Shown here piece after piece: positions 1 to 64,000 of a stretch of 64,000 nt of DNA (within the stretch, counting starts at the first letter, position 1; each line of letters starts with the position of its first letter). Both the position numbers and the translations under genes were made by a program. The stretch is from the NCBI GenBank assembly GCA_020347565.1, contig CP070732.1:1288688-1352687 (forward strand), in the 5' to 3' direction. The stretch is from Methanobacteriota archaeon (GTDB lineage: Archaea > Thermoplasmatota > Thermoplasmata > UBA10834). The notes beneath the pieces were generated by a model. It saw only the letters and a program-made list of their open reading frames with translations, was not told where the DNA came from and made no database searches.

Positions 1-2
1 CC

Positions 3-821
3 AATGGTGCCGGCAAGACAACCACCGTTGAGATACTCGAGGGATTGCGCGTCCCCACGAACGGCAAGTCAAACGTGTTCGGCGTTGACACCACGAAGGA
101 TTATGCGAAGATCAGGGGACGCGTAGGCATTCTCCCGCAGAACTTCGAGCCATTCGACAACCTGAAGCCGATCGAGGCTTTGGACTACTGGGCGAAGCTG
201 TTCGACATGCGCACTGCCCGGAAGGAGATGAACGAACTCCTGGACGTGGTGGGCCTCTCGGAGCGTAAGAGCCTGCTCTCGAAGAAGCTTTCAGGCGGCG
301 AGAAGAGGAAGCTGGGCATAGCGCTGTCGCTGATAAACGAGCCTGAACTGCTCTTCCTGGACGAGCCGACCACAGGACTCGACCCGAAGGCCAGGCGCGA
401 TCTCTGGAGGCTCATAGAGGAGATCAAGCGCGAGGGAACGACGGTCTTTCTCACGACCCACTACCTAGACGAGGCCGAGAAGCTCTCCGACGACGTCGCC
501 GTAATGCACAGGGGCAAGATAATCGCCCGTGGAAGCCCGTCCGAACTCGTCTCCCGGTACGGCAAGACGACGGTCGTGGTCCTGGAGGGAGTCGGGAAGG
601 ACGGTCTCAGGGAGATCACGAGGAGGGGCATTGAAGCCAGCGAGAGCGACGGCGACGTCACGGTGCCGGTCAGCAGCCCATCTGAGATGCGTACGATATT
701 CGCCAAGCTGTCGTCGATAGAGCTCCCGGTCAAGGACATGTACACCAGGAGGCAGACGCTCGAGGACGTCTTCCTGAGCCTCGTGGGCACCAAGATGGAC
801 GAGGGGGTGCTCCAGGAATGA
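3..821 (+). CDS. ABC transporter ATP-binding protein (5' truncated)
   Basis: ATPase subunit of an ABC-2 type exporter. The frame is already open at base 3 and starts inside the Walker A motif (NGAGKTT), so roughly 40 N-terminal residues lie before the window. Further along are the signature LSGGEKRKLGIAL, Walker B LLFLDEPTTGLDP and the H-loop FLTTHYLDEAE. The last 80 residues are the usual C-terminal extension of DrrA/CcmA-type exporter ATPases. The stop overlaps the start of the permease gene by 4 nt, so the two are co-translated and almost certainly form one transporter. The substrate cannot be told from sequence. Confidence 0.96.
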   Translation, partial: NGAGKTTTVEILEGLRVPTNGKSNVFGVDTTKDYAKIRGRVGILPQNFEPFDNLKPIEALDYWAKLFDMRTARKEMNELLDVVGLSERKSLLSKKLSGGEKRKLGIALSLINEPELLFLDEPTTGLDPKARRDLWRLIEEIKREGTTVFLTTHYLDEAEKLSDDVAVMHRGKIIARGSPSELVSRYGKTTVVVLEGVGKDGLREITRRGIEASESDGDVTVPVSSPSEMRTIFAKLSSIELPVKDMYTRRQTLEDVFLSLVGTKMDEGVLQE

Positions 822-1921
822 GCAGGATAATCGCCGACTTCATCGGGTTCGGCAAGACGTACATGAGGAACGTCTCTGGCCCGTTCTTCGCCTTCGTGTT
901 CCCCATACTGCTCATACTCGTGTTTGGGGCGATATTCTCCGGAGACAACTTGTCGAGCGTCGGTCTGCCCGTCCAGAACCTCGACGATGGGCCGTATTCG
1001 GAGGTATACATAGAGGTGCTCAACATGACGGGAATCGTGGAGATAGAGACGATTCCAGAGGACGCCTCGATACACGAGTACATAGACGACAACTCACTCC
1101 CGCTCGCGTTGGTGATTCCGGAGGACTTCAGCGAGTCCATAATCGCGTCGCTGTCGGACAACGACACGGGCCTGGCGACGGTGACGGTGTATGGGGACCC
1201 AACGCGGAGCACGTACAACATGGCTGTCGGAGCCGTCGACGCGGCAGTGCAGTACCTCAACAACAACCTCACCGGCCTCGATCCCATCGTGTCGTTCGAG
1301 GTCAGTCAGGGAGGGGCGGAGGAGTTCAACTACATGGACTTCTTCCTGCCCGGCGTGGTAGGCATAACGGTCATGACGAACTCGCTCTTCGCCATGACCT
1401 CGATATGCGCGGAGTACAGGAGCCGGGGCTACTTCAGGCTGCTCGCGACGACCAAGATAAGCAAGGCCGAGTGGCTCGTATCGAAGTTCCTGTTCTTCAC
1501 CATACTCCTCATCGCCTCGCTGATGATCACGTACGCCATCGGTCAGGCGATGTTCGAGATGGAGACTTCCCTGACCCTCGTCTCCTTTGTGCTTATCGCC
1601 ATGGGGGTATTCCTGTTCGTGTCGATGGGCATGCTCCTGGGAGTGATCATCAAGGATCCCGAGTCCGGCGCGGCCGTCGCCAACGCCATCGGCTTCCCGA
1701 TGATGTTCCTATCCGGAGCGTTCTTCCCGCTCGACTCGATGCCCGAGTACCTACAACTCATTGCCAAAGCGATCCCGCTGAGCTACCTCAACGAGGGCCT
1801 GAGGGACAGCATGGTCTATTCCAACAACGAGAGCGCCCTGCTCAACCTCGCGGTGTTGGCCGTCATCGCGGTCGTGATATTCGTCGCAGCGTCCAGGTTC
1901 ATGTCTTGGAGGGAGAGATGA
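818..1921 (+). CDS. ABC-2 type transporter permease
   Basis: Membrane subunit partnering the ATPase that ends at 821. It has the ABC-2 layout: one N-terminal membrane helix (about residues 20-45, FFAFVFPILLILVFGAIF), a large extracytoplasmic domain of about 150 residues, then five or six helices from about residue 175 to the end. The motif near residue 290, FPMMFLSGAFFPLDSMP, is typical of the family. Export substrate unknown; drug, lipid or surface-polymer export are all possible. 367 residues is a normal length. Confidence 0.95.
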   Translation: MSRIIADFIGFGKTYMRNVSGPFFAFVFPILLILVFGAIFSGDNLSSVGLPVQNLDDGPYSEVYIEVLNMTGIVEIETIPEDASIHEYIDDNSLPLALVIPEDFSESIIASLSDNDTGLATVTVYGDPTRSTYNMAVGAVDAAVQYLNNNLTGLDPIVSFEVSQGGAEEFNYMDFFLPGVVGITVMTNSLFAMTSICAEYRSRGYFRLLATTKISKAEWLVSKFLFFTILLIASLMITYAIGQAMFEMETSLTLVSFVLIAMGVFLFVSMGMLLGVIIKDPESGAAVANAIGFPMMFLSGAFFPLDSMPEYLQLIAKAIPLSYLNEGLRDSMVYSNNESALLNLAVLAVIAVVIFVAASRFMSWRER

Positions 1922-2009
1922 GGTCGCGCAGGCTGCGGCTCGAGGCCCTGGCATAGGCAGATCAGACCGTGCGACGCCGGCCGAGGTTGCGTCTACTCTA
2001 AATAGGAAA

Positions 2010-2019
2010 ATCATATACC
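2010..2019 (+). promoter_or_regulatory. TATA box of kamA
   Basis: The sequence ATCATATACC lies about 40 nt before the kamA ATG, predicting a transcription start near 2040 and a short leader. A small stem (CGACG/CGTCG) lies between it and the start. Confidence 0.5.
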
Positions 2020-2053
2020 CCAAACGACGAGAGTCCGTCGCGGAGGGCCGAAC

Positions 2054-3325
2054 ATGCGGAAGTACAAGGATATACCGCTCTGGAAGGGTGTCAGCGCCAA
2101 GCAGTGGGCCGATTGGAGGTGGCAGGTGAGGAACAGGATCACCGATGTCGACGCGCTAGCCAAGGTCATCAACCTGACAGAGGAGGAGAGGGAGGAGATA
2201 GCCAATTCGACGAAGTACCTGAGGATGGCCATCACGCCATACTACGCCTCGCTCATGGACCCCGACGACCCGGAGTGTCCTGTGCGCATGCAGGCGGTCC
2301 CCTCCTCCAACGAGCTGCACATCTCGAAGGACGACATGGAGGATACCGTCGGCGAGACGACCGATGCGCCTCACGAGGGCTTGACCCACAGGTACCCCGA
2401 CAGGGTGCTCCTGCTGCTGACGGACCAGTGCAGCATGTACTGCAGGCACTGTTGCAGGAGGAGGATAGTCGGGACGACAGACCACGCCCGCAAGTGGGAG
2501 GAGATCAAGGCCGGCATCGACTACGTACGCAGGACGCCGCAGGTCAGGGATGTGCTGCTCTCGGGCGGCGACCCCCTGTTGGTGTCGGATGCGATACTGG
2601 AGAAGACGCTGCGCGAGCTGAGGAGAATCAAGCATGTCGAGGTCGTAAGGTTCGGCACGAGGACTCCGGTCGTGTTGCCGCAGCGGATAACGCCTGCGCT
2701 CGTGAATATGCTGCGCAAGTACCACCCGATATGGCTCAATACCCACTACAACCACCCGAAGGAGGTCACGCCCGCATCCAGACGTGCGGTCGAGATGCTT
2801 GCGGACGCCGGCATACCCGTCGGGAACCAGTCCGTGCTGCTGAGGGGCGTCAACGATTGCCCGACGGTGATGAAGAAGCTGTGTCAGGACCTTGTCTACA
2901 TCAGGTGCAGGCCGTACTACATCTACCAGTGCGACATCGCCAAGGGGTTGGAGCACTTCAGGACGGCGACGGCGAAGGGCATAGAGATAATCGAGCACCT
3001 GAGGGGGCATACCTCAGGATTCGCCGTGCCCGAGTTCGTGATAGACGCACCGACCGGAGGCGGAAAGATACCGGTCGGCCCCAACTACCTCATATCCATG
3101 TCCGACAAGAGGGTCATACTCCGCAACTACGAGGGCGGCATATTCCAGTTCCCAGAGGTCGAGGGCGATCGGACGAGCAAGTGCCCGTCGAACTGCCATA
3201 TCTGCACGGAGTACGAGCACCTCGAGTCTGACGAAGGCGTCGCAGGCGTGTTGTCGGGCAAGAAGCTCTGTCTGATACCGGAGGGGACTGCAAGGGCGCA
3301 GCGAAGGAAGGGCTACAAGAGGTAG
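2054..3325 (+). CDS. ablA: lysine 2,3-aminomutase (radical SAM, PLP)
   Basis: Converts L-lysine to L-beta-lysine, the first step of N-epsilon-acetyl-beta-lysine osmolyte synthesis in many archaea. The radical-SAM cluster motif CSMYCRHC gives Cys126, Cys130 and Cys133. The substrate and PLP motifs of the family follow: YQCDIAKGLEHFRT, VIDAPTGGGKIP with Lys338 as the PLP lysine, and acidic residues in both loops that bind the lysine amino group. 423 residues matches the clostridial enzyme. The partner acetyltransferase ablB is not adjacent; the next gene, Dph6-like, is convergent. A glutamate mutase or another lysine-mutase specificity is possible, but motif agreement with lysine 2,3-aminomutase is close. 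Confidence 0.93.
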   Translation: MRKYKDIPLWKGVSAKQWADWRWQVRNRITDVDALAKVINLTEEEREEIANSTKYLRMAITPYYASLMDPDDPECPVRMQAVPSSNELHISKDDMEDTVGETTDAPHEGLTHRYPDRVLLLLTDQCSMYCRHCCRRRIVGTTDHARKWEEIKAGIDYVRRTPQVRDVLLSGGDPLLVSDAILEKTLRELRRIKHVEVVRFGTRTPVVLPQRITPALVNMLRKYHPIWLNTHYNHPKEVTPASRRAVEMLADAGIPVGNQSVLLRGVNDCPTVMKKLCQDLVYIRCRPYYIYQCDIAKGLEHFRTATAKGIEIIEHLRGHTSGFAVPEFVIDAPTGGGKIPVGPNYLISMSDKRVILRNYEGGIFQFPEVEGDRTSKCPSNCHICTEYEHLESDEGVAGVLSGKKLCLIPEGTARAQRRKGYKR

Positions 3326-3328
3326 GGG

Positions 3329-3997
3329 CTACTCCAAGCCGGCGTCGATGATCTCGTACACGCCCGTGTGGCACGATACGCGTTTCTCCGCGCGTTTGAT
3401 GGAAATCGAGGAGCTGAAGTTCGGGCCATCAGTGACGAAAGTCTCGATCTCGCCTCCTTCGCCGGAGACGCTGAAGCCATGCTCTTCCCCAAGGTCGCAC
3501 AGTTCGGAGAATGCATCATCGTCGATCTCGCGACCGAGCCATGCCTCGTCAAGCCCTTCGGCGTAAGTTCCGGAGACGATGATCCTGAATCCTGCCTTGA
3601 GCATGTCCTCGAATATCGCTCTCTGATCCTTCCTCCACAGCGGTGAGAACAGCGGTTTGTCGAGACGATCGCATAATTCGTTGAGACGAGACCACTGGTA
3701 GTCTGAAGCGATGGCTCCTGAGACGAAGCCGTCGACGTCTTCCTTCGCCATCAGCCGCTCCAGGTCCACCAGTTCGATATCCTGGTCGCCGTCGCTCTGA
3801 GTCGTTCTGATGTCCATCCGGAGGGCATCCGCCTGCATCCTCGTCCAATTGATGTTCGGGTAGTGATACATATATGAATCGTTCCTGCTCGGAATCACGG
3901 TCAGGAGGCTCGCGATTTCCCACCCCTGTTGCTGAAGCAGGTACGTAGCGTACGTCGAATCCTTTCCGCCTGAGAAGAGCGCCGAGACCTTCACCAT
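3329..3997 (-). CDS. Dph6-like diphthine--ammonia ligase (PP-loop ATPase)
   Basis: N-terminal PP-loop motif SGGKDSTYA (residues 9-17) identifies an adenine-nucleotide alpha-hydrolase of the MJ0570/Dph6 family, which amidates diphthine on elongation factor 2. Conserved GAIASDYQWSR and the later GEGGEIETFVTDGP, where the ligase motif lies, fit this family. 222 residues is the usual archaeal length. It converges on kamA with only 3 nt between the two stops, both of which are TAG. Confidence 0.88.
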   Translation of the reverse strand: MVKVSALFSGGKDSTYATYLLQQQGWEIASLLTVIPSRNDSYMYHYPNINWTRMQADALRMDIRTTQSDGDQDIELVDLERLMAKEDVDGFVSGAIASDYQWSRLNELCDRLDKPLFSPLWRKDQRAIFEDMLKAGFRIIVSGTYAEGLDEAWLGREIDDDAFSELCDLGEEHGFSVSGEGGEIETFVTDGPNFSSSISIKRAEKRVSCHTGVYEIIDAGLE

Positions 3998-4037
3998 GTG
4001 ATCGTTGCTGTATAGCCGTTATCCGTCTTAACCGTGC

Positions 4038-5609
4038 TCAGGTGTTGAGCGCCAGAACTGTCACCAGCAGCACCGCCCCTGACAGGAAGACGACGATCGG
4101 GAGCTTGTACATCCACATCTCGTCGAATACCATTCTGGCCCCCAAGTAGCCGAACGGCAACATCACAACCAGTTCAAAGGCCCCAGCAACTAGAGCGCCG
4201 CCAGCGATAAGCGTTGCCGCCATCAGAACGAGGCCAAAGGCCGCGACAAGTGGAACTGCCGCTCCGAGCATTTCCCCGAGCTCGCAGCCGGCCACTATTG
4301 TCTGTGCTATCCTAAGCGACACAAGGAAGATGCCCACGGAGACTATGACGCCAGCGGCAGCGAAGTCCCCGGTGCTGGCGCACTCGGGCAGCAAGACGAC
4401 CGGAGTCAGGAATAGAAGGTACGATCCGAAGGCCGTCGCGGTTCCAAGCTTGGCTTCGTTGCCTTCGATGTCCTCGAACCTGGTTAATCCAAGGAGCGCC
4501 CCCCCCAACATGCCCAGGAACGGCACTGTGCTGACCTTTAGCTCGCCGAACTCCTCCGTGAACATGATTGTGACTCCTATCAGGACGAGGAAGAGGCCAA
4601 CGGTGAAAAGGAATTCGCCCCTCAGCTGCGATGCGGAAAGCGCTATCCCGTAGAATCCGAAAACGACGCCTGCAAACAGCGGAAGAACGACGAGAGCTTC
4701 GTCCCACAGGTCGATGTCTATCACAAACAGATGCCATGAGGCTATCAACAGGAAGCCGAAGAGAAGGGAGAAGAGCAGAGTACCAGCGGGTGTGGGCCTC
4801 CTATCGGGCTTCTCCTTCCTCCTGAGGCTGTCCGGCGAGTCTGTCAATAAGAAGACCACACCGGCGATCGCGACAATGACAAGGGCAATGATGATGAAAC
4901 ATAGTGAGTTCAGGTGAATCGCGAAGTAGATGCCAGCGATTGTGATTACGACTGCGAATGCGTAAACCCAGCCTGGGTACCTTCTCCTTGCTGAAGCCCT
5001 GTTCTCAAGGACAGGAGAGATCTTGTATGGCCTGCCACAGCCCGGACAATCGAATGCAACCTGGTCATCCCGGTAAGTGTTCTCGACTTCCATCCGCTTC
5101 TGGCAGGTGGGACAGAAGACTGGAATGAGTCTGCTGGTGGATTCCGAGAGTATATTGATTTCGTCTCTTACCACACCTCCCTTGTCCAATTGCAATATCA
5201 CCGACGACAGTGGAACCCCTCTCGAGGCTACTATGTCCGCGATCTTGCGATTCTCTGCTCCGTCCTCCCCTTCGTACATCACGGAGCGTCCAACGAAGCC
5301 TACCCTTATCTCATCGGCTTTGCGGGCGCCCTCTTCCGTAAGGAAGTATGCATTCTGTCTCCTGTCCTCTCCTTCGATGTGGCCTTTATGGACGGTGACT
5401 CTCCCTTCCCTCACAAGGTTCTGGAGGGCCGAGGCGACGTGGCTTCTCCTCAGCCCGAGGTAATCGGCGAGGCCCTTCTGTGTTATCTCGAAAGGGAGAG
5501 GTGCGTCGTCTGGTTCGGTGCGATGCTCTCCGAGTTGCAGTAGCACCTTCTCCTTGGCCTTTAGGCCCGTGTTGCCCTTATCCCCGTTCGTCGCCGCCAG
5601 TTCGACCAC
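4038..5609 (-). CDS. membrane-bound winged-helix protein with zinc ribbon
   Basis: 523 residues in three parts. Residues about 15-110 look like a winged helix (KGLADYLGLRRSHVASALQNLVREGRV as recognition region, then a wing). Residues about 165-200 form a zinc ribbon with CPTC and CPGC. From about residue 215 to the end there are some ten or eleven hydrophobic helices. This is the layout of a membrane-tethered one-component regulator: cytoplasmic DNA-binding head and membrane sensor. It begins 54 nt after the alpha-2-macroglobulin stop on the same strand, so the two are probably co-transcribed. The ligand and target are unknown; I do not recognise a named family for the membrane part. Confidence 0.85.
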   Translation of the reverse strand: MVELAATNGDKGNTGLKAKEKVLLQLGEHRTEPDDAPLPFEITQKGLADYLGLRRSHVASALQNLVREGRVTVHKGHIEGEDRRQNAYFLTEEGARKADEIRVGFVGRSVMYEGEDGAENRKIADIVASRGVPLSSVILQLDKGGVVRDEINILSESTSRLIPVFCPTCQKRMEVENTYRDDQVAFDCPGCGRPYKISPVLENRASARRRYPGWVYAFAVVITIAGIYFAIHLNSLCFIIIALVIVAIAGVVFLLTDSPDSLRRKEKPDRRPTPAGTLLFSLLFGFLLIASWHLFVIDIDLWDEALVVLPLFAGVVFGFYGIALSASQLRGEFLFTVGLFLVLIGVTIMFTEEFGELKVSTVPFLGMLGGALLGLTRFEDIEGNEAKLGTATAFGSYLLFLTPVVLLPECASTGDFAAAGVIVSVGIFLVSLRIAQTIVAGCELGEMLGAAVPLVAAFGLVLMAATLIAGGALVAGAFELVVMLPFGYLGARMVFDEMWMYKLPIVVFLSGAVLLVTVLALNT

Positions 5610-5663
5610 CCCTCCACACCGGTAATGTGAACCCCGGAGTTAACTCTTATCAGAGCGGGCGGC

Positions 5664-8600
5664 TCACGTTACCTCGAACTCTACCGGCAGGGTCTCGCTC
5701 CAGAGACCATCAGGGTCGTACATGTCCCACGCGTCTATCCCCTGGACTGTGCTCTTTATGGGCATCTCCGCCACCAACGAATAGTCGAACTCCACTGGGA
5801 CGCCTGATTCCACGTCTGTCAGGTACACCACGACCTGTCTATCGTTCGTGTCGAAGGAAGATATGACCCCGGATGATCTGAGCGACTCGAACTCGGCTGG
5901 CACGAACGCCAAGCCCATCGGCGCCCGGAGGTCGACCAGTATCATCTTGATGACCGCCAGTGGGCCGTCGTACATGAGATAGAGGTGGGCCGTAACCGTG
6001 TCAGTCACGCTTATCTCGGTGACGTCGTACGTTACCGTCAGAACGAGATCTTCGGACCCCTGTGGCTCGTCAGGCCACGGAACGAACTGCTCCAGGTAGA
6101 TGGAGTACAGCACGGATCCGATGCCAGTGCACTGGACCTCGACCTCAGAGACGTTTGTCAGGAACGGCCTGAGGTCGACGAGGAAGGTCACATCGCTCTG
6201 GAACTCATCAATCGCCAGGGACGCGACTTCCTCGCCGTTCACAGACACTTCGACGGTCACATTCTCGATGGTGTTGCGATCCGCGATGTCTCTCAACGCG
6301 TGAAACGCCACCACGGTGTCCTGCGTCGAACTCCAACCACCGAGCGCTCCCCGGTTGTTGAGAAGGTACCTTATCGCCCCTTCGACCGACAGTACGTGGC
6401 CAATTATCCCCGAGAGCGCCATCGCCGCATATCCGGTCGTCTCTATCACCCTCGTTCCTCGGCTGAAGGTGCTGGTGTCCGATATCAGGCTGGTGGAAGA
6501 GGTCCAGTAGCAGGTGTTTCCATCTTCCATCTTCAGCTCCTCTAGCTGGTCCGCGATGCTCGCCTTCAGTCCGGCGTCGCCGTCCGACGCCTTCAGCAAC
6601 AGGAGGGAGAGGGAGAGGCTGAACGGGTCGTCCCAGACTTCGTGGGCATTTGCCTCGATATAATCCACGGCCTTCGTCATGTGCGGGTCCGTGCCAGGAA
6701 CTCCTGAGTGCAGCAGTGCCCTGGCGATGTACCCGGTCGCGGCTATCTCCTTCGATCTGAGCAGGGGATTATTGAACTCGTAGATGCCCCAGTCGGGGAA
6801 CTCCCAGGAGCCATCGTCGTTCTGGATGGACATCAGCCAGGACTGCATGTCCGCGATGATGTCCTCATCGAGACCGAAGCCAGCGTTGATGGCGTCCTGG
6901 AACGCTATCAGGCCCCACGACGTAAGCCACGGATGGACATCCCGATCTCCCGGGAACCACACGATGCCTCGTCCCTCGCCGTTCTTCGCGTCGACCAGGT
7001 ACATCAGCTCGTGCTGTATCCCCTGATTGACGATGCTCTCGTATGTGAACATCTTCTCGGGAGTGGCCCCGATCCTCATGACCGTGTCGTAGGCGAGTAT
7101 GTCGATCGACAGCATCGAGAGCGACTGCTCCCCGCATCCGGAAACATGTCTGATGAACTCGTCGACCCCCTCTAGGAACACCGCGTCGATGCCACCCTGG
7201 ATCTTCACCCATGCGTTCTCGCTGCCCTCGACCCTGTCAGCGCTGAGCAGTAGCGTCTCAACGACGCTGTCATTGCACAACTCTCCGTTGTACAGCGTTT
7301 CCACCTTCGTGCCGTCAGGGTCGATCTTGATCGGTCTGACGACGGCGTCCGAAGCCTCGGGCGATTCGGCGTACACGGTGACAGTGTGCCAGCCGACCTT
7401 GTCAGCGATTATGGTGAAGGACACTGAAGAGACGTAGTTGGCGGGAACGACGATGCTCTGGATCTGGTTCGAGACGAGTTCGAACCAGGGTTCGTCCACG
7501 AGCGTGATGTTCACCGTCTGTGTGGTGTTGAGGTAGTTGTAGACGATGACGCTGAGCGGAAACTCATCGCCTCTCACGACAGAAGTGGGCACGTTCGGCT
7601 CGACGAAGAACGGCTGGAAGACCGTGACCGATGTGGAACCCGTTCCCACGACTCCGTCAGAGGTCGACGCTACCACATCCACCTTCCAAGAGGTGATGGA
7701 ATCAGGCGCAGTCAGGGAGACACTCGCTAGGCCGCCATCGTCCGTGACGAGGCACGGGGTCCAGTACCATGTCTCCGGGAAGTACTGTCTCACGATGGTT
7801 GGCTTGGACAGCGGTGAATCCTGCGCGTCGGAAGTGTAGTCTCCATAGGCGGTGTCTTTGGGCCCGAGCACCAGAGGCGATCCATCGGCCATCAGGAATT
7901 CTTCCGTCAGTTCGTCCTTCAACGTATCGCGTGGCATCAAAGGCACTGGCGAAGAGCCTGACGTGCCGAAGCCAGAGATCATCATGTACCCGCCTACCAC
8001 TGCGGCCCCACCACTGGCGATCACCAACACCAGGACTACGGCCACAGTCGCGGATCCGCGTCTCTTGGAGCTGACGCGCGGCCTGACAAGCGCGATCGCC
8101 ATGACGCCGAGGCATAGATACATGGAATACCAGAAGCCTCTGATGGCGTCCTCCTTCAGCTCCGACGCCTCGAGCACGTTGCTGGGCCAGGTGCTGGCCA
8201 TCCTCGCATCGTCCAACTCGGAGACGACGCTCTCCGTTTCGGACGGCAGGCTTCCGGATCCCGTGTAGACGTACGTCAGTAACTGGTACTGTGGCTCGAT
8301 GAACGCTTCATCGAGCCCGAAGATGATCTCCTCGAAGCCCGAGAACATGCTCCCCACTTCGTAGACTGCCTCGTCGACGACTGAGATGCCGAGCGCTGCG
8401 ATCACCGGCTCGTCGTACCGCAGCACGGACATCTCCAAGCCGACAGCGTCTCGCGGTCCGTAGACGTCCTCTTCGACTGAGACATCCACGCTCAGAACGT
8501 TCGAAGAGCCAACGCCGAAGGTTACTGCATCTCGGATGACGCGCATGTCCTTCTCGATCTTGTAAACCCTGACCTGGGCGAAGGGCTCCATGTCGGGGGT

Positions 8601-10106
8601 CATGGCGACGGACACCGTGGCCACGCCCCCTGAGAGTTGGGCGACTCCTCGATCCACGACATAGCCCCTTGATACCACATCATAATAGACGTTCGTGGTG
8701 AAGGACTGCCCGGAGTAGAATATCTGGAACGAGCCTACCTCTCCCACATCGTAGTACGCCTTGTCGGAGACCACTTTCAGGCCAGATATGTCCGAAAGGT
8801 CGACGTATACAGCGTTGCGACGGGACCCCGGCTCACAGAACATGACTGCTGTCTCGCCCTGATACGTGAACCTGAACTTGGCGACTCCGCGTGAGTCTGT
8901 GGAGTTGCTTCCAATATACCTCCTGTCGTCATCAATGTAAAGATAGGCGCCGATCGAGTAGTCGGCGAGAGGGGCTCCGTTCGGAGTCCGTGCTATGACA
9001 TTGAACTCCGAGACGTATCCGGGGACGCAGCTGTCCGTCAGGACTGAGAGTACGACTGAGCTGGGGGCGATGGCGATGACCTTCGAACGAGTCTCGACAT
9101 GGCCGCCCGTGTCTTCTACCGTGAAGTTCACCTGCAGGTAGCCGTTGCCTCCGGTCTCGGTGAGTCCGACTGTATAGGTCACCGCCGGCAATGTGAATCC
9201 GAACTCTCCGCCCTCAAGCGTTCCGTCCGTGGAATAGAACGGGGTCCAGACGCCCAAGTAGAGGTTGGCCTCTATCGACACCGTGCCCTCGACGACCTTC
9301 CCGAAGAAGTACTCAGCCGATACGACGCCGGAAATGGATCTACCAACCTCGTACCAGTCGTCAAGGCCCAGGACGTCGACCCTGAACTTAGGCAGGACGT
9401 ATTCCTTCACGATCACCGCCTTGGTCTGGACGTCATCGTCCACGGTCGCGCTGATCGTATATGTCCCTTGGATGAGCTGGTCCGAGAGGGCGAAGTCATA
9501 GGATACGATTCCGAACTCGTTCGGTGTGAGGAGCTTCTTGAATATCTTGTCCCCGTTCGGGTCGACGACCTCCAACAGGACATCCGATTCCTGAGGAAGC
9601 GGGTTGGTGCCGGCATAGGTCAGTGCCCTCATGTGAATGACCTGGCCAGGCTGGTAGATCGGCTTGTCGGTGGTGATTATGGTCCTGATGGTGTTGTCGA
9701 GAACGGTCCCCGTCTCGGTCCTCTCCGGGCCCGATTCGACGATGATCTTCGCCTTGCCAGTGCCTGATGGTATGCTCAGGACAGGGGCGGCCATTCCTGC
9801 CGAGTCTGTTCTGCCAGACCAGACCTGTTCGGCCACGTCATCCTTCTCTAAGTACACCTCGACGTGCTCGTTGGCGAGGGGAGTACCGTCTTCGTCTATC
9901 GTCATCACAAGGATCGATACGTCCTGACCGGCGAGCACTCTGTCAGGCGCGTATGCTACGAGATTGAATTTGCTCGATAGGTAGGAGTCGTCAAGGCTGT
10001 ATACCATCACGCCAACCGCGCTCAGGACCACGGCTGCAATGAAGATCGGCACGAGTCCCTTCTCCGTCCGGAACGTCCTCGGATATCTTGCCCTCACCTT
10101 CCGCAT
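5664..10106 (-). CDS. alpha-2-macroglobulin family protein, thioester-containing, membrane-anchored
   Basis: 1480 residues. The thioester motif GCGEQ is present with Cys991 and Gln994, followed by an alpha/alpha-toroid thioester domain (about 970-1290) and a C-terminal receptor-binding-like domain. The first 950 residues are repeated beta-sandwich MG domains (for example TDKPIYQPGQVIHMRAL near residue 145, an MG-type signature). Residues about 18-36 are an N-terminal anchor. Unusually, residues about 655-712 form a membrane hairpin with a basic loop (RPRVSSKRR) between two helices, near where the bait region would fall. Family members trap proteases by covalent thioester linkage outside the cell. 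Transcribed divergently from the zinc-ribbon gene and probably with the winged-helix membrane protein downstream. Confidence 0.93.
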   Translation of the reverse strand: MRKVRARYPRTFRTEKGLVPIFIAAVVLSAVGVMVYSLDDSYLSSKFNLVAYAPDRVLAGQDVSILVMTIDEDGTPLANEHVEVYLEKDDVAEQVWSGRTDSAGMAAPVLSIPSGTGKAKIIVESGPERTETGTVLDNTIRTIITTDKPIYQPGQVIHMRALTYAGTNPLPQESDVLLEVVDPNGDKIFKKLLTPNEFGIVSYDFALSDQLIQGTYTISATVDDDVQTKAVIVKEYVLPKFRVDVLGLDDWYEVGRSISGVVSAEYFFGKVVEGTVSIEANLYLGVWTPFYSTDGTLEGGEFGFTLPAVTYTVGLTETGGNGYLQVNFTVEDTGGHVETRSKVIAIAPSSVVLSVLTDSCVPGYVSEFNVIARTPNGAPLADYSIGAYLYIDDDRRYIGSNSTDSRGVAKFRFTYQGETAVMFCEPGSRRNAVYVDLSDISGLKVVSDKAYYDVGEVGSFQIFYSGQSFTTNVYYDVVSRGYVVDRGVAQLSGGVATVSVAMTPDMEPFAQVRVYKIEKDMRVIRDAVTFGVGSSNVLSVDVSVEEDVYGPRDAVGLEMSVLRYDEPVIAALGISVVDEAVYEVGSMFSGFEEIIFGLDEAFIEPQYQLLTYVYTGSGSLPSETESVVSELDDARMASTWPSNVLEASELKEDAIRGFWYSMYLCLGVMAIALVRPRVSSKRRGSATVAVVLVLVIASGGAAVVGGYMMISGFGTSGSSPVPLMPRDTLKDELTEEFLMADGSPLVLGPKDTAYGDYTSDAQDSPLSKPTIVRQYFPETWYWTPCLVTDDGGLASVSLTAPDSITSWKVDVVASTSDGVVGTGSTSVTVFQPFFVEPNVPTSVVRGDEFPLSVIVYNYLNTTQTVNITLVDEPWFELVSNQIQSIVVPANYVSSVSFTIIADKVGWHTVTVYAESPEASDAVVRPIKIDPDGTKVETLYNGELCNDSVVETLLLSADRVEGSENAWVKIQGGIDAVFLEGVDEFIRHVSGCGEQSLSMLSIDILAYDTVMRIGATPEKMFTYESIVNQGIQHELMYLVDAKNGEGRGIVWFPGDRDVHPWLTSWGLIAFQDAINAGFGLDEDIIADMQSWLMSIQNDDGSWEFPDWGIYEFNNPLLRSKEIAATGYIARALLHSGVPGTDPHMTKAVDYIEANAHEVWDDPFSLSLSLLLLKASDGDAGLKASIADQLEELKMEDGNTCYWTSSTSLISDTSTFSRGTRVIETTGYAAMALSGIIGHVLSVEGAIRYLLNNRGALGGWSSTQDTVVAFHALRDIADRNTIENVTVEVSVNGEEVASLAIDEFQSDVTFLVDLRPFLTNVSEVEVQCTGIGSVLYSIYLEQFVPWPDEPQGSEDLVLTVTYDVTEISVTDTVTAHLYLMYDGPLAVIKMILVDLRAPMGLAFVPAEFESLRSSGVISSFDTNDRQVVVYLTDVESGVPVEFDYSLVAEMPIKSTVQGIDAWDMYDPDGLWSETLPVEFEVT

Positions 10107-10144
10107 ACCTTTTCACCGTCGAAGCCAAGAACGATCTACTCTTC

Positions 10145-10153
10145 TGATATACC
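10145..10153 (-). promoter_or_regulatory. TATA box of the alpha-2-macroglobulin gene
   Basis: On the minus strand GGTATATCA lies about 40 nt before the ATG at 10106, predicting a start of transcription near 10123 and a leader of about 17 nt. Confidence 0.5.
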
Positions 10154-10159
10154 GGCGGT

Positions 10160-10189
10160 TGACATGTCAAGATGTCATGTGGCATGTCA
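10160..10189. promoter_or_regulatory. TGTCA repeat array, candidate operator
   Basis: Three TGTCA elements begin at 10165, 10173 and 10185. The first is part of the perfect palindrome TGACATGTCA (10160-10169). The first and third (both CATGTCA) are 20 bp apart, two helical turns. The array sits between the divergent alpha-2-macroglobulin and zinc-ribbon promoters, so a regulator bound here could control both. Confidence 0.45.
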
Positions 10190-10235
10190 GGAATTCCGGT
10201 GTCGTTTTATGTACGGAGAATGCTATGCACTGGTC

Positions 10236-10430
10236 GTGTACTACTGCCCGAAGTGCGACCGAACGATTCCCAAGGAACGCCTTGCGGAGATAGATGCCGA
10301 CCTCAAGGAGAGATTCGGCAAGGGCTGCCTGGAGAGCATGAAGTGTCCTGTGTGCGAGACGGATTTCATCGACATGGAGAGCGTCCAGCCCGGAGGCGAG
10401 AGGCATGTCGGAGAGACACGTAGGAGATAG
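10236..10430 (+). CDS. small zinc-ribbon protein
   Basis: 64 residues with two knuckles, CPKC near the N-terminus and CPVC about 35 residues later, a probable single zinc site. The GTG at 10236 is chosen because a TATA-like TTTTATG at 10205-10211 would give a leaderless transcript beginning there and the product starts with a knuckle, as small zinc-ribbon proteins often do. An in-frame ATG at 10209 would add nine residues, and a GTG at 10164 would run through the operator array. The 3' end overlaps the creatininase-like gene by 26 nt. Function not recognised; it may be a nucleic-acid or protein-binding accessory. Confidence 0.6.
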   Translation: MYYCPKCDRTIPKERLAEIDADLKERFGKGCLESMKCPVCETDFIDMESVQPGGERHVGETRRR

Positions 10431-11163
10431 GCTGTGGTTCGACCAGATGACCAGCCCTCAGCTCGCAGAGTATGTCAGTGGAGCCCATCTGGTGATTCTG
10501 CCGTTCGGCTCGATCGAGGAGCACGGATCTCACCTTCCCCTCGGAACTGACTCCTTCCAGTGCGAGAGCATCGTCAAGAGGGTTGCAGCCGCGTTCGGTG
10601 CGCTCGTTCTTCCGCCCATAAGGTATGGCGAGTGCAGGACGACCCGCAGGTTCCCGGGCACGATCTCCCTCAGGTCCGAGACGGTGAGGGCGATCGCTGA
10701 GGACGTGATGATGGAACTCGCCCGGAACGGCGTGGTGAACGTCCTCGTACTGTCCGGCCACGCTGGCAGCGGACATATGGCTGCAATCAAACTCGGAGCG
10801 CAGGGTGCTGTCGAGAGGGACAGTCGCCTGAAGGTTATGGTGCTCTCTGACTGCGACATCGCGTACGAGCTCGCGGGCGAGGAGTTCCCAGCCAATGATG
10901 GTCATGCAGGCCAGGTAGAGACCTCCAGGATGCTCGCCATTCGCCCGGACCTCGTCGGTGACGACCGTCCCGTGGGCGAGTCACGCCCCCCCAAGTTCAT
11001 GATCCTGAAGGACCCTGAGCGCTACATTCCGACGGGCGTGATGGGCGATCCGAGAGGGGCGTCTGAAGACAAGGGCAGGCGAATCGATGATTACGTTGTC
11101 GGGAAGCTGTGCGAGATGATCGCGGAGAACTTCGGGCTTCCTGCGAAGGCGACCGAGGATTGA
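10405..11163 (+). CDS. creatininase-family amidohydrolase, possible ArfB formamide hydrolase
   Basis: Metal-dependent amidohydrolase of the creatininase family. The metal-ligand pattern E-x-H ... D is seen as Glu38, His40 and Asp49 in SIEEHGSHLPLGTD, followed by SGHAGSGHMAA and NDGHAGQVETS, which supply the remaining ligands. In archaea this family includes ArfB, the deformylase of riboflavin and F420 precursor synthesis, and that is the most likely role; creatinine or mycofactocin-type substrates are alternatives. 252 residues is typical. The start has a GGAGG ribosome-binding site about 8 nt upstream and overlaps the zinc-ribbon gene. rpiA follows 25 nt later. Confidence 0.85.
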   Translation: MSERHVGDRLWFDQMTSPQLAEYVSGAHLVILPFGSIEEHGSHLPLGTDSFQCESIVKRVAAAFGALVLPPIRYGECRTTRRFPGTISLRSETVRAIAEDVMMELARNGVVNVLVLSGHAGSGHMAAIKLGAQGAVERDSRLKVMVLSDCDIAYELAGEEFPANDGHAGQVETSRMLAIRPDLVGDDRPVGESRPPKFMILKDPERYIPTGVMGDPRGASEDKGRRIDDYVVGKLCEMIAENFGLPAKATED

Positions 11164-11188
11164 GATTCCGTATCAGGTGGGTGAGTTC

Positions 11189-11875
11189 ATGGGTCCGAAA
11201 GAGGCGGCGGCTGTTGAGGCGGTCAAGTATGTCGAGGACGGCATGGTCGTGGGGCTCGGTAGCGGCTCGACGGCGAGCATCGCGATAAAGCTGATGGGCG
11301 AGAAGGTGAAGGAGGAAGGGATCGAGGTAACCGGCATACCGACATCTGCGGCGTCGGACCTCCTCGGCAGGGCTGTCGGCATCAAGATCGGCGACCTCGA
11401 CGACCACAGACATGTCGACATGACGATAGACGGAGCTGACGAGGTGGATGCGGACCTGAACCTCGTCAAAGGTCTCGGAGGAGCCCTTGTGAGGGAGAAG
11501 ATGGTGGCCGCTGCGACGCGGCTGGAGATGATAGTCGTCGACGAGTCGAAGCTGGTGGTGTACCTCGGCCAGAAGGCCCCTGTTCCGGTGGAGGTGGTCG
11601 GCTTCTCCCACGTGAGCACGATGCGGAGGCTCGCGGCGCTCGGGTGCGACCCCGTCGTACGGCTTGCGGACGGGAAGCCCTACGTGACGGACAACGGCAA
11701 CATGATAATCGACTGCAAGTTCGAGAGAATCGAGGACCCCGCCTCGCTCGAATCGATTCTCAATGTGGTCCCCGGCGTCGTCGACAACGGACTCTTCATA
11801 GGGCTAGCAGACAAGGTGATAGTCGGTTCAGAAGAAGGCGTGCACATAATCGAGCGGCCGGAACAGCCTCTGTGA
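11189..11875 (+). CDS. rpiA: ribose-5-phosphate isomerase A
   Basis: Interconverts ribose 5-phosphate and ribulose 5-phosphate. Family motifs visible: VGLGSGSTASIAI (phosphate loop), TIDGADEVDADLNLVKGLGGAL with the active-site aspartates, and VDESKLV. The ATG at 11189 is preceded by GGTGGGTGAG; a GTG at 11177 would add four residues. 228 residues is normal for RpiA. It completes the non-oxidative pentose phosphate route together with the transketolase and transaldolase genes at 20.9-23.3 kb, although it is not in that operon. Confidence 0.95.
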   Translation: MGPKEAAAVEAVKYVEDGMVVGLGSGSTASIAIKLMGEKVKEEGIEVTGIPTSAASDLLGRAVGIKIGDLDDHRHVDMTIDGADEVDADLNLVKGLGGALVREKMVAAATRLEMIVVDESKLVVYLGQKAPVPVEVVGFSHVSTMRRLAALGCDPVVRLADGKPYVTDNGNMIIDCKFERIEDPASLESILNVVPGVVDNGLFIGLADKVIVGSEEGVHIIERPEQPL

Positions 11876-11884
11876 GTTACGCGG

Positions 11885-12250
11885 TCACTTCGCGAGTTCT
11901 TTGAGCTGCTTGATGTTCGCCTCGATCCCCTCTATCCTCTTCCTCTCCTCGGACTCGAGGATCTCGACGATCTTGTCGAAGGGTATCGCCAACTTGTTCG
12001 AGTGGACGGGTCTGCCCTTCCCCTCCTTCTTGATGTCCCTCTTCGTGACCCACTTCCTCCTGCGCAGGTCCTGCATCGCGATGGACACCTCTGGCTGCCT
12101 CAGTCCGGTCGCGCTCTCGATCTCGACAGATGTGGTCTCCTCCTTCTTCCTGAGGTAGACCAGGGTCTTGGCCATGTTCTTGGAAAGGCCCGTCCTCATG
12201 AGGAGCTCCACGAGCACCTCGTCCTTCTTCGTGAGACCCTTATCTGTCAT
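11885..12250 (-). CDS. winged-helix transcriptional regulator with C-terminal coiled coil
   Basis: 121 residues. A helix-turn-helix lies at about residues 30-75 (TSVEIESATGLRQPEVSIAMQDLRRRKWV), followed by a basic wing and a charged helix (about 95-121, IEGIEANIKQLKELAK) likely to dimerise. This is the small MarR/TrmB-like type common in euryarchaea. TATA TTATAAATA (minus, 12266-12279) places the transcription start at the ATG, so the mRNA is probably leaderless. It converges on rpiA with 9 nt between stops. Targets unknown; the AT-rich shared upstream region with eL44 could be one. Confidence 0.85.
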   Translation of the reverse strand: MTDKGLTKKDEVLVELLMRTGLSKNMAKTLVYLRKKEETTSVEIESATGLRQPEVSIAMQDLRRRKWVTKRDIKKEGKGRPVHSNKLAIPFDKIVEILESEERKRIEGIEANIKQLKELAK

Positions 12251-12484
12251 ATTAAGTGCCCACCCAATTATTTATAACCATATATTTATTAGTTACCATT
12301 TGAATAGGAATATAAATTGTCTGCCCCGAAAATCGGACGTCGATTTGGGGGCATCGGGACACCCCTTTTCGACGCCCGAGACGCCCGGGAAAGGGTCCCC
12401 GTCTTTGCCCGCGTGGCCAATCGGCAATGCTTTAATATGAGTTCCCGCTTACTCGTCACCAGCCCTTCAGGGCCGCTGATGTTC
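12251..12484. promoter_or_regulatory. divergent promoter region between the HTH regulator and eL44
   Basis: An AT-rich block (about 12264-12316) holds the minus-strand TATA of the regulator and a plus-strand AATATAAA at 12309-12316. The eL44 TATA (TTTAATAT, 12431-12438) lies further down. The 100 nt between the two plus-strand TATA elements is GC-rich with several short self-complementary stretches but no reading frame I trust. Confidence 0.45.
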
Positions 12485-12766
12485 ATGAAGAGACCGAGGG
12501 TCACTAAAGGCTACTGCCCCAACTGCAAGAAGCACACGGAGCTCGAGGTCGAGCGTGTCAAAACGAGGCCTCGGAGCGAGCTGAAGTGGGGGCAGCGGCG
12601 ATACAGGCGCGCGACGTCCGGATACGGAGGGTTCCCGAGGCCGAAGTACGAGGGGAGGCAGAAGCCCACGACGCGCGTCAACCTGAGGTATCGCTGCAAG
12701 ATCTGCAAGAAGGCGCATCAGAGGCCCGGCATAAGAGCGAAGACATTCGAGCTGAAGGAGGCCTGA
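12485..12766 (+). CDS. rpl44e: 50S ribosomal protein eL44 (L44e)
   Basis: 93 residues. The zinc-binding pairs YCPNCKKHTE near the N-terminus and RCKICKKAHQRPG near the C-terminus, with the basic middle rich in Arg, are those of L44e, which sits near the E site of the large subunit. First gene of the conserved archaeal block eL44-eS27-aIF2alpha-Nop10-PAC2. The start at 12485 fits the family N-terminus (MKRPRVTKGYCP); an ATG at 12479 would add two residues. Confidence 0.96.
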   Translation: MKRPRVTKGYCPNCKKHTELEVERVKTRPRSELKWGQRRYRRATSGYGGFPRPKYEGRQKPTTRVNLRYRCKICKKAHQRPGIRAKTFELKEA

Positions 12767-12770
12767 GGCG

Positions 12771-12956
12771 TTGGACGCGATTCCGGCCCCGAAGAGCAAG
12801 TTCATCACCATCAAATGCCAGGACTGCGGCAACGAGCAGACGGCTTTCGACAAGCCCGCGACGCACGTGAAGTGCCATGTGTGCGGCGCGACCCTGATAC
12901 GGCCCACCGGCGGCAAGGGAGAGGTCAGGGGCGAGCTGCTCGGAGAGGTACAGTGA
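12771..12956 (+). CDS. rps27e: 30S ribosomal protein eS27 (S27e)
   Basis: 61 residues with a C4 zinc site, CQDCGNEQ and CHVCGATL, as in S27e. TTG start with GGAGG 8 nt upstream, 4 nt after the eL44 stop; the stop overlaps the aIF2alpha ATG by one base, so the block is translationally coupled. Confidence 0.95.
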   Translation: MDAIPAPKSKFITIKCQDCGNEQTAFDKPATHVKCHVCGATLIRPTGGKGEVRGELLGEVQ

Positions 12957-13741
12957 TGCTTCGCAAGTCGGATTTTCCAGAGGTTGGAGAGCTCGTCGTC
13001 TGCAGCGTGCAGAACGTGAAGAACTTCGGCGCCTTCGTCACGCTCGACGAGTACGACGGGCGCGAGGGCTTCATACACGTCCGGGACGTCGCCACGGGAT
13101 GGGTCAAGTACATACGGGACCACGTGAGGGAAGGACAGAAGATCGTCTGCCGCGTTCTCGGCGTGGACGCGAGCAAGGGGCACATCGACCTCTCGCTCAA
13201 GCAGGTCAACGACCACCAACGGCGCGAGAAGGTCCAGGAGTGGAAGAACGAGAAGAAGGCGGAGAAGCTCCTGGAGATGGCTGGGGAGAAGCTCGGCAGG
13301 ACGCCAGAGCAGGTCCATGCGGAGGTCAGCGACAAGCTCATCGAGGAGTTCGGGAGCCTGTACGGCGCCCTGGAGGAGACCGCCGCGAACCCCGACGCCA
13401 TCAAGGGCCTCGGCATAGACAAGAAGTGGTCTGGCGTGATATCGTCGCTCGCGAGCGAGAGCATACAGCTGCCCTCTGTCGCGATAGACGGCGTGCTCGA
13501 GATCACGAGCCCGGCACCGGACGGCATAGACCTGATCCAGAAGTCGCTGGCGTACGGCCTCGAGGACAGGAAGGCGGAGGTGGACATCCACTACCTCGGG
13601 GCCCCGAGGTATAGGATCACCGTCAAGGCCGAGGACTACAAGATCGCGGAGGAGGAGCTGAAAACCGCTGTTGACAGGATCATCGAGTCGATCGGCGAGA
13701 CGGGCGGGTCGGCCTCCTTCAAGAGGAAGGAGGACAAGTGA
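12956..13741 (+). CDS. eif2a: translation initiation factor aIF2 subunit alpha
   Basis: 261 residues: an N-terminal S1/OB domain (about 8-85, VVCSVQNVKNFGAFVTLDEY and DASKGHIDLSLK), a helical middle domain and a C-terminal alpha/beta domain that contacts aIF2gamma. Part of the heterotrimer carrying initiator tRNA to the 30S subunit. ATG overlaps the eS27 stop; the stop overlaps the Nop10 GTG. Confidence 0.96.
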   Translation: MLRKSDFPEVGELVVCSVQNVKNFGAFVTLDEYDGREGFIHVRDVATGWVKYIRDHVREGQKIVCRVLGVDASKGHIDLSLKQVNDHQRREKVQEWKNEKKAEKLLEMAGEKLGRTPEQVHAEVSDKLIEEFGSLYGALEETAANPDAIKGLGIDKKWSGVISSLASESIQLPSVAIDGVLEITSPAPDGIDLIQKSLAYGLEDRKAEVDIHYLGAPRYRITVKAEDYKIAEEELKTAVDRIIESIGETGGSASFKRKEDK

Positions 13742-13905
13742 CCCGAAGCCTCCTCAGGAAGTGCCCTTCCTGCGGGTCGTACACGCTGAAGGACGGCTGC
13801 CCTCAGTGCGGAGGCGCAACGTTGATGCCGGTCCCGGCCAAGTACTCGCCTGGCGACCGGTACGGCGAGTACAGGCGCAAGTTGAAGAGGGATTCGTCAG
13901 GGTGA
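13738..13905 (+). CDS. nop10: H/ACA RNP protein Nop10
   Basis: 55 residues, starting with GTG inside the last codon of aIF2alpha. Translation begins VTRSLLRKCPSCGSYTL and continues with CPQCGG and PAKYSPGDRYGEYRR, the zinc ribbon and conserved linker of Nop10. It binds Cbf5 in the archaeal pseudouridylation complex. Its place between aIF2alpha and the PAC2 protein is conserved in euryarchaea. Confidence 0.94.
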   Translation: MTRSLLRKCPSCGSYTLKDGCPQCGGATLMPVPAKYSPGDRYGEYRRKLKRDSSG

Positions 13906-13911
13906 TGTCAC

Positions 13912-14670
13912 ATGGATGATGTTGTCGTCGTCTACAAGGAGAGGCCAGAGCTGAAAGCCCCTGTCCTGATCGAGGGGCTCCCAGGTGTCGGCAACGTGGG
14001 CAAGCTGGCGGCCGAGCACCTCGCGGACCAGCTTAAGGCGACGAAGTTCTTGGAGATATTCTCGAAGTACTTCCCGCCGCAGGTGCTGGTTGGCGACTCC
14101 GGCGTGGTCAAGCTCGTCAGCAACGAGATGTCCTACGTCAAGAGGCCCGACTCCGAGCACGACCTCGTGATACTCGTCGGCGACTACCAGGGGCTCACGC
14201 CTGACGGACAGTACGAGCTGTCGGACCGCGTGCTCAAGGTGGCGAAGGAGCTGGGCGTTAGTATGGCCTTCACGCTCGGAGGCTACGGCCTCGGCAAGCT
14301 CGTGGAGAAGCCGAGGGTGCTCGGGGCCGTAACGGACGAGGACCTCGTCGAGGAGATGAAGGGACACGGCGTGACCTTCTCGAAGGGCGAGCCCGGGAGC
14401 GGCATCGTGGGCGCGAGCGGTCTCCTGCTGGGCCTCGGCAAGGTCTACGGGATGCGGAGCGTCTGCCTCATGGGCGAGACGTCCGGATACTTCGTGGACC
14501 CGAAGGCGGCGCAGGCCGTGCTCGAGGTGCTGTCCGAGGTGCTCGACTTCAAGCTGGACTTCTCCGACCTGGAGGACAAGGCGGAGCAGATCGACGCTCT
14601 GACGTCGAAGCTCAAGGAGACGGAGCCGCAGCCGGAGCCGAAGAAGGAAGACCTGGGCTACATCGGATGA
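13912..14670 (+). CDS. PAC2-family protein (proteasome assembly chaperone type)
   Basis: 252 residues. PAC2 fold with PVLIEGLPGVGNVGKLAAEHL at residues 17-37 and the internal SGIVGASGLLLGLGKVYGM. Archaeal members next to Nop10 resemble PbaA/PbaB chaperones and COG2047. The C-terminal 35 residues are charged and likely helical. The ATG is preceded by AGGGTGATG. Exact function in this organism not established. Confidence 0.85.
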   Translation: MDDVVVVYKERPELKAPVLIEGLPGVGNVGKLAAEHLADQLKATKFLEIFSKYFPPQVLVGDSGVVKLVSNEMSYVKRPDSEHDLVILVGDYQGLTPDGQYELSDRVLKVAKELGVSMAFTLGGYGLGKLVEKPRVLGAVTDEDLVEEMKGHGVTFSKGEPGSGIVGASGLLLGLGKVYGMRSVCLMGETSGYFVDPKAAQAVLEVLSEVLDFKLDFSDLEDKAEQIDALTSKLKETEPQPEPKKEDLGYIG

Positions 14671-14711
14671 CTTCTCCTACTCGGAAGAAGGCGAGGGCCT
14701 ATCCTGAGTGG

Positions 14712-14722
14712 AAATAAAAAAA
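14712..14722 (-). terminator. T-tract terminator of the RHH gene
   Basis: On the minus strand a run of seven T followed by ATTTC, about 70 nt past the RHH stop, is the kind of T-rich signal that terminates archaeal RNA polymerase. Confidence 0.5.
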
Positions 14723-14791
14723 GGGGGGGAGGTTATCCTGATTCGTGAGTCGAGGAATAAAGTAGTTAGAGTGCATCCCATCCCGTTCTGA

Positions 14792-15028
14792 CTACTTCTT
14801 CAGGTATTCTTCCTCGTACGCTCTTGCCGTGGCCAGTGTCTGTTCTGCGTGCTCGAACTTCTTCATCCTGTCCACTACGAGCTCGAGACGCGTGTATATC
14901 AGGTCTCTGATCGCGGCGCGGATCGCCTCGGAGCGGGACGGGAAGTCGTCGATTTCGACGAGCATGTCGAGGACTCGAAGATGCCTCTCAGGTACTCTGA
15001 TGGTTATCTTCTCACTGTCGCCATCCAT
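14792..15028 (-). CDS. ribbon-helix-helix regulator, CdrS-like
   Basis: 78 residues. EKITIRVPERHLRVLDMLV gives the DNA-contacting beta strand and helix A, and FPSRSEAIRAAIRDLI helix B. This is close to the short CopG-type archaeal regulators such as CdrS, which controls cell-division genes in haloarchaea, but with about 25 extra C-terminal helical residues. A strong ribosome-binding site GGGGTGAT lies 5-6 nt before the ATG. Its own promoter region contains TGTCAGACA at 15095, a likely autoregulatory site. Targets are inferred only. Confidence 0.87.
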   Translation of the reverse strand: MDGDSEKITIRVPERHLRVLDMLVEIDDFPSRSEAIRAAIRDLIYTRLELVVDRMKKFEHAEQTLATARAYEEEYLKK

Positions 15029-15094
15029 CGCACATCACCCCGCCGCTCTCTCGCCGCACGTCCGACCTACGCTGTACCTCCATTGCCATACGCC

Positions 15095-15118
15095 TGTCAG
15101 ACAAATCCCTTATAAAAT
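15095..15118 (-). promoter_or_regulatory. RHH promoter with TGTCAGACA element
   Basis: Minus-strand TATA ATTTTATAAG at 15108-15118 (a second, TTTTATATAT, at about 15124-15133). Immediately downstream of it on that strand lies the 9-nt palindrome TGTCAGACA (15095-15103), placed where a bound repressor would block initiation. Confidence 0.45.
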
Positions 15119-15213
15119 TGTGAATATATAAAACTTCGGCCAATGGACTTCACGCGTGATAATCACCGCGCGCTCCAGAACCGGGAACGCCCTGGAACGC
15201 TTCAGAAAAACGA

Positions 15214-15219
15214 TTTATA
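15214..15219 (+). promoter_or_regulatory. TATA box of tRNA-Tyr
   Basis: TTTATA preceded by an A-rich stretch, predicting transcription start near 15242, about 25 nt before the mature tRNA 5' end. Confidence 0.5.
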
Positions 15220-15241
15220 GCGAGTTCATGATAAGGTGCCT

Positions 15242-15258
15242 CGCACCGGTTCGGTGCG
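15242..15258 (+). other. 7-bp hairpin in the tRNA-Tyr leader
   Basis: CGCACCG, GTT, CGGTGCG: a perfect 7-bp stem with a 3-nt loop lying 8 nt before the tRNA. From the TATA position it would be the first thing transcribed. Confidence 0.6.
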
Positions 15259-15266
15259 GCCGTGAC

Positions 15267-15379
15267 CCCGACTTAGCTCAGACTGGCTAGAGCGGCTGAC
15301 TGTAGTGTGGAAATCGGCAGGACCGATCTCAGTCGCCGAGATCAGCAGGCCCCCGGTTCAAATCCGGGAGTCGGGACCA
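15267..15379 (+). tRNA. tRNA-Tyr (GUA) with 35-nt intron, CCA encoded
   Basis: Acceptor CCCGACT pairs with AGTCGGG (15369-15375), discriminator A and encoded CCA at 15377-15379. D stem GCTC/GAGC, anticodon stem GCTGA/TCAGC, T arm CCCGG-TTCAAAT-CCGGG. Anticodon GTA at 15302-15304. An intron of about 35 nt (15306-15340) follows position 37, the canonical archaeal site, to be removed by the splicing endonuclease. Intron boundaries could shift by one base. Confidence 0.93.
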
Positions 15380-15410
15380 CCATCTGCCAGGTGCGCCCTT
15401 GACCGCCGTC

Positions 15411-16748
15411 CTATCTCGGCGCGCTCCTCCACTCGTCCGCCCGCTCGGGCGTGATTATCTCCTTGTTCTTCTCCAGTACGGCCATCTCCTTCGAGTCGAA
15501 AGCCCTCGGGTCGGCGGAGATTATCAGCCGTGCGGAGCTGGCCATGGCGGTCTCCGTCCACCTCTCCACCGCCTTGATGACGCGCGGGAAGTCGTTGCTC
15601 GTGACGAGGTACTCGATGCCGTCGACGAGCACCGCTCCGTTCTCCGATCGCTCCATGAAGCTCACGAGCGTGTCCGTCAGGAGGTTCAGCTTCGCGGGGT
15701 CGAGATGGTCCTTCCCCGGCACCGTCGACAGCCAGACGATGGGCGTCGTCTGTATGTAGAGCCTGTTCCTGATGTCTTTCGGGTACTGCCTGGTGACCAC
15801 GAGCCCCTGCGCCCTGCTCGTGTATTTGTCGCACTCTCGGCAGGGACACGGGAGTCTGCAGGCGTCGCAATCCAGGCTCTCGCACGGGAAGCTCTCATCG
15901 TTCTCGCAGTCGAAGCATCTGCCCCTCAGTATGTCGACGAAAATCTCGAAGGAGAGGTCCGGCCTCTCCTCCTCTACCAGGTAGACCCGCCTGTGCAGGA
16001 GTTCGTACGAGGCCTTGCTGCTGGAGAGCGTCGCCTCGAGTATGGGTTCCTTCAGCACTATGTGGCCGCGCGCAATCGACACGGCGAACACCAGCCCGGA
16101 CGCCGCGATCCCTGCCACTACCCACAGAGATGAGAGGGTCAGGTCTCCGGATTGGAAAGGCCCTCCGGCCTCCTCCTCGAAGACGAACGGGAGGGCGCTG
16201 ACGGCGAATATCCAGAGCCCGATGAGATACGCCGTGCCTGAGCGTCTCTGCACAAGCGTCGACCCCGCCCTCGATGTGACGATGAACATCATGGCGATGA
16301 CCGTCATGACCGTAGGATATAGGACAAGCAGGTCGACCCCGAGCGACGAGATGCGTACTCCCTCCAGCTCGGACACCTCGACCCTCGCCAGCGACCCCAG
16401 CGCCACGGCGGCGGCAGAGCCTCCGATGATGAGCGCGCCGTAGACGTTGGGAGGGAAGAAGCTCACCTCACGCTCCACGGGGAAGAATATCGTGAGCTGC
16501 CACAGGAACGTCTCCGCGAGCAAGATGGAGAACACGAAGGTCATGCCGATTGCGGTGGCGACGTCCTCGCTCCGCGGCTCGACGAGCGGATGCATGGCAC
16601 CGGCCATGAGCGCGACGAAAGCCGCCCACATGGCGAACAGGAAGAACAGCGCGGCCTTCGACCTCGGGTTCGACAGGAGTGCAAGCAGGCCCGCGCCGAA
16701 ACAGATCGACCCCGCGATGATCGACGCGATCCAGAGTACGGCGACCAT
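15411..16748 (-). CDS. membrane DUF835 protein with seven-helix N-terminus and Cys-rich cluster
   Basis: 445 residues. Residues about 1-235 contain seven or so membrane helices like the sensor part of 7TM histidine kinases. A linker follows, then a cluster of eight cysteines in about 35 residues (near 273-307, beginning CFDCEND and ending CPCREC), probably metal-binding. The C-terminal part (about 315-445) is a DUF835 domain (NGAVLVDGIEYLVTSNDFPRVIKAVERW). No kinase domain is present. It lies 90 nt downstream of a CheY-like gene on the same strand, so the pair probably works in signal transduction. DUF835 has no settled biochemical role. Confidence 0.85.
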   Translation of the reverse strand: MVAVLWIASIIAGSICFGAGLLALLSNPRSKAALFFLFAMWAAFVALMAGAMHPLVEPRSEDVATAIGMTFVFSILLAETFLWQLTIFFPVEREVSFFPPNVYGALIIGGSAAAVALGSLARVEVSELEGVRISSLGVDLLVLYPTVMTVIAMMFIVTSRAGSTLVQRRSGTAYLIGLWIFAVSALPFVFEEEAGGPFQSGDLTLSSLWVVAGIAASGLVFAVSIARGHIVLKEPILEATLSSSKASYELLHRRVYLVEEERPDLSFEIFVDILRGRCFDCENDESFPCESLDCDACRLPCPCRECDKYTSRAQGLVVTRQYPKDIRNRLYIQTTPIVWLSTVPGKDHLDPAKLNLLTDTLVSFMERSENGAVLVDGIEYLVTSNDFPRVIKAVERWTETAMASSARLIISADPRAFDSKEMAVLEKNKEIITPERADEWRSAPR

Positions 16749-16838
16749 TGTCCGATACCTCTCTTGGAGTGGCCTCAGCTATGGCTGGTGGACGCTGAGC
16801 ACCTGCGGCGCATCCTGTGTGCACGCGCACGTCCGGGG

Positions 16839-17201
16839 CTACGCTGTCGTGGCTGCACGCACCGCCTCGAGCAGCCTCTCGACCTGGAAGGGCTTCGCGA
16901 CGAAGTCTATCGCACCCGCGCGCATCGCCTCCTTTCTCAGGGCTTCCTTGACAAGCGCGCTGACGACCACGATCTTAGCCGTAGGGTCCTGCTCGATGAT
17001 CTTGGAGATCGCCGAGAGGCCGTCCATGCCGGGCATGAGAATGTCCATGAGGACTATGTCGGGCTTGAGCGCCTTGTACTTCTCTATAGCCTCGAGTCCG
17101 TTTGCCGCCTCGCCTACAATCTCGTGGTCGTGGCTCTCGAGGATGTCTCGTATCATCTCCCTTATGAACGGGGCATCCTCGACAATCAGCACCTTAGCCA
17201 T
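16839..17201 (-). CDS. CheY-like response regulator, receiver domain only
   Basis: 120 residues, one receiver domain. Acidic pocket Asp9 with phosphoacceptor Asp53 in LMDILMPGMDG, Ser81 at the switch position and Lys103 in AKPF. No output domain, so it must act by protein contact. A minus-strand TATA (CTTATATATGC, about 17276-17286) lies 75 nt before the start. Co-directional with the DUF835 membrane protein; no histidine kinase is in the window. Confidence 0.94.
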   Translation of the reverse strand: MAKVLIVEDAPFIREMIRDILESHDHEIVGEAANGLEAIEKYKALKPDIVLMDILMPGMDGLSAISKIIEQDPTAKIVVVSALVKEALRKEAMRAGAIDFVAKPFQVERLLEAVRAATTA

Positions 17202-17522
17202 CGTAAGCCCTGCCTGTCTGCGCAGCCCACCGTTACATCCCTTCTACCGCAGACAAGTAGTGAAAAGATTCCGTGCATATATAAGTTGGCCATTCTTGCC
17301 GCCGGCCTCGAGAACCATCACCGCCGCGTGGTACACGTCCGCCGTACGAGAATTGGCCGCCCGCGGCCCGCCTTGGGATGGGGAACCGGTCGCGCGCACG
17401 GGACCGTGCGCCGGCGATTCGTCGGACGGATGAGTGAGGCGTTCCAGACCTCACAAGAAATAAATACTATGGACCACATTAGTATGATTCGTCTGACATT
17501 TGTCAGACCGAAGGGATGGGCC
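17202..17522. promoter_or_regulatory. divergent promoter region between cheY and the basic-tail membrane protein
   Basis: Holds the cheY TATA on the minus strand near 17276-17286, a GC-rich stretch without a convincing gene (17290-17445), then a plus-strand TATA-like AAATAAATACT near 17457-17467. The perfect palindrome at 17491-17508 lies just after the expected plus-strand start. Confidence 0.5.
17491..17508. promoter_or_regulatory. 18-nt palindrome, candidate operator
   Basis: GTCTGACA, TT, TGTCAGAC: two exact 8-nt arms around 2 nt. It falls at or just past the predicted transcription start and 14 nt before the chosen start codon, so it could be a DNA operator. The arm TGTCAGAC also occurs in the RHH gene's promoter at 15095. 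Confidence 0.55.
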
Positions 17523-18806
17523 ATGGTCTTCCGACTTCGCAGGGAACCCGCTCAGGACGAGGAACCGCCGCAGGAGGGACGGGGAGTCCCATACAAGCTG
17601 GCGTCCTACGAGCACGACCACGAGGGGAAGAGGTTCAAGTCGAGCGATGTTGTCTACAGTTTCTGGAGCGCCGCGAAGTACACGCTGATACTGTCCTTGG
17701 TCCTCTGGTGGCTTCCGCTCTTCGGTCAGATGATCGCCGGCTACGTGGGCGGCAGAAGGGCTGGCGGTCCATGGAAGGGAGTCGCCGCGGCGATAATACC
17801 CGTCGCATGTCTGTACGTCGTCATGACGGGTTTCGACAGCGGCTTCTTCCCGTCGCACGTGTCCGGCGTGGCGATCGCCCCGGCTGCGGTGGGGGCGTCC
17901 ATAGCCGACAGCATCCCCTTCATCTCGCCATACATTCACTTCTCGTCCGAGTACGTGGGCTCGTTCGTCGACTCGCTCGCGGGCTCGAGCCCGTACGGGA
18001 TCAATGTGTATATCGTGACCGTGGCGTTCGCATACGTGGGCGGCATACTCGCCGAGCAGAGCAGGCGCGAGATCGAGTTCTCGTCCGGAAGCGTCATGTC
18101 CAACACGACGGTGCTCGTCTCGGACCAGACGGCCCATGCCCAGAGGCTCCACCCCTATCCGGAGCCGTCCCGGCCAGGGCTGGCCCACACGATAGCGTCG
18201 CACCTCCCGTGGTCGCACGAGCACGCCTCTCACCAACACGTGTACGCGCTGCCGCCGTCCGCGGGTCAGCACGGATGGGGACGCGCGTACGAAGCGTCCT
18301 TCAGAGAGGCGGGCGAGGAGGCAGAGGACTGCGACCCGCGCCCTGAGCGTCGGCGCGCCGCCTGTGGCGGCGCTCACGCCAAGGGCGCAGTGAAGCGCAG
18401 GGGGGTCAAGGGCGACGCGCGGCAGAGGCCGAAGCGCCGCGTGAAGCAGCACTACTCCTCGGCGAGACGGTTCGTTCCGCCCGATGAGGGAACTCCTCGG
18501 AGGCCACCGGCTCGTCGCTCGCGGGGCCACAGCTCGTCGCGGGGGTCGCGCGCGCAACACCAGCGCAGCGTCGACGCGTCCGGGCGTTTCGCGCCGCAGG
18601 ACAAGCGCTCGGTGAGGCGGGCTCGCAGGAGGATAGACCGGGAGTGGACGGTGAGGCAGCCGCGCAGGGCGCGTTCCTACTCGCAAGCGCCCGTGGGTCT
18701 CTTCGACGGCGAGGAAGAGGACGGGATCGTCGCGCCAAGGACCGCGGACGAGGGCCGGCACAAGCATCACGCCCCGTCGCCCGGACACCGATGGGACATG
18801 ATCTGA
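17523..18806 (+). CDS. membrane protein with long Arg/His/Ser-rich basic tail
   Basis: 427 residues. About residues 40-190 hold three or four membrane helices (YTLILSLVLWWLPLFGQMIAG; VAAAIIPVACLYVVMTGF; VYIVTVAFAYVGGILA) with GGRRAGGPWKG in a loop. The remaining 200 or more residues are hydrophilic, strongly basic and probably disordered, with a degenerate repeat (RRFVPPDEGTPRR, then GRFAPQDKRSVRR). The start at 17523 has GGGATGGG 8 nt upstream and follows the TATA near 17460; ATGs at 17469 and 17484 would place the palindrome inside the gene. Function not recognised. The tail could bind nucleic acid or acidic polymers. Confidence 0.72.
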   Translation: MVFRLRREPAQDEEPPQEGRGVPYKLASYEHDHEGKRFKSSDVVYSFWSAAKYTLILSLVLWWLPLFGQMIAGYVGGRRAGGPWKGVAAAIIPVACLYVVMTGFDSGFFPSHVSGVAIAPAAVGASIADSIPFISPYIHFSSEYVGSFVDSLAGSSPYGINVYIVTVAFAYVGGILAEQSRREIEFSSGSVMSNTTVLVSDQTAHAQRLHPYPEPSRPGLAHTIASHLPWSHEHASHQHVYALPPSAGQHGWGRAYEASFREAGEEAEDCDPRPERRRAACGGAHAKGAVKRRGVKGDARQRPKRRVKQHYSSARRFVPPDEGTPRRPPARRSRGHSSSRGSRAQHQRSVDASGRFAPQDKRSVRRARRRIDREWTVRQPRRARSYSQAPVGLFDGEEEDGIVAPRTADEGRHKHHAPSPGHRWDMI

Positions 18807-18854
18807 ACGTCCGGGGCTCAGATCTCGATCGTGTTCCGAAGCGTGACAGGCGAA

Positions 18855-18864
18855 CCTATATATC
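18855..18864 (+). promoter_or_regulatory. TATA box of tfs
   Basis: CCTATATATC, about 90 nt before the TFS start; predicted transcription start near 18888. Confidence 0.5.
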
Positions 18865-18943
18865 TGTCGACGGGTTCGCAGGCCACGGTGAGACTCGCAG
18901 TCCTCGACCGTCGACGGACGCGTTCACGCGGGGGATGCGCCAG

Positions 18944-19249
18944 ATGTTCTGTCCCAAGTGCAGGTGTCTTCTGTTCCCGGAGAACGGCAAGCTGATATGC
19001 AGGAAGTGCGGCATGGAGGAGGAGTCCTCGAACGCTGAGAGGCCCCAGGTGATCAGACACAGGGCGCGCGAGCGCGAGACAGCAGTGGTCGAGGAAGTCT
19101 CGGGGACTCTCCCGACGGCCGACGTCGAATGCCCATCCTGTGGGCATCGCAAGGCCTATTGGGTACTGAGGCAGACGCGTGCGGCCGACGAGCCGGAGAC
19201 GAGGATATTCAGGTGTGTCAAATGCTCGCATTCCTGGCGCGAGTACTAG
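18944..19249 (+). CDS. tfs: transcription factor S (TFS)
   Basis: 101 residues, homologous to RPB9/TFIIS. N-terminal zinc ribbon FCPKC...CRKC, linker, and a C-terminal ribbon CPSCGHRKAYW...CVKCSHSW carrying the Asp-Glu pair (ADEPETRIF) needed to stimulate RNA cleavage by the polymerase. It rescues backtracked complexes. Start chosen at 18944 (MFCPKC, with GGGGGATG upstream); an ATG at 18935 adds three residues. PCNA follows 70 nt later with its own TATA box. Confidence 0.94.
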   Translation: MFCPKCRCLLFPENGKLICRKCGMEEESSNAERPQVIRHRARERETAVVEEVSGTLPTADVECPSCGHRKAYWVLRQTRAADEPETRIFRCVKCSHSWREY

Positions 19250-19271
19250 TGCGCTGGATGGATGCGCAAAG

Positions 19272-19282
19272 CTTTTTTAAAC
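19272..19282 (+). promoter_or_regulatory. TATA box of PCNA; T-tract after tfs
   Basis: CTTTTTTAAAC: the TTTTTTAAA is a plausible PCNA TATA (start near 19305), and the T run could also end the tfs transcript. Confidence 0.5.
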
Positions 19283-19318
19283 ACTGAAGGGTTACAGGTA
19301 ATTACGGAAGGGGGGTCA

Positions 19319-20059
19319 ATGTTCCAGGCGAGAGCCAGAGCCGAGGTATTGAAGGAAGTCGTCAACGTAGTCTCAACCCTAGTCGATGAGGCGAAGTTCA
19401 CGCTCAACGCGGAGGGCTTGACGCTGCGCGCGGTGGATCCCGCACACATCGCGATGGTCGATCTCACGCTCGCGAAGGACGCCTTCGAGGAGTTCAAGGC
19501 AGAGGAGAGCGAGATAGGGATAGACATAGACAAGCTGAGCCAGTTCCTGAAGCTCGCAAGGGGCGACGACATCGTGGACCTCAGGCACGACGAGGACAAG
19601 AGGAAGCTGAAGATCGTCGTCGGCGACATCACGCGTCACATGAGCCTGATCGACACGACCGGCATGAGCGACCCGAAGGTTCCTAACCTGAATCTTCCCG
19701 CTTCCGTGACGGTGCGCTCGGACGACCTCCTTCAGGGCATACGCGCGAGCGAGACGGTCTCGGACCACATCGCACTCGTCGCGAACTCGGAGGGCTTCGA
19801 GATGAGCTGCGAGGGAGACATGGACCAGGTCCACTGGAAGAAGGCCAAGAAGGATCTGGCGTCGCTGCAGACCGAGAACAGCGTCAGGAGCCTCTTCCCG
19901 CTCGAGTACTTCTCGAACATGCTCAAATCGGTATCGTCCGGCAGCGAGGTGACGATGCACCTCGGCAGCGACTACCCCGTGAAGATGGAGTTCAGGATCG
20001 CCGGCGACAAGGGTGAAGTGAGGTACCTCCTTGCTCCGAGGATCGAAAGCAGCGACTGA
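19319..20059 (+). CDS. pcn: DNA polymerase sliding clamp (PCNA)
   Basis: 246 residues. The N-terminal MFQARARAEVLKEVVNVVSTLVDEA, the DPAHIAMVDL strand and the C-terminal YPVKMEFRIAGDKGEVRYLLAPR are typical PCNA features, including the hydrophobic end that binds PIP-box partners. It tethers PolB and other factors to DNA. The start at 19319 follows GGAAGGGGGG; upstream in-frame codons lie in the promoter. Confidence 0.96.
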   Translation: MFQARARAEVLKEVVNVVSTLVDEAKFTLNAEGLTLRAVDPAHIAMVDLTLAKDAFEEFKAEESEIGIDIDKLSQFLKLARGDDIVDLRHDEDKRKLKIVVGDITRHMSLIDTTGMSDPKVPNLNLPASVTVRSDDLLQGIRASETVSDHIALVANSEGFEMSCEGDMDQVHWKKAKKDLASLQTENSVRSLFPLEYFSNMLKSVSSGSEVTMHLGSDYPVKMEFRIAGDKGEVRYLLAPRIESSD

Positions 20060-20146
20060 GGCCAGAGAGCCTCCGATGCGGCGTTCGACTGCGGCCGCCG
20101 ACTCCTTCGCAGTCACAAGCCCTGGCCAGGACGAGGTCGGCTTGCC

Positions 20147-20773
20147 ATGAAGAGGCTCAGGATAGGCGTGCTTGCATCGGGCGGAGGCACGAACCTCCAG
20201 GCGATCATCGATTCGTGCGAACGCGGCGAGGTCGACGGCGACGTTGTCGTCGTCATAACGAACGTCCCGAACGCCGGCGCGGTGAAGAGGGCGGAGGAGC
20301 ACGGCATCGAAGCCTACTGCTTCCCTCACGAGGGCGCGTCGAGGGAGCAGCACGAGACGGACGTCGCCGAGTGTCTCGAGAAGCACAAGGTGGACCTCGT
20401 GTGCCTCGCTGGCTACCTTCGCATGCTCACGTCGGATATGGTCGAGAGGTTCGAGAGCAGGATACTGAACACGCACCCGGCGTTGCTGCCGTCCTTCGGC
20501 GGCAAGGGCATGCATGGCATCCATGTCCACAAAGCCGTGTTGAACTACGGCGCCAAGGTCTCCGGGTGCACGATCCACGTCGTCACCGCCGAGGTGGACG
20601 GCGGGCCGATAGTGCTGCAGAAGGCCGTCCCGGTCCTGGAGGACGATACGCCAGAGTCGCTCCAGGAGAGGATCCTCAAGGAGGAGCACAAGCTGTACCC
20701 GAGGGCGATTCAGCTGTTCGCGCAGGAGAAGGTCAAGATCGAGGGGAGGCGCGCGAGGATAATCGAGACGTAG
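20147..20773 (+). CDS. purN: phosphoribosylglycinamide formyltransferase, folate type
   Basis: Transfers a formyl group from 10-formyl-tetrahydrofolate (or the methanopterin analogue) to GAR in purine synthesis. Motifs: ASGGGTNLQAII at residues 9-20 for the phosphate, ILNTHPALLPSFGGKGMHG with the catalytic Asn and His, and VDGGPI with the catalytic Asp. 208 residues is normal. Many archaea use PurT with free formate instead, so PurN implies a folate-like formyl donor. Confidence 0.94.
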   Translation: MKRLRIGVLASGGGTNLQAIIDSCERGEVDGDVVVVITNVPNAGAVKRAEEHGIEAYCFPHEGASREQHETDVAECLEKHKVDLVCLAGYLRMLTSDMVERFESRILNTHPALLPSFGGKGMHGIHVHKAVLNYGAKVSGCTIHVVTAEVDGGPIVLQKAVPVLEDDTPESLQERILKEEHKLYPRAIQLFAQEKVKIEGRRARIIET

Positions 20774-20794
20774 CCCTCGTCCGCCGCGCATCGA

Positions 20795-20828
20795 ATACAT
20801 TAAACTAGTGCGACCGATATCTCGCACT
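20795..20828 (+). promoter_or_regulatory. transketolase operon promoter with 7-bp inverted repeat
   Basis: TATA-like TACATTAAAC at 20795-20804. AGTGCGA (20807-20813) and its exact complement TCGCACT (20822-20828), 8 nt apart, fill the space between TATA and the predicted start, the usual place for a repressor site. Confidence 0.5.
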
Positions 20829-20863
20829 GAGGCAGCGCGCGGAGTTCCGCAGGGGAGGAGAAC

Positions 20864-21703
20864 TTGGAGATATACGATGGCGAGTTCATCAGCGAGCTCG
20901 AGGCGATCGCCCGCAGGGTGCGGGCGCATGCGGTGACGATGATATATCAGGCCGGGTCCGGTCACCCGGGAGGGTCGCTCTCGGCGGCCGACATACTCGT
21001 CGCCCTGTACTTCCACCTGATGAAGCACGACCCGAAGAGGCCGGACTGGCCCGAGAGGGACAGGTTTGTCCTCAGCAAGGGACATGGCGCGCCAGCGCTG
21101 TATGCGGTCCTCGCCGAGGCCGGGTACTTCCCCTCCGCGGAGCTGGAGTCGCTGCGGAAGCTGGGCAGCAGGCTGCAGGGTCACCCGTGCATGAGGAAGA
21201 CGCCGGGCGTGGAGATGTCCACGGGTTCGCTCGGCCACGGCCTCGCCGCAGGCAACGGCATGGCGCTGGCTGCGAAGCTGGACCGCAAGCTGCACAGGAT
21301 ATACGTCGTGTGCGGGGACGGCGAGATGGATGTCGGCGAGACCTGGGAGGCCGCGATGCTCGCGTCGCACTATAAACTCGACAACGTCACGGCGTACATA
21401 GACCGCAACAAGCTCCAGCTCGACGGCCCCACGGAGAAGATAATGTCGCTCGAGCCGCTGGCCGACAAGTGGAAGGCGTTCGGGTGGCACGTGATCGAGA
21501 TCAACGGCCACAGCATGAAGGAGATCATCAACGCCACCAACGAGGCTCGGACGATAAAGGGCCGGCCGACGGCCATAATCTGTCACACGATCAAGGGCAA
21601 GGGCGTCAGTTTCATGGAGGGCTCGCTCCACTTCCACGGCAAGGCGCCCAGCGACGCCGAGTACAAGCAGGCCATCAAGGAACTGGGGGCTGAGCCCGTA
21701 TGA
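20864..21703 (+). CDS. tktA: transketolase, N-terminal subunit
   Basis: 279 residues, the thiamine-diphosphate half of a split transketolase. GSGHPGGSLSAADILVALYF, SKGHGAPALYA and the ThDP motif starting GDGEMDVGE and ending about 30 residues later at DRN are all present. TTG start with GGGGAGGAG 5 nt upstream. The C-terminal subunit overlaps by 4 nt. The pair moves two-carbon units between sugar phosphates to supply ribose and erythrose phosphates. Confidence 0.95.
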   Translation: MEIYDGEFISELEAIARRVRAHAVTMIYQAGSGHPGGSLSAADILVALYFHLMKHDPKRPDWPERDRFVLSKGHGAPALYAVLAEAGYFPSAELESLRKLGSRLQGHPCMRKTPGVEMSTGSLGHGLAAGNGMALAAKLDRKLHRIYVVCGDGEMDVGETWEAAMLASHYKLDNVTAYIDRNKLQLDGPTEKIMSLEPLADKWKAFGWHVIEINGHSMKEIINATNEARTIKGRPTAIICHTIKGKGVSFMEGSLHFHGKAPSDAEYKQAIKELGAEPV

Positions 21704-22644
21704 CCTGGAAGTGGGAGAGCCAGCGGAACCAGTACGGGCGCGCGCTGGTGGAGCTCGGCAAGGAGCGGGGAGACGTAGTCGTGCTCGACGCCGACCTCTC
21801 GAGCTCGACTAGAACCTCCGACTTCGCGGGGGCGTTCCCCGAGAGGTTCTTCAACTGCGGCATCGCCGAGCAGAACATGATCGACACCGCGGCGGGCCTC
21901 GCGTCGTCCGGGAAGACGGTGTTTGTCTCCACGTTCGCCGTCTTCGGCACAGGCAGGTGCTACGACCAGATACGACAGTCCGTCGCCTATCCAAAACTCA
22001 ACATCAAGATAGTCGCGTCCCACGCCGGCATCACCGTCGGAGGGGATGGGGCGTCACACCAGATAATCGAGGACCTGGCGCTGATGCGCGTCCTGCCGAA
22101 CATGAGCGTCATCGTGCCCGTCGACTCGAACGAGACGTACAAGGTGGTCAAGACGGTGGCGGAGACGAAGGAGCCTGTCTACGTCCGCATAGGCAGGGCG
22201 GACGTCCCGACGGTGACCGAGAGGGACGCGCCGTACGAGATGCAGAAGGCCACCGTCATGAGGGAAGGCGACGACGTGACGCTCATAGGCTGCGGCATAA
22301 TGGTCTCTAAGTGCCTCGAGGCGGCCGATGAGCTGGCAAAGCACGGCATCGCCGCGCGCGTCATAAACCTGCACACGATCAAGCCGCTGGACGAGAAGAC
22401 GATAGTGAAGGCGGCGCGGGAGACCGGCGGAGTCGTGACTGCGGAGGAACACTCTGTCATGATGGGCATGGGCAGCGCGGTCGCCATGTGCCTGGTGGAG
22501 AACTTCCACGTGCCCATGAAGCGCGTCGGCATACCGGACGTGTTCGGCGAGTCCGGCGCGTGCGACGAGCTGATGGAGCGCTACGGCTTGACTATGGAGA
22601 ACATCGTCGAGGCGGCACACGACGTTCTGAAGAGGAAGAAGTGA
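21700..22644 (+). CDS. tktB: transketolase, C-terminal subunit
   Basis: 314 residues: pyrimidine-binding domain with the catalytic Glu region ([19 protein letters not shown]) and [15 protein letters not shown], then the C-terminal domain ([29 protein letters not shown]). ATG overlaps the stop of the N-terminal subunit, fixing 1:1 expression. Alternative of a DXS-type role is unlikely given the split pair and the transaldolase next door. Confidence 0.95.
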
Positions 22645-22657
22645 TAGGGGGGCTGCG

Positions 22658-23305
22658 ATGAAGATATTCATAGACACTGCGAACATCGAGCACATACGCG
22701 AAGTGAACAGCTGGGGGATCCTGGACGGCGTGACCACTAATCCGTCCCTGGTGGCCAAGGAGGGGCTGGAGTTCGAAGGGGTCTTACGCGAGATATGCTC
22801 CATCGTCGACGGCGACATCAGCGCTGAGGCGGTCTCCATGAACTCCGAGGAGATGATCGAGGAGGCCAGGGGACTATCCAAGATGCACAGGAACGTCGTC
22901 GTGAAGATACCGATGACGTCCGAGGGGCTCAAGGCGGTGAAGGTCCTCTCGGCCGAGGGCGTGCGGACGAATGTGACGCTGGTGTTCTCCGCCAACCAGG
23001 CGCTCATGGCCGCCAAGGCCGGCGCGACCTACGTGTCGCCGTTCGTTGGCAGGCTGGACGACATCAACCACACCGGGATGGACCTTGTGCGGGACATCGT
23101 GGAGATATTCGGCCTGCACGGGTTCGAGACGCAGGTTATCGCGGCGAGCATCCGCCATCCACTGCACGTAACGGAGGCCGCTCTGGCGGGCGCCCATGTG
23201 GCTACGATCCCGTACGAGGTCCTGAAGAAGATGCTGAGGCACAACCTGACGGACGTCGGCATCGATAAGTTCCTCAAGGACTGGGAGAAAGTCCCGAAGA
23301 AGTGA
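22658..23305 (+). CDS. tal: transaldolase, small MipB/TalC type
   Basis: 215 residues, the short class I aldolase form. [16 protein letters not shown] and [13 protein letters not shown] are diagnostic; the Schiff-base lysine is Lys83 in [10 protein letters not shown]. Related enzymes are fructose-6-phosphate aldolases, but operon position directly after both transketolase subunits favours transaldolase. The ATG follows GGGGGG 5 nt upstream, 13 nt after the transketolase stop. Confidence 0.93.
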
Positions 23306-23325
23306 TCTCCCGACGCGGTGCGGCC

Positions 23326-23835
23326 TCACCGGATGTATCCCGCGGAGCTCGACCTGTCGAAGCCAGGCACTATGTCTATCTCGTAATCCTGATCCGGTTT
23401 CCAACCGTAGACGGGATACACGAGCTTCGGGACGTACTTCGCCATGTCCCTCGCGAAGTCGGTCACGGGATGCCTCTCCCCGAACATCTCTTGGCTTATC
23501 CGGAGCACCTGCGCCCTGGCCTCGGCCTCGTCGACGACTCCCAGAGTGTGCACGTACTCATGGAGCAGTATATGGAAGGCGTACGGCTTGAAGAGCCTCG
23601 GCTCCGTCTCCTTGATCCTGGCCAGAGGGAGGGAGTTCACCACGATGATGTTCGTCGCGACGGGATAGAACGCCCCTACGAAGCCGTCCAGCCCTCCTCC
23701 GAGGTTGGCCATCCCGAGCATCAGGCCGGCACGACACCTCCCGGTGCATCTGCTGACCGCTGCCTTCACCAGCTCGAATACGTCTGCCAAATCCCGGGCC
23801 TGCTCCAGCCTAGTGGAGAATGAAGTGTCCGTCAT
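23326..23835 (-). CDS. predicted zinc metallopeptidase (HExxH)
   Basis: 169 residues. The zincin motif HEYVHTLG at about residues 95-102 lies in a helix (FHILLHEYVHTLGVVDEAEARAQVL), and DEAEAR after it may supply the third ligand Glu. No signal peptide or membrane helix, so it is probably cytoplasmic. GGGLDGFVGAFYP and NIIVVNSLPLARI precede it. I do not recognise a named peptidase family. It converges on the transaldolase gene. Confidence 0.7.
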   Translation of the reverse strand: MTDTSFSTRLEQARDLADVFELVKAAVSRCTGRCRAGLMLGMANLGGGLDGFVGAFYPVATNIIVVNSLPLARIKETEPRLFKPYAFHILLHEYVHTLGVVDEAEARAQVLRISQEMFGERHPVTDFARDMAKYVPKLVYPVYGWKPDQDYEIDIVPGFDRSSSAGYIR

Positions 23836-23940
23836 CCCATCATTACGTTGAACTTCTGTAGCTTTATCGCCATTGGCTTACACTCGGAAAGACCGCTCCT
23901 CGGAGAAACATGAAATATCGCCGATGGCTCTACGAGTGCC

Positions 23941-25098
23941 GTGCGAGCAGATGTCGTCGTAGTTGGCGGCGGACCGGCGGGCTCGATGGCGGCTGCCAGG
24001 CTGGCCAGGGAACGCAGCGTGATCATAGTCGAGGAGCACGGTGAGCCTGGAGTGCCGCTTCAGTGCGCGGGCCTGGTCACCCCGAGGGGCGTCCCACGAT
24101 TCGCCGAGAAGAGCGTGGTGGCCAGAGTCCGCGGCGCCAGGATACACTCTCCTATGGGTTTCACGTTGACGATTGAAGCGCACGACGTCCGCGCCCTTGT
24201 CCTGGACCGTAGACGGTTCGATAGAACGGCCTTCGAGCTGGCCGTCGACGAGGGCGCGCAGGCTTTGACAGGCACCAGGGTGACCGGCGTGGCCGATGTG
24301 CAGTCGTCCCCTGCCGCGACGGTTCGCCTGGGCAATGCATCGGGCACCATCGAGTCGTCCGTCGTCATAGGCGCCGACGGGCCCAGGTCCGTCTGTCGCG
24401 AGAGCGCCGGCCTCAGGCCCCCCAAGCAAGTGCTGCGCGGCATTCAGGTCGACCTCGAAGGCGAGAAGGCCGACCCGGAGTTCGTAGACCTGTTCCTCGG
24501 ATGGAAGGTCGCGCCCGGGTTCTTCGCATGGTCGATCCCCGCCGGGGATGTCACGAGGGTCGGGCTCTGCACCTGGGGCAGGGAGCATGTCCCAGCGACG
24601 TTCCTTAAGAAGTTCCTCAAGGCGCCCGAGTTCGCGGGTATGGCCGAGATGTCGAGGGCTTCCGGCAGCATTCCGATCGGTGCTGGCAGGTCCGCCGTTG
24701 ACGGGCGGATCATGCTCGTGGGCGACGCCGCCTGCCACGCGAAGCCGCTGTCCGGCGGCGGCATCTACACGGGAATCAAGGGCGCCGAGCTATGCTCAGA
24801 GGTCGTCTCCCGTCACCTCTCGGACCCTGGCGGCAGCCCACTGTCCGATTACGACGATCTGTGGTGGGATTCCTTCGGGCAGGAGCTGTCCAGGGCCTTC
24901 AGGATACGGAAGGTGTTCCTGGCACTCACGGACAAGAAGATGGATCAGGCTCTGAGGCTGTTCGACGAGCCAGAGGTCAGGAGACTTGTCGAGGAGAGAG
25001 GGGACATAGACCGCCCTTCAGCCCTTTCGGCGGAAGTTCTCAAGCTTGCTCCTAAACTTGCTCAGTTTTCCCCTCAGCTGATAAAATCTCTTCTCTAG
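23941..25098 (+). CDS. geranylgeranyl reductase family FAD protein
   Basis: 385 residues. FAD-binding ADVVVVGGGPAGSMAAARLA at residues 3-22, GADGPRS in the middle, and GDAACHAKPLSGGGIYTGI near residue 262 are those of archaeal digeranylgeranylglycerophospholipid reductases, which saturate the isoprenoid chains of membrane lipids. Other family members reduce menaquinone or chlorophyll-type chains. GTG start. The 3' end overlaps the convergent membrane-protein gene by 81 nt. Confidence 0.88.
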   Translation: MRADVVVVGGGPAGSMAAARLARERSVIIVEEHGEPGVPLQCAGLVTPRGVPRFAEKSVVARVRGARIHSPMGFTLTIEAHDVRALVLDRRRFDRTAFELAVDEGAQALTGTRVTGVADVQSSPAATVRLGNASGTIESSVVIGADGPRSVCRESAGLRPPKQVLRGIQVDLEGEKADPEFVDLFLGWKVAPGFFAWSIPAGDVTRVGLCTWGREHVPATFLKKFLKAPEFAGMAEMSRASGSIPIGAGRSAVDGRIMLVGDAACHAKPLSGGGIYTGIKGAELCSEVVSRHLSDPGGSPLSDYDDLWWDSFGQELSRAFRIRKVFLALTDKKMDQALRLFDEPEVRRLVEERGDIDRPSALSAEVLKLAPKLAQFSPQLIKSLL

Positions 25099-25827
25099 GC
25101 CTGGATACCTGCCAGGGTTGTCGAGGACGAAGTAGTAGAGCGCCAGGAAGGCGGTGCCCCCACAGCCTGCGACCAACAACGCCAAGGGCCACCTCGGTAT
25201 GGGTATCTTGAGGCCGAAGGATGAGTCGGGTATCAATCCGTCGACCCCCAGCTCGTTCATGTAGGTAACGTTGACGATGCTGTCCTCCGGGCTGAAGGAT
25301 ACCATCTCGCTCCACTGCTCATCGGTGAAGAACCCCTTGGACTTCAACGCGACGGTCGTGTTGTTGGCCTCGAAGTTGAACTCGAGGCTGAGCCTGACGA
25401 AGTAAGTGCTCTGCATGAAGTACGATCCGTGGGGTGTGCTCCTCTTAGTCGAGATGTCGAGGGCGATTCTCTCCGTTTCCCCCAGCTCGAGCGCCTCGAG
25501 TTCGACCACCCTCTCGGGGCTGCCATTGTCGAACAAGGGAGGGTTGTCGAAATCATCGTCGACGTCCCTGACCTCCTCCTGTGTGGCGTAGCGGTAGATG
25601 CCCACCGTCACCGTCACGTTGTGCATCTCGGCTGACGGGTCGTCGTATGGGTTCGTCAGGTTGAATTCGAACGTGAGTGAGTCGCCTGGCGCGATGGTCG
25701 GCGTGACGAAGTCCGAGAACATGTTGTTGGCATACCGTGGCGACCCGGGCGACGCGATGTCGGCCGAGACGGGGCTCTGCAGCACGACAAGCAAGCACAA
25801 CGAAATCGCCGCGAGAAAGCGCCTCAT
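25018..25827 (-). CDS. secreted, membrane-anchored beta-sandwich protein
   Basis: 269 residues. Signal peptide at 1-22 (FLAAISLCLLVVLQSPVSA), an extracellular domain of about 185 residues with CARDB/Ig-like features (PGDSLTFEFNLTNPYDD; VTVTVGIYRY) and several N-glycosylation sites, a membrane helix at about 213-235 and a basic cytoplasmic tail. Probably a surface protein. The tail coding region is antisense to the last 27 codons of the geranylgeranyl reductase gene. Confidence 0.75.
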   Translation of the reverse strand: MRRFLAAISLCLLVVLQSPVSADIASPGSPRYANNMFSDFVTPTIAPGDSLTFEFNLTNPYDDPSAEMHNVTVTVGIYRYATQEEVRDVDDDFDNPPLFDNGSPERVVELEALELGETERIALDISTKRSTPHGSYFMQSTYFVRLSLEFNFEANNTTVALKSKGFFTDEQWSEMVSFSPEDSIVNVTYMNELGVDGLIPDSSFGLKIPIPRWPLALLVAGCGGTAFLALYYFVLDNPGRYPGLEKRFYQLRGKLSKFRSKLENFRRKG

Positions 25828-25935
25828 ATCGAGCGAGGAAAACCCAGGGAACTATTTTACTTTTGGCCAGAAGACAGCCGATGTTCCATCCGCATCCTCG
25901 GAAGCGTTATAGTCCATGCCAGCGTTCTCGCGTCC

Positions 25936-26964
25936 GTGCTCGGTCTGAGGATCGGAAGACGGGACGCTGAGGATGCCAGGAGACGCCTGACCTCCGCGGG
26001 GCTCATCGACAGGTCAAGGGAGATCGCGGAAGAGGAGGGGCATGCGGTGATACCCCTTACAGGCAGTCCTCCGGACGGCCTTCTGTCAGGCATCGACCAT
26101 CGGGTCGTGGACCGCGATTTCAAGCTCAGGCGCACCAGGGAGGATCCCATAGACGAGATCAGGAGGATGGCGGAAGTGCCCGACGAGCTTCGGCACACGC
26201 TGCCGTCCAAGTGGGAGCTGGTGGGGGATGTGCTAGTCATTCGGCTCCCCCCACAGCTCGAGGGTTTCAAGCGGGAGGCTGCCGAGGCGTACGCGCGCGT
26301 TCTCGGCGCCAAGTCGGTCTTGCAGGACGTCGGCGGCATAACCGGCGAGCTGAGGACGCCTTCGGTGGAGCGCATAATCGGTGACAGCGCGGTGACCGTC
26401 CACAAGGAGAACGGCGTGCTGTTCAAGCTGGACCTGGAGAAGGTCATGTTCTCATCGGGAAACGTCGACGAGCGCGTGCGCGTGTCCAGGCTCGAATGCG
26501 ACGGCGAGGTCGTGGTCGACATGTTCGCCGGAATCGGCTACTTCTCCCTCCCGATGGCTGTCCATCGGCGTCCCGAGCGTGTCGTCTCCTGCGAGATGAA
26601 CCCGGTCGCCTTCCAGTACTTGGCGGAGAACGTGCGTCTGAACGGTGTCGAGGACACCGTCGAACCAGTCCGTGGGGACAACCGCGTGCTCCGCGGCAGC
26701 TCTTTCGCGGACCGCGTTCTGATGGGATACGTCAAGACGACTCACGAATTCCTTGGAACCGCCTTCAGGGTTCTCAGGAGCGGAGGTGTCGTGCACTATC
26801 ATGAAACGTGTCCGTGCGATCTGCTCCCCGACAGACCGGTTCAACGCCTCGCCTCCGCGCTGCCCGACGGTCGCGTTGACGTGCTCGGCGTCAGGGAGGT
26901 CAAATCCTACTCTCCGGGCATAAGCCATGTGGTCGTCGACGCTAGGGTGCTCAAGAACGATTGA
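25936..26964 (+). CDS. taw2: tRNA wybutosine enzyme Taw2-like (Trm5/Tyw2 family)
   Basis: 342 residues. Class I SAM fold with VVVDMFAGIGYFSLPMAVH and SCEMNPVAFQYLAENVRLN. Where Trm5 methylases carry an NPP-type motif this protein has RVLMGYVKTTHEFL, the MGY form of Taw2, which transfers the aminocarboxypropyl group of SAM to modified G37 of tRNA-Phe. GTG start gives the family N-terminus LGLRIGRRDAEDARRRL; a TATA-like CGTTATAG about 30 nt upstream suggests a leaderless mRNA. A Trm5-type methylase is the alternative. Confidence 0.8.
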   Translation: MLGLRIGRRDAEDARRRLTSAGLIDRSREIAEEEGHAVIPLTGSPPDGLLSGIDHRVVDRDFKLRRTREDPIDEIRRMAEVPDELRHTLPSKWELVGDVLVIRLPPQLEGFKREAAEAYARVLGAKSVLQDVGGITGELRTPSVERIIGDSAVTVHKENGVLFKLDLEKVMFSSGNVDERVRVSRLECDGEVVVDMFAGIGYFSLPMAVHRRPERVVSCEMNPVAFQYLAENVRLNGVEDTVEPVRGDNRVLRGSSFADRVLMGYVKTTHEFLGTAFRVLRSGGVVHYHETCPCDLLPDRPVQRLASALPDGRVDVLGVREVKSYSPGISHVVVDARVLKND

Positions 26965-28507
26965 CTTCCTCCGTCACGCCCGCCTCTCTGAGGAATGTCG
27001 TGAAGGCCTTGTGGTGCTCCTCCGGGTCTTCGCTCTCGAGGAGATCTGTGGCAAACTTCTTGAGGTGCTTGCCGAACTCCCTCTCCTCGTTCGTGAACTT
27101 CCATTCCTTCGTCGTGATGCCCAGGGATAGGTTGAACGCATGCACGATGGACCTCTTCCTGTGGTCGGAAGAGGTCTCACCGTCCAGCAAAGCGATGGCT
27201 GAGGAGCTTCCTCCGGTCTTGTATGTCCTGGCGACGTCATCCACGAACCTGCCGTATGTGGATAGCGCGCGATACCGCGGCATCTTCGCAGCGGCCGCCT
27301 CGCGTTCCGCCTCCTTCACCGCCCTCCGAATGGATTTCATCGGCGACGCCACCGTGCCCTCTCCGTCGTCGAAGTACTTGTCGGCCAAGGCCTCCGAGAC
27401 GACGGCCCTGAGCGAATCCCTGCCGCGCTTCTTCCAGTGCGTGGACAACAGCTTGTTGACGGTCTCTCCGCTGCCGACCACGACCGGGTGGCCTATGTCC
27501 TCAAGCAACCCCTTTAACGCCTTAGCCTCGACCTGGTCGTCAGTCATGTCGCCGACGAACGCGTCGATATCGGCCCCGTAGCACACGTAGCCCTTGACGA
27601 AGACCCTGCGCGATTCGAGTTTGAGGTTCTCCATCAAATCCTCCATGTGCTTGTCGATAAGCTCTCTGTCGCTGATCTTTCCGGAAGAGTACTCCTCAAG
27701 CAGTTCCCGGTCTACGGGCCTGTCCAGGAGGCCGGCGCAATCGCCCGATTCGTCTTTCAGTGGCCGGACGACCGATACTTCGATGTTGTCCAGCACGTTC
27801 GGGACTGCCATGCCCTCGGCGAGCCGGGACAGGGTGTTCCTTCCCTTGACCGTGCACTGGTCGCAGAGCAACACGCTGAGTTCCGAACCGGCCCAGCGGA
27901 ACTCCACATGGTCAGACTCCTCGGGGTCGTGTGGGCACAGCAGCCTGTCACCGTCCTGCCTAGTCGCGCCGACGTCGTGGGCGGCCTTCCTGATGTAGTC
28001 CGGCGGGGGCACGGGCTCTCGCCCGGTGCATATGAAGCTGTCTCCAAATGAGTAGAAGTGCAGCCTGCCCCTCTTCACCAGATCCAGCACCGACAGCACT
28101 CTCCACTGCGGCGAATCGTAGTTCTGGACCCCGATCAGCTTCTCCCTCGGGGTCTTGCCCCTAAGGGCGAACATCACCGTACCCTTCGGGTACCTGGCCG
28201 ATGCGAGGTACGGGGCCTTCTTGTCGTGTGCCAGCCCGACCGTTGCTGCGTATGCGCGGGCTATCTTGTCGCCCTTGCGCGACAGCTTGGCGAGCTTGAC
28301 CGGGTCGTCGCTGACCTTGGCCGCCCTCTCAAGATGCAGACGCGTCCTGATGAACGGACAGGCCCTGCAGCTCTTGGAGCACTTGGGGAGGATGAGTCCA
28401 TAGTCCTCCTTGAGCGCCTCGGCCTTCGCGAGGAGATCTTTCTCCCTCACCTTCGAGGTTATCCGAGCGTTGACCCGGAGCCTCATCTTCCTCTTGTCTA
28501 TAGGCAT
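26951..28507 (-). CDS. large cysteine-containing protein of unknown function
   Basis: 518 residues from the ATG at 28507 (MPIDKRKMRLRV); an ATG at 28522 would add five. Soluble, no signal. Cysteines cluster as CSKSCRAC near residue 45, a CPHD around 190 and CDQC around 220, suggesting a metal or iron-sulfur site. The C-terminal half is helical and charged. I do not recognise the family. A minus-strand ACATATTA at about 28534-28541 is a possible TATA. Its 3' end overlaps the convergent Taw2-like gene by 14 nt, and the DUF835 gene is divergent from it. Confidence 0.75.
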   Translation of the reverse strand: MPIDKRKMRLRVNARITSKVREKDLLAKAEALKEDYGLILPKCSKSCRACPFIRTRLHLERAAKVSDDPVKLAKLSRKGDKIARAYAATVGLAHDKKAPYLASARYPKGTVMFALRGKTPREKLIGVQNYDSPQWRVLSVLDLVKRGRLHFYSFGDSFICTGREPVPPPDYIRKAAHDVGATRQDGDRLLCPHDPEESDHVEFRWAGSELSVLLCDQCTVKGRNTLSRLAEGMAVPNVLDNIEVSVVRPLKDESGDCAGLLDRPVDRELLEEYSSGKISDRELIDKHMEDLMENLKLESRRVFVKGYVCYGADIDAFVGDMTDDQVEAKALKGLLEDIGHPVVVGSGETVNKLLSTHWKKRGRDSLRAVVSEALADKYFDDGEGTVASPMKSIRRAVKEAEREAAAAKMPRYRALSTYGRFVDDVARTYKTGGSSSAIALLDGETSSDHRKRSIVHAFNLSLGITTKEWKFTNEEREFGKHLKKFATDLLESEDPEEHHKAFTTFLREAGVTEEVNRS

Positions 28508-28632
28508 GATCGGCCCCACCATAAGAGGCGACCGTAATATGTTTTTTCCATGCCGAACGCTCGCTGTAGACGCTTTCGACCGTGAAAGACTATTTAGTCT
28601 GGCCGAGCCATAGGGAAGCCTGCGGGAAGCGG

Positions 28633-29373
28633 ATGGGGCCGATGTCTCAGGATGAGGAGTTCGCAAAGGGTTTCCTCAGGGGTTTCCGCGAGGGCCTGCA
28701 GGACGCCTGGGATGAGATCATCAAACTCTCAACAAAGGGATACACGTCCAGAGAACTCCAGATAATGGCGAAGACGAAGAAGTCGATGTTGGCGCAGAAG
28801 GTCAACGCAAAGGCGGCGGAGATTGAGCGGTTGCTCGGCAAGCGCGTGTTCGCCGCGGAGCAGGAGGACGCCTCCCCCGCCTCGGCAAGCGAAGTGACGC
28901 TCATGCCCGGATGGAGCTATGTCGTCCGCGAAGAGCGCCCAGACAGGAGTTTCTCGCTGTTCTCCAAGCTGCTCTCGAGGGGCGGTGCAGGGCTGTGCAT
29001 TTCGAGGACTCATCCCGACACACTCAAGCAGAAGTACGGCTTCGAGGCTATGAGCCTCTGGCTAACGAAGACCGAGTCGTCGAAGGCATCCGATGACAGC
29101 GAGGGTCTGGAATACGTGTCGCCAAACAACCTCGCAAGGCTCGCATCGGCCGTCCGGGAGTTCCTTTCCAAGAACAAGAACGGAGCCATCATCATAGAGG
29201 GCCTGGAGTATCTGAACACCCAGAACGACTTCAAAAGTGTCCTCAAGTTCATCCAGCTGATCAACGAGCAGATCGTCCTTGACAAGGGCTACCTGATGAT
29301 TCCCGTGGACAAGGCCACGATGGACGCGCGGGAGTTCTCCCTCGTAGAGAGGGAGATGAGCCAGATGCTGTAG
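28633..29373 (+). CDS. DUF835 domain protein, soluble
   Basis: 246 residues. An N-terminal helical segment (about 1-75, EEFAKGFLRGFREGLQDAWDE, then KGYTSRELQIMAKTKK), then a DUF835 domain from about residue 90 (SYVVREERPDRSFSLFSKLL; NGAIIIEGLEYLNTQNDFKSVLKFI). Compared with the membrane DUF835 protein at 15.4 kb it lacks membrane helices and the cysteine cluster. TATA-like CTATTTAG near 28590. Start may instead be the ATG at 28642. Probably in signal transduction or regulation; biochemistry unknown. Confidence 0.82.
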   Translation: MGPMSQDEEFAKGFLRGFREGLQDAWDEIIKLSTKGYTSRELQIMAKTKKSMLAQKVNAKAAEIERLLGKRVFAAEQEDASPASASEVTLMPGWSYVVREERPDRSFSLFSKLLSRGGAGLCISRTHPDTLKQKYGFEAMSLWLTKTESSKASDDSEGLEYVSPNNLARLASAVREFLSKNKNGAIIIEGLEYLNTQNDFKSVLKFIQLINEQIVLDKGYLMIPVDKATMDAREFSLVEREMSQML

Positions 29374-29390
29374 TCCGTACAGCCGCCTTG

Positions 29391-29834
29391 TCACTGGACT
29401 ATCTTCGTGGGCTCGAGCTCGCGCATCCTTATGCCTGGCTTCGGCGCCGTCTTCCCCCAGAAGAACGAGCCAGGTATCTTCCCCGTGTTCTGTACCATGT
29501 ACTTCCATCCTGGCGGGTATGATACCACGTCTCCCTCCTGGAGGACGAAGCTCTGGCCGCTCCGCTTCCTCAGCTCTGCGGCGCTCTTGCCGTACCACAC
29601 GGTGAAGACTCCCTGCGCGATCATGTAGAACTCGTGCGATGGTCCGTACCATTCGTCCGCCGTCCCGTCATCCGTCTCCTCGAGTGAGAACACGATGGTG
29701 GTCATCCCAGGCTCCATGAAGTAGAGCCCCAAATCCCACGCCTCGTTCTTGACGAAAGTCGTCTGCAGACCGTCCTTGTACACCTCTGTCTTCACGTCGG
29801 ATACCCGTGTCACGTTCGGCTTCTCTTCTTCCAT
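29391..29834 (-). CDS. cupin-domain protein
   Basis: 147 residues, one small beta-barrel cupin: WDLGLYFMEPGMTTIVFS, GPSHEFYMIAQGVFTVWYG and DVVSYPPGWKYMVQNTG mark the two cupin motifs, with one histidine (PSHEFY) left of the usual metal set, so metal binding is doubtful. Start at 29834 has GGAGG 7 nt upstream; it begins 20 nt after the M24 peptidase stop and is the last gene of the three-gene operon. Specific role unknown. Confidence 0.82.
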   Translation of the reverse strand: MEEEKPNVTRVSDVKTEVYKDGLQTTFVKNEAWDLGLYFMEPGMTTIVFSLEETDDGTADEWYGPSHEFYMIAQGVFTVWYGKSAAELRKRSGQSFVLQEGDVVSYPPGWKYMVQNTGKIPGSFFWGKTAPKPGIRMRELEPTKIVQ

Positions 29835-29854
29835 TCCATTGCCTCCTGGTTCTG

Positions 29855-31030
29855 CTAACACTCGATGATCTCCTGGCGAAGGGTCGATAGCCGCTTCCCG
29901 CCCGATGACGAGACTACGACCTCATCCTCGAGCTGCAGGTCCCCCGCCTTGGGCAACGTTATCTGCGGCTCGATTGACAGGACCATGCCCTCCTCCAACA
30001 CGCTGTCCTCGTAGATAGGGTCGTTTCGTATGTACTCGTATCCAACGAAGGGCCACTCGTGCACCTCCAACCCTATCCCGTGGCCGACGCCGGAAAAATC
30101 GCCCTCGAACTCCTCCGCCATCACCTCCGCGACCGCCTCGTTGACAGCTGAAGCGGCGACGCCTGGCCTGCATTGCTTCCTGGCGGCTTCGAACGCATCA
30201 GCGAGTACGCGGTATGCGGCTCGGTTCGGCGGCGGTACCGGTCCGAGCGAGAGCGACCTGGACATGTCGCAGCAGTACCCCCTGGACATCATGCCAGTGT
30301 CGACGTTGAAGAGGTCGCCTTCCGCGAGCTTCCTGTCGCCGCAATACCACCACCAATCGAGGTGTTTGGGGTCCGAACCAAAAGTGACCATCGTATGGTG
30401 CGGGAACGCTTCCGAGCCCGCCTCCCTGCAGGCCTTCTCCATCTCGGCCACCAGGGTCCTCTCGCTGACGCCGGCCCGCGCGTGCTCCCTTAGCGCTTCG
30501 AAGCCCTTCTCCGCTATCGCGACGGCGTCTGAAATGCACCCGATCTCGTAAGGCGACTTCACCGAGCGGGCCCGCTCCAGTATCTTCGACGCAAAGGCGA
30601 GCTTATTCCCTCGCAGCTCCAATCTCAGCCCATCTACGAGCTTAGGATCGACCGAGTACTCCCCCGCGATTCCGACCGAGGCGTCGCCAAGGCGATTCTC
30701 GTCCAGGTACTGTCTTATCAGGGCCACGGGGTCCTGCGCCTTCTTCCTGACGTCTATCCACGTGCAGTCGGACGGGAAGAAGTCCGCGGAGTCGATCATC
30801 AGCACGGCGCCAAGGTCCACGTCGAGGGGGAGGATCATCATCGTGTTCCCGAAATAGGGCTCGTATCCGGAGAGGTACATCACATGCCCTCTCTGACCGT
30901 AACGCATGCTGCCAGGAGAGGAGAACACGGCGAGCACTTCGATGCCTTCGCGCTCCATAGCTCCGCGGACGATCTTGACGCGCGACGTGAACTCCTCCTT
31001 GGGGAATCTGAGCCCAGACACGAGGCTCAA
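29855..31030 (-). CDS. M24 family metallopeptidase (Xaa-Pro dipeptidase/aminopeptidase P type)
   Basis: 391 residues: a creatinase-like N-terminal domain and a pita-bread catalytic domain. The five metal ligands are visible: Asp in FNVDTGMM, Asp in CCDMSRS, His in GVGHGIGLEVHEW, Glu in LSIEPQI and Glu in LEDEVVV. Removes residues next to proline, or acts on related amides. Lies between a C45-type hydrolase and a cupin on the same strand, hinting at a peptide or amide degradation unit. Confidence 0.9.
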   Translation of the reverse strand: MSLVSGLRFPKEEFTSRVKIVRGAMEREGIEVLAVFSSPGSMRYGQRGHVMYLSGYEPYFGNTMMILPLDVDLGAVLMIDSADFFPSDCTWIDVRKKAQDPVALIRQYLDENRLGDASVGIAGEYSVDPKLVDGLRLELRGNKLAFASKILERARSVKSPYEIGCISDAVAIAEKGFEALREHARAGVSERTLVAEMEKACREAGSEAFPHHTMVTFGSDPKHLDWWWYCGDRKLAEGDLFNVDTGMMSRGYCCDMSRSLSLGPVPPPNRAAYRVLADAFEAARKQCRPGVAASAVNEAVAEVMAEEFEGDFSGVGHGIGLEVHEWPFVGYEYIRNDPIYEDSVLEEGMVLSIEPQITLPKAGDLQLEDEVVVSSSGGKRLSTLRQEIIEC

Positions 31031-31110
31031 AACGCGCTGCAGAGAGTAAAAGCCTTTGCCGGTCCGGGTCAGGTCGGCTTCTTCGGCTTGCCCCAGGTGC
31101 GCGGCTCGGT

Positions 31111-32187
31111 TCAGATGTTGTGCTGTTCGAACCTACCCTGACACGGGTTGCCCAGACACAGGTGCATGCGTTTTCGGCCGAGGTCCATCACGACGGCATA
31201 TGTGGTCTTCGAGCGCTCGTGGACGGGCTCGTCCCTGTGCGGATGTGAACAGATCGATGATGGACGGTTGACATGGTCCTTAAGGATGCCCGCGAGAGAG
31301 TCGACCGTGAACGTGCCCAGTTGGCCGCGCACGAGCCTCGTCGCCCTGTTGAGCCTTACGACGCTTCCTGAAGCCCCTGCCAGAGTCCTGCCTCCTGGCG
31401 GGCCGAACAGCGTCTCGTACTTCAGCATTTTCGGGTGAAGGTAGTGGTTCGTATGCACCAAGTAGCCGTTCTCAGGATACAGCGTTGCGAAGTCGGTGGC
31501 GGAGCCCTCGACACAGTACATCTCGCCGCTGGTGTGACATATGTTGTTGTTGTAGCTCGACGCCTTGTGCGCTGGCGCGGCCGCCGACAACGCCTCTCCC
31601 AAGGTCCTCGAAGAGAGCACCTTCGGCGCGACCATCAGCTTGGGAAGGCCAATCCTGGTATCGTTCTGATAGAGCGAGTTGCCGGTGACGCTGATCCCTG
31701 CGGAGTTCATGCCGGTTATCCATTCAAGCCCCGCATGCGTCACGACCAGCACCGCCGGCTTGTTCTTCGGTTTCGCTCTGACGAGGACCACGTGTTTCTG
31801 CGATCTGACGGTCCAATCCTCCGTGTGAGCCGAGTAGACGCCGCCGTCCGCAGTGACTTCGCCGTTGACCATAATGTCGGTGCAGAGCCCTTTCTCCTCG
31901 AGGCAGAACAGGGCCAGAGTCTCCTCGAAGGTCAGCCCTGAACCCTTCGCGTGCCCCTCGATGAGCGACAGCTGATCAGCGTGGTAATCCTCGACGAATG
32001 GCAAGTACTGGTCAACGTTTCGGAGCGCCCTGTCCCACGGAATCTGTGATTTCTTCAGTGCCTCCTTGGCTTCGGAGACCATCGCGCGTGCCTCCCTCTT
32101 GCACGCTGACCCGAGCTTCCTGCCGATGTTCGCGTACGTACCCGATGCCTCGACGGTTTTCAAGCGGCGTTTCCTGGAATCTGCCAT
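31111..32187 (-). CDS. C45 family (acyl-CoA:6-APA acyltransferase-like) Ntn hydrolase
   Basis: 358 residues. The nucleophile is probably Cys102 in EEKGLCTD; maturation would occur by self-cleavage before it, with the family's GGVYSAHTEDW and GLEWITGMNSAGISVTGN motifs following. Members cleave or transfer acyl groups on amino acids, peptides and beta-lactams; substrates in archaea are unknown. First gene of the operon with the M24 peptidase and cupin. No signal peptide. Confidence 0.85.
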   Translation of the reverse strand: MADSRKRRLKTVEASGTYANIGRKLGSACKREARAMVSEAKEALKKSQIPWDRALRNVDQYLPFVEDYHADQLSLIEGHAKGSGLTFEETLALFCLEEKGLCTDIMVNGEVTADGGVYSAHTEDWTVRSQKHVVLVRAKPKNKPAVLVVTHAGLEWITGMNSAGISVTGNSLYQNDTRIGLPKLMVAPKVLSSRTLGEALSAAAPAHKASSYNNNICHTSGEMYCVEGSATDFATLYPENGYLVHTNHYLHPKMLKYETLFGPPGGRTLAGASGSVVRLNRATRLVRGQLGTFTVDSLAGILKDHVNRPSSICSHPHRDEPVHERSKTTYAVVMDLGRKRMHLCLGNPCQGRFEQHNI

Positions 32188-32347
32188 CTCTGCTCCTGGA
32201 GATGACGGGCAGGACAGGATATAAGCTGTGCGTTGAAGGCATCTACAGATGAACCTCAGAACTGGTCGCCGTGCAGCGCCCGGTCGACCTTCCGCCTCTC
32301 GTACGGCGATGCCAGGGATGCGTCTCTCAGCCCCCGATATCTGGGAG

Positions 32348-32422
32348 TGCTCCCGCCGGGATTCGAACCCGGGTGTCCAGCTCGAAAGGCTGGAATGATT
32401 GACCGGACTACACTACGGGAGC
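32348..32422 (-). tRNA. tRNA-Glu (UUC)
   Basis: 75 nt on the minus strand. Acceptor GCTCCCG pairs with CGGGAGC, discriminator A, no encoded CCA. Anticodon stem CCAGC/GCTGG encloses CTTTCGA, anticodon TTC. T arm CCGGG-TTCGAAT-CCCGG. No intron. Confidence 0.94.
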
Positions 32423-32455
32423 AGTGGGCCTGGCGGTATCTCGGCCTATAGCCTG

Positions 32456-32467
32456 TCCGTATATAAT
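32456..32467 (-). promoter_or_regulatory. TATA box of tRNA-Glu
   Basis: Minus-strand CATTATATACGG about 35-45 nt before the tRNA. The plus-strand TATA of the ACT gene (GATTTAAGG, about 32486) is back to back with it. Confidence 0.5.
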
Positions 32468-32518
32468 GATTCTCGGAGCCAAAGGATTTAAGGTGGCCGC
32501 TGGGGATTCGTCCCATCA

Positions 32519-33208
32519 ATGGAGAAGGTAAAGGACAAGCCCACGGTGGCAGAGACCACCAGGAAGTACATCGACCGGCATCCGAGCATCAGGGACTGCA
32601 TCAGCAAGGACCTGATCAACTTCTCGTCGCTCGCGAGGAGGATAATGAAGGACACGGGCGTGAAGCACGAGGAGGCGGTCCTCGCCGCGAGCCGCAGGTA
32701 TGCGGCGAAGCTGTCCAAGACGGATTTCGAGGGCGGCATCATGAAGGTCTTCGAGGAGAGCAGGCTCGAGCTGAAGACCAGGATATGCATCGTCGTGGCG
32801 AAGAACGAGTGGATAGTCCTCAAGAACCTCGAGGACGTGGTCAGGCGCATACTGTCCGAGAAGAGCATCATGCAGGTCATGCAGAGCGCGAACGGCATAA
32901 CCGTCGTCTCGGAGGACAAGTACCTCCCTAGCATCACGCGTGCGATCGGTCACGACCACATTATAAGCGTCCGCCAGAACCTGGCGGAGATCACGGTCAA
33001 GAGCCCAGCGAGCATAGAGGAGACACCCGGTGCGTTCGCCTACATAACTTCGATGCTCTCAGAGCAGGGCATCAATCTCCTCGAGGTGGTGAGCTGTTAC
33101 ACGGACACTATATTCGTTGTCACGAGGGAGGACATGATGCTCGCCTTCGACATCCTCTCCGGCTGCATCGAAGACAGGATCGCGACGAACGACATGCCAC
33201 AGGCGTGA
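32519..33208 (+). CDS. ACT-domain regulatory protein
   Basis: 229 residues. The first 75 are helical and may be a winged-helix-like head (HPSIRDCISKDLINFSSLARRIMKD). An ACT domain pair follows, the clearest at about 160-225 (GAFAYITSMLSEQGINLLEVVSCYTDTIFVV), closest to the regulatory part of aspartokinase. No kinase domain. The TATA to ATG distance of about 30 nt suggests a leaderless mRNA. It may sense an amino acid; the adjacent convergent argGH genes make arginine or aspartate a guess only. Confidence 0.82.
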   Translation: MEKVKDKPTVAETTRKYIDRHPSIRDCISKDLINFSSLARRIMKDTGVKHEEAVLAASRRYAAKLSKTDFEGGIMKVFEESRLELKTRICIVVAKNEWIVLKNLEDVVRRILSEKSIMQVMQSANGITVVSEDKYLPSITRAIGHDHIISVRQNLAEITVKSPASIEETPGAFAYITSMLSEQGINLLEVVSCYTDTIFVVTREDMMLAFDILSGCIEDRIATNDMPQA

Positions 33209-34645
33209 TCAGCCCAGGAGTTCGTCGACCGCGCTCGCATCGTTGCGCATGTTCTGAAGAAGCGACCTGTTGCCGTTGATCGTGGCCAACGCATTCTCCT
33301 TCTGCGCCCGCACCGCCTCCGGCGATGTCCCCCCCACGACGGTCCGTCTGAGGACGGAGCTCTCGGCGTCGAGGAAGTCGTCATCGTCCGGCCCTGGCCT
33401 CTCCCCGTGGCTTGCGAGCTCATCAAGTGCCAGTTCTCGGAACAGGACTGCGTCTCCACCGGAGCACTCCGACAGCCCACTGACGATCCCGTGGGCTTCG
33501 CGGAATGGCACACCGCGGGTTGCGAGGGAGTCGGCGAGATCGGTTGCGGTCATCAACCCGGTCTCGGCCGACCCCCTCATCCTCACCTTGTCGAACTCCA
33601 ACTCTGTCAGGAAGTATGTGAGGGCATTGAGGGAGTCCTCAACTGTGTTGAAAACATCGAAGAGGCTCTCCTTGTCTTCCTGCAGGTCGCGGTTGTACGC
33701 GAGGGGAAGAGATTTTAGCAAGGTGAGGATCGTGACGAGGCCTCCGACGGCTCTCCCGGCCTTCGCCCTGACGAGCTCTGGGATGTCCGGGTTCCTCTTC
33801 TGAGGCATCATGCTGGACCCGCCCGAGAGCCCCTCGGGGAGCCTTACGAACCTGAATTCCTGTGAAGACCAAATGACGAACTCCTCGCACATCGAGGACA
33901 GGTGTATGGCCAGCAGCGACAACGCGAACGCCGCCTCGGCGACGAAGTCGCGGTCCGAGACAGCGTCGAGGGAATTCTCGGTTATGCCCTTCATGCGGAG
34001 CATGTTCGCCGGAAGCATTCGGTCGACAGGGAACGCCGTGCCTGAGAGCGCACCGGCTCCCAACGGTGACACGTTGGTTCTGTCGTAGCAGTCGGACATT
34101 CTCTCGACGTCCCTCTGCAGCTTCCAGAAGTATGAGAGGAGATGATGCGAGAGGAGCACCGGCTGGCCGTGCTGCATGTGCGTGTATCCGGGCATGATGG
34201 CATCGCCCTGCCTGGCAGCCTTCGAAACGATGGCCTCCTGCAGATTGATGGCTTCCGCAACAACGTCCGCAAGCGCCTCTCGGACGTAGAGCCTCATGTC
34301 GAGTGCGACCTGGTCGTTCCTGGACCTTCCCGTGTGCAGCATCGCCCCCGCATCGCCGACCCTCTCGGTCAGCGCCTTCTCGATGTGCATGTGGAGGTCC
34401 TCCGCGGAAGGGTCGAACGTGAACTCGCCGGAGCGGATGTCGCTCGCGATCCCCCGTAGCCCCCGCGTGATGTCCTCGAGGTCCTGTCCGGATATCACGC
34501 CTGAGTCGGCAAGGGATCGAGCATGGGCTACGCTTCCAGCTATGTCATGTCGCCACAGCCTGCTGTCGAACGACACGGACGATGTGAAGCTGACGAACAG
34601 CTCACTTGCAGACGCCTTGGCTGCCCTCTTTGACCGCGAATTCAT
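33209..34645 (-). CDS. argH: argininosuccinate lyase
   Basis: Splits argininosuccinate into arginine and fumarate. The fumarase/aspartase signature GGSSMMPQKRNPD is at about residue 280, with SRNDQVALDMRLYVRE (about 107) and GYTHMQHGQPVL (about 150). 478 residues. The ATG lies 44 nt inside the end of argG, so the genes are coupled; homologous sequence (FVSFTSSVSFDSRLW) already begins within 20 residues, supporting this early start. It also abuts the ACT gene end to end. Confidence 0.95.
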   Translation of the reverse strand: MNSRSKRAAKASASELFVSFTSSVSFDSRLWRHDIAGSVAHARSLADSGVISGQDLEDITRGLRGIASDIRSGEFTFDPSAEDLHMHIEKALTERVGDAGAMLHTGRSRNDQVALDMRLYVREALADVVAEAINLQEAIVSKAARQGDAIMPGYTHMQHGQPVLLSHHLLSYFWKLQRDVERMSDCYDRTNVSPLGAGALSGTAFPVDRMLPANMLRMKGITENSLDAVSDRDFVAEAAFALSLLAIHLSSMCEEFVIWSSQEFRFVRLPEGLSGGSSMMPQKRNPDIPELVRAKAGRAVGGLVTILTLLKSLPLAYNRDLQEDKESLFDVFNTVEDSLNALTYFLTELEFDKVRMRGSAETGLMTATDLADSLATRGVPFREAHGIVSGLSECSGGDAVLFRELALDELASHGERPGPDDDDFLDAESSVLRRTVVGGTSPEAVRAQKENALATINGNRSLLQNMRNDASAVDELLG

Positions 34646-35882
34646 TCATCACACCATTTCCGTCCTTGGCCGCCCCAACCATCGCCGCAGCCTTCGAGGG
34701 CAACCCCCACACGTAGATGAAGCCCCGAGCCGCCGAGTGGTCGAACAGGTCTCCTTTGTCGTATGTCGAGAGGGAAGAGTCGTACAGCGAGTACGGGGAC
34801 TCTCTTCCCACGACCACCGCGCTTCCCTTGAACAGCTTGATTCTGATGACTCCGGTCACGTTCTCCTGGGTCTTTTCCACGAACGCGCCCATCGCCTTGC
34901 GGAGCGGGGAGAACCACAGGCCGTCGTATATCGCGTTGGCGTAGTGAGGTTCCATGCCACGCTTGTAGTGTAGCAGGTCCTTCGGCATGACGAGGCTCTC
35001 GAGGTCCTGGTGCGCCTTCGTGATCACGACCGCCGCCGGCGCCTCGTAGATCTCCCTCGACTTGATGCCGACGAGCCTGTTCTCGATATGGTCGATTCTG
35101 CCGATACCGTGGCGGCCGGCGAGCTCGTTAAGCGACTCGATCAGGTCGAGGGGATCCATCGCGGTGCCGTCCAGGCTGACGGGCACGCCCTCGGAGAAGC
35201 CGATCTCGACATACTCGGGCGTTGCTGGCGACGACTCGTGGCCCGCCGTCCACCCGAATACCTCCTCCGGGGGCTCCACCCATGCGTCCTCGAGCGCGCC
35301 GCACTCTATCGCCCTGCTCCACAGGCTCTCGTCGATGCTGTACGGCGCATCTGACGTGACAGACGTCGGGACGCCGTGCTCTTCGGCGTATGCGATCTCC
35401 TCCTCGCGCGACATGTTCCATTCTCGGGTGGGCGCGAGTATGTCGATGTCGGGAGCGAGCGCCATGATCGCGACCTCGAACCTGACCTGATCGTTGCCCT
35501 TTCCCGTGCACCCGTGGGCGATGGTGTCGGCGCCAAGCCTGTGTGCCATCTCCACGAGCTTCTCCACAATCAGCGGCCTCGCGAGCGCCGTGCCCAAGGG
35601 GTAGTTGCCCTCGTACATCGCGTTCGCTTTGATGGCCGGTATGACGTAGTCCTTCACGAATTCCTTCTTCGCGCCTATGACCCAGGCTCTGGACGCGCCT
35701 ATCACCTTGGCCCTCCTCATCGCAGCCTTGAGGTCGTCCGACTGACCGACATCTACGGTCACGGCGATGACCTCGCAGTCTTGATTCTCCTTCAACCAGT
35801 GTATGGCCACGGACGTATCCAGCCCGCCTGAGTAGGCGAGCAGGACCTTCTTATGCTCCTTCTCTTCGCGAGGGCCGTTCAT
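34602..35882 (-). CDS. argG: argininosuccinate synthase
   Basis: Joins citrulline and aspartate with ATP. PP-loop AYSGGLDTSVA at residues 16-26, then GNYPLGTALARPLI, GCTGKGNDQVRFE and a C-terminal tetramerisation region. 426 residues, slightly long. Minus-strand CATATACG at 35916-35923 is a plausible TATA with a start close to the ATG. Citrulline could come from carbamoyltransferase elsewhere or from the DDAH-type enzyme at 63.2 kb. Confidence 0.96.
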   Translation of the reverse strand: MNGPREEKEHKKVLLAYSGGLDTSVAIHWLKENQDCEVIAVTVDVGQSDDLKAAMRRAKVIGASRAWVIGAKKEFVKDYVIPAIKANAMYEGNYPLGTALARPLIVEKLVEMAHRLGADTIAHGCTGKGNDQVRFEVAIMALAPDIDILAPTREWNMSREEEIAYAEEHGVPTSVTSDAPYSIDESLWSRAIECGALEDAWVEPPEEVFGWTAGHESSPATPEYVEIGFSEGVPVSLDGTAMDPLDLIESLNELAGRHGIGRIDHIENRLVGIKSREIYEAPAAVVITKAHQDLESLVMPKDLLHYKRGMEPHYANAIYDGLWFSPLRKAMGAFVEKTQENVTGVIRIKLFKGSAVVVGRESPYSLYDSSLSTYDKGDLFDHSAARGFIYVWGLPSKAAAMVGAAKDGNGVMNEFAVKEGSQGVCK

Positions 35883-35961
35883 CTATCTTCCTCTTGCCCC
35901 GACGGAGGCCAACGGGCGTATATGGTGGTGGTGACAGCGCCCAAACAGCTCCTCCGCAGGC

Positions 35962-35979
35962 TTGTCTGATTTCTGACAA
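35962..35979. promoter_or_regulatory. inverted repeat upstream of argG
   Basis: TTGTC, 8 nt, GACAA. It lies about 40 nt upstream of the argG TATA, an activator-type position, and shares the GTCTGA half with the 17491 palindrome. Confidence 0.3.
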
Positions 35980-36095
35980 CATCCGGCCGCGCGCCACGCG
36001 AGAACTGCGCCTCTCGAACGCACCTGGATGGCACGTCCAGAGCCCATCATGCTTAAGTATGCGCAGAATGTTACTTCGTCGACTGGTAGGATCAA

Positions 36096-36458
36096 TTGCC
36101 ACGTATCGAAGAGAAGCTCTCCAGAGAAGGTGACGGCGTCGTCGTCGAGTCCGGTGACACGACCGGGTTCGTCAGGGTACGCCTTCCCCGGAGGAGGGAC
36201 GGCGAGATGTTCGGGATAGCGGACCAGCTGCTCGGAGCGTCGAGGATACGCGTGATGTGCGCCGACGGAAAGCACAGGATGGGCAGGATACCGGGGAAAA
36301 TCAAGAAGCGCATGTGGATCCGTGAGGGCGACTTGGTGATCGTGCAGCCGTGGGAATTCCAGGATGAGAAGGCGAACATACTGTACAGGTACACGAAGAC
36401 CCAGGTGATGTACCTCAGCAGGAAGAAGATGATACCGAAGTCGATAGACATTTTCTGA
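36096..36458 (+). CDS. eif1a: translation initiation factor aIF1A
   Basis: 120 residues, OB-fold: [42 protein letters not shown] and [19 protein letters not shown] are the eIF1A core that binds the 30S A site. TTG start; a TATA-like CTTAAGTATG lies about 45 nt before it. First of the group aIF1A-rio1-KH protein, whose products all act on the small subunit. Confidence 0.95.
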
Positions 36459-36479
36459 GCGGATCGAGGGTGCATCGGC

Positions 36480-37262
36480 TTGCCACGCGATGGGCTGGGT
36501 TTTCGGGAGTTCGAACGAAGGCTTGAGCGCGAGCGCGACTCGTGGCGCTTCCGGAGGAAGGACGCCGACGACAGGAAGACCTACGACGGGGTCTTCGACA
36601 GGGACAACCTGTTGAGGATATACAAGCTGTTCTCCGACGGCGTCATCGACCAGGTGGACTTCCCCATATCCACAGGGAAGGAGGGCAACGTGTTCCGCGC
36701 AATCAGGTCCGACGGCACGTTCCTCGCACTCAAGATATACAGGACCTCCACCGCGACCTTCAAGGAGATGGCGAAGTACGTGCACGGCGACCCGCGGTTC
36801 AAGGGCGTGACGCGCAACAGGAGGAAGCTGATCTACACGTGGGCGTCGAAGGAGTTCCGCAACCTGCAGAGGCTTGAGGACGCGGGCGTCAGGGTTCCGA
36901 GTCCCGTCTCGTGCCACAAGAACCTGATAGTCATGGAGTACATCGGCACGGAATCGTCGCCTGCGCCGCTGATGCGCAGCGTGACTTTGGAGGACCCCGA
37001 GGCGATGGCCCGTAAGCTCCTCGACTACGTGCGCCGGGCGTATCAGAAGGCCGAGCTGGTGCACGGCGACCTGAGCGAGTTCAACGTCCTCATACACGAG
37101 GGCGAGCCGGTGATAATCGATGTCGGCCAGGCGGTGCTTCTCGGGCATCCGCTCGCGGAGGAGCTGCTCGTCAGGGATATGGGGAACATGGCAAGGTATT
37201 TCAGCAAGCACGGTGTCGGCATCGACGTCGATGCAGAGCTGAGGAGGATAAGGAAGAGATGA
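36480..37262 (+). CDS. rio1: RIO1-type serine protein kinase
   Basis: 260 residues. STGKEGNVFRA forms the nucleotide loop, LALKIYR supplies the ATP lysine, LVHGDLSEFNVLI holds the catalytic Asp197, and PVIIDVGQAV the metal-binding Asp. Acts in maturation of 30S subunits. TTG start 21 nt after aIF1A; stop overlaps the KH-protein ATG by 4 nt. Confidence 0.95.
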   Translation: MPRDGLGFREFERRLERERDSWRFRRKDADDRKTYDGVFDRDNLLRIYKLFSDGVIDQVDFPISTGKEGNVFRAIRSDGTFLALKIYRTSTATFKEMAKYVHGDPRFKGVTRNRRKLIYTWASKEFRNLQRLEDAGVRVPSPVSCHKNLIVMEYIGTESSPAPLMRSVTLEDPEAMARKLLDYVRRAYQKAELVHGDLSEFNVLIHEGEPVIIDVGQAVLLGHPLAEELLVRDMGNMARYFSKHGVGIDVDAELRRIRKR

Positions 37263-37804
37263 CCCGTCAGTCCGTCAAGGTGCCGAAGGACCGCATAGGC
37301 GCGCTCATCGGAAAGGAAGGCGAGGTCAAGTCGAAGGTGGAGGAGCTGACGGGCGTTAAGATGACCGTGGACTCGCAGGAGGGGGACGTCGTTCTCGACT
37401 ACTCGGGCGCCAGCGACCCGTCCATCGTGCTGTCCGTCATGGACTTCGTCGCCGCCGTGGGAAGGGGGTTCTCCCCCGAGAAGGCGCTCATGGTTCTGGA
37501 CGACGATTGGTACCTCGAGGTCATCGACATACGCCACTACGTCGGCAAGAAGCCGAACCGAGTGGCGCGCATGCGCGCCCGCGTGATAGGTACGAAAGGC
37601 AAGACGCGGAAGCTGATCGAGGAGCTGACCGGGGCGTACTTAAGCGTCTACGGCAACACCGTGGCGATCATAGGCGACACGCTTCAGCTCGATATAGTCC
37701 GCAGGGCGTTGGACATGTTGCTGACGGGCAGCGAGCACGCCACCGTCTACAAGTTCCTCGAGAGCAAAAGGCCGGAAGTCAAGATAGATGGCATGGGTTT
37801 CTGA
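37259..37804 (+). CDS. KH-domain protein, Pno1/Dim2-like
   Basis: 181 residues with two KH domains: VPKDRIGALIGKEGEVKSKVEEL at about 8-30 (GxxG loop IGKEGE) and a second from about 105 (RARVIGTKGKTRKLIEELT, GTKGK loop). Archaeal Dim2/Pno1 homologue, which binds the 3' end of 16S rRNA precursor; adjacency to rio1 matches its role in 30S assembly. Confidence 0.93.
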   Translation: MTRQSVKVPKDRIGALIGKEGEVKSKVEELTGVKMTVDSQEGDVVLDYSGASDPSIVLSVMDFVAAVGRGFSPEKALMVLDDDWYLEVIDIRHYVGKKPNRVARMRARVIGTKGKTRKLIEELTGAYLSVYGNTVAIIGDTLQLDIVRRALDMLLTGSEHATVYKFLESKRPEVKIDGMGF

Positions 37805-37871
37805 GCGCACGGCCGGGCAGCGTGGAGCCCAGCACGATTGAAATACCACGTACCTCATTATTCAACAGCCG

Positions 37872-38414
37872 ATGACCGACGAGATATCCCAGCAGTTCAA
37901 GGCGGACGTCGCCGCAATCTCCACCGAGCCGCTGGAGGGCTCCTCGGACGAGAACCGCGTGAAGCGCCTCGTCGCGCAGGTGTTCCTCAGGCTGTGGACC
38001 CGGCTCGCGCTCGAGACGGGCAGAAGGCTGAGGATGAACCCCTCGCAGTTCGCTGTCGGAACCTACAAGGGCAAGATGAGCTGGGCCGTCAACGAAGGCT
38101 GCCTCGACGCCCTTCAGAGGGTCGAGCTCGGAGACGACAGGGGCAAGGGGTACATGTTAGTCGCGGAGGTCTACGAGTTCGATGACGAGATCAGGACCCG
38201 CATCTTCTTCTCGCTGCAGGAGGACGAGGTGAAGGGCGAGGCGGTGTATGTGAATTACCTCGTCGCCGACATGGGGGCGAAGGACTTCAGCCCGAAGGCC
38301 GTCGCGGATTCCATGCAGGCGGTGCTCCCTAAGTGGGCGGAGGCGCTGATGTCGGGCGATGACGGGCCGCTGGTGAGCCACGCGAAGGAACACTTCGAGT
38401 GCGTGGGCGTGTGA
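37872..38414 (+). CDS. hypothetical protein
   Basis: 180 residues, soluble, mixed alpha/beta, no cysteine motif apart from scattered residues, no signal. Segments such as NRVKRLVAQVFLRLWTRLALETG and RTRIFFSLQEDEVKGEAVYVNYLVAD look like a compact domain. Codon use matches its neighbours, so it is a real gene. It follows the 30S-assembly genes after 67 nt and precedes pus10. I do not recognise the family. Confidence 0.65.
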   Translation: MTDEISQQFKADVAAISTEPLEGSSDENRVKRLVAQVFLRLWTRLALETGRRLRMNPSQFAVGTYKGKMSWAVNEGCLDALQRVELGDDRGKGYMLVAEVYEFDDEIRTRIFFSLQEDEVKGEAVYVNYLVADMGAKDFSPKAVADSMQAVLPKWAEALMSGDDGPLVSHAKEHFECVGV

Positions 38415-38419
38415 CCGTC

Positions 38420-38435
38420 CGCGCAGGTCTGCGCG
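38420..38435 (+). terminator. hairpin after the hypothetical gene
   Basis: CGCGCAG, GT, CTGCGCG, followed by a pyrimidine-rich stretch, 6 nt past the stop. It could end the transcript or separate it from pus10. Confidence 0.35.
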
Positions 38436-38450
38436 CCCCTCCCTCCGGTT

Positions 38451-38462
38451 AATCATAAATAC
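38451..38462 (+). promoter_or_regulatory. TATA box of pus10
   Basis: AATCATAAATAC about 35 nt before the pus10 ATG, giving a leader of only a few bases. Confidence 0.5.
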
Positions 38463-38492
38463 CAGCTGCGCCTGAGATAGGCGACGACAGCC

Positions 38493-39710
38493 ATGTCTGA
38501 TAGGCTAGATGTCGCAGGGCAGGCGCTCGAGCGCACCCTGTGCAACCACTGCCTTGGACGACTTTTCGCCAAGGTCTCCACGGGCCTCGCCAACGAGCAG
38601 AGGGGAGCCGTTGTGAGGTTCGTGTCGCCGCGCCGCCAGGCCGTGCCCGAGCCGGCCGCCTGCCAGGTGTGCGGGGGTCTGTTCTCGGAGGTGGGCAAGT
38701 TCACCGAGTTGGTCGTGCGGTCGTCAAGCACCTTCGAACACGCCAACTTCCTGGTAGGCACTAAGATCGACGCGGACATAAGGGAGGCGGAGGAGCAGCT
38801 GTGGGCTGACTCGGGCGCCAGCGAGAGCGAGCCCATCAAGGGCGAGATGAATCGTCAGATAGGCAAGGCCGTGGAGGCTGCAACGGGCAAGCCAGTCGAG
38901 TTCAGGAATCCCGAGGCGGTGTTTCTCGTCGACACGATGTTCGATACCGTCGTGGCCAACATCGCCCCGCTGTTCGTCTACGGCAGGTATAGGAAATTCT
39001 CCAGGGAACTCCCTCAGACGCGGTGGCCCTGCCGCGAGTGCAGGGGCAAGGGGTGCCCGCGCTGCGGCGGCAGGGGCAAGATGTACGAGAACAGCGTCCA
39101 GGACATGGTCGGGCCGGCACTGCTGAGGCACGCCGAAGGCGAGGAGGAGTACTTCCACGGCATGGGCAGGGAGGACATCGATGCCCTCATGCTGGGCAAC
39201 GGGAGGCCGTTCGTCGTCGAGGTCAGGAGGCCGAGAAGACGGTCGTTGGACCTCGCAGCGATTCAAGAGGAGATCAACTCGACTGCCGGCAACCTCGTGG
39301 AGGTCGAGGGCCTCCGGCCTTCCACGCGAGAGGAGGTCAGGGCGATAAAGAGCGCCTCCGCGCCGAAGACCTACAGGGTGAGCGTGCGATTCCAGGCGGA
39401 TTTCGACCACAGAAAGCTTAATGACATAGTGCGTGTATTGGCCGAAAATCCTATAAGTCAGCACACCCCAAACAGGGTGGCTCACAGACGGGCACGTCTC
39501 GAGCGCGTCAGAAAGGTCCGGAACATAGAGGTCGGGAACGTGGACGGCAGGGAGGTCGTGTTCGTCGTCGAGGCTGACAGCGGGACGTACATCAAGGAAC
39601 TGATGCACGGCGACGAGGGCCGCACGAGGCCGAGCATCGCCGAGATCGTCGGCGTGCCCTGTGATGTCACAGAGCTCGACGTGATATGGATCGGAGATGA
39701 GGGGGCGTGA
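38493..39710 (+). CDS. pus10: tRNA pseudouridine synthase Pus10
   Basis: 405 residues. N-terminal zinc-binding and THUMP-containing part (CNHCLGRLF, CQVCGG; CRECRGKGCPRCGG in the middle) and a C-terminal synthase domain with AIKSASAPKTYRVSV and EADSGTYIKELMHGDEGRT. Makes pseudouridine 54 and 55 in the T loop of tRNAs. First gene of the block pus10-eL21-rpoF-DUF655-ksgA, a common euryarchaeal arrangement. Confidence 0.94.
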   Translation: MSDRLDVAGQALERTLCNHCLGRLFAKVSTGLANEQRGAVVRFVSPRRQAVPEPAACQVCGGLFSEVGKFTELVVRSSSTFEHANFLVGTKIDADIREAEEQLWADSGASESEPIKGEMNRQIGKAVEAATGKPVEFRNPEAVFLVDTMFDTVVANIAPLFVYGRYRKFSRELPQTRWPCRECRGKGCPRCGGRGKMYENSVQDMVGPALLRHAEGEEEYFHGMGREDIDALMLGNGRPFVVEVRRPRRRSLDLAAIQEEINSTAGNLVEVEGLRPSTREEVRAIKSASAPKTYRVSVRFQADFDHRKLNDIVRVLAENPISQHTPNRVAHRRARLERVRKVRNIEVGNVDGREVVFVVEADSGTYIKELMHGDEGRTRPSIAEIVGVPCDVTELDVIWIGDEGA

Positions 39711-39714
39711 AAGC

Positions 39715-40008
39715 TTGGCAAAGGCTTCGAAAGGAGGACGACGGCGGACAAGGAACGTCATGCAGAAGCGCGCGAGGGAGCGAGGGCTCTCCACGATAAC
39801 GAGGGCGTTCCAGAAGTTCGACGTCGGCGAGACGGCGAGCGTTAGCCTCGACCCAAGCATACACAAGGGCCAGCCGCATATGCGTTTCCACGGACGGACT
39901 GGGGTGGTCGTGGGCACGCAGGGGGAGGCCTACATGCTCGAACTTCGGGACGGCGGGAAGAGCAAGCGCATTATCGTCAGGCCAGAGCACCTGAGGAAGG
40001 CGGCTTGA
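39715..40008 (+). CDS. rpl21e: 50S ribosomal protein eL21 (L21e)
   Basis: 97 residues. TTG start gives MAKASKGGRRRTRN, the family N-terminus; an earlier ATG at 39697 would add six residues inside pus10. FDVGETASVSLDPSIHKGQPHMRFHGRTGVV is the conserved core. Four bases after the pus10 stop. Confidence 0.95.
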   Translation: MAKASKGGRRRTRNVMQKRARERGLSTITRAFQKFDVGETASVSLDPSIHKGQPHMRFHGRTGVVVGTQGEAYMLELRDGGKSKRIIVRPEHLRKAA

Positions 40009-40026
40009 GATCGGGCTGGTGTTTCT

Positions 40027-40347
40027 ATGGAAGACAAGAAGATGGCCACCTTGGCCGAAGTAAAGGAAGTCCTCCTCAAGAGGCAGGAGGCGCAGGAGCT
40101 CACCGCGGAGCAGAAGCTCGCCCTTGAGCACAGCCAGAAGTTCTCCAGGCTGGAGGCGAAGAAGGCCAGGAAGCTCATCAGGGAGCTGGGGGAGCTGGAG
40201 TTCCTAACGCAGCAGAACGCCGTCAAGATAGCGGACATAATGCCCACGCACGCGGACGACGTGAGGGTCATCTTCGCCAAGGAGCGGGCCAATCTAGAGA
40301 AGAAGGACGTCGAAAAGATACTTAGCGTAGTAGAGAAGTATCTCTGA
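40027..40347 (+). CDS. rpoF: RNA polymerase subunit F (Rpo4/RpoF)
   Basis: 106 residues. TLAEVKEVLLKRQE and LTQQNAVKIADIMPTHADDVRVIFAKER are typical of archaeal Rpo4, which with Rpo7 forms the polymerase stalk. Sits in its usual place between eL21 and the DUF655 gene. Confidence 0.94.
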   Translation: MEDKKMATLAEVKEVLLKRQEAQELTAEQKLALEHSQKFSRLEAKKARKLIRELGELEFLTQQNAVKIADIMPTHADDVRVIFAKERANLEKKDVEKILSVVEKYL

Positions 40348-40366
40348 GGACCCGGGGGGATTCTCG

Positions 40367-40915
40367 TTGGAGGACTATGCACGGATACTAGATTACCTGC
40401 CCCAGGGCTTGCCGGACGAGCGCAAGTTCAGACGCGAGTCCGTGGCCTACGCGCTCGGGGAGGCGCAGTTCAAGCTCTTCGAACTCGTCCCCAGGCCCGA
40501 TGCTGGGCTCTCCGTGGGAGACAGGGTCTACATCGGCAAGGACCTGGACTTGAGGCAGGAGATCCTCCACGTCAAGCGCAGGATCGGGCATGACGAGCTG
40601 ACCAACGCGGCCCAGAGCGAGCTGCCCTACGTCATCATGGAGATAATCAAGGCGAACGAGCCCAGGTTCGTGAAGTTCTTCAACGAGGCGCAGGCGATAA
40701 CCACCCGCTTCCACATGCTCGAGCTGCTTCCGGGCCTGGGCAAGAAGACCATGTGGAGCATAATCGAGGAGCGCAAGAAGGGCCCGTTCAAGGACTTCGG
40801 GGACATCGGCAAGCGTGTGCCGATGTCGCACCAGGTCGACAAGCTCGTGGCGAAGCGTATAGAGGAGGAGCTGTCCAACCCGAACGAGAAGTACCGGCTC
40901 TTCGTGTCGAGATGA
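40367..40915 (+). CDS. DUF655 nucleic-acid-binding protein
   Basis: 182 residues. An OB-like N-terminal part (YARILDYLPQG, SVGDRVYIGKDLD) followed by a helix-hairpin-helix region (MLELLPGLGKKTMWSIIEERKKGPF), the signature of DUF655. TTG start with GGGGGG upstream. Conserved beside rpoF and ksgA; probably binds RNA or DNA, precise role unknown. Confidence 0.9.
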   Translation: MEDYARILDYLPQGLPDERKFRRESVAYALGEAQFKLFELVPRPDAGLSVGDRVYIGKDLDLRQEILHVKRRIGHDELTNAAQSELPYVIMEIIKANEPRFVKFFNEAQAITTRFHMLELLPGLGKKTMWSIIEERKKGPFKDFGDIGKRVPMSHQVDKLVAKRIEEELSNPNEKYRLFVSR

Positions 40916-40940
40916 GGCCCTGTTTGGAGCGCGGGCCGGG

Positions 40941-41774
40941 ATGAGGGCAGACGAGGTCAGGACGATACTCGAATCGCTGGGCAAGCGCCCGTCGAAGAGG
41001 CTGGGCCAGCATTTTCTGATCGACGAGCGCGTGCTCAACAGGCAGGTGGCGCTGGCGGAGCTATCGGAGGAGGATACCGTGCTGGAGATCGGCCCCGGGA
41101 TAGGCAACCTCACGGAAGCGATCCTGGCGTCGGGGGCATCCGTCGTCGCCGTGGAGCGGGACGACGAGTTCTGCAGGTTCCTGAGAAGGCGGTTCGGCGA
41201 GCGGATAGCGCTGATCCAGGGCGACGCCGTCAGGGCATTCCTGCCCGAGTTCGACAAGGTGGTCGCGAACCTCCCGTACAAGATCTCCTCTCCTATGACC
41301 TTCAAGCTCCTCGACAAGGGCTTCAAGAGGGCGGTGGTCATGGTCCAGCGCGAGTTCGCGGAGCGCATGACGGCCGAACCCGGAACGTGCGACTACGGCC
41401 GGCTGTCGGTCGGGGTGTACTACAGGTCGACATGCGAGATAAGCGCGAAGGTGGGCAGGGGGAGCTTCTGGCCGCAGCCGGACGTCGACTCGTGCCTCGT
41501 GACCCTGTCGCCCCGAGAGCCGCCGTTCGCCGTCGCCGACGAGCGCACGTTCTTCGATGTGACGAAGGCGATATTCTCGCATCGGAGGAAGAAGATCATG
41601 AATGCGCTGGCTTCGGACCCCATCGCGAAGAGATGCGCGTCCGAGGCAGCATCGGCCGCCTTCGCGGAGCTGCCGAACGCCGACAAGAGGGCGGAAGAGC
41701 TGTCGCCGGAGGAAATCGGCGAGCTGTCAGACGCCTTCCTGGAGCTCACGCGGTCTCCGAGAAGAACCGGCTGA
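40941..41774 (+). CDS. ksgA: 16S rRNA dimethyladenosine transferase KsgA/Dim1
   Basis: 277 residues. RPSKRLGQHFLIDERVL, the SAM loop VLEIGPGIGNLTEAIL and the catalytic motif KVVANLPYKISSPM identify the enzyme that dimethylates two adjacent adenosines at the 3' end of 16S rRNA. The last 29 nt overlap the convergent DUF1611 gene. Confidence 0.96.
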   Translation: MRADEVRTILESLGKRPSKRLGQHFLIDERVLNRQVALAELSEEDTVLEIGPGIGNLTEAILASGASVVAVERDDEFCRFLRRRFGERIALIQGDAVRAFLPEFDKVVANLPYKISSPMTFKLLDKGFKRAVVMVQREFAERMTAEPGTCDYGRLSVGVYYRSTCEISAKVGRGSFWPQPDVDSCLVTLSPREPPFAVADERTFFDVTKAIFSHRRKKIMNALASDPIAKRCASEAASAAFAELPNADKRAEELSPEEIGELSDAFLELTRSPRRTG

Positions 41775-42819
41775 CTATGGCGTCGACGATCTTCCCGGGG
41801 CCGTCGGCAAGCACGTCGCATACGGGCACACCGTACCTCTCCTCGTACTCGGAGGCTATGCGGACCACCTCATCCCTGGTTAGCCCCTCGGGGTTCAGGG
41901 TTATCGCGATCACGTCGCAGCCGGCGCAGGCGCGGACCAGTTCCGTCTCGCGCCCGATGGTGCTCATCGGCAGATGCGGCACGTCGTCCGTGTAGCTCCT
42001 GTACTTCCTCCCCGGCGCGTGCTGCAGAACCACCGCCTGTGGCTCGGAGGCGCTCACTATGGCTCTCGAGCCGGTGACATAGGCGGGGTGGCTAAGCGCG
42101 CCCTGACCCTCGATAATGATCGCCCTGGGGTTCTCCTCGCGATACGCGGTCACGATGGCGTGCTCGAGCTCTCCGACGACGTAATCGCCGCGTATGGCAT
42201 CCAGTGGTATGCCATACCTGGACCCCTGCATCAGCCCGGTCTGCCCCGTCGCGATGAAGGAAGTGAGTATGCCCCTCTCGTTCAGTGCCTTCGACAGTAC
42301 GATCGCCGTGGTCCGCTTGCCGATGGCGGCGTCCGTCCCGAGAACTGGTATCCTGACGCAGTCGAGCTTCCCGACCAGGTTCCTGTACTTGTGTAGCTCC
42401 TTCAGCGGAGGCTCCTTCCTGATGTCCTACAGCTCGACGCCATGCCTGCTCGCCAAGGCCGAGAGCTCCTCGTCGTCGGCGAGCCACTCGTGCAGGCCTG
42501 AGAGTATGCTCACGCCGCCCTCGATGGCATCCCTGACGGGCTGCCTGAACTCGTCGGGCAGCAGCCCTCCTATCGTCGCTATGCCGATGATCATGAAGTC
42601 GGGGACGGCATCGAGGTTTGACAGCGCGTTCTTGACGGACGCGAAGACAGGTATGCCGTTCTCCCTGCCGTCCAGGACCGCGCCTGCGTCCTCGCCGGCC
42701 TTCTCGCTGTCGACTATGCCCACGATTCGGAAGCGCAGCGAGTGTCGGACGAGGCCGGCGGCCGTCTTGCCGTCCGGCGCGCCGAAGCCGCCCTCGCAAA
42801 GGACGATGGCAGTTTCCAT
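41746..42819 (-). pseudogene. DUF1611 protein gene interrupted by one in-frame TAG
   Basis: Two open stretches in the same frame, 42819-42430 and 42426-41746, separated only by a TAG codon at 42427-42429. Together they give one normal DUF1611 protein of about 357 residues: N-terminal Rossmann part (METAIVLCEGGFGAPDGKTA; DFMIIGIATIGGLLP; SGLHEWLADDEEL) and C-terminal P-loop part (IPVLGTDAAIGKRTTAI; GELEHAIVTAYREENPRAIIIEGQG; QHAPGRKY). The stop falls at a variable position between HGVEL and DIRKEPP. The promoter is intact (TATA near 42842, leaderless ATG). DUF1611 includes D-glutamate N-acetyltransferase DgcN. Either a recent nonsense mutation, a sequence error, or readthrough. Confidence 0.85.
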
Positions 42820-42841
42820 GGCTGCGGGCAAGGCGCTGCCC

Positions 42842-42849
42842 GTATAAAT
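42842..42849 (-). promoter_or_regulatory. TATA box of the DUF1611 gene
   Basis: Minus-strand ATTTATAC, 22-30 nt upstream of the ATG at 42819, placing the transcription start at the start codon. Confidence 0.55.
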
Positions 42850-42958
42850 CCCTTGACCTGAGACCCCGCCGCGACGCGCAACCGGAGCCGTCGCCGCCGT
42901 GCGTTGGCACCGTGCAGTTTTTCTACGTATACCGGCATTGGACAGGCGGGGGAGGCGG

Positions 42959-44146
42959 ATGCTCGTAGGCATAGTCGGAAAGCCGAACGTCGGCAAGTCG
43001 ACGTTCTTCTCGGCGCTGACGATGGCGTCTGCGGACATAGCGTCGTATCCGTTCACGACCATAGACGCCAACAGAGGCGTCGGCTACGTCCGCGGCCCCT
43101 GCCCGCACGCATCTCTTGGGACCGAGTGCACCCCGAACAACTCGCTGTGCATCGGCGGCACGCGTTTCGTGCCGATAGAGCTCCTCGATGTCGCTGGCCT
43201 CGTTCCGGACGCGCACTCGGGCAAGGGCCTCGGGAACAAGTTCCTGGACGACCTCCGGCAGGCTCACGCCTTCATCCACGTAGTCGACGCGAGCGGAGGG
43301 ACGGACTTCGAGGGCAACCCCGTCGGCCTGGGCTCCCACGATCCGTCGATGGACGTCAACTTCCTGGAGCAGGAGATATCTCACTGGATATTCGGCATCC
43401 TCGGGAAGGACTTCTCCAAGATCGCCCGGCAGTCGAAGCTCGCGGGCAAGAAGTTCGAGAGGCTCATGCAGGAGAAGCTCACGGGGCTCGCCATCACCGA
43501 GGCACAGATACTCTCCGCGATGAGGGAATCGGGTAACGACCAGGATGCCTCCCTCTGGCGGGATGAGGACCTGCTGGGGTTCTGCAGGGCCCTCCAGAAG
43601 ATAAGCAAGCCGATGATAGTCGCCGCCAACAAGGCGGACATCGCCCCTCCCGAGAACATGGACAAGCTGGAGGCAACCGGATATCCGATCGTGCCGACGA
43701 GCGCCGAGTACGAACTCGCCCTGAGGAGGGCGGCGAAGGCGGGGCTGATATCCTACACGCCCGGCTCAGACAGGTTCGAGGTCGCGGACCGGTCGAAGCT
43801 CAACGCCTCGCAGCTGCAGGCGCTGGACACGATGGCCGAATGGCTGAAGGGGGCCGGAGGTACCGGCGTCCAGTCCATACTGGAGAAGATAGTGTTCGAG
43901 ATACTGAACCTGATAATCGTATATCCGGTGGAGGACGAGACCAAGTGGGTTGACAAGAAGGGCAAGGTGTTGCCAGACGCCTATCTGATGCCCCGGGGGA
44001 GCAGCGCCAAGGACCTCGCGTTCAAGGTGCACACGGACCTGGGTGATAACTTTATTAGGGCGATTGACGGAAGGACCCACATGACGGTCGGTCAGGACCA
44101 CGTGCTCAAGGAGAATGACGTGGTCAAGATCGTCGCGAGAGCCTGA
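42959..44146 (+). CDS. YchF/Obg-related GTPase with TGS domain
   Basis: 395 residues. G1 [12 protein letters not shown] (residues 4-15), G3 LLDVAGLV, G4 ANKAD, and a C-terminal TGS domain (about 300-395, [18 protein letters not shown]). An inserted [17 protein letters not shown] segment with three cysteines is typical of the archaeal MJ1332-type subfamily. Likely ribosome-associated. ATG at 42959 has GGGGGAGGCGG just upstream. Six bases before polB. Confidence 0.93.
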
Positions 44147-44151
44147 TACCG

Positions 44152-46554
44152 ATGGAGCACTGGGACGTTCGGCTCATAGGCATCACCTCGTACCCGAAGT
44201 ACGAGGACTTCACCGGCGAGCTGGAGATGCAGCTGTTCGGCAAGACCCGCGACGGCGTTTCCCTCGTGGCCAAGTATCGCGGTTTCGAGCCGTATTTCTA
44301 CGTCGTCGAGCCTTCGGACGAGGTGGTCGCCGTCCTCGAGGCGGACTCGAAGCGGGTGAGGAGGACAGAGCCTTGCGAGTTGCTGTACGAGGGGGAGAAG
44401 AGGCGCTGCGGTCGGATAGTCGTGACTCACCCCGGCCTAGTGCCGAGCATACGGAGGGACCTGATGGACTCGGTCCCTGCTATACTCGCGGCGGACATAC
44501 CCTTCCACTTCAGGTTCGCGTACGACCTCGACATAGGAGCCTGCGTGAGGATACACGGTCGTGCGGTGGTGGACGAAGGGTTCTCCACCGACGTCGTCGT
44601 CGAGGCGGACAGGTTCGAGGACATTCCACCGTTCCGCCCGGACCTGAAGATACTCAGCTTCGACATAGAGACAAGCCTCAAGGAGCCGAAGATATTCACG
44701 ATATGCTGCGTCGTCAAGGAGGGGGACGACTTCAGGACTGAGAGGTTCCACGGCGACGAGCGCGGCATAATCGAGGGCTTCTCGAAATACCTGAGGGACA
44801 CGGACCCCGACGTCATAACCGGCTACAACATCGACGGCTTCGACATACCCCAGATAGAGCAGAGGGCCGAGGCGCTGGGCATGGGGCCGCTCAGATGGTC
44901 GAGGTCCGGGTCCGAGATAGACCCCTACAATCGCTTCTGGAGGGCTCAAGGCAGGGTCATCATAGACGCCTGGTGGGCAGTCAAGAGGGTGCTCAAGCCG
45001 AAGCAGGAGACGCTCAACGCCGTCTCCAAGCAGCTGCTCGGAGAGGAGAAGAACGACGTCGACCCGAAGAAGATGGACGAGGAGTGGGAGAGCGACCCCG
45101 AGCGGGTCATGGAGTACTGCACGCAGGATGCGCACCTCGCCCTGCGGGTGCTCGAGAAGGTGGCGATACTGAACCGCAGCATGGACCTTGCCGCCGTCTC
45201 CAGGCTGCCGCTGGACGACGTCGTGAGCGGGACCACTTCGCAGCTGATAGACTCGATACTGATACGCGAGGCGGACAGGCACGGTGTCGCCGTGCCGATG
45301 ACCTCGCGGTCCGGGAGCGGCTCCAAGCCGATCGAGGGCGGCTACGTGCACGACATGGAGCCTGGGCTGTACCACTGGGTGCTGACGCTCGACTTCAGGA
45401 GCATGTACCCGAGCCTGATCATCGCGAACAACATCTGCTTCACGACGATGTCGCCCGAGGGCACGATCGCATCTCCCACGGGCACCAGGTTCCTGTCGGG
45501 GGAGCAGCGCGAGGGCCTCCTTCCGAGCATTCTCGTGTCGCTCATGAAGGAGCGGGCGGAGACCAAGAAGGCCATGAGGGACGCTGCGACGGCCGACGAG
45601 AGGGACTACTACAACGGCCTCCAGGAGGCGATCAAGATACTGATGAACTCGTTCTACGGCGTGCTCGCTTCGTCGTTCTACCGGTTCACCGACCCCAAGA
45701 TAGGCGCCAGCATCACGGCCTTCGCGCGCGAGGCGACGAAGGACCTCATACGCAAGCTGGAGGGGGAGGGGCTGAAGGTGATATACTCAGACACGGACTC
45801 GGTGTTCTTCCTCTCGCCCCACGAGAACCTCGAGAGCACGGTGAGGCTGGGCAAGGAGACCGCCGAGCGCTTCTCACGCGGGGGCATGGTGCTCGAGTTC
45901 GAGAAGGTGATGGAGCCGTTCTTCTCCCACGGCGCGAAGAAGCGCTACGTGGGCAGGATGATATGGCCGAAGGAGGAGCTGATCGTGCGCGGCTACGAGA
46001 TGCGGCGTACGGACTCGTTCGACCTGCAGAGCGAGGCGCTCCAAGGCGTGTTCGAGCGCGTGCTCGCGGACGACATGCAAGGCGCCATTTCGTTCACGAG
46101 GTCGATAATAGACGACCTTGTGGCGGGAAAGGTGGACCCCTCGCGGCTCGTGATATCGAGGTCCGTCAAGGAGGAGAGCCAGTACAAGGCGAGCGACCGC
46201 ATGGTGAACGTGCGCGTGGCGAGGATGCTCAAGGAGATGGGGTACGAGGTGATGCCCGGCATGAAGGTCTCCTGGGTCGTGACGAACGGCAGGGCCTCAC
46301 CGAACGAGGTGGAGCCGTGGATCGAGGGCAGGGAGTTCACGTCGAAGCCGGACTACAACTACTACGCGACGCGGATCGCCGCGACGGTCTCGAGGGTGAC
46401 TGACTCGCTGGGGTGGGACTCGAAGTCACTCCTGACTGGCACCCAGCAGCAGACGCTGACGAGCCGGGACTTCTCGAGGAAGCGCGAAGGGGGCAAGGTC
46501 GTCGCGAAGCCGAAGCGTACGGACAGCGAGCTCAGCCTGGACGACTTCATGTGA
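44152..46554 (+). CDS. polB: DNA polymerase, family B
   Basis: 800 residues. The 3'-5' exonuclease is intact: FDIETS (Asp171, Glu173), NIDGFDIPQ and YCTQDAHLA. Polymerase motifs: DFRSMYPSLI (Asp414), KILMNSFYG and YSDTDSVF (about 544). The C-terminal tail is rich in charged residues and ends LSLDDFM, possibly a weak clamp-binding motif. The major replicative or repair polymerase; PCNA is 25 kb away. Length agrees with other euryarchaeal PolB enzymes. Confidence 0.96.
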   Translation: MEHWDVRLIGITSYPKYEDFTGELEMQLFGKTRDGVSLVAKYRGFEPYFYVVEPSDEVVAVLEADSKRVRRTEPCELLYEGEKRRCGRIVVTHPGLVPSIRRDLMDSVPAILAADIPFHFRFAYDLDIGACVRIHGRAVVDEGFSTDVVVEADRFEDIPPFRPDLKILSFDIETSLKEPKIFTICCVVKEGDDFRTERFHGDERGIIEGFSKYLRDTDPDVITGYNIDGFDIPQIEQRAEALGMGPLRWSRSGSEIDPYNRFWRAQGRVIIDAWWAVKRVLKPKQETLNAVSKQLLGEEKNDVDPKKMDEEWESDPERVMEYCTQDAHLALRVLEKVAILNRSMDLAAVSRLPLDDVVSGTTSQLIDSILIREADRHGVAVPMTSRSGSGSKPIEGGYVHDMEPGLYHWVLTLDFRSMYPSLIIANNICFTTMSPEGTIASPTGTRFLSGEQREGLLPSILVSLMKERAETKKAMRDAATADERDYYNGLQEAIKILMNSFYGVLASSFYRFTDPKIGASITAFAREATKDLIRKLEGEGLKVIYSDTDSVFFLSPHENLESTVRLGKETAERFSRGGMVLEFEKVMEPFFSHGAKKRYVGRMIWPKEELIVRGYEMRRTDSFDLQSEALQGVFERVLADDMQGAISFTRSIIDDLVAGKVDPSRLVISRSVKEESQYKASDRMVNVRVARMLKEMGYEVMPGMKVSWVVTNGRASPNEVEPWIEGREFTSKPDYNYYATRIAATVSRVTDSLGWDSKSLLTGTQQQTLTSRDFSRKREGGKVVAKPKRTDSELSLDDFM

Positions 46555-46667
46555 CCCAGACGGCGTCCTCCTGCCATCGCTCTCTGCGCGCCGCCGCGAG
46601 CACGGCAAACCTGTTCGTCATAATCGATTAAGCGGAATGCGGCGTAGGGTGTCTGGGGGCTTGATGC

Positions 46668-47107
46668 TTGGCCAGAGGCGTGAACGATGACACCGCTGCC
46701 CTATCAGAGATCGGCGAGATCGTACGCGACCGGAGACCGGCAGAAGTGCATCTGACCGCGCCCATACGCCCGCCGTCGAAGCGGTCCGTGCAGCCGCCCA
46801 TGAGGTCGGCCGTCGACATGGCGTTGAGCCTCATCCCAGGGGCCGTCGATTTCACATACCCAGAGGCGGTCGACATGCCCTATTCGGGGGGGGCGCAGTG
46901 CGGCACCTGCTGGACATATCCGGCACGCGCCCCCTCAGGCAGGACCAGGCGACCGCCATACTCGTCACGGCTGGGCGTACGGACGACGAGGCCGTCGATA
47001 CGCTCGATGCGCTCGTCAGCTCCTCAGCCCTCGTTCTGCTGCGCAGGAACGGCGAGGTCTATTATGTGAGGGGTCGAGCGGACGCCGTTGACGCACAACA
47101 CGTTTAA
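46668..47107 (+). pseudogene. remnant of a radical-SAM protein (C-terminal part, frameshifted)
   Basis: From 46668 a frame encodes MARGVNDDTAALSEIGEIV and DRRPAEVHLTAPIRPPSKR, which resembles the middle of radical-SAM enzymes of the COG0731-like type, after the barrel. At an 8-G run near 46885 the frame is lost and a plausible continuation (AVRHLLDISGTRPLRQ; ILVTAGRTDDEAVDTLDALV; GEVYYVRG, a winged-helix-like tail) resumes in another frame to 47107. The CxxxCxxC part is absent and stops lie directly upstream. One more G would join the two frames. I read it as a decayed, 5'-deleted gene. Confidence 0.6.
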
Positions 47108-47111
47108 ATAG
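47102..47111 (+). promoter_or_regulatory. TATA box of eL15
   Basis: GTTTAAATAG, predicted start of transcription near 47133 and a leader of about 80 nt. Confidence 0.55.
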
Positions 47112-47139
47112 CTCGGTCCTTTTTGCCACACTCACAGCG

Positions 47140-47160
47140 ACGAGACCAGCCTGGTCTCGT
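47140..47160 (+). promoter_or_regulatory. 21-nt palindrome in the eL15 leader
   Basis: Arm ACGAGACCAG (47140-47149), one C, and its exact reverse complement CTGGTCTCGT (47151-47160). As RNA it makes a 9-bp stem with a 3-nt loop about 8 nt after the predicted transcription start. It could be an operator or an autogenous-control hairpin. Confidence 0.6.
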
Positions 47161-47213
47161 AAGGGGATGTGCGCCCCGGGCGTGAACCCATGAACGGCTG
47201 GACGTGATTTGAT

Positions 47214-47903
47214 ATGGCAGACGAGGCAGACAGGGCTCCCGAGAAGGCGGAGCGTGAGGCGTCTCCCGAAGCGCCGACAAGCGCTGAAGGAGAGGATGCC
47301 CGAAAGGGCGGTTCGAGGAGCATGTACCACTACGTCGGGGAGGCCTGGAAAGACCCCTCTAGCGACGACATGAAGGCCGTAATGTGGCAGCGGCTCGTCG
47401 ACTGGCGAAAGGAGGGCAGCTTCGTGAGAGTCGACAAGCCGACGCGCCTGGATAGGGCGCGCGCGCTCGGCTACCGTGCCAAGCAGGGGATAGTGGTAGT
47501 GAGGGCGCGAGTGCGCAAAGGCGGCCTGCGAAAACACCGCATCCGAAAGGGCAGGAGGCCCAAGAGGAAGGGTATCCTGAAGATAACGATGAAGAAGAAC
47601 ATCCAGAGGATCGCCGAGGAGAGGACGTCGAAGCGATATCCGAACCTCGAGGTGCTGGCATCATACTGGGTGGGGGAGGATGGCAAGCACAAGTGGTACG
47701 AGGTCATCCTTGTCGACCCGAACCATCCTGTCATCAAGGCCGACCCGAAGTTGAACTGGATGTGCACGGGGAAGCACTTCCACCGCGCGGAGAGGGGTCT
47801 GACACCCGCCGGCAAGAAGGGCCGGGGGCTCGTGCGCACACGAGGCAGAGGAGCGGAGAAGGTCAGGCCGAGCCTGAAATCCCAGAACCGAAAGGGCACC
47901 TAG
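47214..47903 (+). CDS. rpl15e: 50S ribosomal protein eL15 (L15e) with N-terminal extension
   Basis: 229 residues. The canonical protein begins at residue 37 (MYHYVGEAWKDP) and shows RARALGYRAKQGIVVVRARVRKGG and GRGLVRTRGRGAEKVRPS. It is preceded by 36 extra, Glu/Ala-rich residues from the ATG at 47214. If translation starts at the ATG at 47322 instead (GGAG upstream, only 2-3 nt away), the protein has normal length. The leader carries the 47140 palindrome. Confidence 0.93.
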   Translation: MADEADRAPEKAEREASPEAPTSAEGEDARKGGSRSMYHYVGEAWKDPSSDDMKAVMWQRLVDWRKEGSFVRVDKPTRLDRARALGYRAKQGIVVVRARVRKGGLRKHRIRKGRRPKRKGILKITMKKNIQRIAEERTSKRYPNLEVLASYWVGEDGKHKWYEVILVDPNHPVIKADPKLNWMCTGKHFHRAERGLTPAGKKGRGLVRTRGRGAEKVRPSLKSQNRKGT

Positions 47904-48760
47904 GCCCGCTCTATCCTGTCCCTGAGGGCGGCCAGCTCGTCATCGTCCATGCCCATCAGCGGGTGGAATACGGGCAACGGGCCTGTTGGCAGGCTCCCGC
48001 GGCTCAGGTCGTCAATGCGCCAGTCAAGCGATATGGCGGAGCACCTCTCCCGTCTGGCCAGCGAGAACAGATCGTCCTCGCGTCTCACCGCCTTGAATTC
48101 CGGGTCCCATTTCTCGAGCGCCCGGGCGTCGCTGTCATTGTCGCAGGCCGTCACGACCGTGCATCCGCGTTTCATCATAAGCCAGGATGCGACCGTGCCT
48201 GCCGGCGAGGAGACCGAAGAGAGCACCTTGCCCTGGGTCGCCCTCGGCATGCCTCCCGGGCCAGGCAGGGTCGAGCTGAACAGGTAGGCGTCCTTCCCTC
48301 TTACCTCAACAGACAGCTCGATGTCGGGGTCGTCGAGGTCCACTCCCACGCCACGCGAGCTGTTGGCCGAAAGCACCGCCTCGCCCGCCCTCTCACACAC
48401 GTCCAGGCTGGAATAGGGATGGCTGCCTGTCCTCCTCGCCCGGATCGCGAATGTGGCTCCCCGGAAGAGCAGCGGCTTCGCGAACTCCGTGACGCTTCCG
48501 ACGAGGTCGTCCAGGTCGCTCGTGACCTTGGTGGCGGGGCTGAAAGAGACGACGCCGAAGGTCCTGGAGAGAAGCTCGCAGCTGCGACGCCAGTCGTCCG
48601 ACTCCACGAACAGCCTGCCCCTCTCGCGTTCAATTAAGCACTGAAGGCGCACCCTCATGTGGCGGAGCTTGATGTCCGCCTCGAGGGCGCCCTCGAACCT
48701 GCGCCGCACGCGTTCGCTCTTGAGACCCACCTCGCCGTATCGCACGAGCAGCGTCGGCAT
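47900..48760 (-). CDS. ThiI-like protein: THUMP domain with degenerate PP-loop
   Basis: 286 residues from the ATG at 48760 (MPTLLVRYGEVGLKSERVRRRFE), the ThiI ferredoxin-like and THUMP regions (to about 165). The following domain aligns with the ThiI PP-loop ATPase (VASWLMMKRGCTVV) but the SGGxDS motif is replaced by SSVSSPAGT, so ATP activation is probably lost. It is also shorter than usual ThiI and lacks its rhodanese part. A minus-strand GGTTTATCC near 48784 is the likely TATA. It may bind tRNA as a helper or be a decaying 4-thiouridine synthase. Confidence 0.75.
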   Translation of the reverse strand: MPTLLVRYGEVGLKSERVRRRFEGALEADIKLRHMRVRLQCLIERERGRLFVESDDWRRSCELLSRTFGVVSFSPATKVTSDLDDLVGSVTEFAKPLLFRGATFAIRARRTGSHPYSSLDVCERAGEAVLSANSSRGVGVDLDDPDIELSVEVRGKDAYLFSSTLPGPGGMPRATQGKVLSSVSSPAGTVASWLMMKRGCTVVTACDNDSDARALEKWDPEFKAVRREDDLFSLARRERCSAISLDWRIDDLSRGSLPTGPLPVFHPLMGMDDDELAALRDRIERA

Positions 48761-48875
48761 ATTCGGAGCGATGTCAGTCGCCTTGGATAAACCTTTCATA
48801 CCGGCTCGCGCATTAGACGGAAAGCCTAAACTATTGTTAGAGCATTCGGAAGAATTGGGGAGAGAGAGGGGTAAA

Positions 48876-50237
48876 TTGAAGGCTGAACGAAAACGAAAGG
48901 TTTCTTTGAAAAGAGTCGTGGAACCTCCGGGACCGAAGGCGAAGGCGGTTGTGAAGCGAGATAAGCTCGTGCTGTCGCCGTACAACAGGCCGTTCTACTA
49001 TCCGTTCGTGGTGGAGAAGGGCCGCGGCTGCGTCATCGAGGACGTAGACGGGAACGAGTACATCGACTTCAACAGCGGCCTCGGAGCGATGAACGTGGGC
49101 CACTGCCATCCGGAGGTCGTGAAGGCGGTAGCCGCCCAGGCCAAGCGCCTGCAGCACTATTCCTACACAGACTTCTACTACCGCTACGCTGTGGAGCTGG
49201 CCGAGAAGCTGAACGAGATAACGCCCGGGAAATTCAGGAAGAAGGTCTTCTTCAGCGGCAGCGGCGCCGAGAGCATCGAGGCGTTCGCGAAGGTGACGAG
49301 ATGGCACAGCAGACGGCCTTTGTTCCTGGCATATACGGGTGCGTTCCACGGAAGGAGCATGGGAGCGCTGAGCTTCACCGCGAGCTCGACAGTCCAGAAG
49401 GCAAGGTACTTCCCGACGATGCCGGGTGTGACGCACGTCCCCTACGCCTACTGCTACAGGTGTCCGTACAAGATGAAGTTCCCGGACTGCGACTACTGGT
49501 GCGTGGACTTCATAGAGGACTTCGTCCTAAGCAAGCACGTGCCCCCGGAAGAGGTGGCCGCCTCGCTGATCGAGCCGATCCAGGGCGAGGGCGGGTACGT
49601 CGTGCCGCCAAAGGACTACCACAGACGCCTGAAGAAGCTGTACGACAAGTACGGCATCATATACGCCGTGGACGAAGTCCAGTCGGGAATGGGCAGGACG
49701 GGCAAGTGGTGGGCAATCGAGAACTTCGGCGTCGTGCCGGACATCATCTGCTCGTCGAAGGCGCTCGGCGGAGGCATGTCGCTCGGCGCGACGATAGGAC
49801 GCGCGGACATATTCGACTGGGAGGCGGGCTCGCACTGCACGACCCTCGGGGGCACGCCTGTCGCTTGCCAGTCGTCGCTGGCGACCATCCGCGTCATGGA
49901 GAAGGAGAAGCTGCGCCGGAACGCCGCGAGGATGGGCGAGCGCGCGATGAAGCGGATGCGCGAGCTGCAGCGGAGATCGAAGATAATAGGCGATGTCCGC
50001 GGCATCGGTCTCATGATCGGAGTGGAGATCGTCAAGGACAAGAGGACGAAGGAGCCAGGAGGGGATCTCGTGTCAGATATCATCGAGAGGGCCTGGAGGA
50101 AGGGCGTGGTCGCGATCGGGGCTGGCGCGTGCTCGTTCAGGATAGCGCCTCCTCTGTGCATATCGGGCGAGGAGCTCGACACAGGCCTGGACTTCCTCGA
50201 GCAGTCGGTGAAGGAGGTCGAGAAGGGGCTGAGATGA
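48876..50237 (+). CDS. class III aminotransferase / amino-acid racemase family (copy 1)
   Basis: 453 residues, PLP fold type I. DVDGNEYIDFNSGLGAMNVGH, SGSGAESIEAFAKVTRW, EPIQGEGGYVVPP and the PLP lysine Lys295 in CSSKALGGGM are clear. An inserted cysteine segment (YCYRCPYK ... CDYWC) is shared with copy 2 and with thermococcal relatives, some of which are omega-transaminases and others amino-acid racemases. TTG start chosen with GAGAGGGG 5 nt upstream. Shares the N-terminal VEPPGPKAK block with copy 2, 79 nt downstream. Confidence 0.88.
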   Translation: MKAERKRKVSLKRVVEPPGPKAKAVVKRDKLVLSPYNRPFYYPFVVEKGRGCVIEDVDGNEYIDFNSGLGAMNVGHCHPEVVKAVAAQAKRLQHYSYTDFYYRYAVELAEKLNEITPGKFRKKVFFSGSGAESIEAFAKVTRWHSRRPLFLAYTGAFHGRSMGALSFTASSTVQKARYFPTMPGVTHVPYAYCYRCPYKMKFPDCDYWCVDFIEDFVLSKHVPPEEVAASLIEPIQGEGGYVVPPKDYHRRLKKLYDKYGIIYAVDEVQSGMGRTGKWWAIENFGVVPDIICSSKALGGGMSLGATIGRADIFDWEAGSHCTTLGGTPVACQSSLATIRVMEKEKLRRNAARMGERAMKRMRELQRRSKIIGDVRGIGLMIGVEIVKDKRTKEPGGDLVSDIIERAWRKGVVAIGAGACSFRIAPPLCISGEELDTGLDFLEQSVKEVEKGLR

Positions 50238-50316
50238 CTTCCGGACGCGCCGGGGAGCCGTCGCGAACGCTTTCAGCCGTCTCAATGTCATTTGCAACCG
50301 AAGGGAGATGATCTGT

Positions 50317-51681
50317 TTGGCGAAGACGAAGTCGTACAAGTTGAAGGGTCCGAAGATCGTCGTGGAGCCGCCGGGCCCGAAATCGAAGGCGGCGATGAGG
50401 CGAAAGGAGAAGTACATCACCGACGGCGTTAAGATAGGCCTTCCTGCCGAGCTGGACGTGGCCGAGGGGCCGTTCATGCGGGACGTGGACGGCAACGTCT
50501 ACCTCGATTTCACCGTCGGCATAGGCGTGCACAACTGCGGCCACAGACATCCGGAGATGGTCGAGGCGTGCAAGGACCAGCTGGACGAGTTCATACACAT
50601 CTGCTTCATGGTGTCCATGTACGAATCGTACCTGAAGCTCGCCCAGGAGATGTCGAAGATATGTCCGGGCAAGATGACGAAGAGCATCTTCCTGAACAGC
50701 GGATCGGAGGCGATAGAGAACGCCGTGAAGATCGCGCGGTCTTACACCAAGAAGCCCTGGCTGATGTCGTACAAGACGGCCTTCCACGGGAGGACCATCC
50801 TCGACATATCGCTGACAGGCAAGGAGAAGCCGTACAGGGAGGGCTTCGGGCCGCTGCTGCCCAATATACGGCACCTGGACTTCGCCTACTGCTACAGGTG
50901 CCCACTCGAGCTCGAGTACCCGTCGTGCGGGCTCGCGTGCGCGGACACGATCCGCACCATCGCCCAGACGCCCCCGTTGGAGGGCAACGTGGCCTGCCTG
51001 GTGGCTGAGCCGATTCAGGGCGAGGGGGGCTTCATCAACCCGCCGCCCGGCTACTGGGAGAAGGTGGGCAAGATATGCAAGGACAACGGCATCCTGCTGA
51101 TAGACGACGAGGTCCAGACGGGCTTCGGCCGCACGGGCAAGATGTTCGGCATACAGAACTGGAAGTGCGAGCCTGACATGCTCATCTCCGGCAAGGGTCT
51201 GTCCCTGGGCATGCCCCTTGGAGGAGTCACGGGCAAGGAGGAGATAATGTCCGCCCCCGGGCCGGCCAGCCTGGGAGGAACGTTCGGAGGGAACCCCGTC
51301 TGCTGCGCAGGGGCCCTCGCCTCGATAAGGCTCACCAAGAAGACGCTGCCCAACACGAAGATGATCCACAGGGTTGAGAAGAAACGCCTGAACGAGTGGA
51401 AGGAGCGGTTCGAGGTCGTCGGCGACGCGCGCGGTGTGGGTGCTATGATGGGCATGGAGCTCGTCAAGGACAAGCGGTCGAAGGAGCCCGTTCCCGAGCT
51501 GGCGAGGAGCATACAGCTCGCCTGCTTCAGGAAGGGGCTGTACATACTCACCGCCGGCCAGTTCAACAACGTCATAAGGCTCCACCCGCCGCTGACAATC
51601 GGCGAGCCGCTGCTCACCAAGGGCCTGGACATACTCGAGGAGTGCGTGGTGCAGGAGACGAAGAAGGCAGGCCTGCAGTGA
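50317..51681 (+). CDS. class III aminotransferase / amino-acid racemase family (copy 2)
   Basis: 454 residues. DVDGNVYLDFTVGIGVHNCGH, LNSGSEAIENAVKIAR, EPIQGEGGFINPPPGYW and PLP Lys293 in LISGKGLSLGM. Cysteine insert YCYRCPLE ... CGLAC as in copy 1. The TTG at 50317 is preferred because GGAGATGATC, close to the ideal ribosome-binding sequence, ends 5 nt before it; the ATG at 50308 lies inside that sequence. Clearly a duplicate of the upstream gene that has diverged, so different substrates are likely. Confidence 0.88.
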   Translation: MAKTKSYKLKGPKIVVEPPGPKSKAAMRRKEKYITDGVKIGLPAELDVAEGPFMRDVDGNVYLDFTVGIGVHNCGHRHPEMVEACKDQLDEFIHICFMVSMYESYLKLAQEMSKICPGKMTKSIFLNSGSEAIENAVKIARSYTKKPWLMSYKTAFHGRTILDISLTGKEKPYREGFGPLLPNIRHLDFAYCYRCPLELEYPSCGLACADTIRTIAQTPPLEGNVACLVAEPIQGEGGFINPPPGYWEKVGKICKDNGILLIDDEVQTGFGRTGKMFGIQNWKCEPDMLISGKGLSLGMPLGGVTGKEEIMSAPGPASLGGTFGGNPVCCAGALASIRLTKKTLPNTKMIHRVEKKRLNEWKERFEVVGDARGVGAMMGMELVKDKRSKEPVPELARSIQLACFRKGLYILTAGQFNNVIRLHPPLTIGEPLLTKGLDILEECVVQETKKAGLQ

Positions 51682-52134
51682 GGCGTCCGGAAACCCCTTC
51701 CCGCCTTTCCTCCGCGGAGAGATGCTCGACGGCGGCACCGCCTTCGCGCGTCCCTCCCGCCAGCTTTCGAAGGCGTCCGGGGCGCGACGCCTTCCAGAAT
51801 TTAATCGTGGAGTCGATATCTAACTCCAAGCGTCCGTCAGGCGTCGCCCAAACCTATATACCGACGAAGAACATTCTGGCCAAATGAAGCCGCAATCACT
51901 GGTACATTGGCGAATTTGGGGCCTGAAAGCTGCAAAACAATCGAAGGATGCCGCGCTTTGGCGCCCAGGACGACAGATGTCCCGGGCGGACGCGAGGGGG
52001 AGGCGAGCGCTCGAGACCGGACCGTTCTCTGCGGCGTCCGCGGATCAGGATTTGCTTTCGGGCCGGACTCAAAACGCCGTGCCGTGATGTGATTGTGGCA
52101 TCGCTCGCATGGTGAGGATAGGAGACAGGAGAGT
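51682..52134 (+). promoter_or_regulatory. 453-nt gap with strong TATA and long leader before the aldehyde dehydrogenase
   Basis: CCTATATACC at 51853-51862 predicts a transcription start near 51883, which leaves a leader of about 250 nt. An ATG at 51884 would open a leaderless 67-codon frame and a TTG at 51907 another of 61 codons; neither product resembles anything I know. The stretch 51682-51850 shows no gene. An RNA element or small gene is possible. Confidence 0.45.
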
Positions 52135-53616
52135 ATGGCTCTACTAGCTGAAGTGCAGAAGGACTACGGAAGACTCAAGAACTTCGTGAACGGCGAATGG
52201 GTCGAATCGACATCGTCCAAGGACATCGACATCGAGAACCCCGCGACCGGGGACATCATCGGCAAGTGCCCGGCCTCGACGGCGGACGAAACGAAGGCGG
52301 CCATCGAAGCCGCCCAGGAGGCGTGGATGGCCTGGAGGGAGACTCCCCCGATCACCCGTGCCAGAGTATTCTTCCGCCTGAAGGACCTTCTCGAACAGGA
52401 GTTCGAGAACATCGCCAGGATAATGGTGCAGGAGCAGGGCAAGACGATCGACGAGGCAAGGGGAGAGACCCGGAGGACGATCGAGAACGTCGAGGTGGCC
52501 GCTGGCATACCGTCGCTCATGATGGGCTACGGCCTCGAGGACGGCGCGGCCTCCGGCATAGACGAGGACGCGGTCATCACGCCTCTGGGCGTGTTCGGCG
52601 CGATCTGCCCGTTCAACTTCCCAGCGATGATACCGTACTGGTTCTGGCCGTACGCCGTCGCGTCAGGCAACACGTACATCATCAAATCGTCCAGCCAGGT
52701 ACCCATCACGCAGTACTACCTCTTCAAGGCGATCGAGAAGGCGGGATTCCCGCCGGGCGTGATCAACCTGGTGAACGGCAGCCGCGAGGTGTCGGACATG
52801 ATGCTCGATCACCCGGACATGAAGGGCATATCCTTCGTGGGGTCGACGCCTGTGGCGAGGTACATCTACAAGAAGTGCGGCGAGAACGGCAAGCGCGTCC
52901 AGGCCCAGGGCGGAGCGAAGAACTCGCTCGTCGTGATGCCGGACGCGAATCTCGCGAGGACCGTGCCGAACATGCTCGCATCGTTCTTCGGCTGTGCGGG
53001 ACAGCGCTGTCTGGCAGGCGCGAACCTCGTCGGCGTGGGCGAGATCAGTGACGAACTCATCGGGAAGTTCGCCGACGCCTCCAAGAGGATCAAGATGGGC
53101 TACGGTCTGGAAGAGAGCATCAACATGGGGCCGGTCGTGTCCGCGAAGGCCAAGAAGAAGATACTGGAGTACATCGACGGTGCGGAGGCGGACGGCGCCA
53201 AGATACTCCTCGACGGCAGGAACGCGAAGGTGCAGGGATACGAGAAGGGACATTTCGTCGGGCCGACGGTGATAGACGGCGTGACGCCGGACATGAAGGT
53301 CGCCCAGGACGAGATATTCGGTCCCGTCGTGTCGTACCTGCGCATGGAAACGCTCGACGACGCCATCGACTTCATACACAAGAGCCCGTTCGGCAACGCG
53401 GCGTCGATATACACCCAGAGCGGCAGGCACGCGCGCGACTTCAGGTACAAGACACAGTGCGGCAACATCGGCGTGAACATCGGCATCGTCGCCGCGATGG
53501 CGTACTTCCCTTTCGCAGGGTACAAGGACTCCTTCTTCGGAGACCTCCACGGCCAGGGTCGCGACGCCATCTCGTTCTTCACGGACAGGAAGGTAGTGAT
53601 CACCAGGTGGTTCTGA
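52135..53616 (+). CDS. aldehyde dehydrogenase, methylmalonate-semialdehyde type
   Basis: 493 residues. Catalytic Cys292 in CAGQRCLAGAN; NAD motif FVGSTPVARYIY; the C-terminal FFGDLHGQGRDAISFF is specific for the MmsA/IolA group, which forms acyl-CoA from malonate or methylmalonate semialdehyde. The glutamate general base of ordinary ALDHs is replaced in QAQGGAKNSLVV, again as in MmsA. Start at 52135 has GGAGACAGGAGAG upstream. With the two aminotransferases upstream it suggests beta-alanine or related omega-amino acid breakdown. Confidence 0.9.
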   Translation: MALLAEVQKDYGRLKNFVNGEWVESTSSKDIDIENPATGDIIGKCPASTADETKAAIEAAQEAWMAWRETPPITRARVFFRLKDLLEQEFENIARIMVQEQGKTIDEARGETRRTIENVEVAAGIPSLMMGYGLEDGAASGIDEDAVITPLGVFGAICPFNFPAMIPYWFWPYAVASGNTYIIKSSSQVPITQYYLFKAIEKAGFPPGVINLVNGSREVSDMMLDHPDMKGISFVGSTPVARYIYKKCGENGKRVQAQGGAKNSLVVMPDANLARTVPNMLASFFGCAGQRCLAGANLVGVGEISDELIGKFADASKRIKMGYGLEESINMGPVVSAKAKKKILEYIDGAEADGAKILLDGRNAKVQGYEKGHFVGPTVIDGVTPDMKVAQDEIFGPVVSYLRMETLDDAIDFIHKSPFGNAASIYTQSGRHARDFRYKTQCGNIGVNIGIVAAMAYFPFAGYKDSFFGDLHGQGRDAISFFTDRKVVITRWF

Positions 53617-54065
53617 TGGTCGAGTGCGAGTTTCCCGAATGCACCACGTTCGGTTCCGTCATACGGTTCGCGCTCGAGCTTGAGAAGGGAGCAGCAGCGG
53701 TGTACCAGGAACTTGCGGACAACCCGGGCCTGTCGCAGGCCGCCGAGTCCTTCAGGGTGCTGTCGGCGGCGCACAAGAAGCGCGAGGAGCTGCTGGAGCA
53801 CACGCGCAGGGAGAAGCTCAACGAGATGATACTCGAGCCCATACACGAGATCGACAGTTCGGAGTACATCATCGAGACGAAGGTGCCCGAGGGCGTCGAC
53901 CTGAAGGGTGCCGCGGAGTTCGCTTCTGACATCGAGGCCAAGTCCGCGAGGTTCTACTCGGACTCGTCGAAGGTGGCGCAGTCGCTGCTGGCCGAGGCCG
54001 CCCGCATACTCGACCGCATGGGCAAGGAGAACCAGGCGAACAAGGAGAAGCTGGAAGCGCTGTAG
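53616..54065 (+). CDS. ferritin-like (rubrerythrin-type fold) protein
   Basis: 149 residues, almost all helical. SVIRFALELEKGAAAVYQELAD and FASDIEAKSARFYSDSSKVAQ look like two halves of a four-helix ferritin-like bundle with Glu residues at metal positions, but the full EXXH pattern is incomplete, so iron binding is uncertain. The ATG overlaps the aldehyde dehydrogenase stop by one base, so the two are co-translated; such a coupling may point to a helper for the dehydrogenase. Confidence 0.72.
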   Translation: MVECEFPECTTFGSVIRFALELEKGAAAVYQELADNPGLSQAAESFRVLSAAHKKREELLEHTRREKLNEMILEPIHEIDSSEYIIETKVPEGVDLKGAAEFASDIEAKSARFYSDSSKVAQSLLAEAARILDRMGKENQANKEKLEAL

Positions 54066-54510
54066 CCGCAAGGCCGTGTGCAGAGAGGGCGGCGGACGCC
54101 CGCCGCTCCGGCCTCACTCCCTGAGAACAGTTCGGGGTAGAGCTTTCTCGAGACGACCGCTCCCAGCGCTATCAGCAGCACGGGTACGACGAACACGCCC
54201 CAGTCTGGGCTCTGCGAGGTCTCCAGTATCAGGTTCGACAGGTAGATCCCGCCCTGATGGAACGGTGACAGCAGGGCATGGGATAGAACATAGGCCGGAC
54301 CCGGGTTAGCTTGGCCCATCCGTAGAGCCAGTCGATGTACTTGTCGAACGGCATTCTCCGGTACGGCCCCAGATGTTCGATGTATGCGATAGTCATCGGC
54401 TTGCGCTTCTCGACCCTCACCTTGCTCATGCGCCTCCCCTCATCATATCGTCTATGGGGCAGGACTCAATTAATGCGTTGCGAGCGGTGAAGGGTCCGCG
54501 AGCGCGAGAC
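54066..54510 (-). pseudogene. decayed gene fragments (GyrI-like start, membrane-protein end)
   Basis: On the minus strand, 54429 downwards encodes VRVEKRKPMTIAYIEHLGPY, the start of a GyrI-like small-molecule-binding domain, but it loses similarity after about 45 codons and stops at 54229. In another frame, 54290-54120 encodes the end of a surface protein (LILETSQSPDWGVFVVP followed by a membrane helix and RKLYPELF). The fragments look like two genes fused by a deletion. 54430-54510 shows nothing. Confidence 0.5.
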
Positions 54511-56307
54511 CTACACTGGTAGACCGAGACGCTTGAGGGACTCCTCCTCGGGCACACCATCCCTGGACCAGCCCCAGAGGGCGTAGTACGCCTCGAGCTC
54601 GGCCATGAAGTCCTCGCGGCTGACCACGGCTCCCTTGGAGGGCCCGTCGTGTATCGGCGTGTCGAAGAGCCTGTCAGGGAGCGTGTCGTCCTCCTTTGAG
54701 AACCCCTCCCTCAGGTTGAACATGCGCTCGAGTGTCCAGACCCTCTCGCCAACCTCTTTGAGCCCGTCTGCCGTGTACTCCCTGCCCGTTGCCGCGTTCA
54801 CCAGCATGACCATGTTCTCCCAGGAGTTGCCGAAGGCGTTCCGGGCGCCGAACTTGCAGAGGACCATGCAGTCGAGGACGGTGAACAGCTCCTGGAGCTC
54901 CTTGAGCGTCGAGGCCTTGCCCTTCACCGTGAAGCGGTCGAGCGTTCCCTGGAAGAGCTCGGGGACGTACATCGTCGCGCGCAGGTGACACGCCCCCCTG
55001 GTCGAAGTGGCGAACGCCAGCGACATGCCCTGTATGCCTCTCGGATCGTATCCTGGGAACTCCATGCCCTTCACGTTCATAGCGCACTTCTCCGCCTCCT
55101 CTCCGAACCGTGCGGCGAGGCGCTTTGACCCCTCGGCTATCATCGCGCCGAATCCCTCGACCTTTCCCGTCATCTCGACGAGCTTCACCATCGACCCGTG
55201 GTCTCCCCAGGCCAGCTTCAGCCCGCCCGTGTCCTTCTCGGATATGATGCCCGTGTCGAACATGTCGACTGCGCAAGCGATCGTGTCCGCGCACGATATC
55301 GTGTCGATACCGTACCGGTTGCATAGGTCGTTCGCCATGATGATCGATTCGAGGTTCGAGTTGTCGAGATTGGCGCCGAACATCGCGAGTGTCTCGTACT
55401 CGGGCCCCTCCGTCTCAACCTGATAGTCCTTCTCCGCTCTCGTGGCGTTCCCGCAGTGCAGCGGACACCTGGCACAGGCCATGTTCTTGACGAAGTGATT
55501 GTCGATCAGCGCGTCCCCGCCGATCTTGTCGAAGTCCGGGAAGTAGCCGGTTCTGAGGTTCCTCGTCGGTATTGCCCCGGCTTTGCCAGTTATGCCGACG
55601 ACCATGGACGTGCCGTATTTGGCGAAGGCGGCGGACTTCTCCTTCACCGTTCTGGCCGCCTCCTTGAACGAGTCCTTCAGCCTGTCCGGGTACGCCTGCG
55701 CGACGTCCTTCGTTCCGTGCACGACGACGGCCTTAAGGTTCTTCGATCCCATGACGGCCCCGGCGCCCCCTCTGCCAGCCGCCCTGTGACGGTCGTTCAT
55801 TATCGCGGCTACGGGTGCGAGCTTCTCCCCCGCAGGCCCTATCACCGCGGCCTTGGCCTTCGCGTGCCTCTCCTCGAGGGCGTCGATTGTCTCGAACACG
55901 TCCTTACCCCAGAGGTCGGAAGCGCTCTTCAGGTCGGGGCCGTCGTCCGTCAGCAGGAGGTAGACCGGCTCTGGCGCGCGCCCGAGGAACACGATCCCAT
56001 CGTATCCCGTCTTCCTAAGCATGGGTCCCCAGTGTCCCCCGGAGTGCGCGGACAGAATCGTGCCTGTCAGCGGGGACTTCGTCGTGACGTTGTAGAATGC
56101 GGTGAATGAGCCGTATGTGCCCGTGTATGGTCCCGAGACGAAGATCAGTCTGTTCTCCGGGTCGAGGGGATCCACGCCCTTTCTGTTCTCGTCGTACAGT
56201 ATCTTAGCACCGAGGCCTCTGCCCCCTAGGAATGCGGCCGAAACCTCCTCGGGGACTTCCTGGTCCGCGAACTCGCCCGTGGTCAGATTTGCTCTCAGCA
56301 ACTTCAT
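54511..56307 (-). CDS. aor: aldehyde:ferredoxin oxidoreductase (tungsten)
   Basis: 598 residues. N-terminal tungstopterin-binding domain (RGLGAKILYDENRKGVDPL; GTYGSFTAFYNVTTKSPLTG), the iron-sulfur ligands CARCPLHC (Cys278, 281, 285) and a fourth Cys in LDCMVLCKF. Oxidises aldehydes to acids with ferredoxin. The start at 56307 follows GAAGAGG and a minus-strand TATA GCTTTTATAT at 56351-56360. Substrate range unknown; aldehydes from amino-acid breakdown fit the nearby aminotransferases. Confidence 0.94.
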   Translation of the reverse strand: MKLLRANLTTGEFADQEVPEEVSAAFLGGRGLGAKILYDENRKGVDPLDPENRLIFVSGPYTGTYGSFTAFYNVTTKSPLTGTILSAHSGGHWGPMLRKTGYDGIVFLGRAPEPVYLLLTDDGPDLKSASDLWGKDVFETIDALEERHAKAKAAVIGPAGEKLAPVAAIMNDRHRAAGRGGAGAVMGSKNLKAVVVHGTKDVAQAYPDRLKDSFKEAARTVKEKSAAFAKYGTSMVVGITGKAGAIPTRNLRTGYFPDFDKIGGDALIDNHFVKNMACARCPLHCGNATRAEKDYQVETEGPEYETLAMFGANLDNSNLESIIMANDLCNRYGIDTISCADTIACAVDMFDTGIISEKDTGGLKLAWGDHGSMVKLVEMTGKVEGFGAMIAEGSKRLAARFGEEAEKCAMNVKGMEFPGYDPRGIQGMSLAFATSTRGACHLRATMYVPELFQGTLDRFTVKGKASTLKELQELFTVLDCMVLCKFGARNAFGNSWENMVMLVNAATGREYTADGLKEVGERVWTLERMFNLREGFSKEDDTLPDRLFDTPIHDGPSKGAVVSREDFMAELEAYYALWGWSRDGVPEEESLKRLGLPV

Positions 56308-56480
56308 GCGAAACCTCTTCCCAGAACCGAATCGAACGAATTGTCGCAGGATATAAAAGCGTTTGGGGCGCGTGGCATCTGAACGCCGACCGTTCGCAAT
56401 TCTTCCGTTCAGAGCGGGCTGTGTTCGAACGACTGTAGAATCATACCCATTTAATATCACGCTCATGATTCCGACGGTTC

Positions 56481-57281
56481 GTGGCATTCGGAGTTGGGAT
56501 CGAGTCCCTCGCAATCGTCGCAGTCATGGTCGGGCTGGTCGGGTTCTTCTACTCGAACCTGGGCCTCGGGGGAGGACAGCTCTACGTCCCCATAATGGAC
56601 CTGTTCTTCGTGAGCCTGGTGATGAAGGAGATAGTGCCGTTGTCGCTCTGCTTCGCCTTCGTCACAATGGCTAGCGCCACCTACAGCCACAGCAGGAAGG
56701 GGCTCGTCGATTTCAGGCTTGGACTGTTGCTCGCGTTGGGCGGCATCGTCGGGGTCGTCATCGGCGTGCTCTTCACCACAACGGTCGACGAGCGCATGGT
56801 CAAGATAGCCTTCGCGGCCCTGCTGCTGATCGTGGCCACCAAGATGATGCACGACATGTATCGCACGAAGAGGGAAGAGGGGCCTTCCGTGGCCACGTCG
56901 AGCCGGACGAGAAGGGCCGCAGGCATCGGAGTGAGCGTGCTGACGGGGTTCCTGGTCGGCAGCTTCGGGATAGGTGGCGGCGTCATCAGCGTTCCGCTAA
57001 TCATGTACGTGTTCAGGTTCGAGACGCGGAAGGCCATAGGCACATCGGCGTTGGTCGGCGCTCTACTGACGCCGGCGGCATTCGCGGCGTATGCTGTGAC
57101 GGAGAACGTGACGATACACTATGACCTCGCCCTGGTGCTCACGCCGATCATATTCGTCATGGCGCTCGTCGGGTCGACCTGGGGCCTCGCGAAGCTGAAG
57201 ACCAGGGCCGTGAGGACGATATTCACGGGCGGCGTCTACCTCGCGGCTTCGGAGATGGTCTACAGCCTGCTGACGCAATGA
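56481..57281 (+). CDS. TSUP family membrane transporter (TauE/SafE type)
   Basis: 266 residues, eight membrane helices in two repeats, each with the glycine motif (YSNLGLGGGQLYVPIM near residue 24 and GSFGIGGGVISVPLIM near 160). Family members export sulfite, sulfonates or organosulfur acids. GTG start, with TATA CATTTAATATC at 56449-56459 giving a leaderless mRNA. Divergent from aor. Confidence 0.9.
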   Translation: MAFGVGIESLAIVAVMVGLVGFFYSNLGLGGGQLYVPIMDLFFVSLVMKEIVPLSLCFAFVTMASATYSHSRKGLVDFRLGLLLALGGIVGVVIGVLFTTTVDERMVKIAFAALLLIVATKMMHDMYRTKREEGPSVATSSRTRRAAGIGVSVLTGFLVGSFGIGGGVISVPLIMYVFRFETRKAIGTSALVGALLTPAAFAAYAVTENVTIHYDLALVLTPIIFVMALVGSTWGLAKLKTRAVRTIFTGGVYLAASEMVYSLLTQ

Positions 57282-57292
57282 CCGGGAAGCCG

Positions 57293-58927
57293 TCAGAGGA
57301 CAACGGTCTCGTACTGCTTTGGGAGCACGACCTTCCTCTCTCCGCCGAAGGTGTCCTCGAACCACTTCGGGTTCTCGGTATGCACCGGTACCAGCACGTC
57401 GGGGTCGACCTCTCGGACTATCTTGGCGAGCTCCTCGGGGCTCGCGTGGCCGGAGGCGTGGAGCGGCCCGTCCTCGGAAGCGAACGAAGGCCGTCCGTCT
57501 GCATCTATCTCGAAGCCGTGTGACTCGATGGCGAACCGTTTCAGCCATTCTCCCAGGCGCCTGAAGTCGATCTCCTGCTCCTCATTGTGCGCCTCGCTCG
57601 ACGAGTATATGTAGTGTCCGCCGCCGGGCCTGATGTCTATCAGGTGCTTCATGTCGAAGAAGCTGAACGACAGCAGGTAGTCGCCCGGTGATCGAACGAC
57701 TTCCGACGGCGTAACGAGGGAGTCCGCGTACCTATGCTCCACGATCCACTCCTCGTATCTGTCTGTGGACCCTTTGGGCGAGTCGTAGACGCGCATGTCG
57801 TCCCCCGGGAGGGGCATCGCCTGGTCGACCGTGTGCATCGCATGCAACAGGTACGCGTCCTTGGGCGTGACGACGAGGCTCCTGTGCGCCCTTCTCGACA
57901 GGTCGAGGAATATCTCGAGCCGCTCGACGTTCCTCGGTCCGAAATCCGCTATCGCGAACTCGCCAACTATCCCGGCCAGGATGGCGTCCGCGACATCCCT
58001 GACCTCCTTCTCCGTCGCGTCCGGGCGGGACGACTCCTGCCCGTCGCTGCGTCTGACCCTCGTGCCTTCGATTACCAGCGCGTGGGTGTCTTCCGATCTC
58101 GCTCTCGAGACGAAGTCGCGTGTCGCGGCGCCGCCCAGGCCGTGCATCCTGAGGTCGCCTGTGTACACGACGCTGCCTGTGGAAGTCCCAATCAGGAACG
58201 CAGCCGCGCCCTTGATGGAGTGGTCCACAGGCACGAGCTCGCAGTCGAGTCCCTTGAGGTCGTGGTCGAGCTGGCCCGGTATGAGCTGCGCCGCCCTGGA
58301 CCTCTTGCTGAGCTCGAACGAGGGCAGGAATCCCCAGAAGCGCCGAAGGTCGTCGCTGGGGGCTCCGTCCAGGGTGAAGTAGTCCCTGCCGACGAGGTCC
58401 TCTCTCCTGCTCCTGAGCACCTTCGCGCCGCGTAGGTCTTCGACGCGTCGCCTAGCGATGTAGACGGGCTCCCTCCCAGGCTCGTTCCTCACGCAGTCCT
58501 GCGAGGCCTTCACGATCGCCGCCGTCATGGCGCTCGTAGCCACCGGCACTCCTGGCTTGATGAACCCGATGTCCCCGGAATGGTCGAGATGGCCGTGGGA
58601 TAGGAGCACGGCGTCGACCGCGTCGATCTCCGGTCCCGTTAGGTGCAGGTCGGGGTGCATGAGGTCGTCGCGATACAGGCCTCTGACGTCAGGGACCGTC
58701 CCCATGATGACATGGTCCAGGAGCCCTGTCGTGGTCCTCGGTCGGAGATACTCCTCGTAGTATCTGTTCGTCCTCGCGAAGTTCATTCCGAAGTCCAGCA
58801 GGACGCCGTGCCCGTCGAATTCGAGCAGGAGCTTCGAGCCGCCAATGGTGTTCATCCCGTCAAGGGCCGTGAGCCTCAGGTCGTCCACAGCCGTAGATGC
58901 CTGTACGAAGGTAAAACCATGTTGCAC
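57293..58927 (-). CDS. RNase J-like metallo-beta-lactamase nuclease
   Basis: 544 residues. HGHLDHSG at about residue 112 and the later VPVDHSIKG, YTGDLRMHG and HASGHASPEELAKIV, with the C-terminal VPVHTENPKWFE, are the MBL and beta-CASP motifs of archaeal RNase J-type enzymes, which degrade or trim RNA from the 5' end. There is a large insert between strands. GTG start 2 nt after the transcription start predicted from the TATA at about 58955; the ATG at codon 25 is the alternative. Confidence 0.85.
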   Translation of the reverse strand: MQHGFTFVQASTAVDDLRLTALDGMNTIGGSKLLLEFDGHGVLLDFGMNFARTNRYYEEYLRPRTTTGLLDHVIMGTVPDVRGLYRDDLMHPDLHLTGPEIDAVDAVLLSHGHLDHSGDIGFIKPGVPVATSAMTAAIVKASQDCVRNEPGREPVYIARRRVEDLRGAKVLRSRREDLVGRDYFTLDGAPSDDLRRFWGFLPSFELSKRSRAAQLIPGQLDHDLKGLDCELVPVDHSIKGAAAFLIGTSTGSVVYTGDLRMHGLGGAATRDFVSRARSEDTHALVIEGTRVRRSDGQESSRPDATEKEVRDVADAILAGIVGEFAIADFGPRNVERLEIFLDLSRRAHRSLVVTPKDAYLLHAMHTVDQAMPLPGDDMRVYDSPKGSTDRYEEWIVEHRYADSLVTPSEVVRSPGDYLLSFSFFDMKHLIDIRPGGGHYIYSSSEAHNEEQEIDFRRLGEWLKRFAIESHGFEIDADGRPSFASEDGPLHASGHASPEELAKIVREVDPDVLVPVHTENPKWFEDTFGGERKVVLPKQYETVVL

Positions 58928-58977
58928 CTGTTCGATGAGCTAGCGGCGCACTTTAAAATGTGCAACGAAATATAATT
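58921..58977. promoter_or_regulatory. divergent promoter with inverted repeats (RNase J-like / saccharopine-dehydrogenase-like)
   Basis: GTTGCAC (58921-58927) and GTGCAAC (58960-58966) are exact inverted copies. Between them lies the imperfect palindrome GCACTTTAAAATGTGC (58948-58963) over the minus-strand TATA. A plus-strand TATA AAATATAATT follows at 58968-58977. Confidence 0.45.
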
Positions 58978-59081
58978 CACGGCAGTATATGAACCTCTGG
59001 CAAGATGTCCAGTCGCCGGCCGCTTACCTGGAAACAACTAATTACCCCTGACGGCCATGGGGTTCCAGATGGTTCGACAAA

Positions 59082-60239
59082 ATGAAGGCAGTCCAACTAG
59101 GATGCGGAATTACAGGGCTAGTGTGCGCTGAACACTTGGAGAAGAACGGAAAGATAGACGAACTGGTTTTGGCTGATGCATGGACCGACGCCGCCCAGAC
59201 CATGGCGGACAGAGTGGGGAGCAAGAAGATCACTGTGCAGAAGGTGGACGCGAGGGACGAAGGCGCCCTCAAGAAGCTCTTGACCGACTGCGACCTGCTT
59301 GTGAGCGCCATCCCCGGAGAGTTCAACAGGAAGGTGCTTGACACCGCTGTCAACGCGGGCACCAACTACGTCGACTTCTCCATGTGCGTGGATTCCATGG
59401 AGGAGCTCAATCAGCTGAGCAAGGACGCCAGTGACCGCGGCGTCACCGTTCTGACCTCAATGGGGTCTGACCCGGGAATATCGGACGTCTTCGCCCGATA
59501 CGCTTCGGACAAGCTGGACAAGCCAGAGAGCGCGAGGGTTATGGACGGCGACAGCGCCGTCGCCGACGGATACGACTTCTTCAGCCTCTGGTCGCCGCTC
59601 GAGATGCTGGAGGAGGTAACGATACCTGCTGCGGTCTTCAAGGACGGCGAGATGACCTACGTCCCTCCTCTGGGCGAGCGGCAGATATACGAGTTCCCCG
59701 AGCCGATCGGACCGCTCCCCGTGTATAACACGCTGCACGAGGAGACGTTCCTGATGTCCGAGTACATCGATGGGCTGAAGTATGCCGACTTCAGGATAGC
59801 AGTCGACGACAACTTCGCCAACACGGCCAGGACGCTTCGAATGATAGGCATGCACAGTCTTGAGGAGGTCGACGTGAAGGGCACACGCGTGCGTCCGCTA
59901 GATGTCGTGGTATCGCTCATGCCCAAGCCTGTGGACCTCATAGGGAAGGTCAAGGGGTTCGCTGGTATCGTGGTTGAGGTCGAGGGCGAGAAGGACGGGA
60001 AGAGGACGCTCGTCAAGGTATGGACGACGATGTCGCACGAGACCGCCTACGACCTCTGCCGCACCAACGCGACCGGTTACGTCGTCGGAAGCGGCGGTGC
60101 CGTCGGGTCCGACATGATAATCGACGGAGCGATAAAGGAGAAGGGCGTGCTGGTGCCCGAGCAGATACCTGCCAAGGAGTTCATCTCCCGCCTGCCCACC
60201 AAGAACTTGGAGGTCAAGGAGGAGGTGCGAGAGCTCTGA
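59082..60239 (+). CDS. saccharopine dehydrogenase-like oxidoreductase
   Basis: 385 residues. N-terminal Rossmann fold (VQLGCGITGLVCAEHLEK), DLLVSAIPGEFNRKVLDTAV, GTNYVDFS, then MGSDPGISDVFARYASD. This is the family of saccharopine reductases, lysine 6-dehydrogenase and carboxynorspermidine dehydrogenase. No partner gene nearby fixes the substrate; lysine metabolism would fit the kamA gene in this window but that is loose. Confidence 0.85.
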   Translation: MKAVQLGCGITGLVCAEHLEKNGKIDELVLADAWTDAAQTMADRVGSKKITVQKVDARDEGALKKLLTDCDLLVSAIPGEFNRKVLDTAVNAGTNYVDFSMCVDSMEELNQLSKDASDRGVTVLTSMGSDPGISDVFARYASDKLDKPESARVMDGDSAVADGYDFFSLWSPLEMLEEVTIPAAVFKDGEMTYVPPLGERQIYEFPEPIGPLPVYNTLHEETFLMSEYIDGLKYADFRIAVDDNFANTARTLRMIGMHSLEEVDVKGTRVRPLDVVVSLMPKPVDLIGKVKGFAGIVVEVEGEKDGKRTLVKVWTTMSHETAYDLCRTNATGYVVGSGGAVGSDMIIDGAIKEKGVLVPEQIPAKEFISRLPTKNLEVKEEVREL

Positions 60240-60293
60240 GCCTCACGAACCGGCGGATCGAGAACGCGTGAATGACCGCGGGACGCGCGGCGG

Positions 60294-61352
60294 TTAGTAC
60301 TTGTTCGAGAAGTACTTCAGTACCATCAGTGCGAACACCGTGATCCATTGGTCGTTCAGGGCGTGAGGCCTGGCCGTCGTGTACCAGAACCCGTCCTTCG
60401 ACCGGGTGTCGATGAGCCATCTGATGATATTCTCCATGCGGCTATCGTCCGGTCCGAAGCCGAGGTAGCATATGCAGTCAATCGCGGTCAGGCCGCTTCC
60501 GAAGTAAGTCGGGAACTTCAATGTCGTCCAGGTCTTCTCCGATCCGTTGAATCCCTTATGATAGTTCTTCCTGAAAAAGCCGTTGAGGACGAAGTTGCAT
60601 CCGTGCCTGAAGTCCTTGACTCGCTCGTGGTCAGGCATGTACGCCATGCCCCTCAGCGCGCCGACCGTGCTCCAGTAGCAGCTGGGGACCTGGTCGTAAT
60701 CGTGAGGGTCGTAGGCGATGGTCCTCCCGGATCTGATCCTCTCGGTGAACTCGTCCAGCTTCAAACGTCTGTACTGAGGCAGGTACCTCATGTCCTGTAG
60801 ATACGGGATGTTCCAGCCGCCGTCGCGGCGCTGCGTCCTCAGGAACCAGTCCGTGATCTTCGAGACGTCTGGATCGGTCTGCCTTCTCCCGTAACGGAGT
60901 ATCACCTGCAATGCGAGACCGGTGTAGTGAGGCCTGGGGATCATGTCGGCTACCGGTCCCCGGATGTATCCCTCCTCGTCCTGCCACGACAGAATCTTGT
61001 CGATTGCCTGCTGCACATGTCCCTCGTCGGGATCGGTGCAGTACTCGCACAGCCAGTACAGGTTCCTCAGCATCGTCTCGTAGGTCCATCCGAAGGGGGG
61101 GCCAGGGCCGTCATCCTCCGCTTTCTTCCTATCCTCGGAGATCGGCCAAGTCCCGTCTTCCCTCAGCGTCCGGAGCAGCTTGAGCCTCGGCTTGTAGGCC
61201 TTCGCCTCCTCTAGCGTCTTCTGGACCTCGGAATCTTCCTGGTCCTTCTCGATCACATATCTCAGAAGCCAGTACTTCACCGGAGGTATCGCTACGCTCC
61301 TGAGCCTGTACTCGGACTGCCCGATCACCAGGTCGATATCCTGCTTGAGCAT
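60294..61352 (-). CDS. terpenoid cyclase/prenyltransferase-fold protein
   Basis: 352 residues, soluble, all alpha. Repeats of the alpha/alpha-toroid type: ILSWQDEEGYIRGPVADMI, WFLRTQRRDGGWNIPYLQD, WLIDTRSKDGFWYTTARPH (QW-like repeats). No DxDD or catalytic aspartate cluster as in squalene cyclases, so it may not be a cyclase. Function unknown. Divergent from a small membrane protein at 61.4 kb. Confidence 0.75.
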   Translation of the reverse strand: MLKQDIDLVIGQSEYRLRSVAIPPVKYWLLRYVIEKDQEDSEVQKTLEEAKAYKPRLKLLRTLREDGTWPISEDRKKAEDDGPGPPFGWTYETMLRNLYWLCEYCTDPDEGHVQQAIDKILSWQDEEGYIRGPVADMIPRPHYTGLALQVILRYGRRQTDPDVSKITDWFLRTQRRDGGWNIPYLQDMRYLPQYRRLKLDEFTERIRSGRTIAYDPHDYDQVPSCYWSTVGALRGMAYMPDHERVKDFRHGCNFVLNGFFRKNYHKGFNGSEKTWTTLKFPTYFGSGLTAIDCICYLGFGPDDSRMENIIRWLIDTRSKDGFWYTTARPHALNDQWITVFALMVLKYFSNKY

Positions 61353-61438
61353 CCTGGTGGCAGTATGGCCTCTGAAGACAAGTCACTTCCGCTCACGAGG
61401 GAAGGTTATTTTTACTCTCCCCCTGCATTCTCAATCGC

Positions 61439-61861
61439 ATGCCCTGGACAGGCGAGGACACGAAGGATGTGCTAAAGAAGGTCCTTGGAGGACTGATAGC
61501 TGCGGCGATATTGGCAATGGTGTACGCCCTCCTTGAGGACTCGCCGTGGTACGTCGCCCTGTCCCTCGGTGTGGTGCTCGTCATCCTGATACTCGTGACT
61601 ATATGGAGGCTGAGGCGTATACCGTCGGTCGCTGCAGATGCATCCGCCGCCAATCGCCCTTCCGAGGCTCTGGAGCCACCTGCAGACGCGGGGCCATCTT
61701 CTGCGCTGACGAAGAGCAGCGGCGACGCTCAGCCGCCGTCCTCCTCTGACGACCATCCGCTCTCGGACGCCGGACAGAAGGCGGCGAAGAAGGCGGCCAA
61801 GGCCGAGCAGAAACGCCTCAAGAAGGAGGCGAAGTCAAGGGAGAAGCTGTCCAAGCCTTGA
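61439..61861 (+). CDS. small membrane protein with charged lysine-rich tail
   Basis: 140 residues. Two membrane helices (LGGLIAAAILAMVYALL; YVALSLGVVLVILILVTIW), a Ser/Ala/Pro linker, and a final 30 residues rich in Lys and Ala (AKKAAKAEQKRLKKEAKSREK), probably helical and facing the cytoplasm. A TATA-like GGTTATTTTTA lies about 35 nt upstream. No recognised family. Confidence 0.65.
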   Translation: MPWTGEDTKDVLKKVLGGLIAAAILAMVYALLEDSPWYVALSLGVVLVILILVTIWRLRRIPSVAADASAANRPSEALEPPADAGPSSALTKSSGDAQPPSSSDDHPLSDAGQKAAKKAAKAEQKRLKKEAKSREKLSKP

Positions 61862-61956
61862 GCCAGCTGGTCGGAGCCAGGGCTGGCCTGTCGTATCCTG
61901 TGGCTAGTGACGCATCGGCGGAAGACCCGGCTGGCCTTCGACGATGCCGTTCTGAC

Positions 61957-62967
61957 TCAGCTTGTTGGCGGACTCTGCGGCGGCTGGGCCGGCTGGCCAG
62001 GCGGCGGTGCTTGTGGCTGACCCGGTCCAGGCGGAGGCGGGACCTGTACGTCCGGCTGGGGAGGCGTCATCGGCGTCGGCACCTTGCCCCGTCGGGATCT
62101 CATCGCGATCGCCACTGCGACGATCACGACGATTACGACGATGATGAGGAGCGTGAGCCAGAGGTTATCGCCAGTGAACATGGACACTATGCCTCCATCG
62201 TCGCCTTCTCCGAAGCTGTAGTCTTCCAGCTCGAGATCGACCAATCCCATCTCGGACATGTCCTGCTTGACATAGAACCCGACCTCATCAGAGTAGTACC
62301 AGTACACCGTTTCCGTGGAGGCGTTCATCGTCCTCTCGACCTTCACCTTGCAGCAGTCGAAGGTTCCAGCGGGGACGGTCACGGGAATGCTTTCATCGAC
62401 CACAGTCATGACCACATCGCCGGACACGGTCTCCGAATCAGATTCCGTCTGACCGAGTATGGTAGTCCAGTACTCGGCCGTCGCGTTGAACTCCGATGTC
62501 TGGACGGAGTTCAGCGTGATGGCGCCGTCTCCGATGAAATCATCCATCGAAGGGCTGTACTCCATCTCGTAGCCCATCGTCATATCCATCGAAATTCCCA
62601 TTGCGCCGATCTCCATGGTCATCTCGCCGTCCTCGGAGATGACGTCGAAATCGGACCTGAGACGCACCTGTTCGCCTTCGAGGTCCAGCGTTCCTGAGAT
62701 GGTCATGCCTTCCATGGTGCCAGACACCTCTCCCGATCCCGACATCTCGAGATAGAAGACCTCCTTTCCATCGAGCGTGTCGGCCTTGTCGACCTTCATC
62801 TCGAGGCTGCCATCCATTATCATTCCCTCTTCCTCCGCCTCGAACGAGTACTTCCAGTAGTCTCCTACGCCGATTTCCAGATCATCTCCCGCAGAGTTGG
62901 CCGGGATCATCAACGATGCCAACATCAGGACTGCGAGAGATCCTGATACTACACGCGTTATGCTCAT
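61957..62967 (-). CDS. surface lipoprotein-like protein with proline-rich cytoplasmic tail
   Basis: 336 residues. Signal peptide at 1-25 (VVSGSLAVLMLASLMIPANSA), an acidic extracellular domain of about 230 residues (GVGDYWKYSFEAEEE; VPAGTFDCCKVKVERTMN), a membrane helix near 275-295 and a C-terminal tail of proline, glutamine and glycine (PPPPGPGQPQAPPPGQPAQP). The start ATG at 62967 lies after a long upstream frame that is antisense to nothing functional. Function unknown. Confidence 0.75.
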   Translation of the reverse strand: MSITRVVSGSLAVLMLASLMIPANSAGDDLEIGVGDYWKYSFEAEEEGMIMDGSLEMKVDKADTLDGKEVFYLEMSGSGEVSGTMEGMTISGTLDLEGEQVRLRSDFDVISEDGEMTMEIGAMGISMDMTMGYEMEYSPSMDDFIGDGAITLNSVQTSEFNATAEYWTTILGQTESDSETVSGDVVMTVVDESIPVTVPAGTFDCCKVKVERTMNASTETVYWYYSDEVGFYVKQDMSEMGLVDLELEDYSFGEGDDGGIVSMFTGDNLWLTLLIIVVIVVIVAVAIAMRSRRGKVPTPMTPPQPDVQVPPPPGPGQPQAPPPGQPAQPPQSPPTS

Positions 62968-63157
62968 CCACCTTCCTCCGAGTGTACGTCGGGTCCTCCG
63001 ACGGCACCGAGATTGGCCAGTTGGTACTTCAATCCTACTGTTCAAACCGCCGTATAGGAGAGTCCTGCTCCGCCACGGAGCCCTCGACGGACGCAATGTC
63101 TTAATCAATGTGTGTGCATTCGAGGCCTGCCCGCGACCGCTTGAGCGATGTGAATGC

Positions 63158-63913
63158 ATGGGTCCGACGAAGGCTATCACAAGGAAGATGGGAAAGGCAT
63201 ATGTCGACTGCGTGTCATGTCATCCGAAGAGACATACAATCGACCTGACGCGCGCCAAAGAGCAGCACTCGACGTACTGCAGTACGCTTGCAGACCTGGG
63301 TCTGGAGGTCGCCACGCTGCCCGCTGACGAGAGTCACCCGGACGCATGTTTCGTGGAGGACACCGTGGTCGTCCGCGGCCGAAGGGCACTCGTGTGCAGG
63401 GCTGGGGCCGAGAGCAGGAGGGGCGAGGAAACAGCGGTCGAGCAATTCCTACAGGATTACCTGACAACGAGGCGCGCCGAGGCGCCCGCCACCGTCGAGG
63501 GCGGCGATGTCGTCCACTTCGAGGGCCGCCTCCTCAGCGGAGTCAGCCAGAGGACGAACGCCGAGGGCGTCAGACAGATGGGCGATTGGCTCGAGGCGCC
63601 CGTGGACACGATAGTCGATCCGGAGATCATGCATCTGAAGAGCTACGTGACGTACCTCGGAAGGAATACGGTCGTCGCTAACCGAAGGTATGCCTCGCAT
63701 CCCACCCTTGCGGACCTCGACGTCGTTGTCGTGCCGCCCGACGAGGCGTACGCGGCGGATACACTGACCATCGACGATACCGTGCTCATGCCGTCGTCCT
63801 GTCCCAAGGCGCACGACCTTGTACGTCGCGCAGGGTTCCGTGTCGTGCAGCTGGACATGAGTGAGATTGAAAAGTGCGATGGCGCGATGACCTGCCTCTC
63901 TGTCCTTTTTTGA
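63158..63913 (+). CDS. dimethylarginine dimethylaminohydrolase (DDAH)-type hydrolase
   Basis: 251 residues, pentein fold. ESHPDACFVEDTVVV supplies the substrate-binding Asp and Glu, VEGGDVVHFEGRLLSGVSQRTN the mid-domain motif, and the nucleophile is the Cys in GAMTCLSVLF seven residues from the end. Hydrolyses methylated arginine or arginine to citrulline. Citrulline would feed argG at 35 kb. ATG at 63158 chosen over far-upstream codons because homology starts there (TKAITRKMGKAYVDCVSCHPK). Confidence 0.88.
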   Translation: MGPTKAITRKMGKAYVDCVSCHPKRHTIDLTRAKEQHSTYCSTLADLGLEVATLPADESHPDACFVEDTVVVRGRRALVCRAGAESRRGEETAVEQFLQDYLTTRRAEAPATVEGGDVVHFEGRLLSGVSQRTNAEGVRQMGDWLEAPVDTIVDPEIMHLKSYVTYLGRNTVVANRRYASHPTLADLDVVVVPPDEAYAADTLTIDDTVLMPSSCPKAHDLVRRAGFRVVQLDMSEIEKCDGAMTCLSVLF

Positions 63914-63920
63914 CTTTTCG
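63904..63920 (+). terminator. T-tract at the end of the DDAH gene
   Basis: A run of six T across the stop codon followed by another TTTT; T-rich termination signal. Confidence 0.4.
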
Positions 63921-63983
63921 CTAAAGGTTTATGTGGAGCGACGCGTTGTCATTCCCACGCCTTATGTGACAGGAGGAAGGACG

Positions 63984-64000
63984 ATGGTGCAGGTACTGGA
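63984..64000 (+). CDS. start of an unidentified gene (3' truncated)
   Basis: ATG at 63984 with AGGAGGAAGG 5 nt upstream, reading MVQVL to the window edge. A TATA-like GGTTTATG at 63925 precedes it. Five codons are too few to identify it. Confidence 0.6.

Follow-up and report, generated by a model that had tools for sequence, protein, structure and literature searches.

A Thermoplasmatota alpha-2-macroglobulin with a predicted membrane hairpin in its bait insert and a co-occurring membrane-bound winged-helix protein

The locus described here lies in a 64,000-nt stretch of archaeal DNA (the window), and basically consists of two reverse-strand genes and the region upstream of them. The first gene (5664..10106) encodes a 1480-aa protein of the alpha-2-macroglobulin (A2M)/TEP family, assigned by Pfam, phmmer and Foldseek, with an N-terminal anchor and an internal hairpin. 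The second (4038..5609, GTG start) encodes a 523-aa membrane-bound winged-helix protein, here called the partner, which is the downstream neighbor of the A2M gene in 14 genomes. The gene coordinates, common strand and 54-nt gap of the original prediction all hold. Pfam matches above cut-off comprise MG2, MG3, A2M_BRD (residues 443-583, 8358..8780, corresponding to MG5 and the first part of MG6), A2M (779-869), the thioester domain TED (978-1271, 6294..7175; TED_complement, E 1.3e-28) and a C-terminal receptor-binding domain, A2M_recep (1387-1453); the MG, A2M and thioester domains follow the canonical order of the family (Pfam; Foldseek over 947 columns). The thioester cysteine is residue 991, within the motif GCGEQ (7125..7139), which reads GCGEQS in 17 of 17 homologues.

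CD109 is the top match to the A2M protein by sequence (phmmer, E 3.4e-62), and active CD109 is the top match by fold (Foldseek, E 2.3e-49 over the 947 columns). The AlphaFold2 model, built with 17 homologues, extends to residue 960 rather than over the whole protein. The 1480-aa protein is a metazoan-type A2M. The A2M of E. coli (ECAM, type I bacterial), which has a lipoprotein anchor and a different domain set, is also a membrane-associated thioester protein, but its similarity is much weaker (rank 50 among the Foldseek structure matches). Plasmid searches gave matches only to weak Deinococcus/Meiothermus A2Ms, and no relatives were found on viral contigs.

The protein appears to contact the membrane at two places. 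An anchor had been predicted at the N-terminus, and is seen at residues 17-36 (9999..10058), preceded by a basic N-terminus, both as a hydrophobic stretch (17-35) and as a predicted helix (18-36). The second place is the MG6 insert, which carries the bait region in known A2Ms. Here a variable, LNK-like stretch (residues 584-648, 8163..8357, delimited by flank identity; ∼19% mean pairwise identity and lengths of 30-71 over 591-648) is followed by two predicted membrane helices, helix 1 at residues 649-677 (8076..8162; hydropathy ∼655-676, model helix 640-678) and helix 2 at residues 685-712 (7971..8054; hydropathy 683-712, model helix 684-713). They are joined by the basic loop RVSSKRR (residues 678-684, 8055..8075). 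Among homologues the loop is ∼4-19 residues long, and contains 46 K/R versus 4 D/E when summed over 17 sequences. Thus the two helices near residues 655-712, their short basic and probably cytoplasmic loop, and their closeness to the bait region are all borne out. Structure prediction, proposed earlier as a check, places residues 655-712 outside the folded domains, since helices are predicted there and pLDDT is below 50 over residues 699-766.

The hairpin occupies the same place in the A2M protein in 19 of the 19 Thermoplasmatota genomes in which the stretch is sequenced, and is therefore beyond chance; the survey covers this phylum. An apparent A2M with a C-terminal half only, at locus L040, proved to be an assembly gap, with N's upstream and helix 1 in frame before the start of the open reading frame. 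A GYFG glycine motif in helix 1, considered as a general feature, is frequent among homologues but not universal.

The linker that follows the hairpin (residues 713-770, 7797..7970) resembles a bait. It varies from 44 to 94 aa among homologues with 9.8% identity, compared with 52% for the adjoining MG7, has low pLDDT, and in alignments coincides with the place where the bait of CD109 and A2M ends. It is followed by the trigger motif VRQYFPETWYW (residues 772-782, 7761..7793), in which R773 and F776 are invariant among homologues and equivalent to Arg730 and Phe733 of A2ML1. Based on sequence and model, we consider this disordered, variable linker to be a putative bait region, situated upstream of the R..F trigger. 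In A2ML1, A2M and complement C3, LNK and bait form one MG6 insert and the Arg and Phe trigger residues are conserved (PMC9156758). The archaeal A2M has these trigger residues in common with the three proteins, which, unlike it, are soluble and without a hairpin. Human CD109 is likewise a cell-surface protein of the A2M family with a thioester, and its bait is cut by membrane-bound meprin beta (PMC7960916), but it has a C-terminal GPI anchor, and neither a hairpin in the bait insert nor a partner regulator.

The partner begins with a winged helix (residues 18-105, 5295..5558) that matches HTH_Crp_2 in Pfam (E 3.5e-8), and for which the top Foldseek matches are of MarR/PadR type, with a probability of 1.00 but an E-value of ∼0.03. 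A zinc-ribbon-like region (residues 160-200, 5010..5132) has the pattern CxxC..CxxC and is present in 8 of 13 homologues. The remainder (residues 213-522, 4044..4973) is a membrane domain, for which the AlphaFold2 model has 11 helices; the winged helix and a zinc-ribbon-like stretch are as first described, and the helices number 11 rather than about ten. Fold and sequence searches with the partner found no relative and no known fold for its membrane domain. With its HTH_Crp_2 domain and 11 predicted helices, the partner combines a DNA-binding domain and membrane helices in one protein, as do transmembrane transcription regulators (PMC10269533), for example the membrane-bound regulators of Sulfolobus (PMC6396743). 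These are mostly single-pass, however, and the partner differs from them in its number of helices, in the zinc ribbon of many members and in its A2M neighbor.

On its own, the winged-helix domain is widespread in the phylum, where it is often fused to STAND-like ATPases, and so partners were counted only where a match reached the membrane domain. Counted in this way, a full-length partner occurs in 17 of the 20 genomes that have a hairpin A2M, versus 1 of 261 others (Fisher p 2.8e-23), and is therefore no chance neighbor. It adjoins the A2M gene in 14 genomes and is unlinked in three. Distances among A2Ms and among partners are correlated (Mantel r 0.745, reached in 0 of 10000 permutations). 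The homologue survey, which had been set as a test, thus finds both the hairpin and the gene pairing conserved. The A2M itself is rare and patchy, with a thioester-domain match in 13 of 400 genomes of the class. A larger type of Thermoplasmatota A2M has no hairpin, forms a separate clade (support 100/100) and carries a C-terminal membrane segment instead; the partner is inherited together with the hairpin type alone.

A feature absent from the original prediction is the palindrome TTKACATGTMAA, which lies upstream of the A2M gene at 10159..10170 of the window (TTGACATGTCAA), and a second, imperfect copy (TGGCATGTCA, 10180..10189) lies 20 nt away in a tandem pattern. The core ACATGT is present at 13 of 16 A2M loci, compared with a mean of 1.1 and a maximum of 5 in shuffled upstream regions, and the palindrome is conserved at the orthologue L037. 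The genome-wide frequency of the palindrome equals background, and a single instance of the tandem pattern exists in the genome (1.97 Mb). The palindrome is absent before the non-hairpin A2M genes of the phylum. Its conservation makes transcriptional control of the A2M gene plausible, and we treat it as a candidate operator. In genome G044, which has a partner and no detectable A2M, a tandem palindrome is retained ∼570 nt ahead of the partner gene. In G104, the palindrome precedes the A2M gene although no full-length partner was found, which leaves room for binding by another winged-helix protein. ACATGT also occurs in the 300 nt preceding the partner at 9 of 13 loci, but these copies are coding, and represent conserved DMY codons of the A2M C-terminus rather than an operator. 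A scan for bacterial promoters and terminators gave nothing above shuffles, which has little meaning for an archaeon.

We think it probable that the A2M sits on the cell surface, fixed to the membrane in two places, and is accompanied by a dedicated membrane-bound transcription regulator. Sequence and models place MG1-MG6 after the N-terminal anchor and outside the cell, then the hairpin in the LNK/bait insert with its short basic loop facing the cytoplasm, and then, again outside, the disordered, hypervariable linker 713-770, the conserved R..F trigger, MG7, and the thioester and receptor-binding domains. In the inferred mechanism, a foreign or stray protease would cut the exposed linker just beyond the membrane, the R773/F776 segment would retract as in A2ML1, and the exposed thioester would couple covalently to the protease or to a nearby surface. 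The N-terminal part would remain held at its cut end by the hairpin, keeping the complex on the cell. The partner would be embedded in the membrane, its winged helix facing the cytoplasm and most likely binding TTKACATGTMAA before the A2M gene, thereby adjusting expression of the system. The A2M and its near-constant partner suggest a surface defence that proteases trigger and that has a control protein of its own.

How far the hairpin itself takes part is a matter of several readings. That it is an extra anchor only, with the partner sensing membrane stress, a ligand or a metal and controlling the A2M gene as effector, is a real possibility, if somewhat short of probable. The loop is short and featureless, multi-helix transmembrane transcription regulators exist (PMC10269533), and the C-terminal membrane segment of the hairpin-less A2Ms implies that an anchor is needed anyway. 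Nevertheless, a simple anchor need not occupy the bait insert in every member, and the strictness with which the partner's membrane domain and hairpin A2Ms co-occur points to a closer link. More tentatively, and in our estimate rather unlikely, the system could be a prokaryotic, one-step "protease alarm", in which a complement-like protein with a hairpin-tied bait reports its own cleavage to the co-inherited regulator acting at the A2M palindrome. This is the sensing idea of the original prediction, and a stronger form of the reading preferred above; bait cleavage or thioester coupling would alter the hairpin, and through it the partner's membrane domain, the winged helix and the promoter. In favor of such signaling are the location of the hairpin in the bait insert of every member, the co-inheritance and correlated divergence of the two proteins, and the conserved palindrome. 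However, with so short a loop the hairpin alone is hardly able to signal, and could act only by helix-helix contact, for which the partner is one candidate, or through intramembrane proteolysis. Its helices are poorly conserved (17-18% identity among homologues), with no clear contact surface, and in three genomes the two genes are unlinked. The hairpin also persists in G104 and G564, where no partner was found, and would therefore have a partner-independent role.

Unlikely too, and slightly more so, is that the A2M works as a complement- or TEP-like tagger, attaching itself to rival cells, viruses or symbionts rather than trapping proteases. Its fold is roughly as near to complement proteins as to CD109, the thioester is conserved, and immune or conflict roles have been proposed for archaeal A2Ms by Makarova et al. 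(2021, PMC8416519). Yet neither an anaphylatoxin-like domain nor a convertase was seen, the trigger region resembles a bait linker, and the PADLOC-DB defence-protein models match neither the A2M nor the partner. That the genes are functionally unlinked neighbors or an assembly artefact is extremely improbable: most homologues do come from metagenome-assembled genomes and splits or gaps affect a few loci (L040, L045/L046 and L078), but one architecture in 19 genomes and one partner in 17, across different families and classes, with only 1 of 261 controls having the partner, contradict this unless all of the assemblies are chimeric.

Archaeal A2Ms themselves are known, mainly from Halobacteria and Methanomicrobia, and those of Makarova et al. 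(PMC8416519, main text) are likewise surface proteins with a thioester domain, for which conflict or immunity is proposed; that text contains no Thermoplasmatota, no hairpin and no winged-helix membrane partner. No report of the hairpin, the partner or the palindrome was found in the literature searched. Archaea thus own a metazoan-type thioester protein with a predicted membrane hairpin inside its bait insert, an architecture absent from that literature, and its phyletic pattern ties it to a single membrane regulator and a single palindrome at the promoter. Should this link be functional, the system would be a compact equivalent, in archaea, of complement-style surface immunity, with transcriptional feedback built in, and the question of what archaeal A2Ms do becomes one of a testable cleavage site, topology and operator.

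The 1480-residue product of the alpha-2-macroglobulin (A2M) gene (10106-5664, minus strand) contains MG2, MG3, A2M_BRD, A2M, TED and receptor-binding domains in the canonical order (Pfam), and is the only A2M_BRD match in its 1.97-Mb genome. Its nearest relative, from a Thermoplasmata archaeon, is 60% identical. The closest solved structures by sequence are CD109, A2ML1 and human A2M, and a fold search with residues 1-960 returns active CD109, complement proteins and A2ML1, with E. coli A2M reached only at rank 50. The thioester motif is GCGEQS in 17/17 homologues. Near the site of the catalytic His of C3/CD109 (window 6762-6806; about residues 1101-1115), the thioester domain occurs in two subtypes, some homologues having VGHWSI and others, including the window protein, WGLYE or similar; the two may differ in thioester chemistry.

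Hydropathy and the predicted model place the two helices of the internal membrane hairpin at about residues 649-677 and 685-712, with a basic loop between them that is short among the homologues (4-19 residues, counted between 19-residue hydropathy windows). The hairpin is kept in 19/19 Thermoplasmatota genomes in which the region is sequenced, namely 17 with an alignable region, a fragment in G435, and G034, where it spans an assembly gap; G423 was left out of the count, as the region is not sequenced there. Summed over homologues, the loops contain 46 K/R and 4 D/E, versus 33/55 and 8/26 for the outer flanks, so that the positive-inside rule predicts a cytoplasmic loop, as originally proposed. 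CD109 residues 617 and 695 align with residues 581 and 760 of the window protein; since the CD109 bait is 651-683 (PMC7960916), the hairpin and the linker that follows it occupy the MG6 insert which in A2ML1 comprises LNK and bait (PMC9156758), and the suggested proximity of hairpin and bait region is supported.

The post-hairpin linker (residues 713-768) has a mean pairwise identity of 9.8%, versus 52% in the adjoining MG7, varies from 44 to 94 residues among homologues, is rich in G, P and D, and overlaps a stretch with pLDDT <50 in the predicted model (residues 699-766). Directly after it come R773 and F776, invariant in all 17 sequences, in a region that aligns with VRxxFPETW of human A2M. 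They are equivalent to Arg730 and Phe733 of A2ML1, whose relocation has been proposed to tug the bait remnant and launch the conformational change (PMC9156758). The invariance of these residues and of the thioester motif shows that the trigger apparatus is conserved in hairpin A2Ms, and by analogy the putative bait linker would be the site of cleavage.

A second A2M type of 1900-2520 residues (loci L079, L081, L082, L083 and L084) serves as a within-phylum control. It forms a separate clade (support 100/100) and occurs together with the hairpin type in three genomes (G403, G414, G464). No hairpin was found in any of the five; four have a hydrophobic C-terminal segment, and the remaining one (L079) is cut short by the end of its contig.

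The partner gene (5609-4038, minus strand; 523 residues) begins 54 nt downstream of the A2M gene on the same strand. Its predicted model contains a confident winged helix, as described in the original prediction, and 11 membrane helices instead of about ten, while the proposed zinc-ribbon region is weak. The winged-helix profile matches 162 of 200 class genomes, mostly within the first ~150 profile positions, and this domain is a widely shared DNA-binding module; because it is so widespread by itself, only matches extending into the membrane domain were counted as partners. In the window's own genome it also precedes STAND-like ATPases (L088, L089, L090).

Counted in this way, the partner is present in 11 genomes of the 200-genome class sample and in G040, where the gene is truncated by the contig end right after the A2M gene; 11 of these 12 also have a hairpin A2M, the exception being G044, in which the partner is kept and no A2M is detectable. 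Outside the class, the partner adjoins the A2M gene in G404, G418 and G423, lies at an unlinked site in G403, G414 and G464, and is found in 0/73 genomes lacking a hairpin A2M, including three that have the larger A2M type only. In total, 17/20 hairpin-A2M genomes contain the partner versus 1/261 others (p 2.8e-23, a value that overstates independence given the relatedness of the genomes). G021, whose A2M is represented by an N-terminal piece at the end of a contig and which lacks a full partner, was scored negative; scoring it positive gives 17/21. The two genes adjoin in 14 genomes. A DUF2330 gene stands between them in G034. The A2M gene of G162, whose genome is a single contig, is in two pieces (L045 8714-11638 and L046 7489-8952) separated by about 0.86 Mb, reflecting either rearrangement or misassembly; the partner comes after the C-terminal piece. 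A2M and partner distances are correlated (Mantel r 0.745), part of which could be explained by common genome ancestry alone.

Upstream of the A2M gene is a palindrome, TTGACATGTCAA (10159-10170). A second, imperfect copy stands 20 nt from it, and the orthologous locus L037 has a similar tandem palindrome. The core ACATGT occurs in 13/16 A2M upstream regions (shuffles: mean 1.1, maximum 5), commonly directly 5' of a TATA-like box, and is the most frequent of all hexamers there. The palindrome 10-mer is at genome-wide background in G000 (3 sites versus 2 for the reversed control), and the tandem pattern occurs once genome-wide. Of the 12 occurrences of the 10-mer in 458 kb of locus sequence, 11 fall at A2M promoters or the G044 site; the palindrome is absent at the larger A2M type. 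Instances of the form TTKACATGTMAA, frequently in tandem, lie at window 10159-10189, L037 4419-4447, L015 3102-3129 and L131 7790-7810. We consider the palindrome a candidate operator of hairpin-A2M genes. In G044 a tandem palindrome persists some 570 nt before the partner gene, and looks like the place of a former A2M gene, since lost. As G104 retains the palindrome without a partner, the partner is at most a putative binding protein.

Surface proteins carrying Beta_propel (PF09826) or DUF2330 domains (L016 12844-18505; L040 6390-7430; L147 1730-4825) adjoin the A2M gene in G464 and G034 and the unlinked partner in G414, where two ACATGT sites lie between; these proteins may also belong to the system. 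Upstream of the orphan partner of G044 is a 238-residue, six-helix protein (L131 7858-8574) containing FFEELAK and reminiscent of PrsW-type membrane proteases; a Pfam search with it gave no match. At four loci (window 3329-3997; L037 10750-11412; L044 7324-7992; L046 5029-5667), the next gene after the partner, on its strand, is diphthamide-synthase-like (Diphthami_syn_2). In G564, without the usual partner, a convergent 181-residue ArsR-type winged-helix protein with two membrane helices directly follows the A2M gene (L073 5612-6157), possibly as a replacement, possibly by coincidence.

Archaeal A2Ms with TED domains have been described by Makarova et al. 2021 (PMC8416519), whose main text leaves the hairpin and the winged-helix membrane partner unmentioned. 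Within the open-licence literature, nothing relevant linked A2M to Thermoplasmatota or to a transmembrane hairpin, though other work may exist. Transmembrane transcription regulators, for their part, form an established class (PMC10269533). Hence this kind of A2M is known, and the hairpin variant and its pairing with the partner appear to be new.

By analogy with A2ML1 and CD109, cleavage of the putative bait would expose the thioester and lead to covalent capture at the cell surface. From the predicted topology, a cut after the second helix would leave the hairpin with the N-terminal part; the C-terminal part, having no membrane helix of its own, would be retained only through contact with the N-terminal part or through its covalent catch. 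Less firmly, the partner may bind the palindrome, and, more speculatively, it might sense bait cleavage by way of the hairpin.
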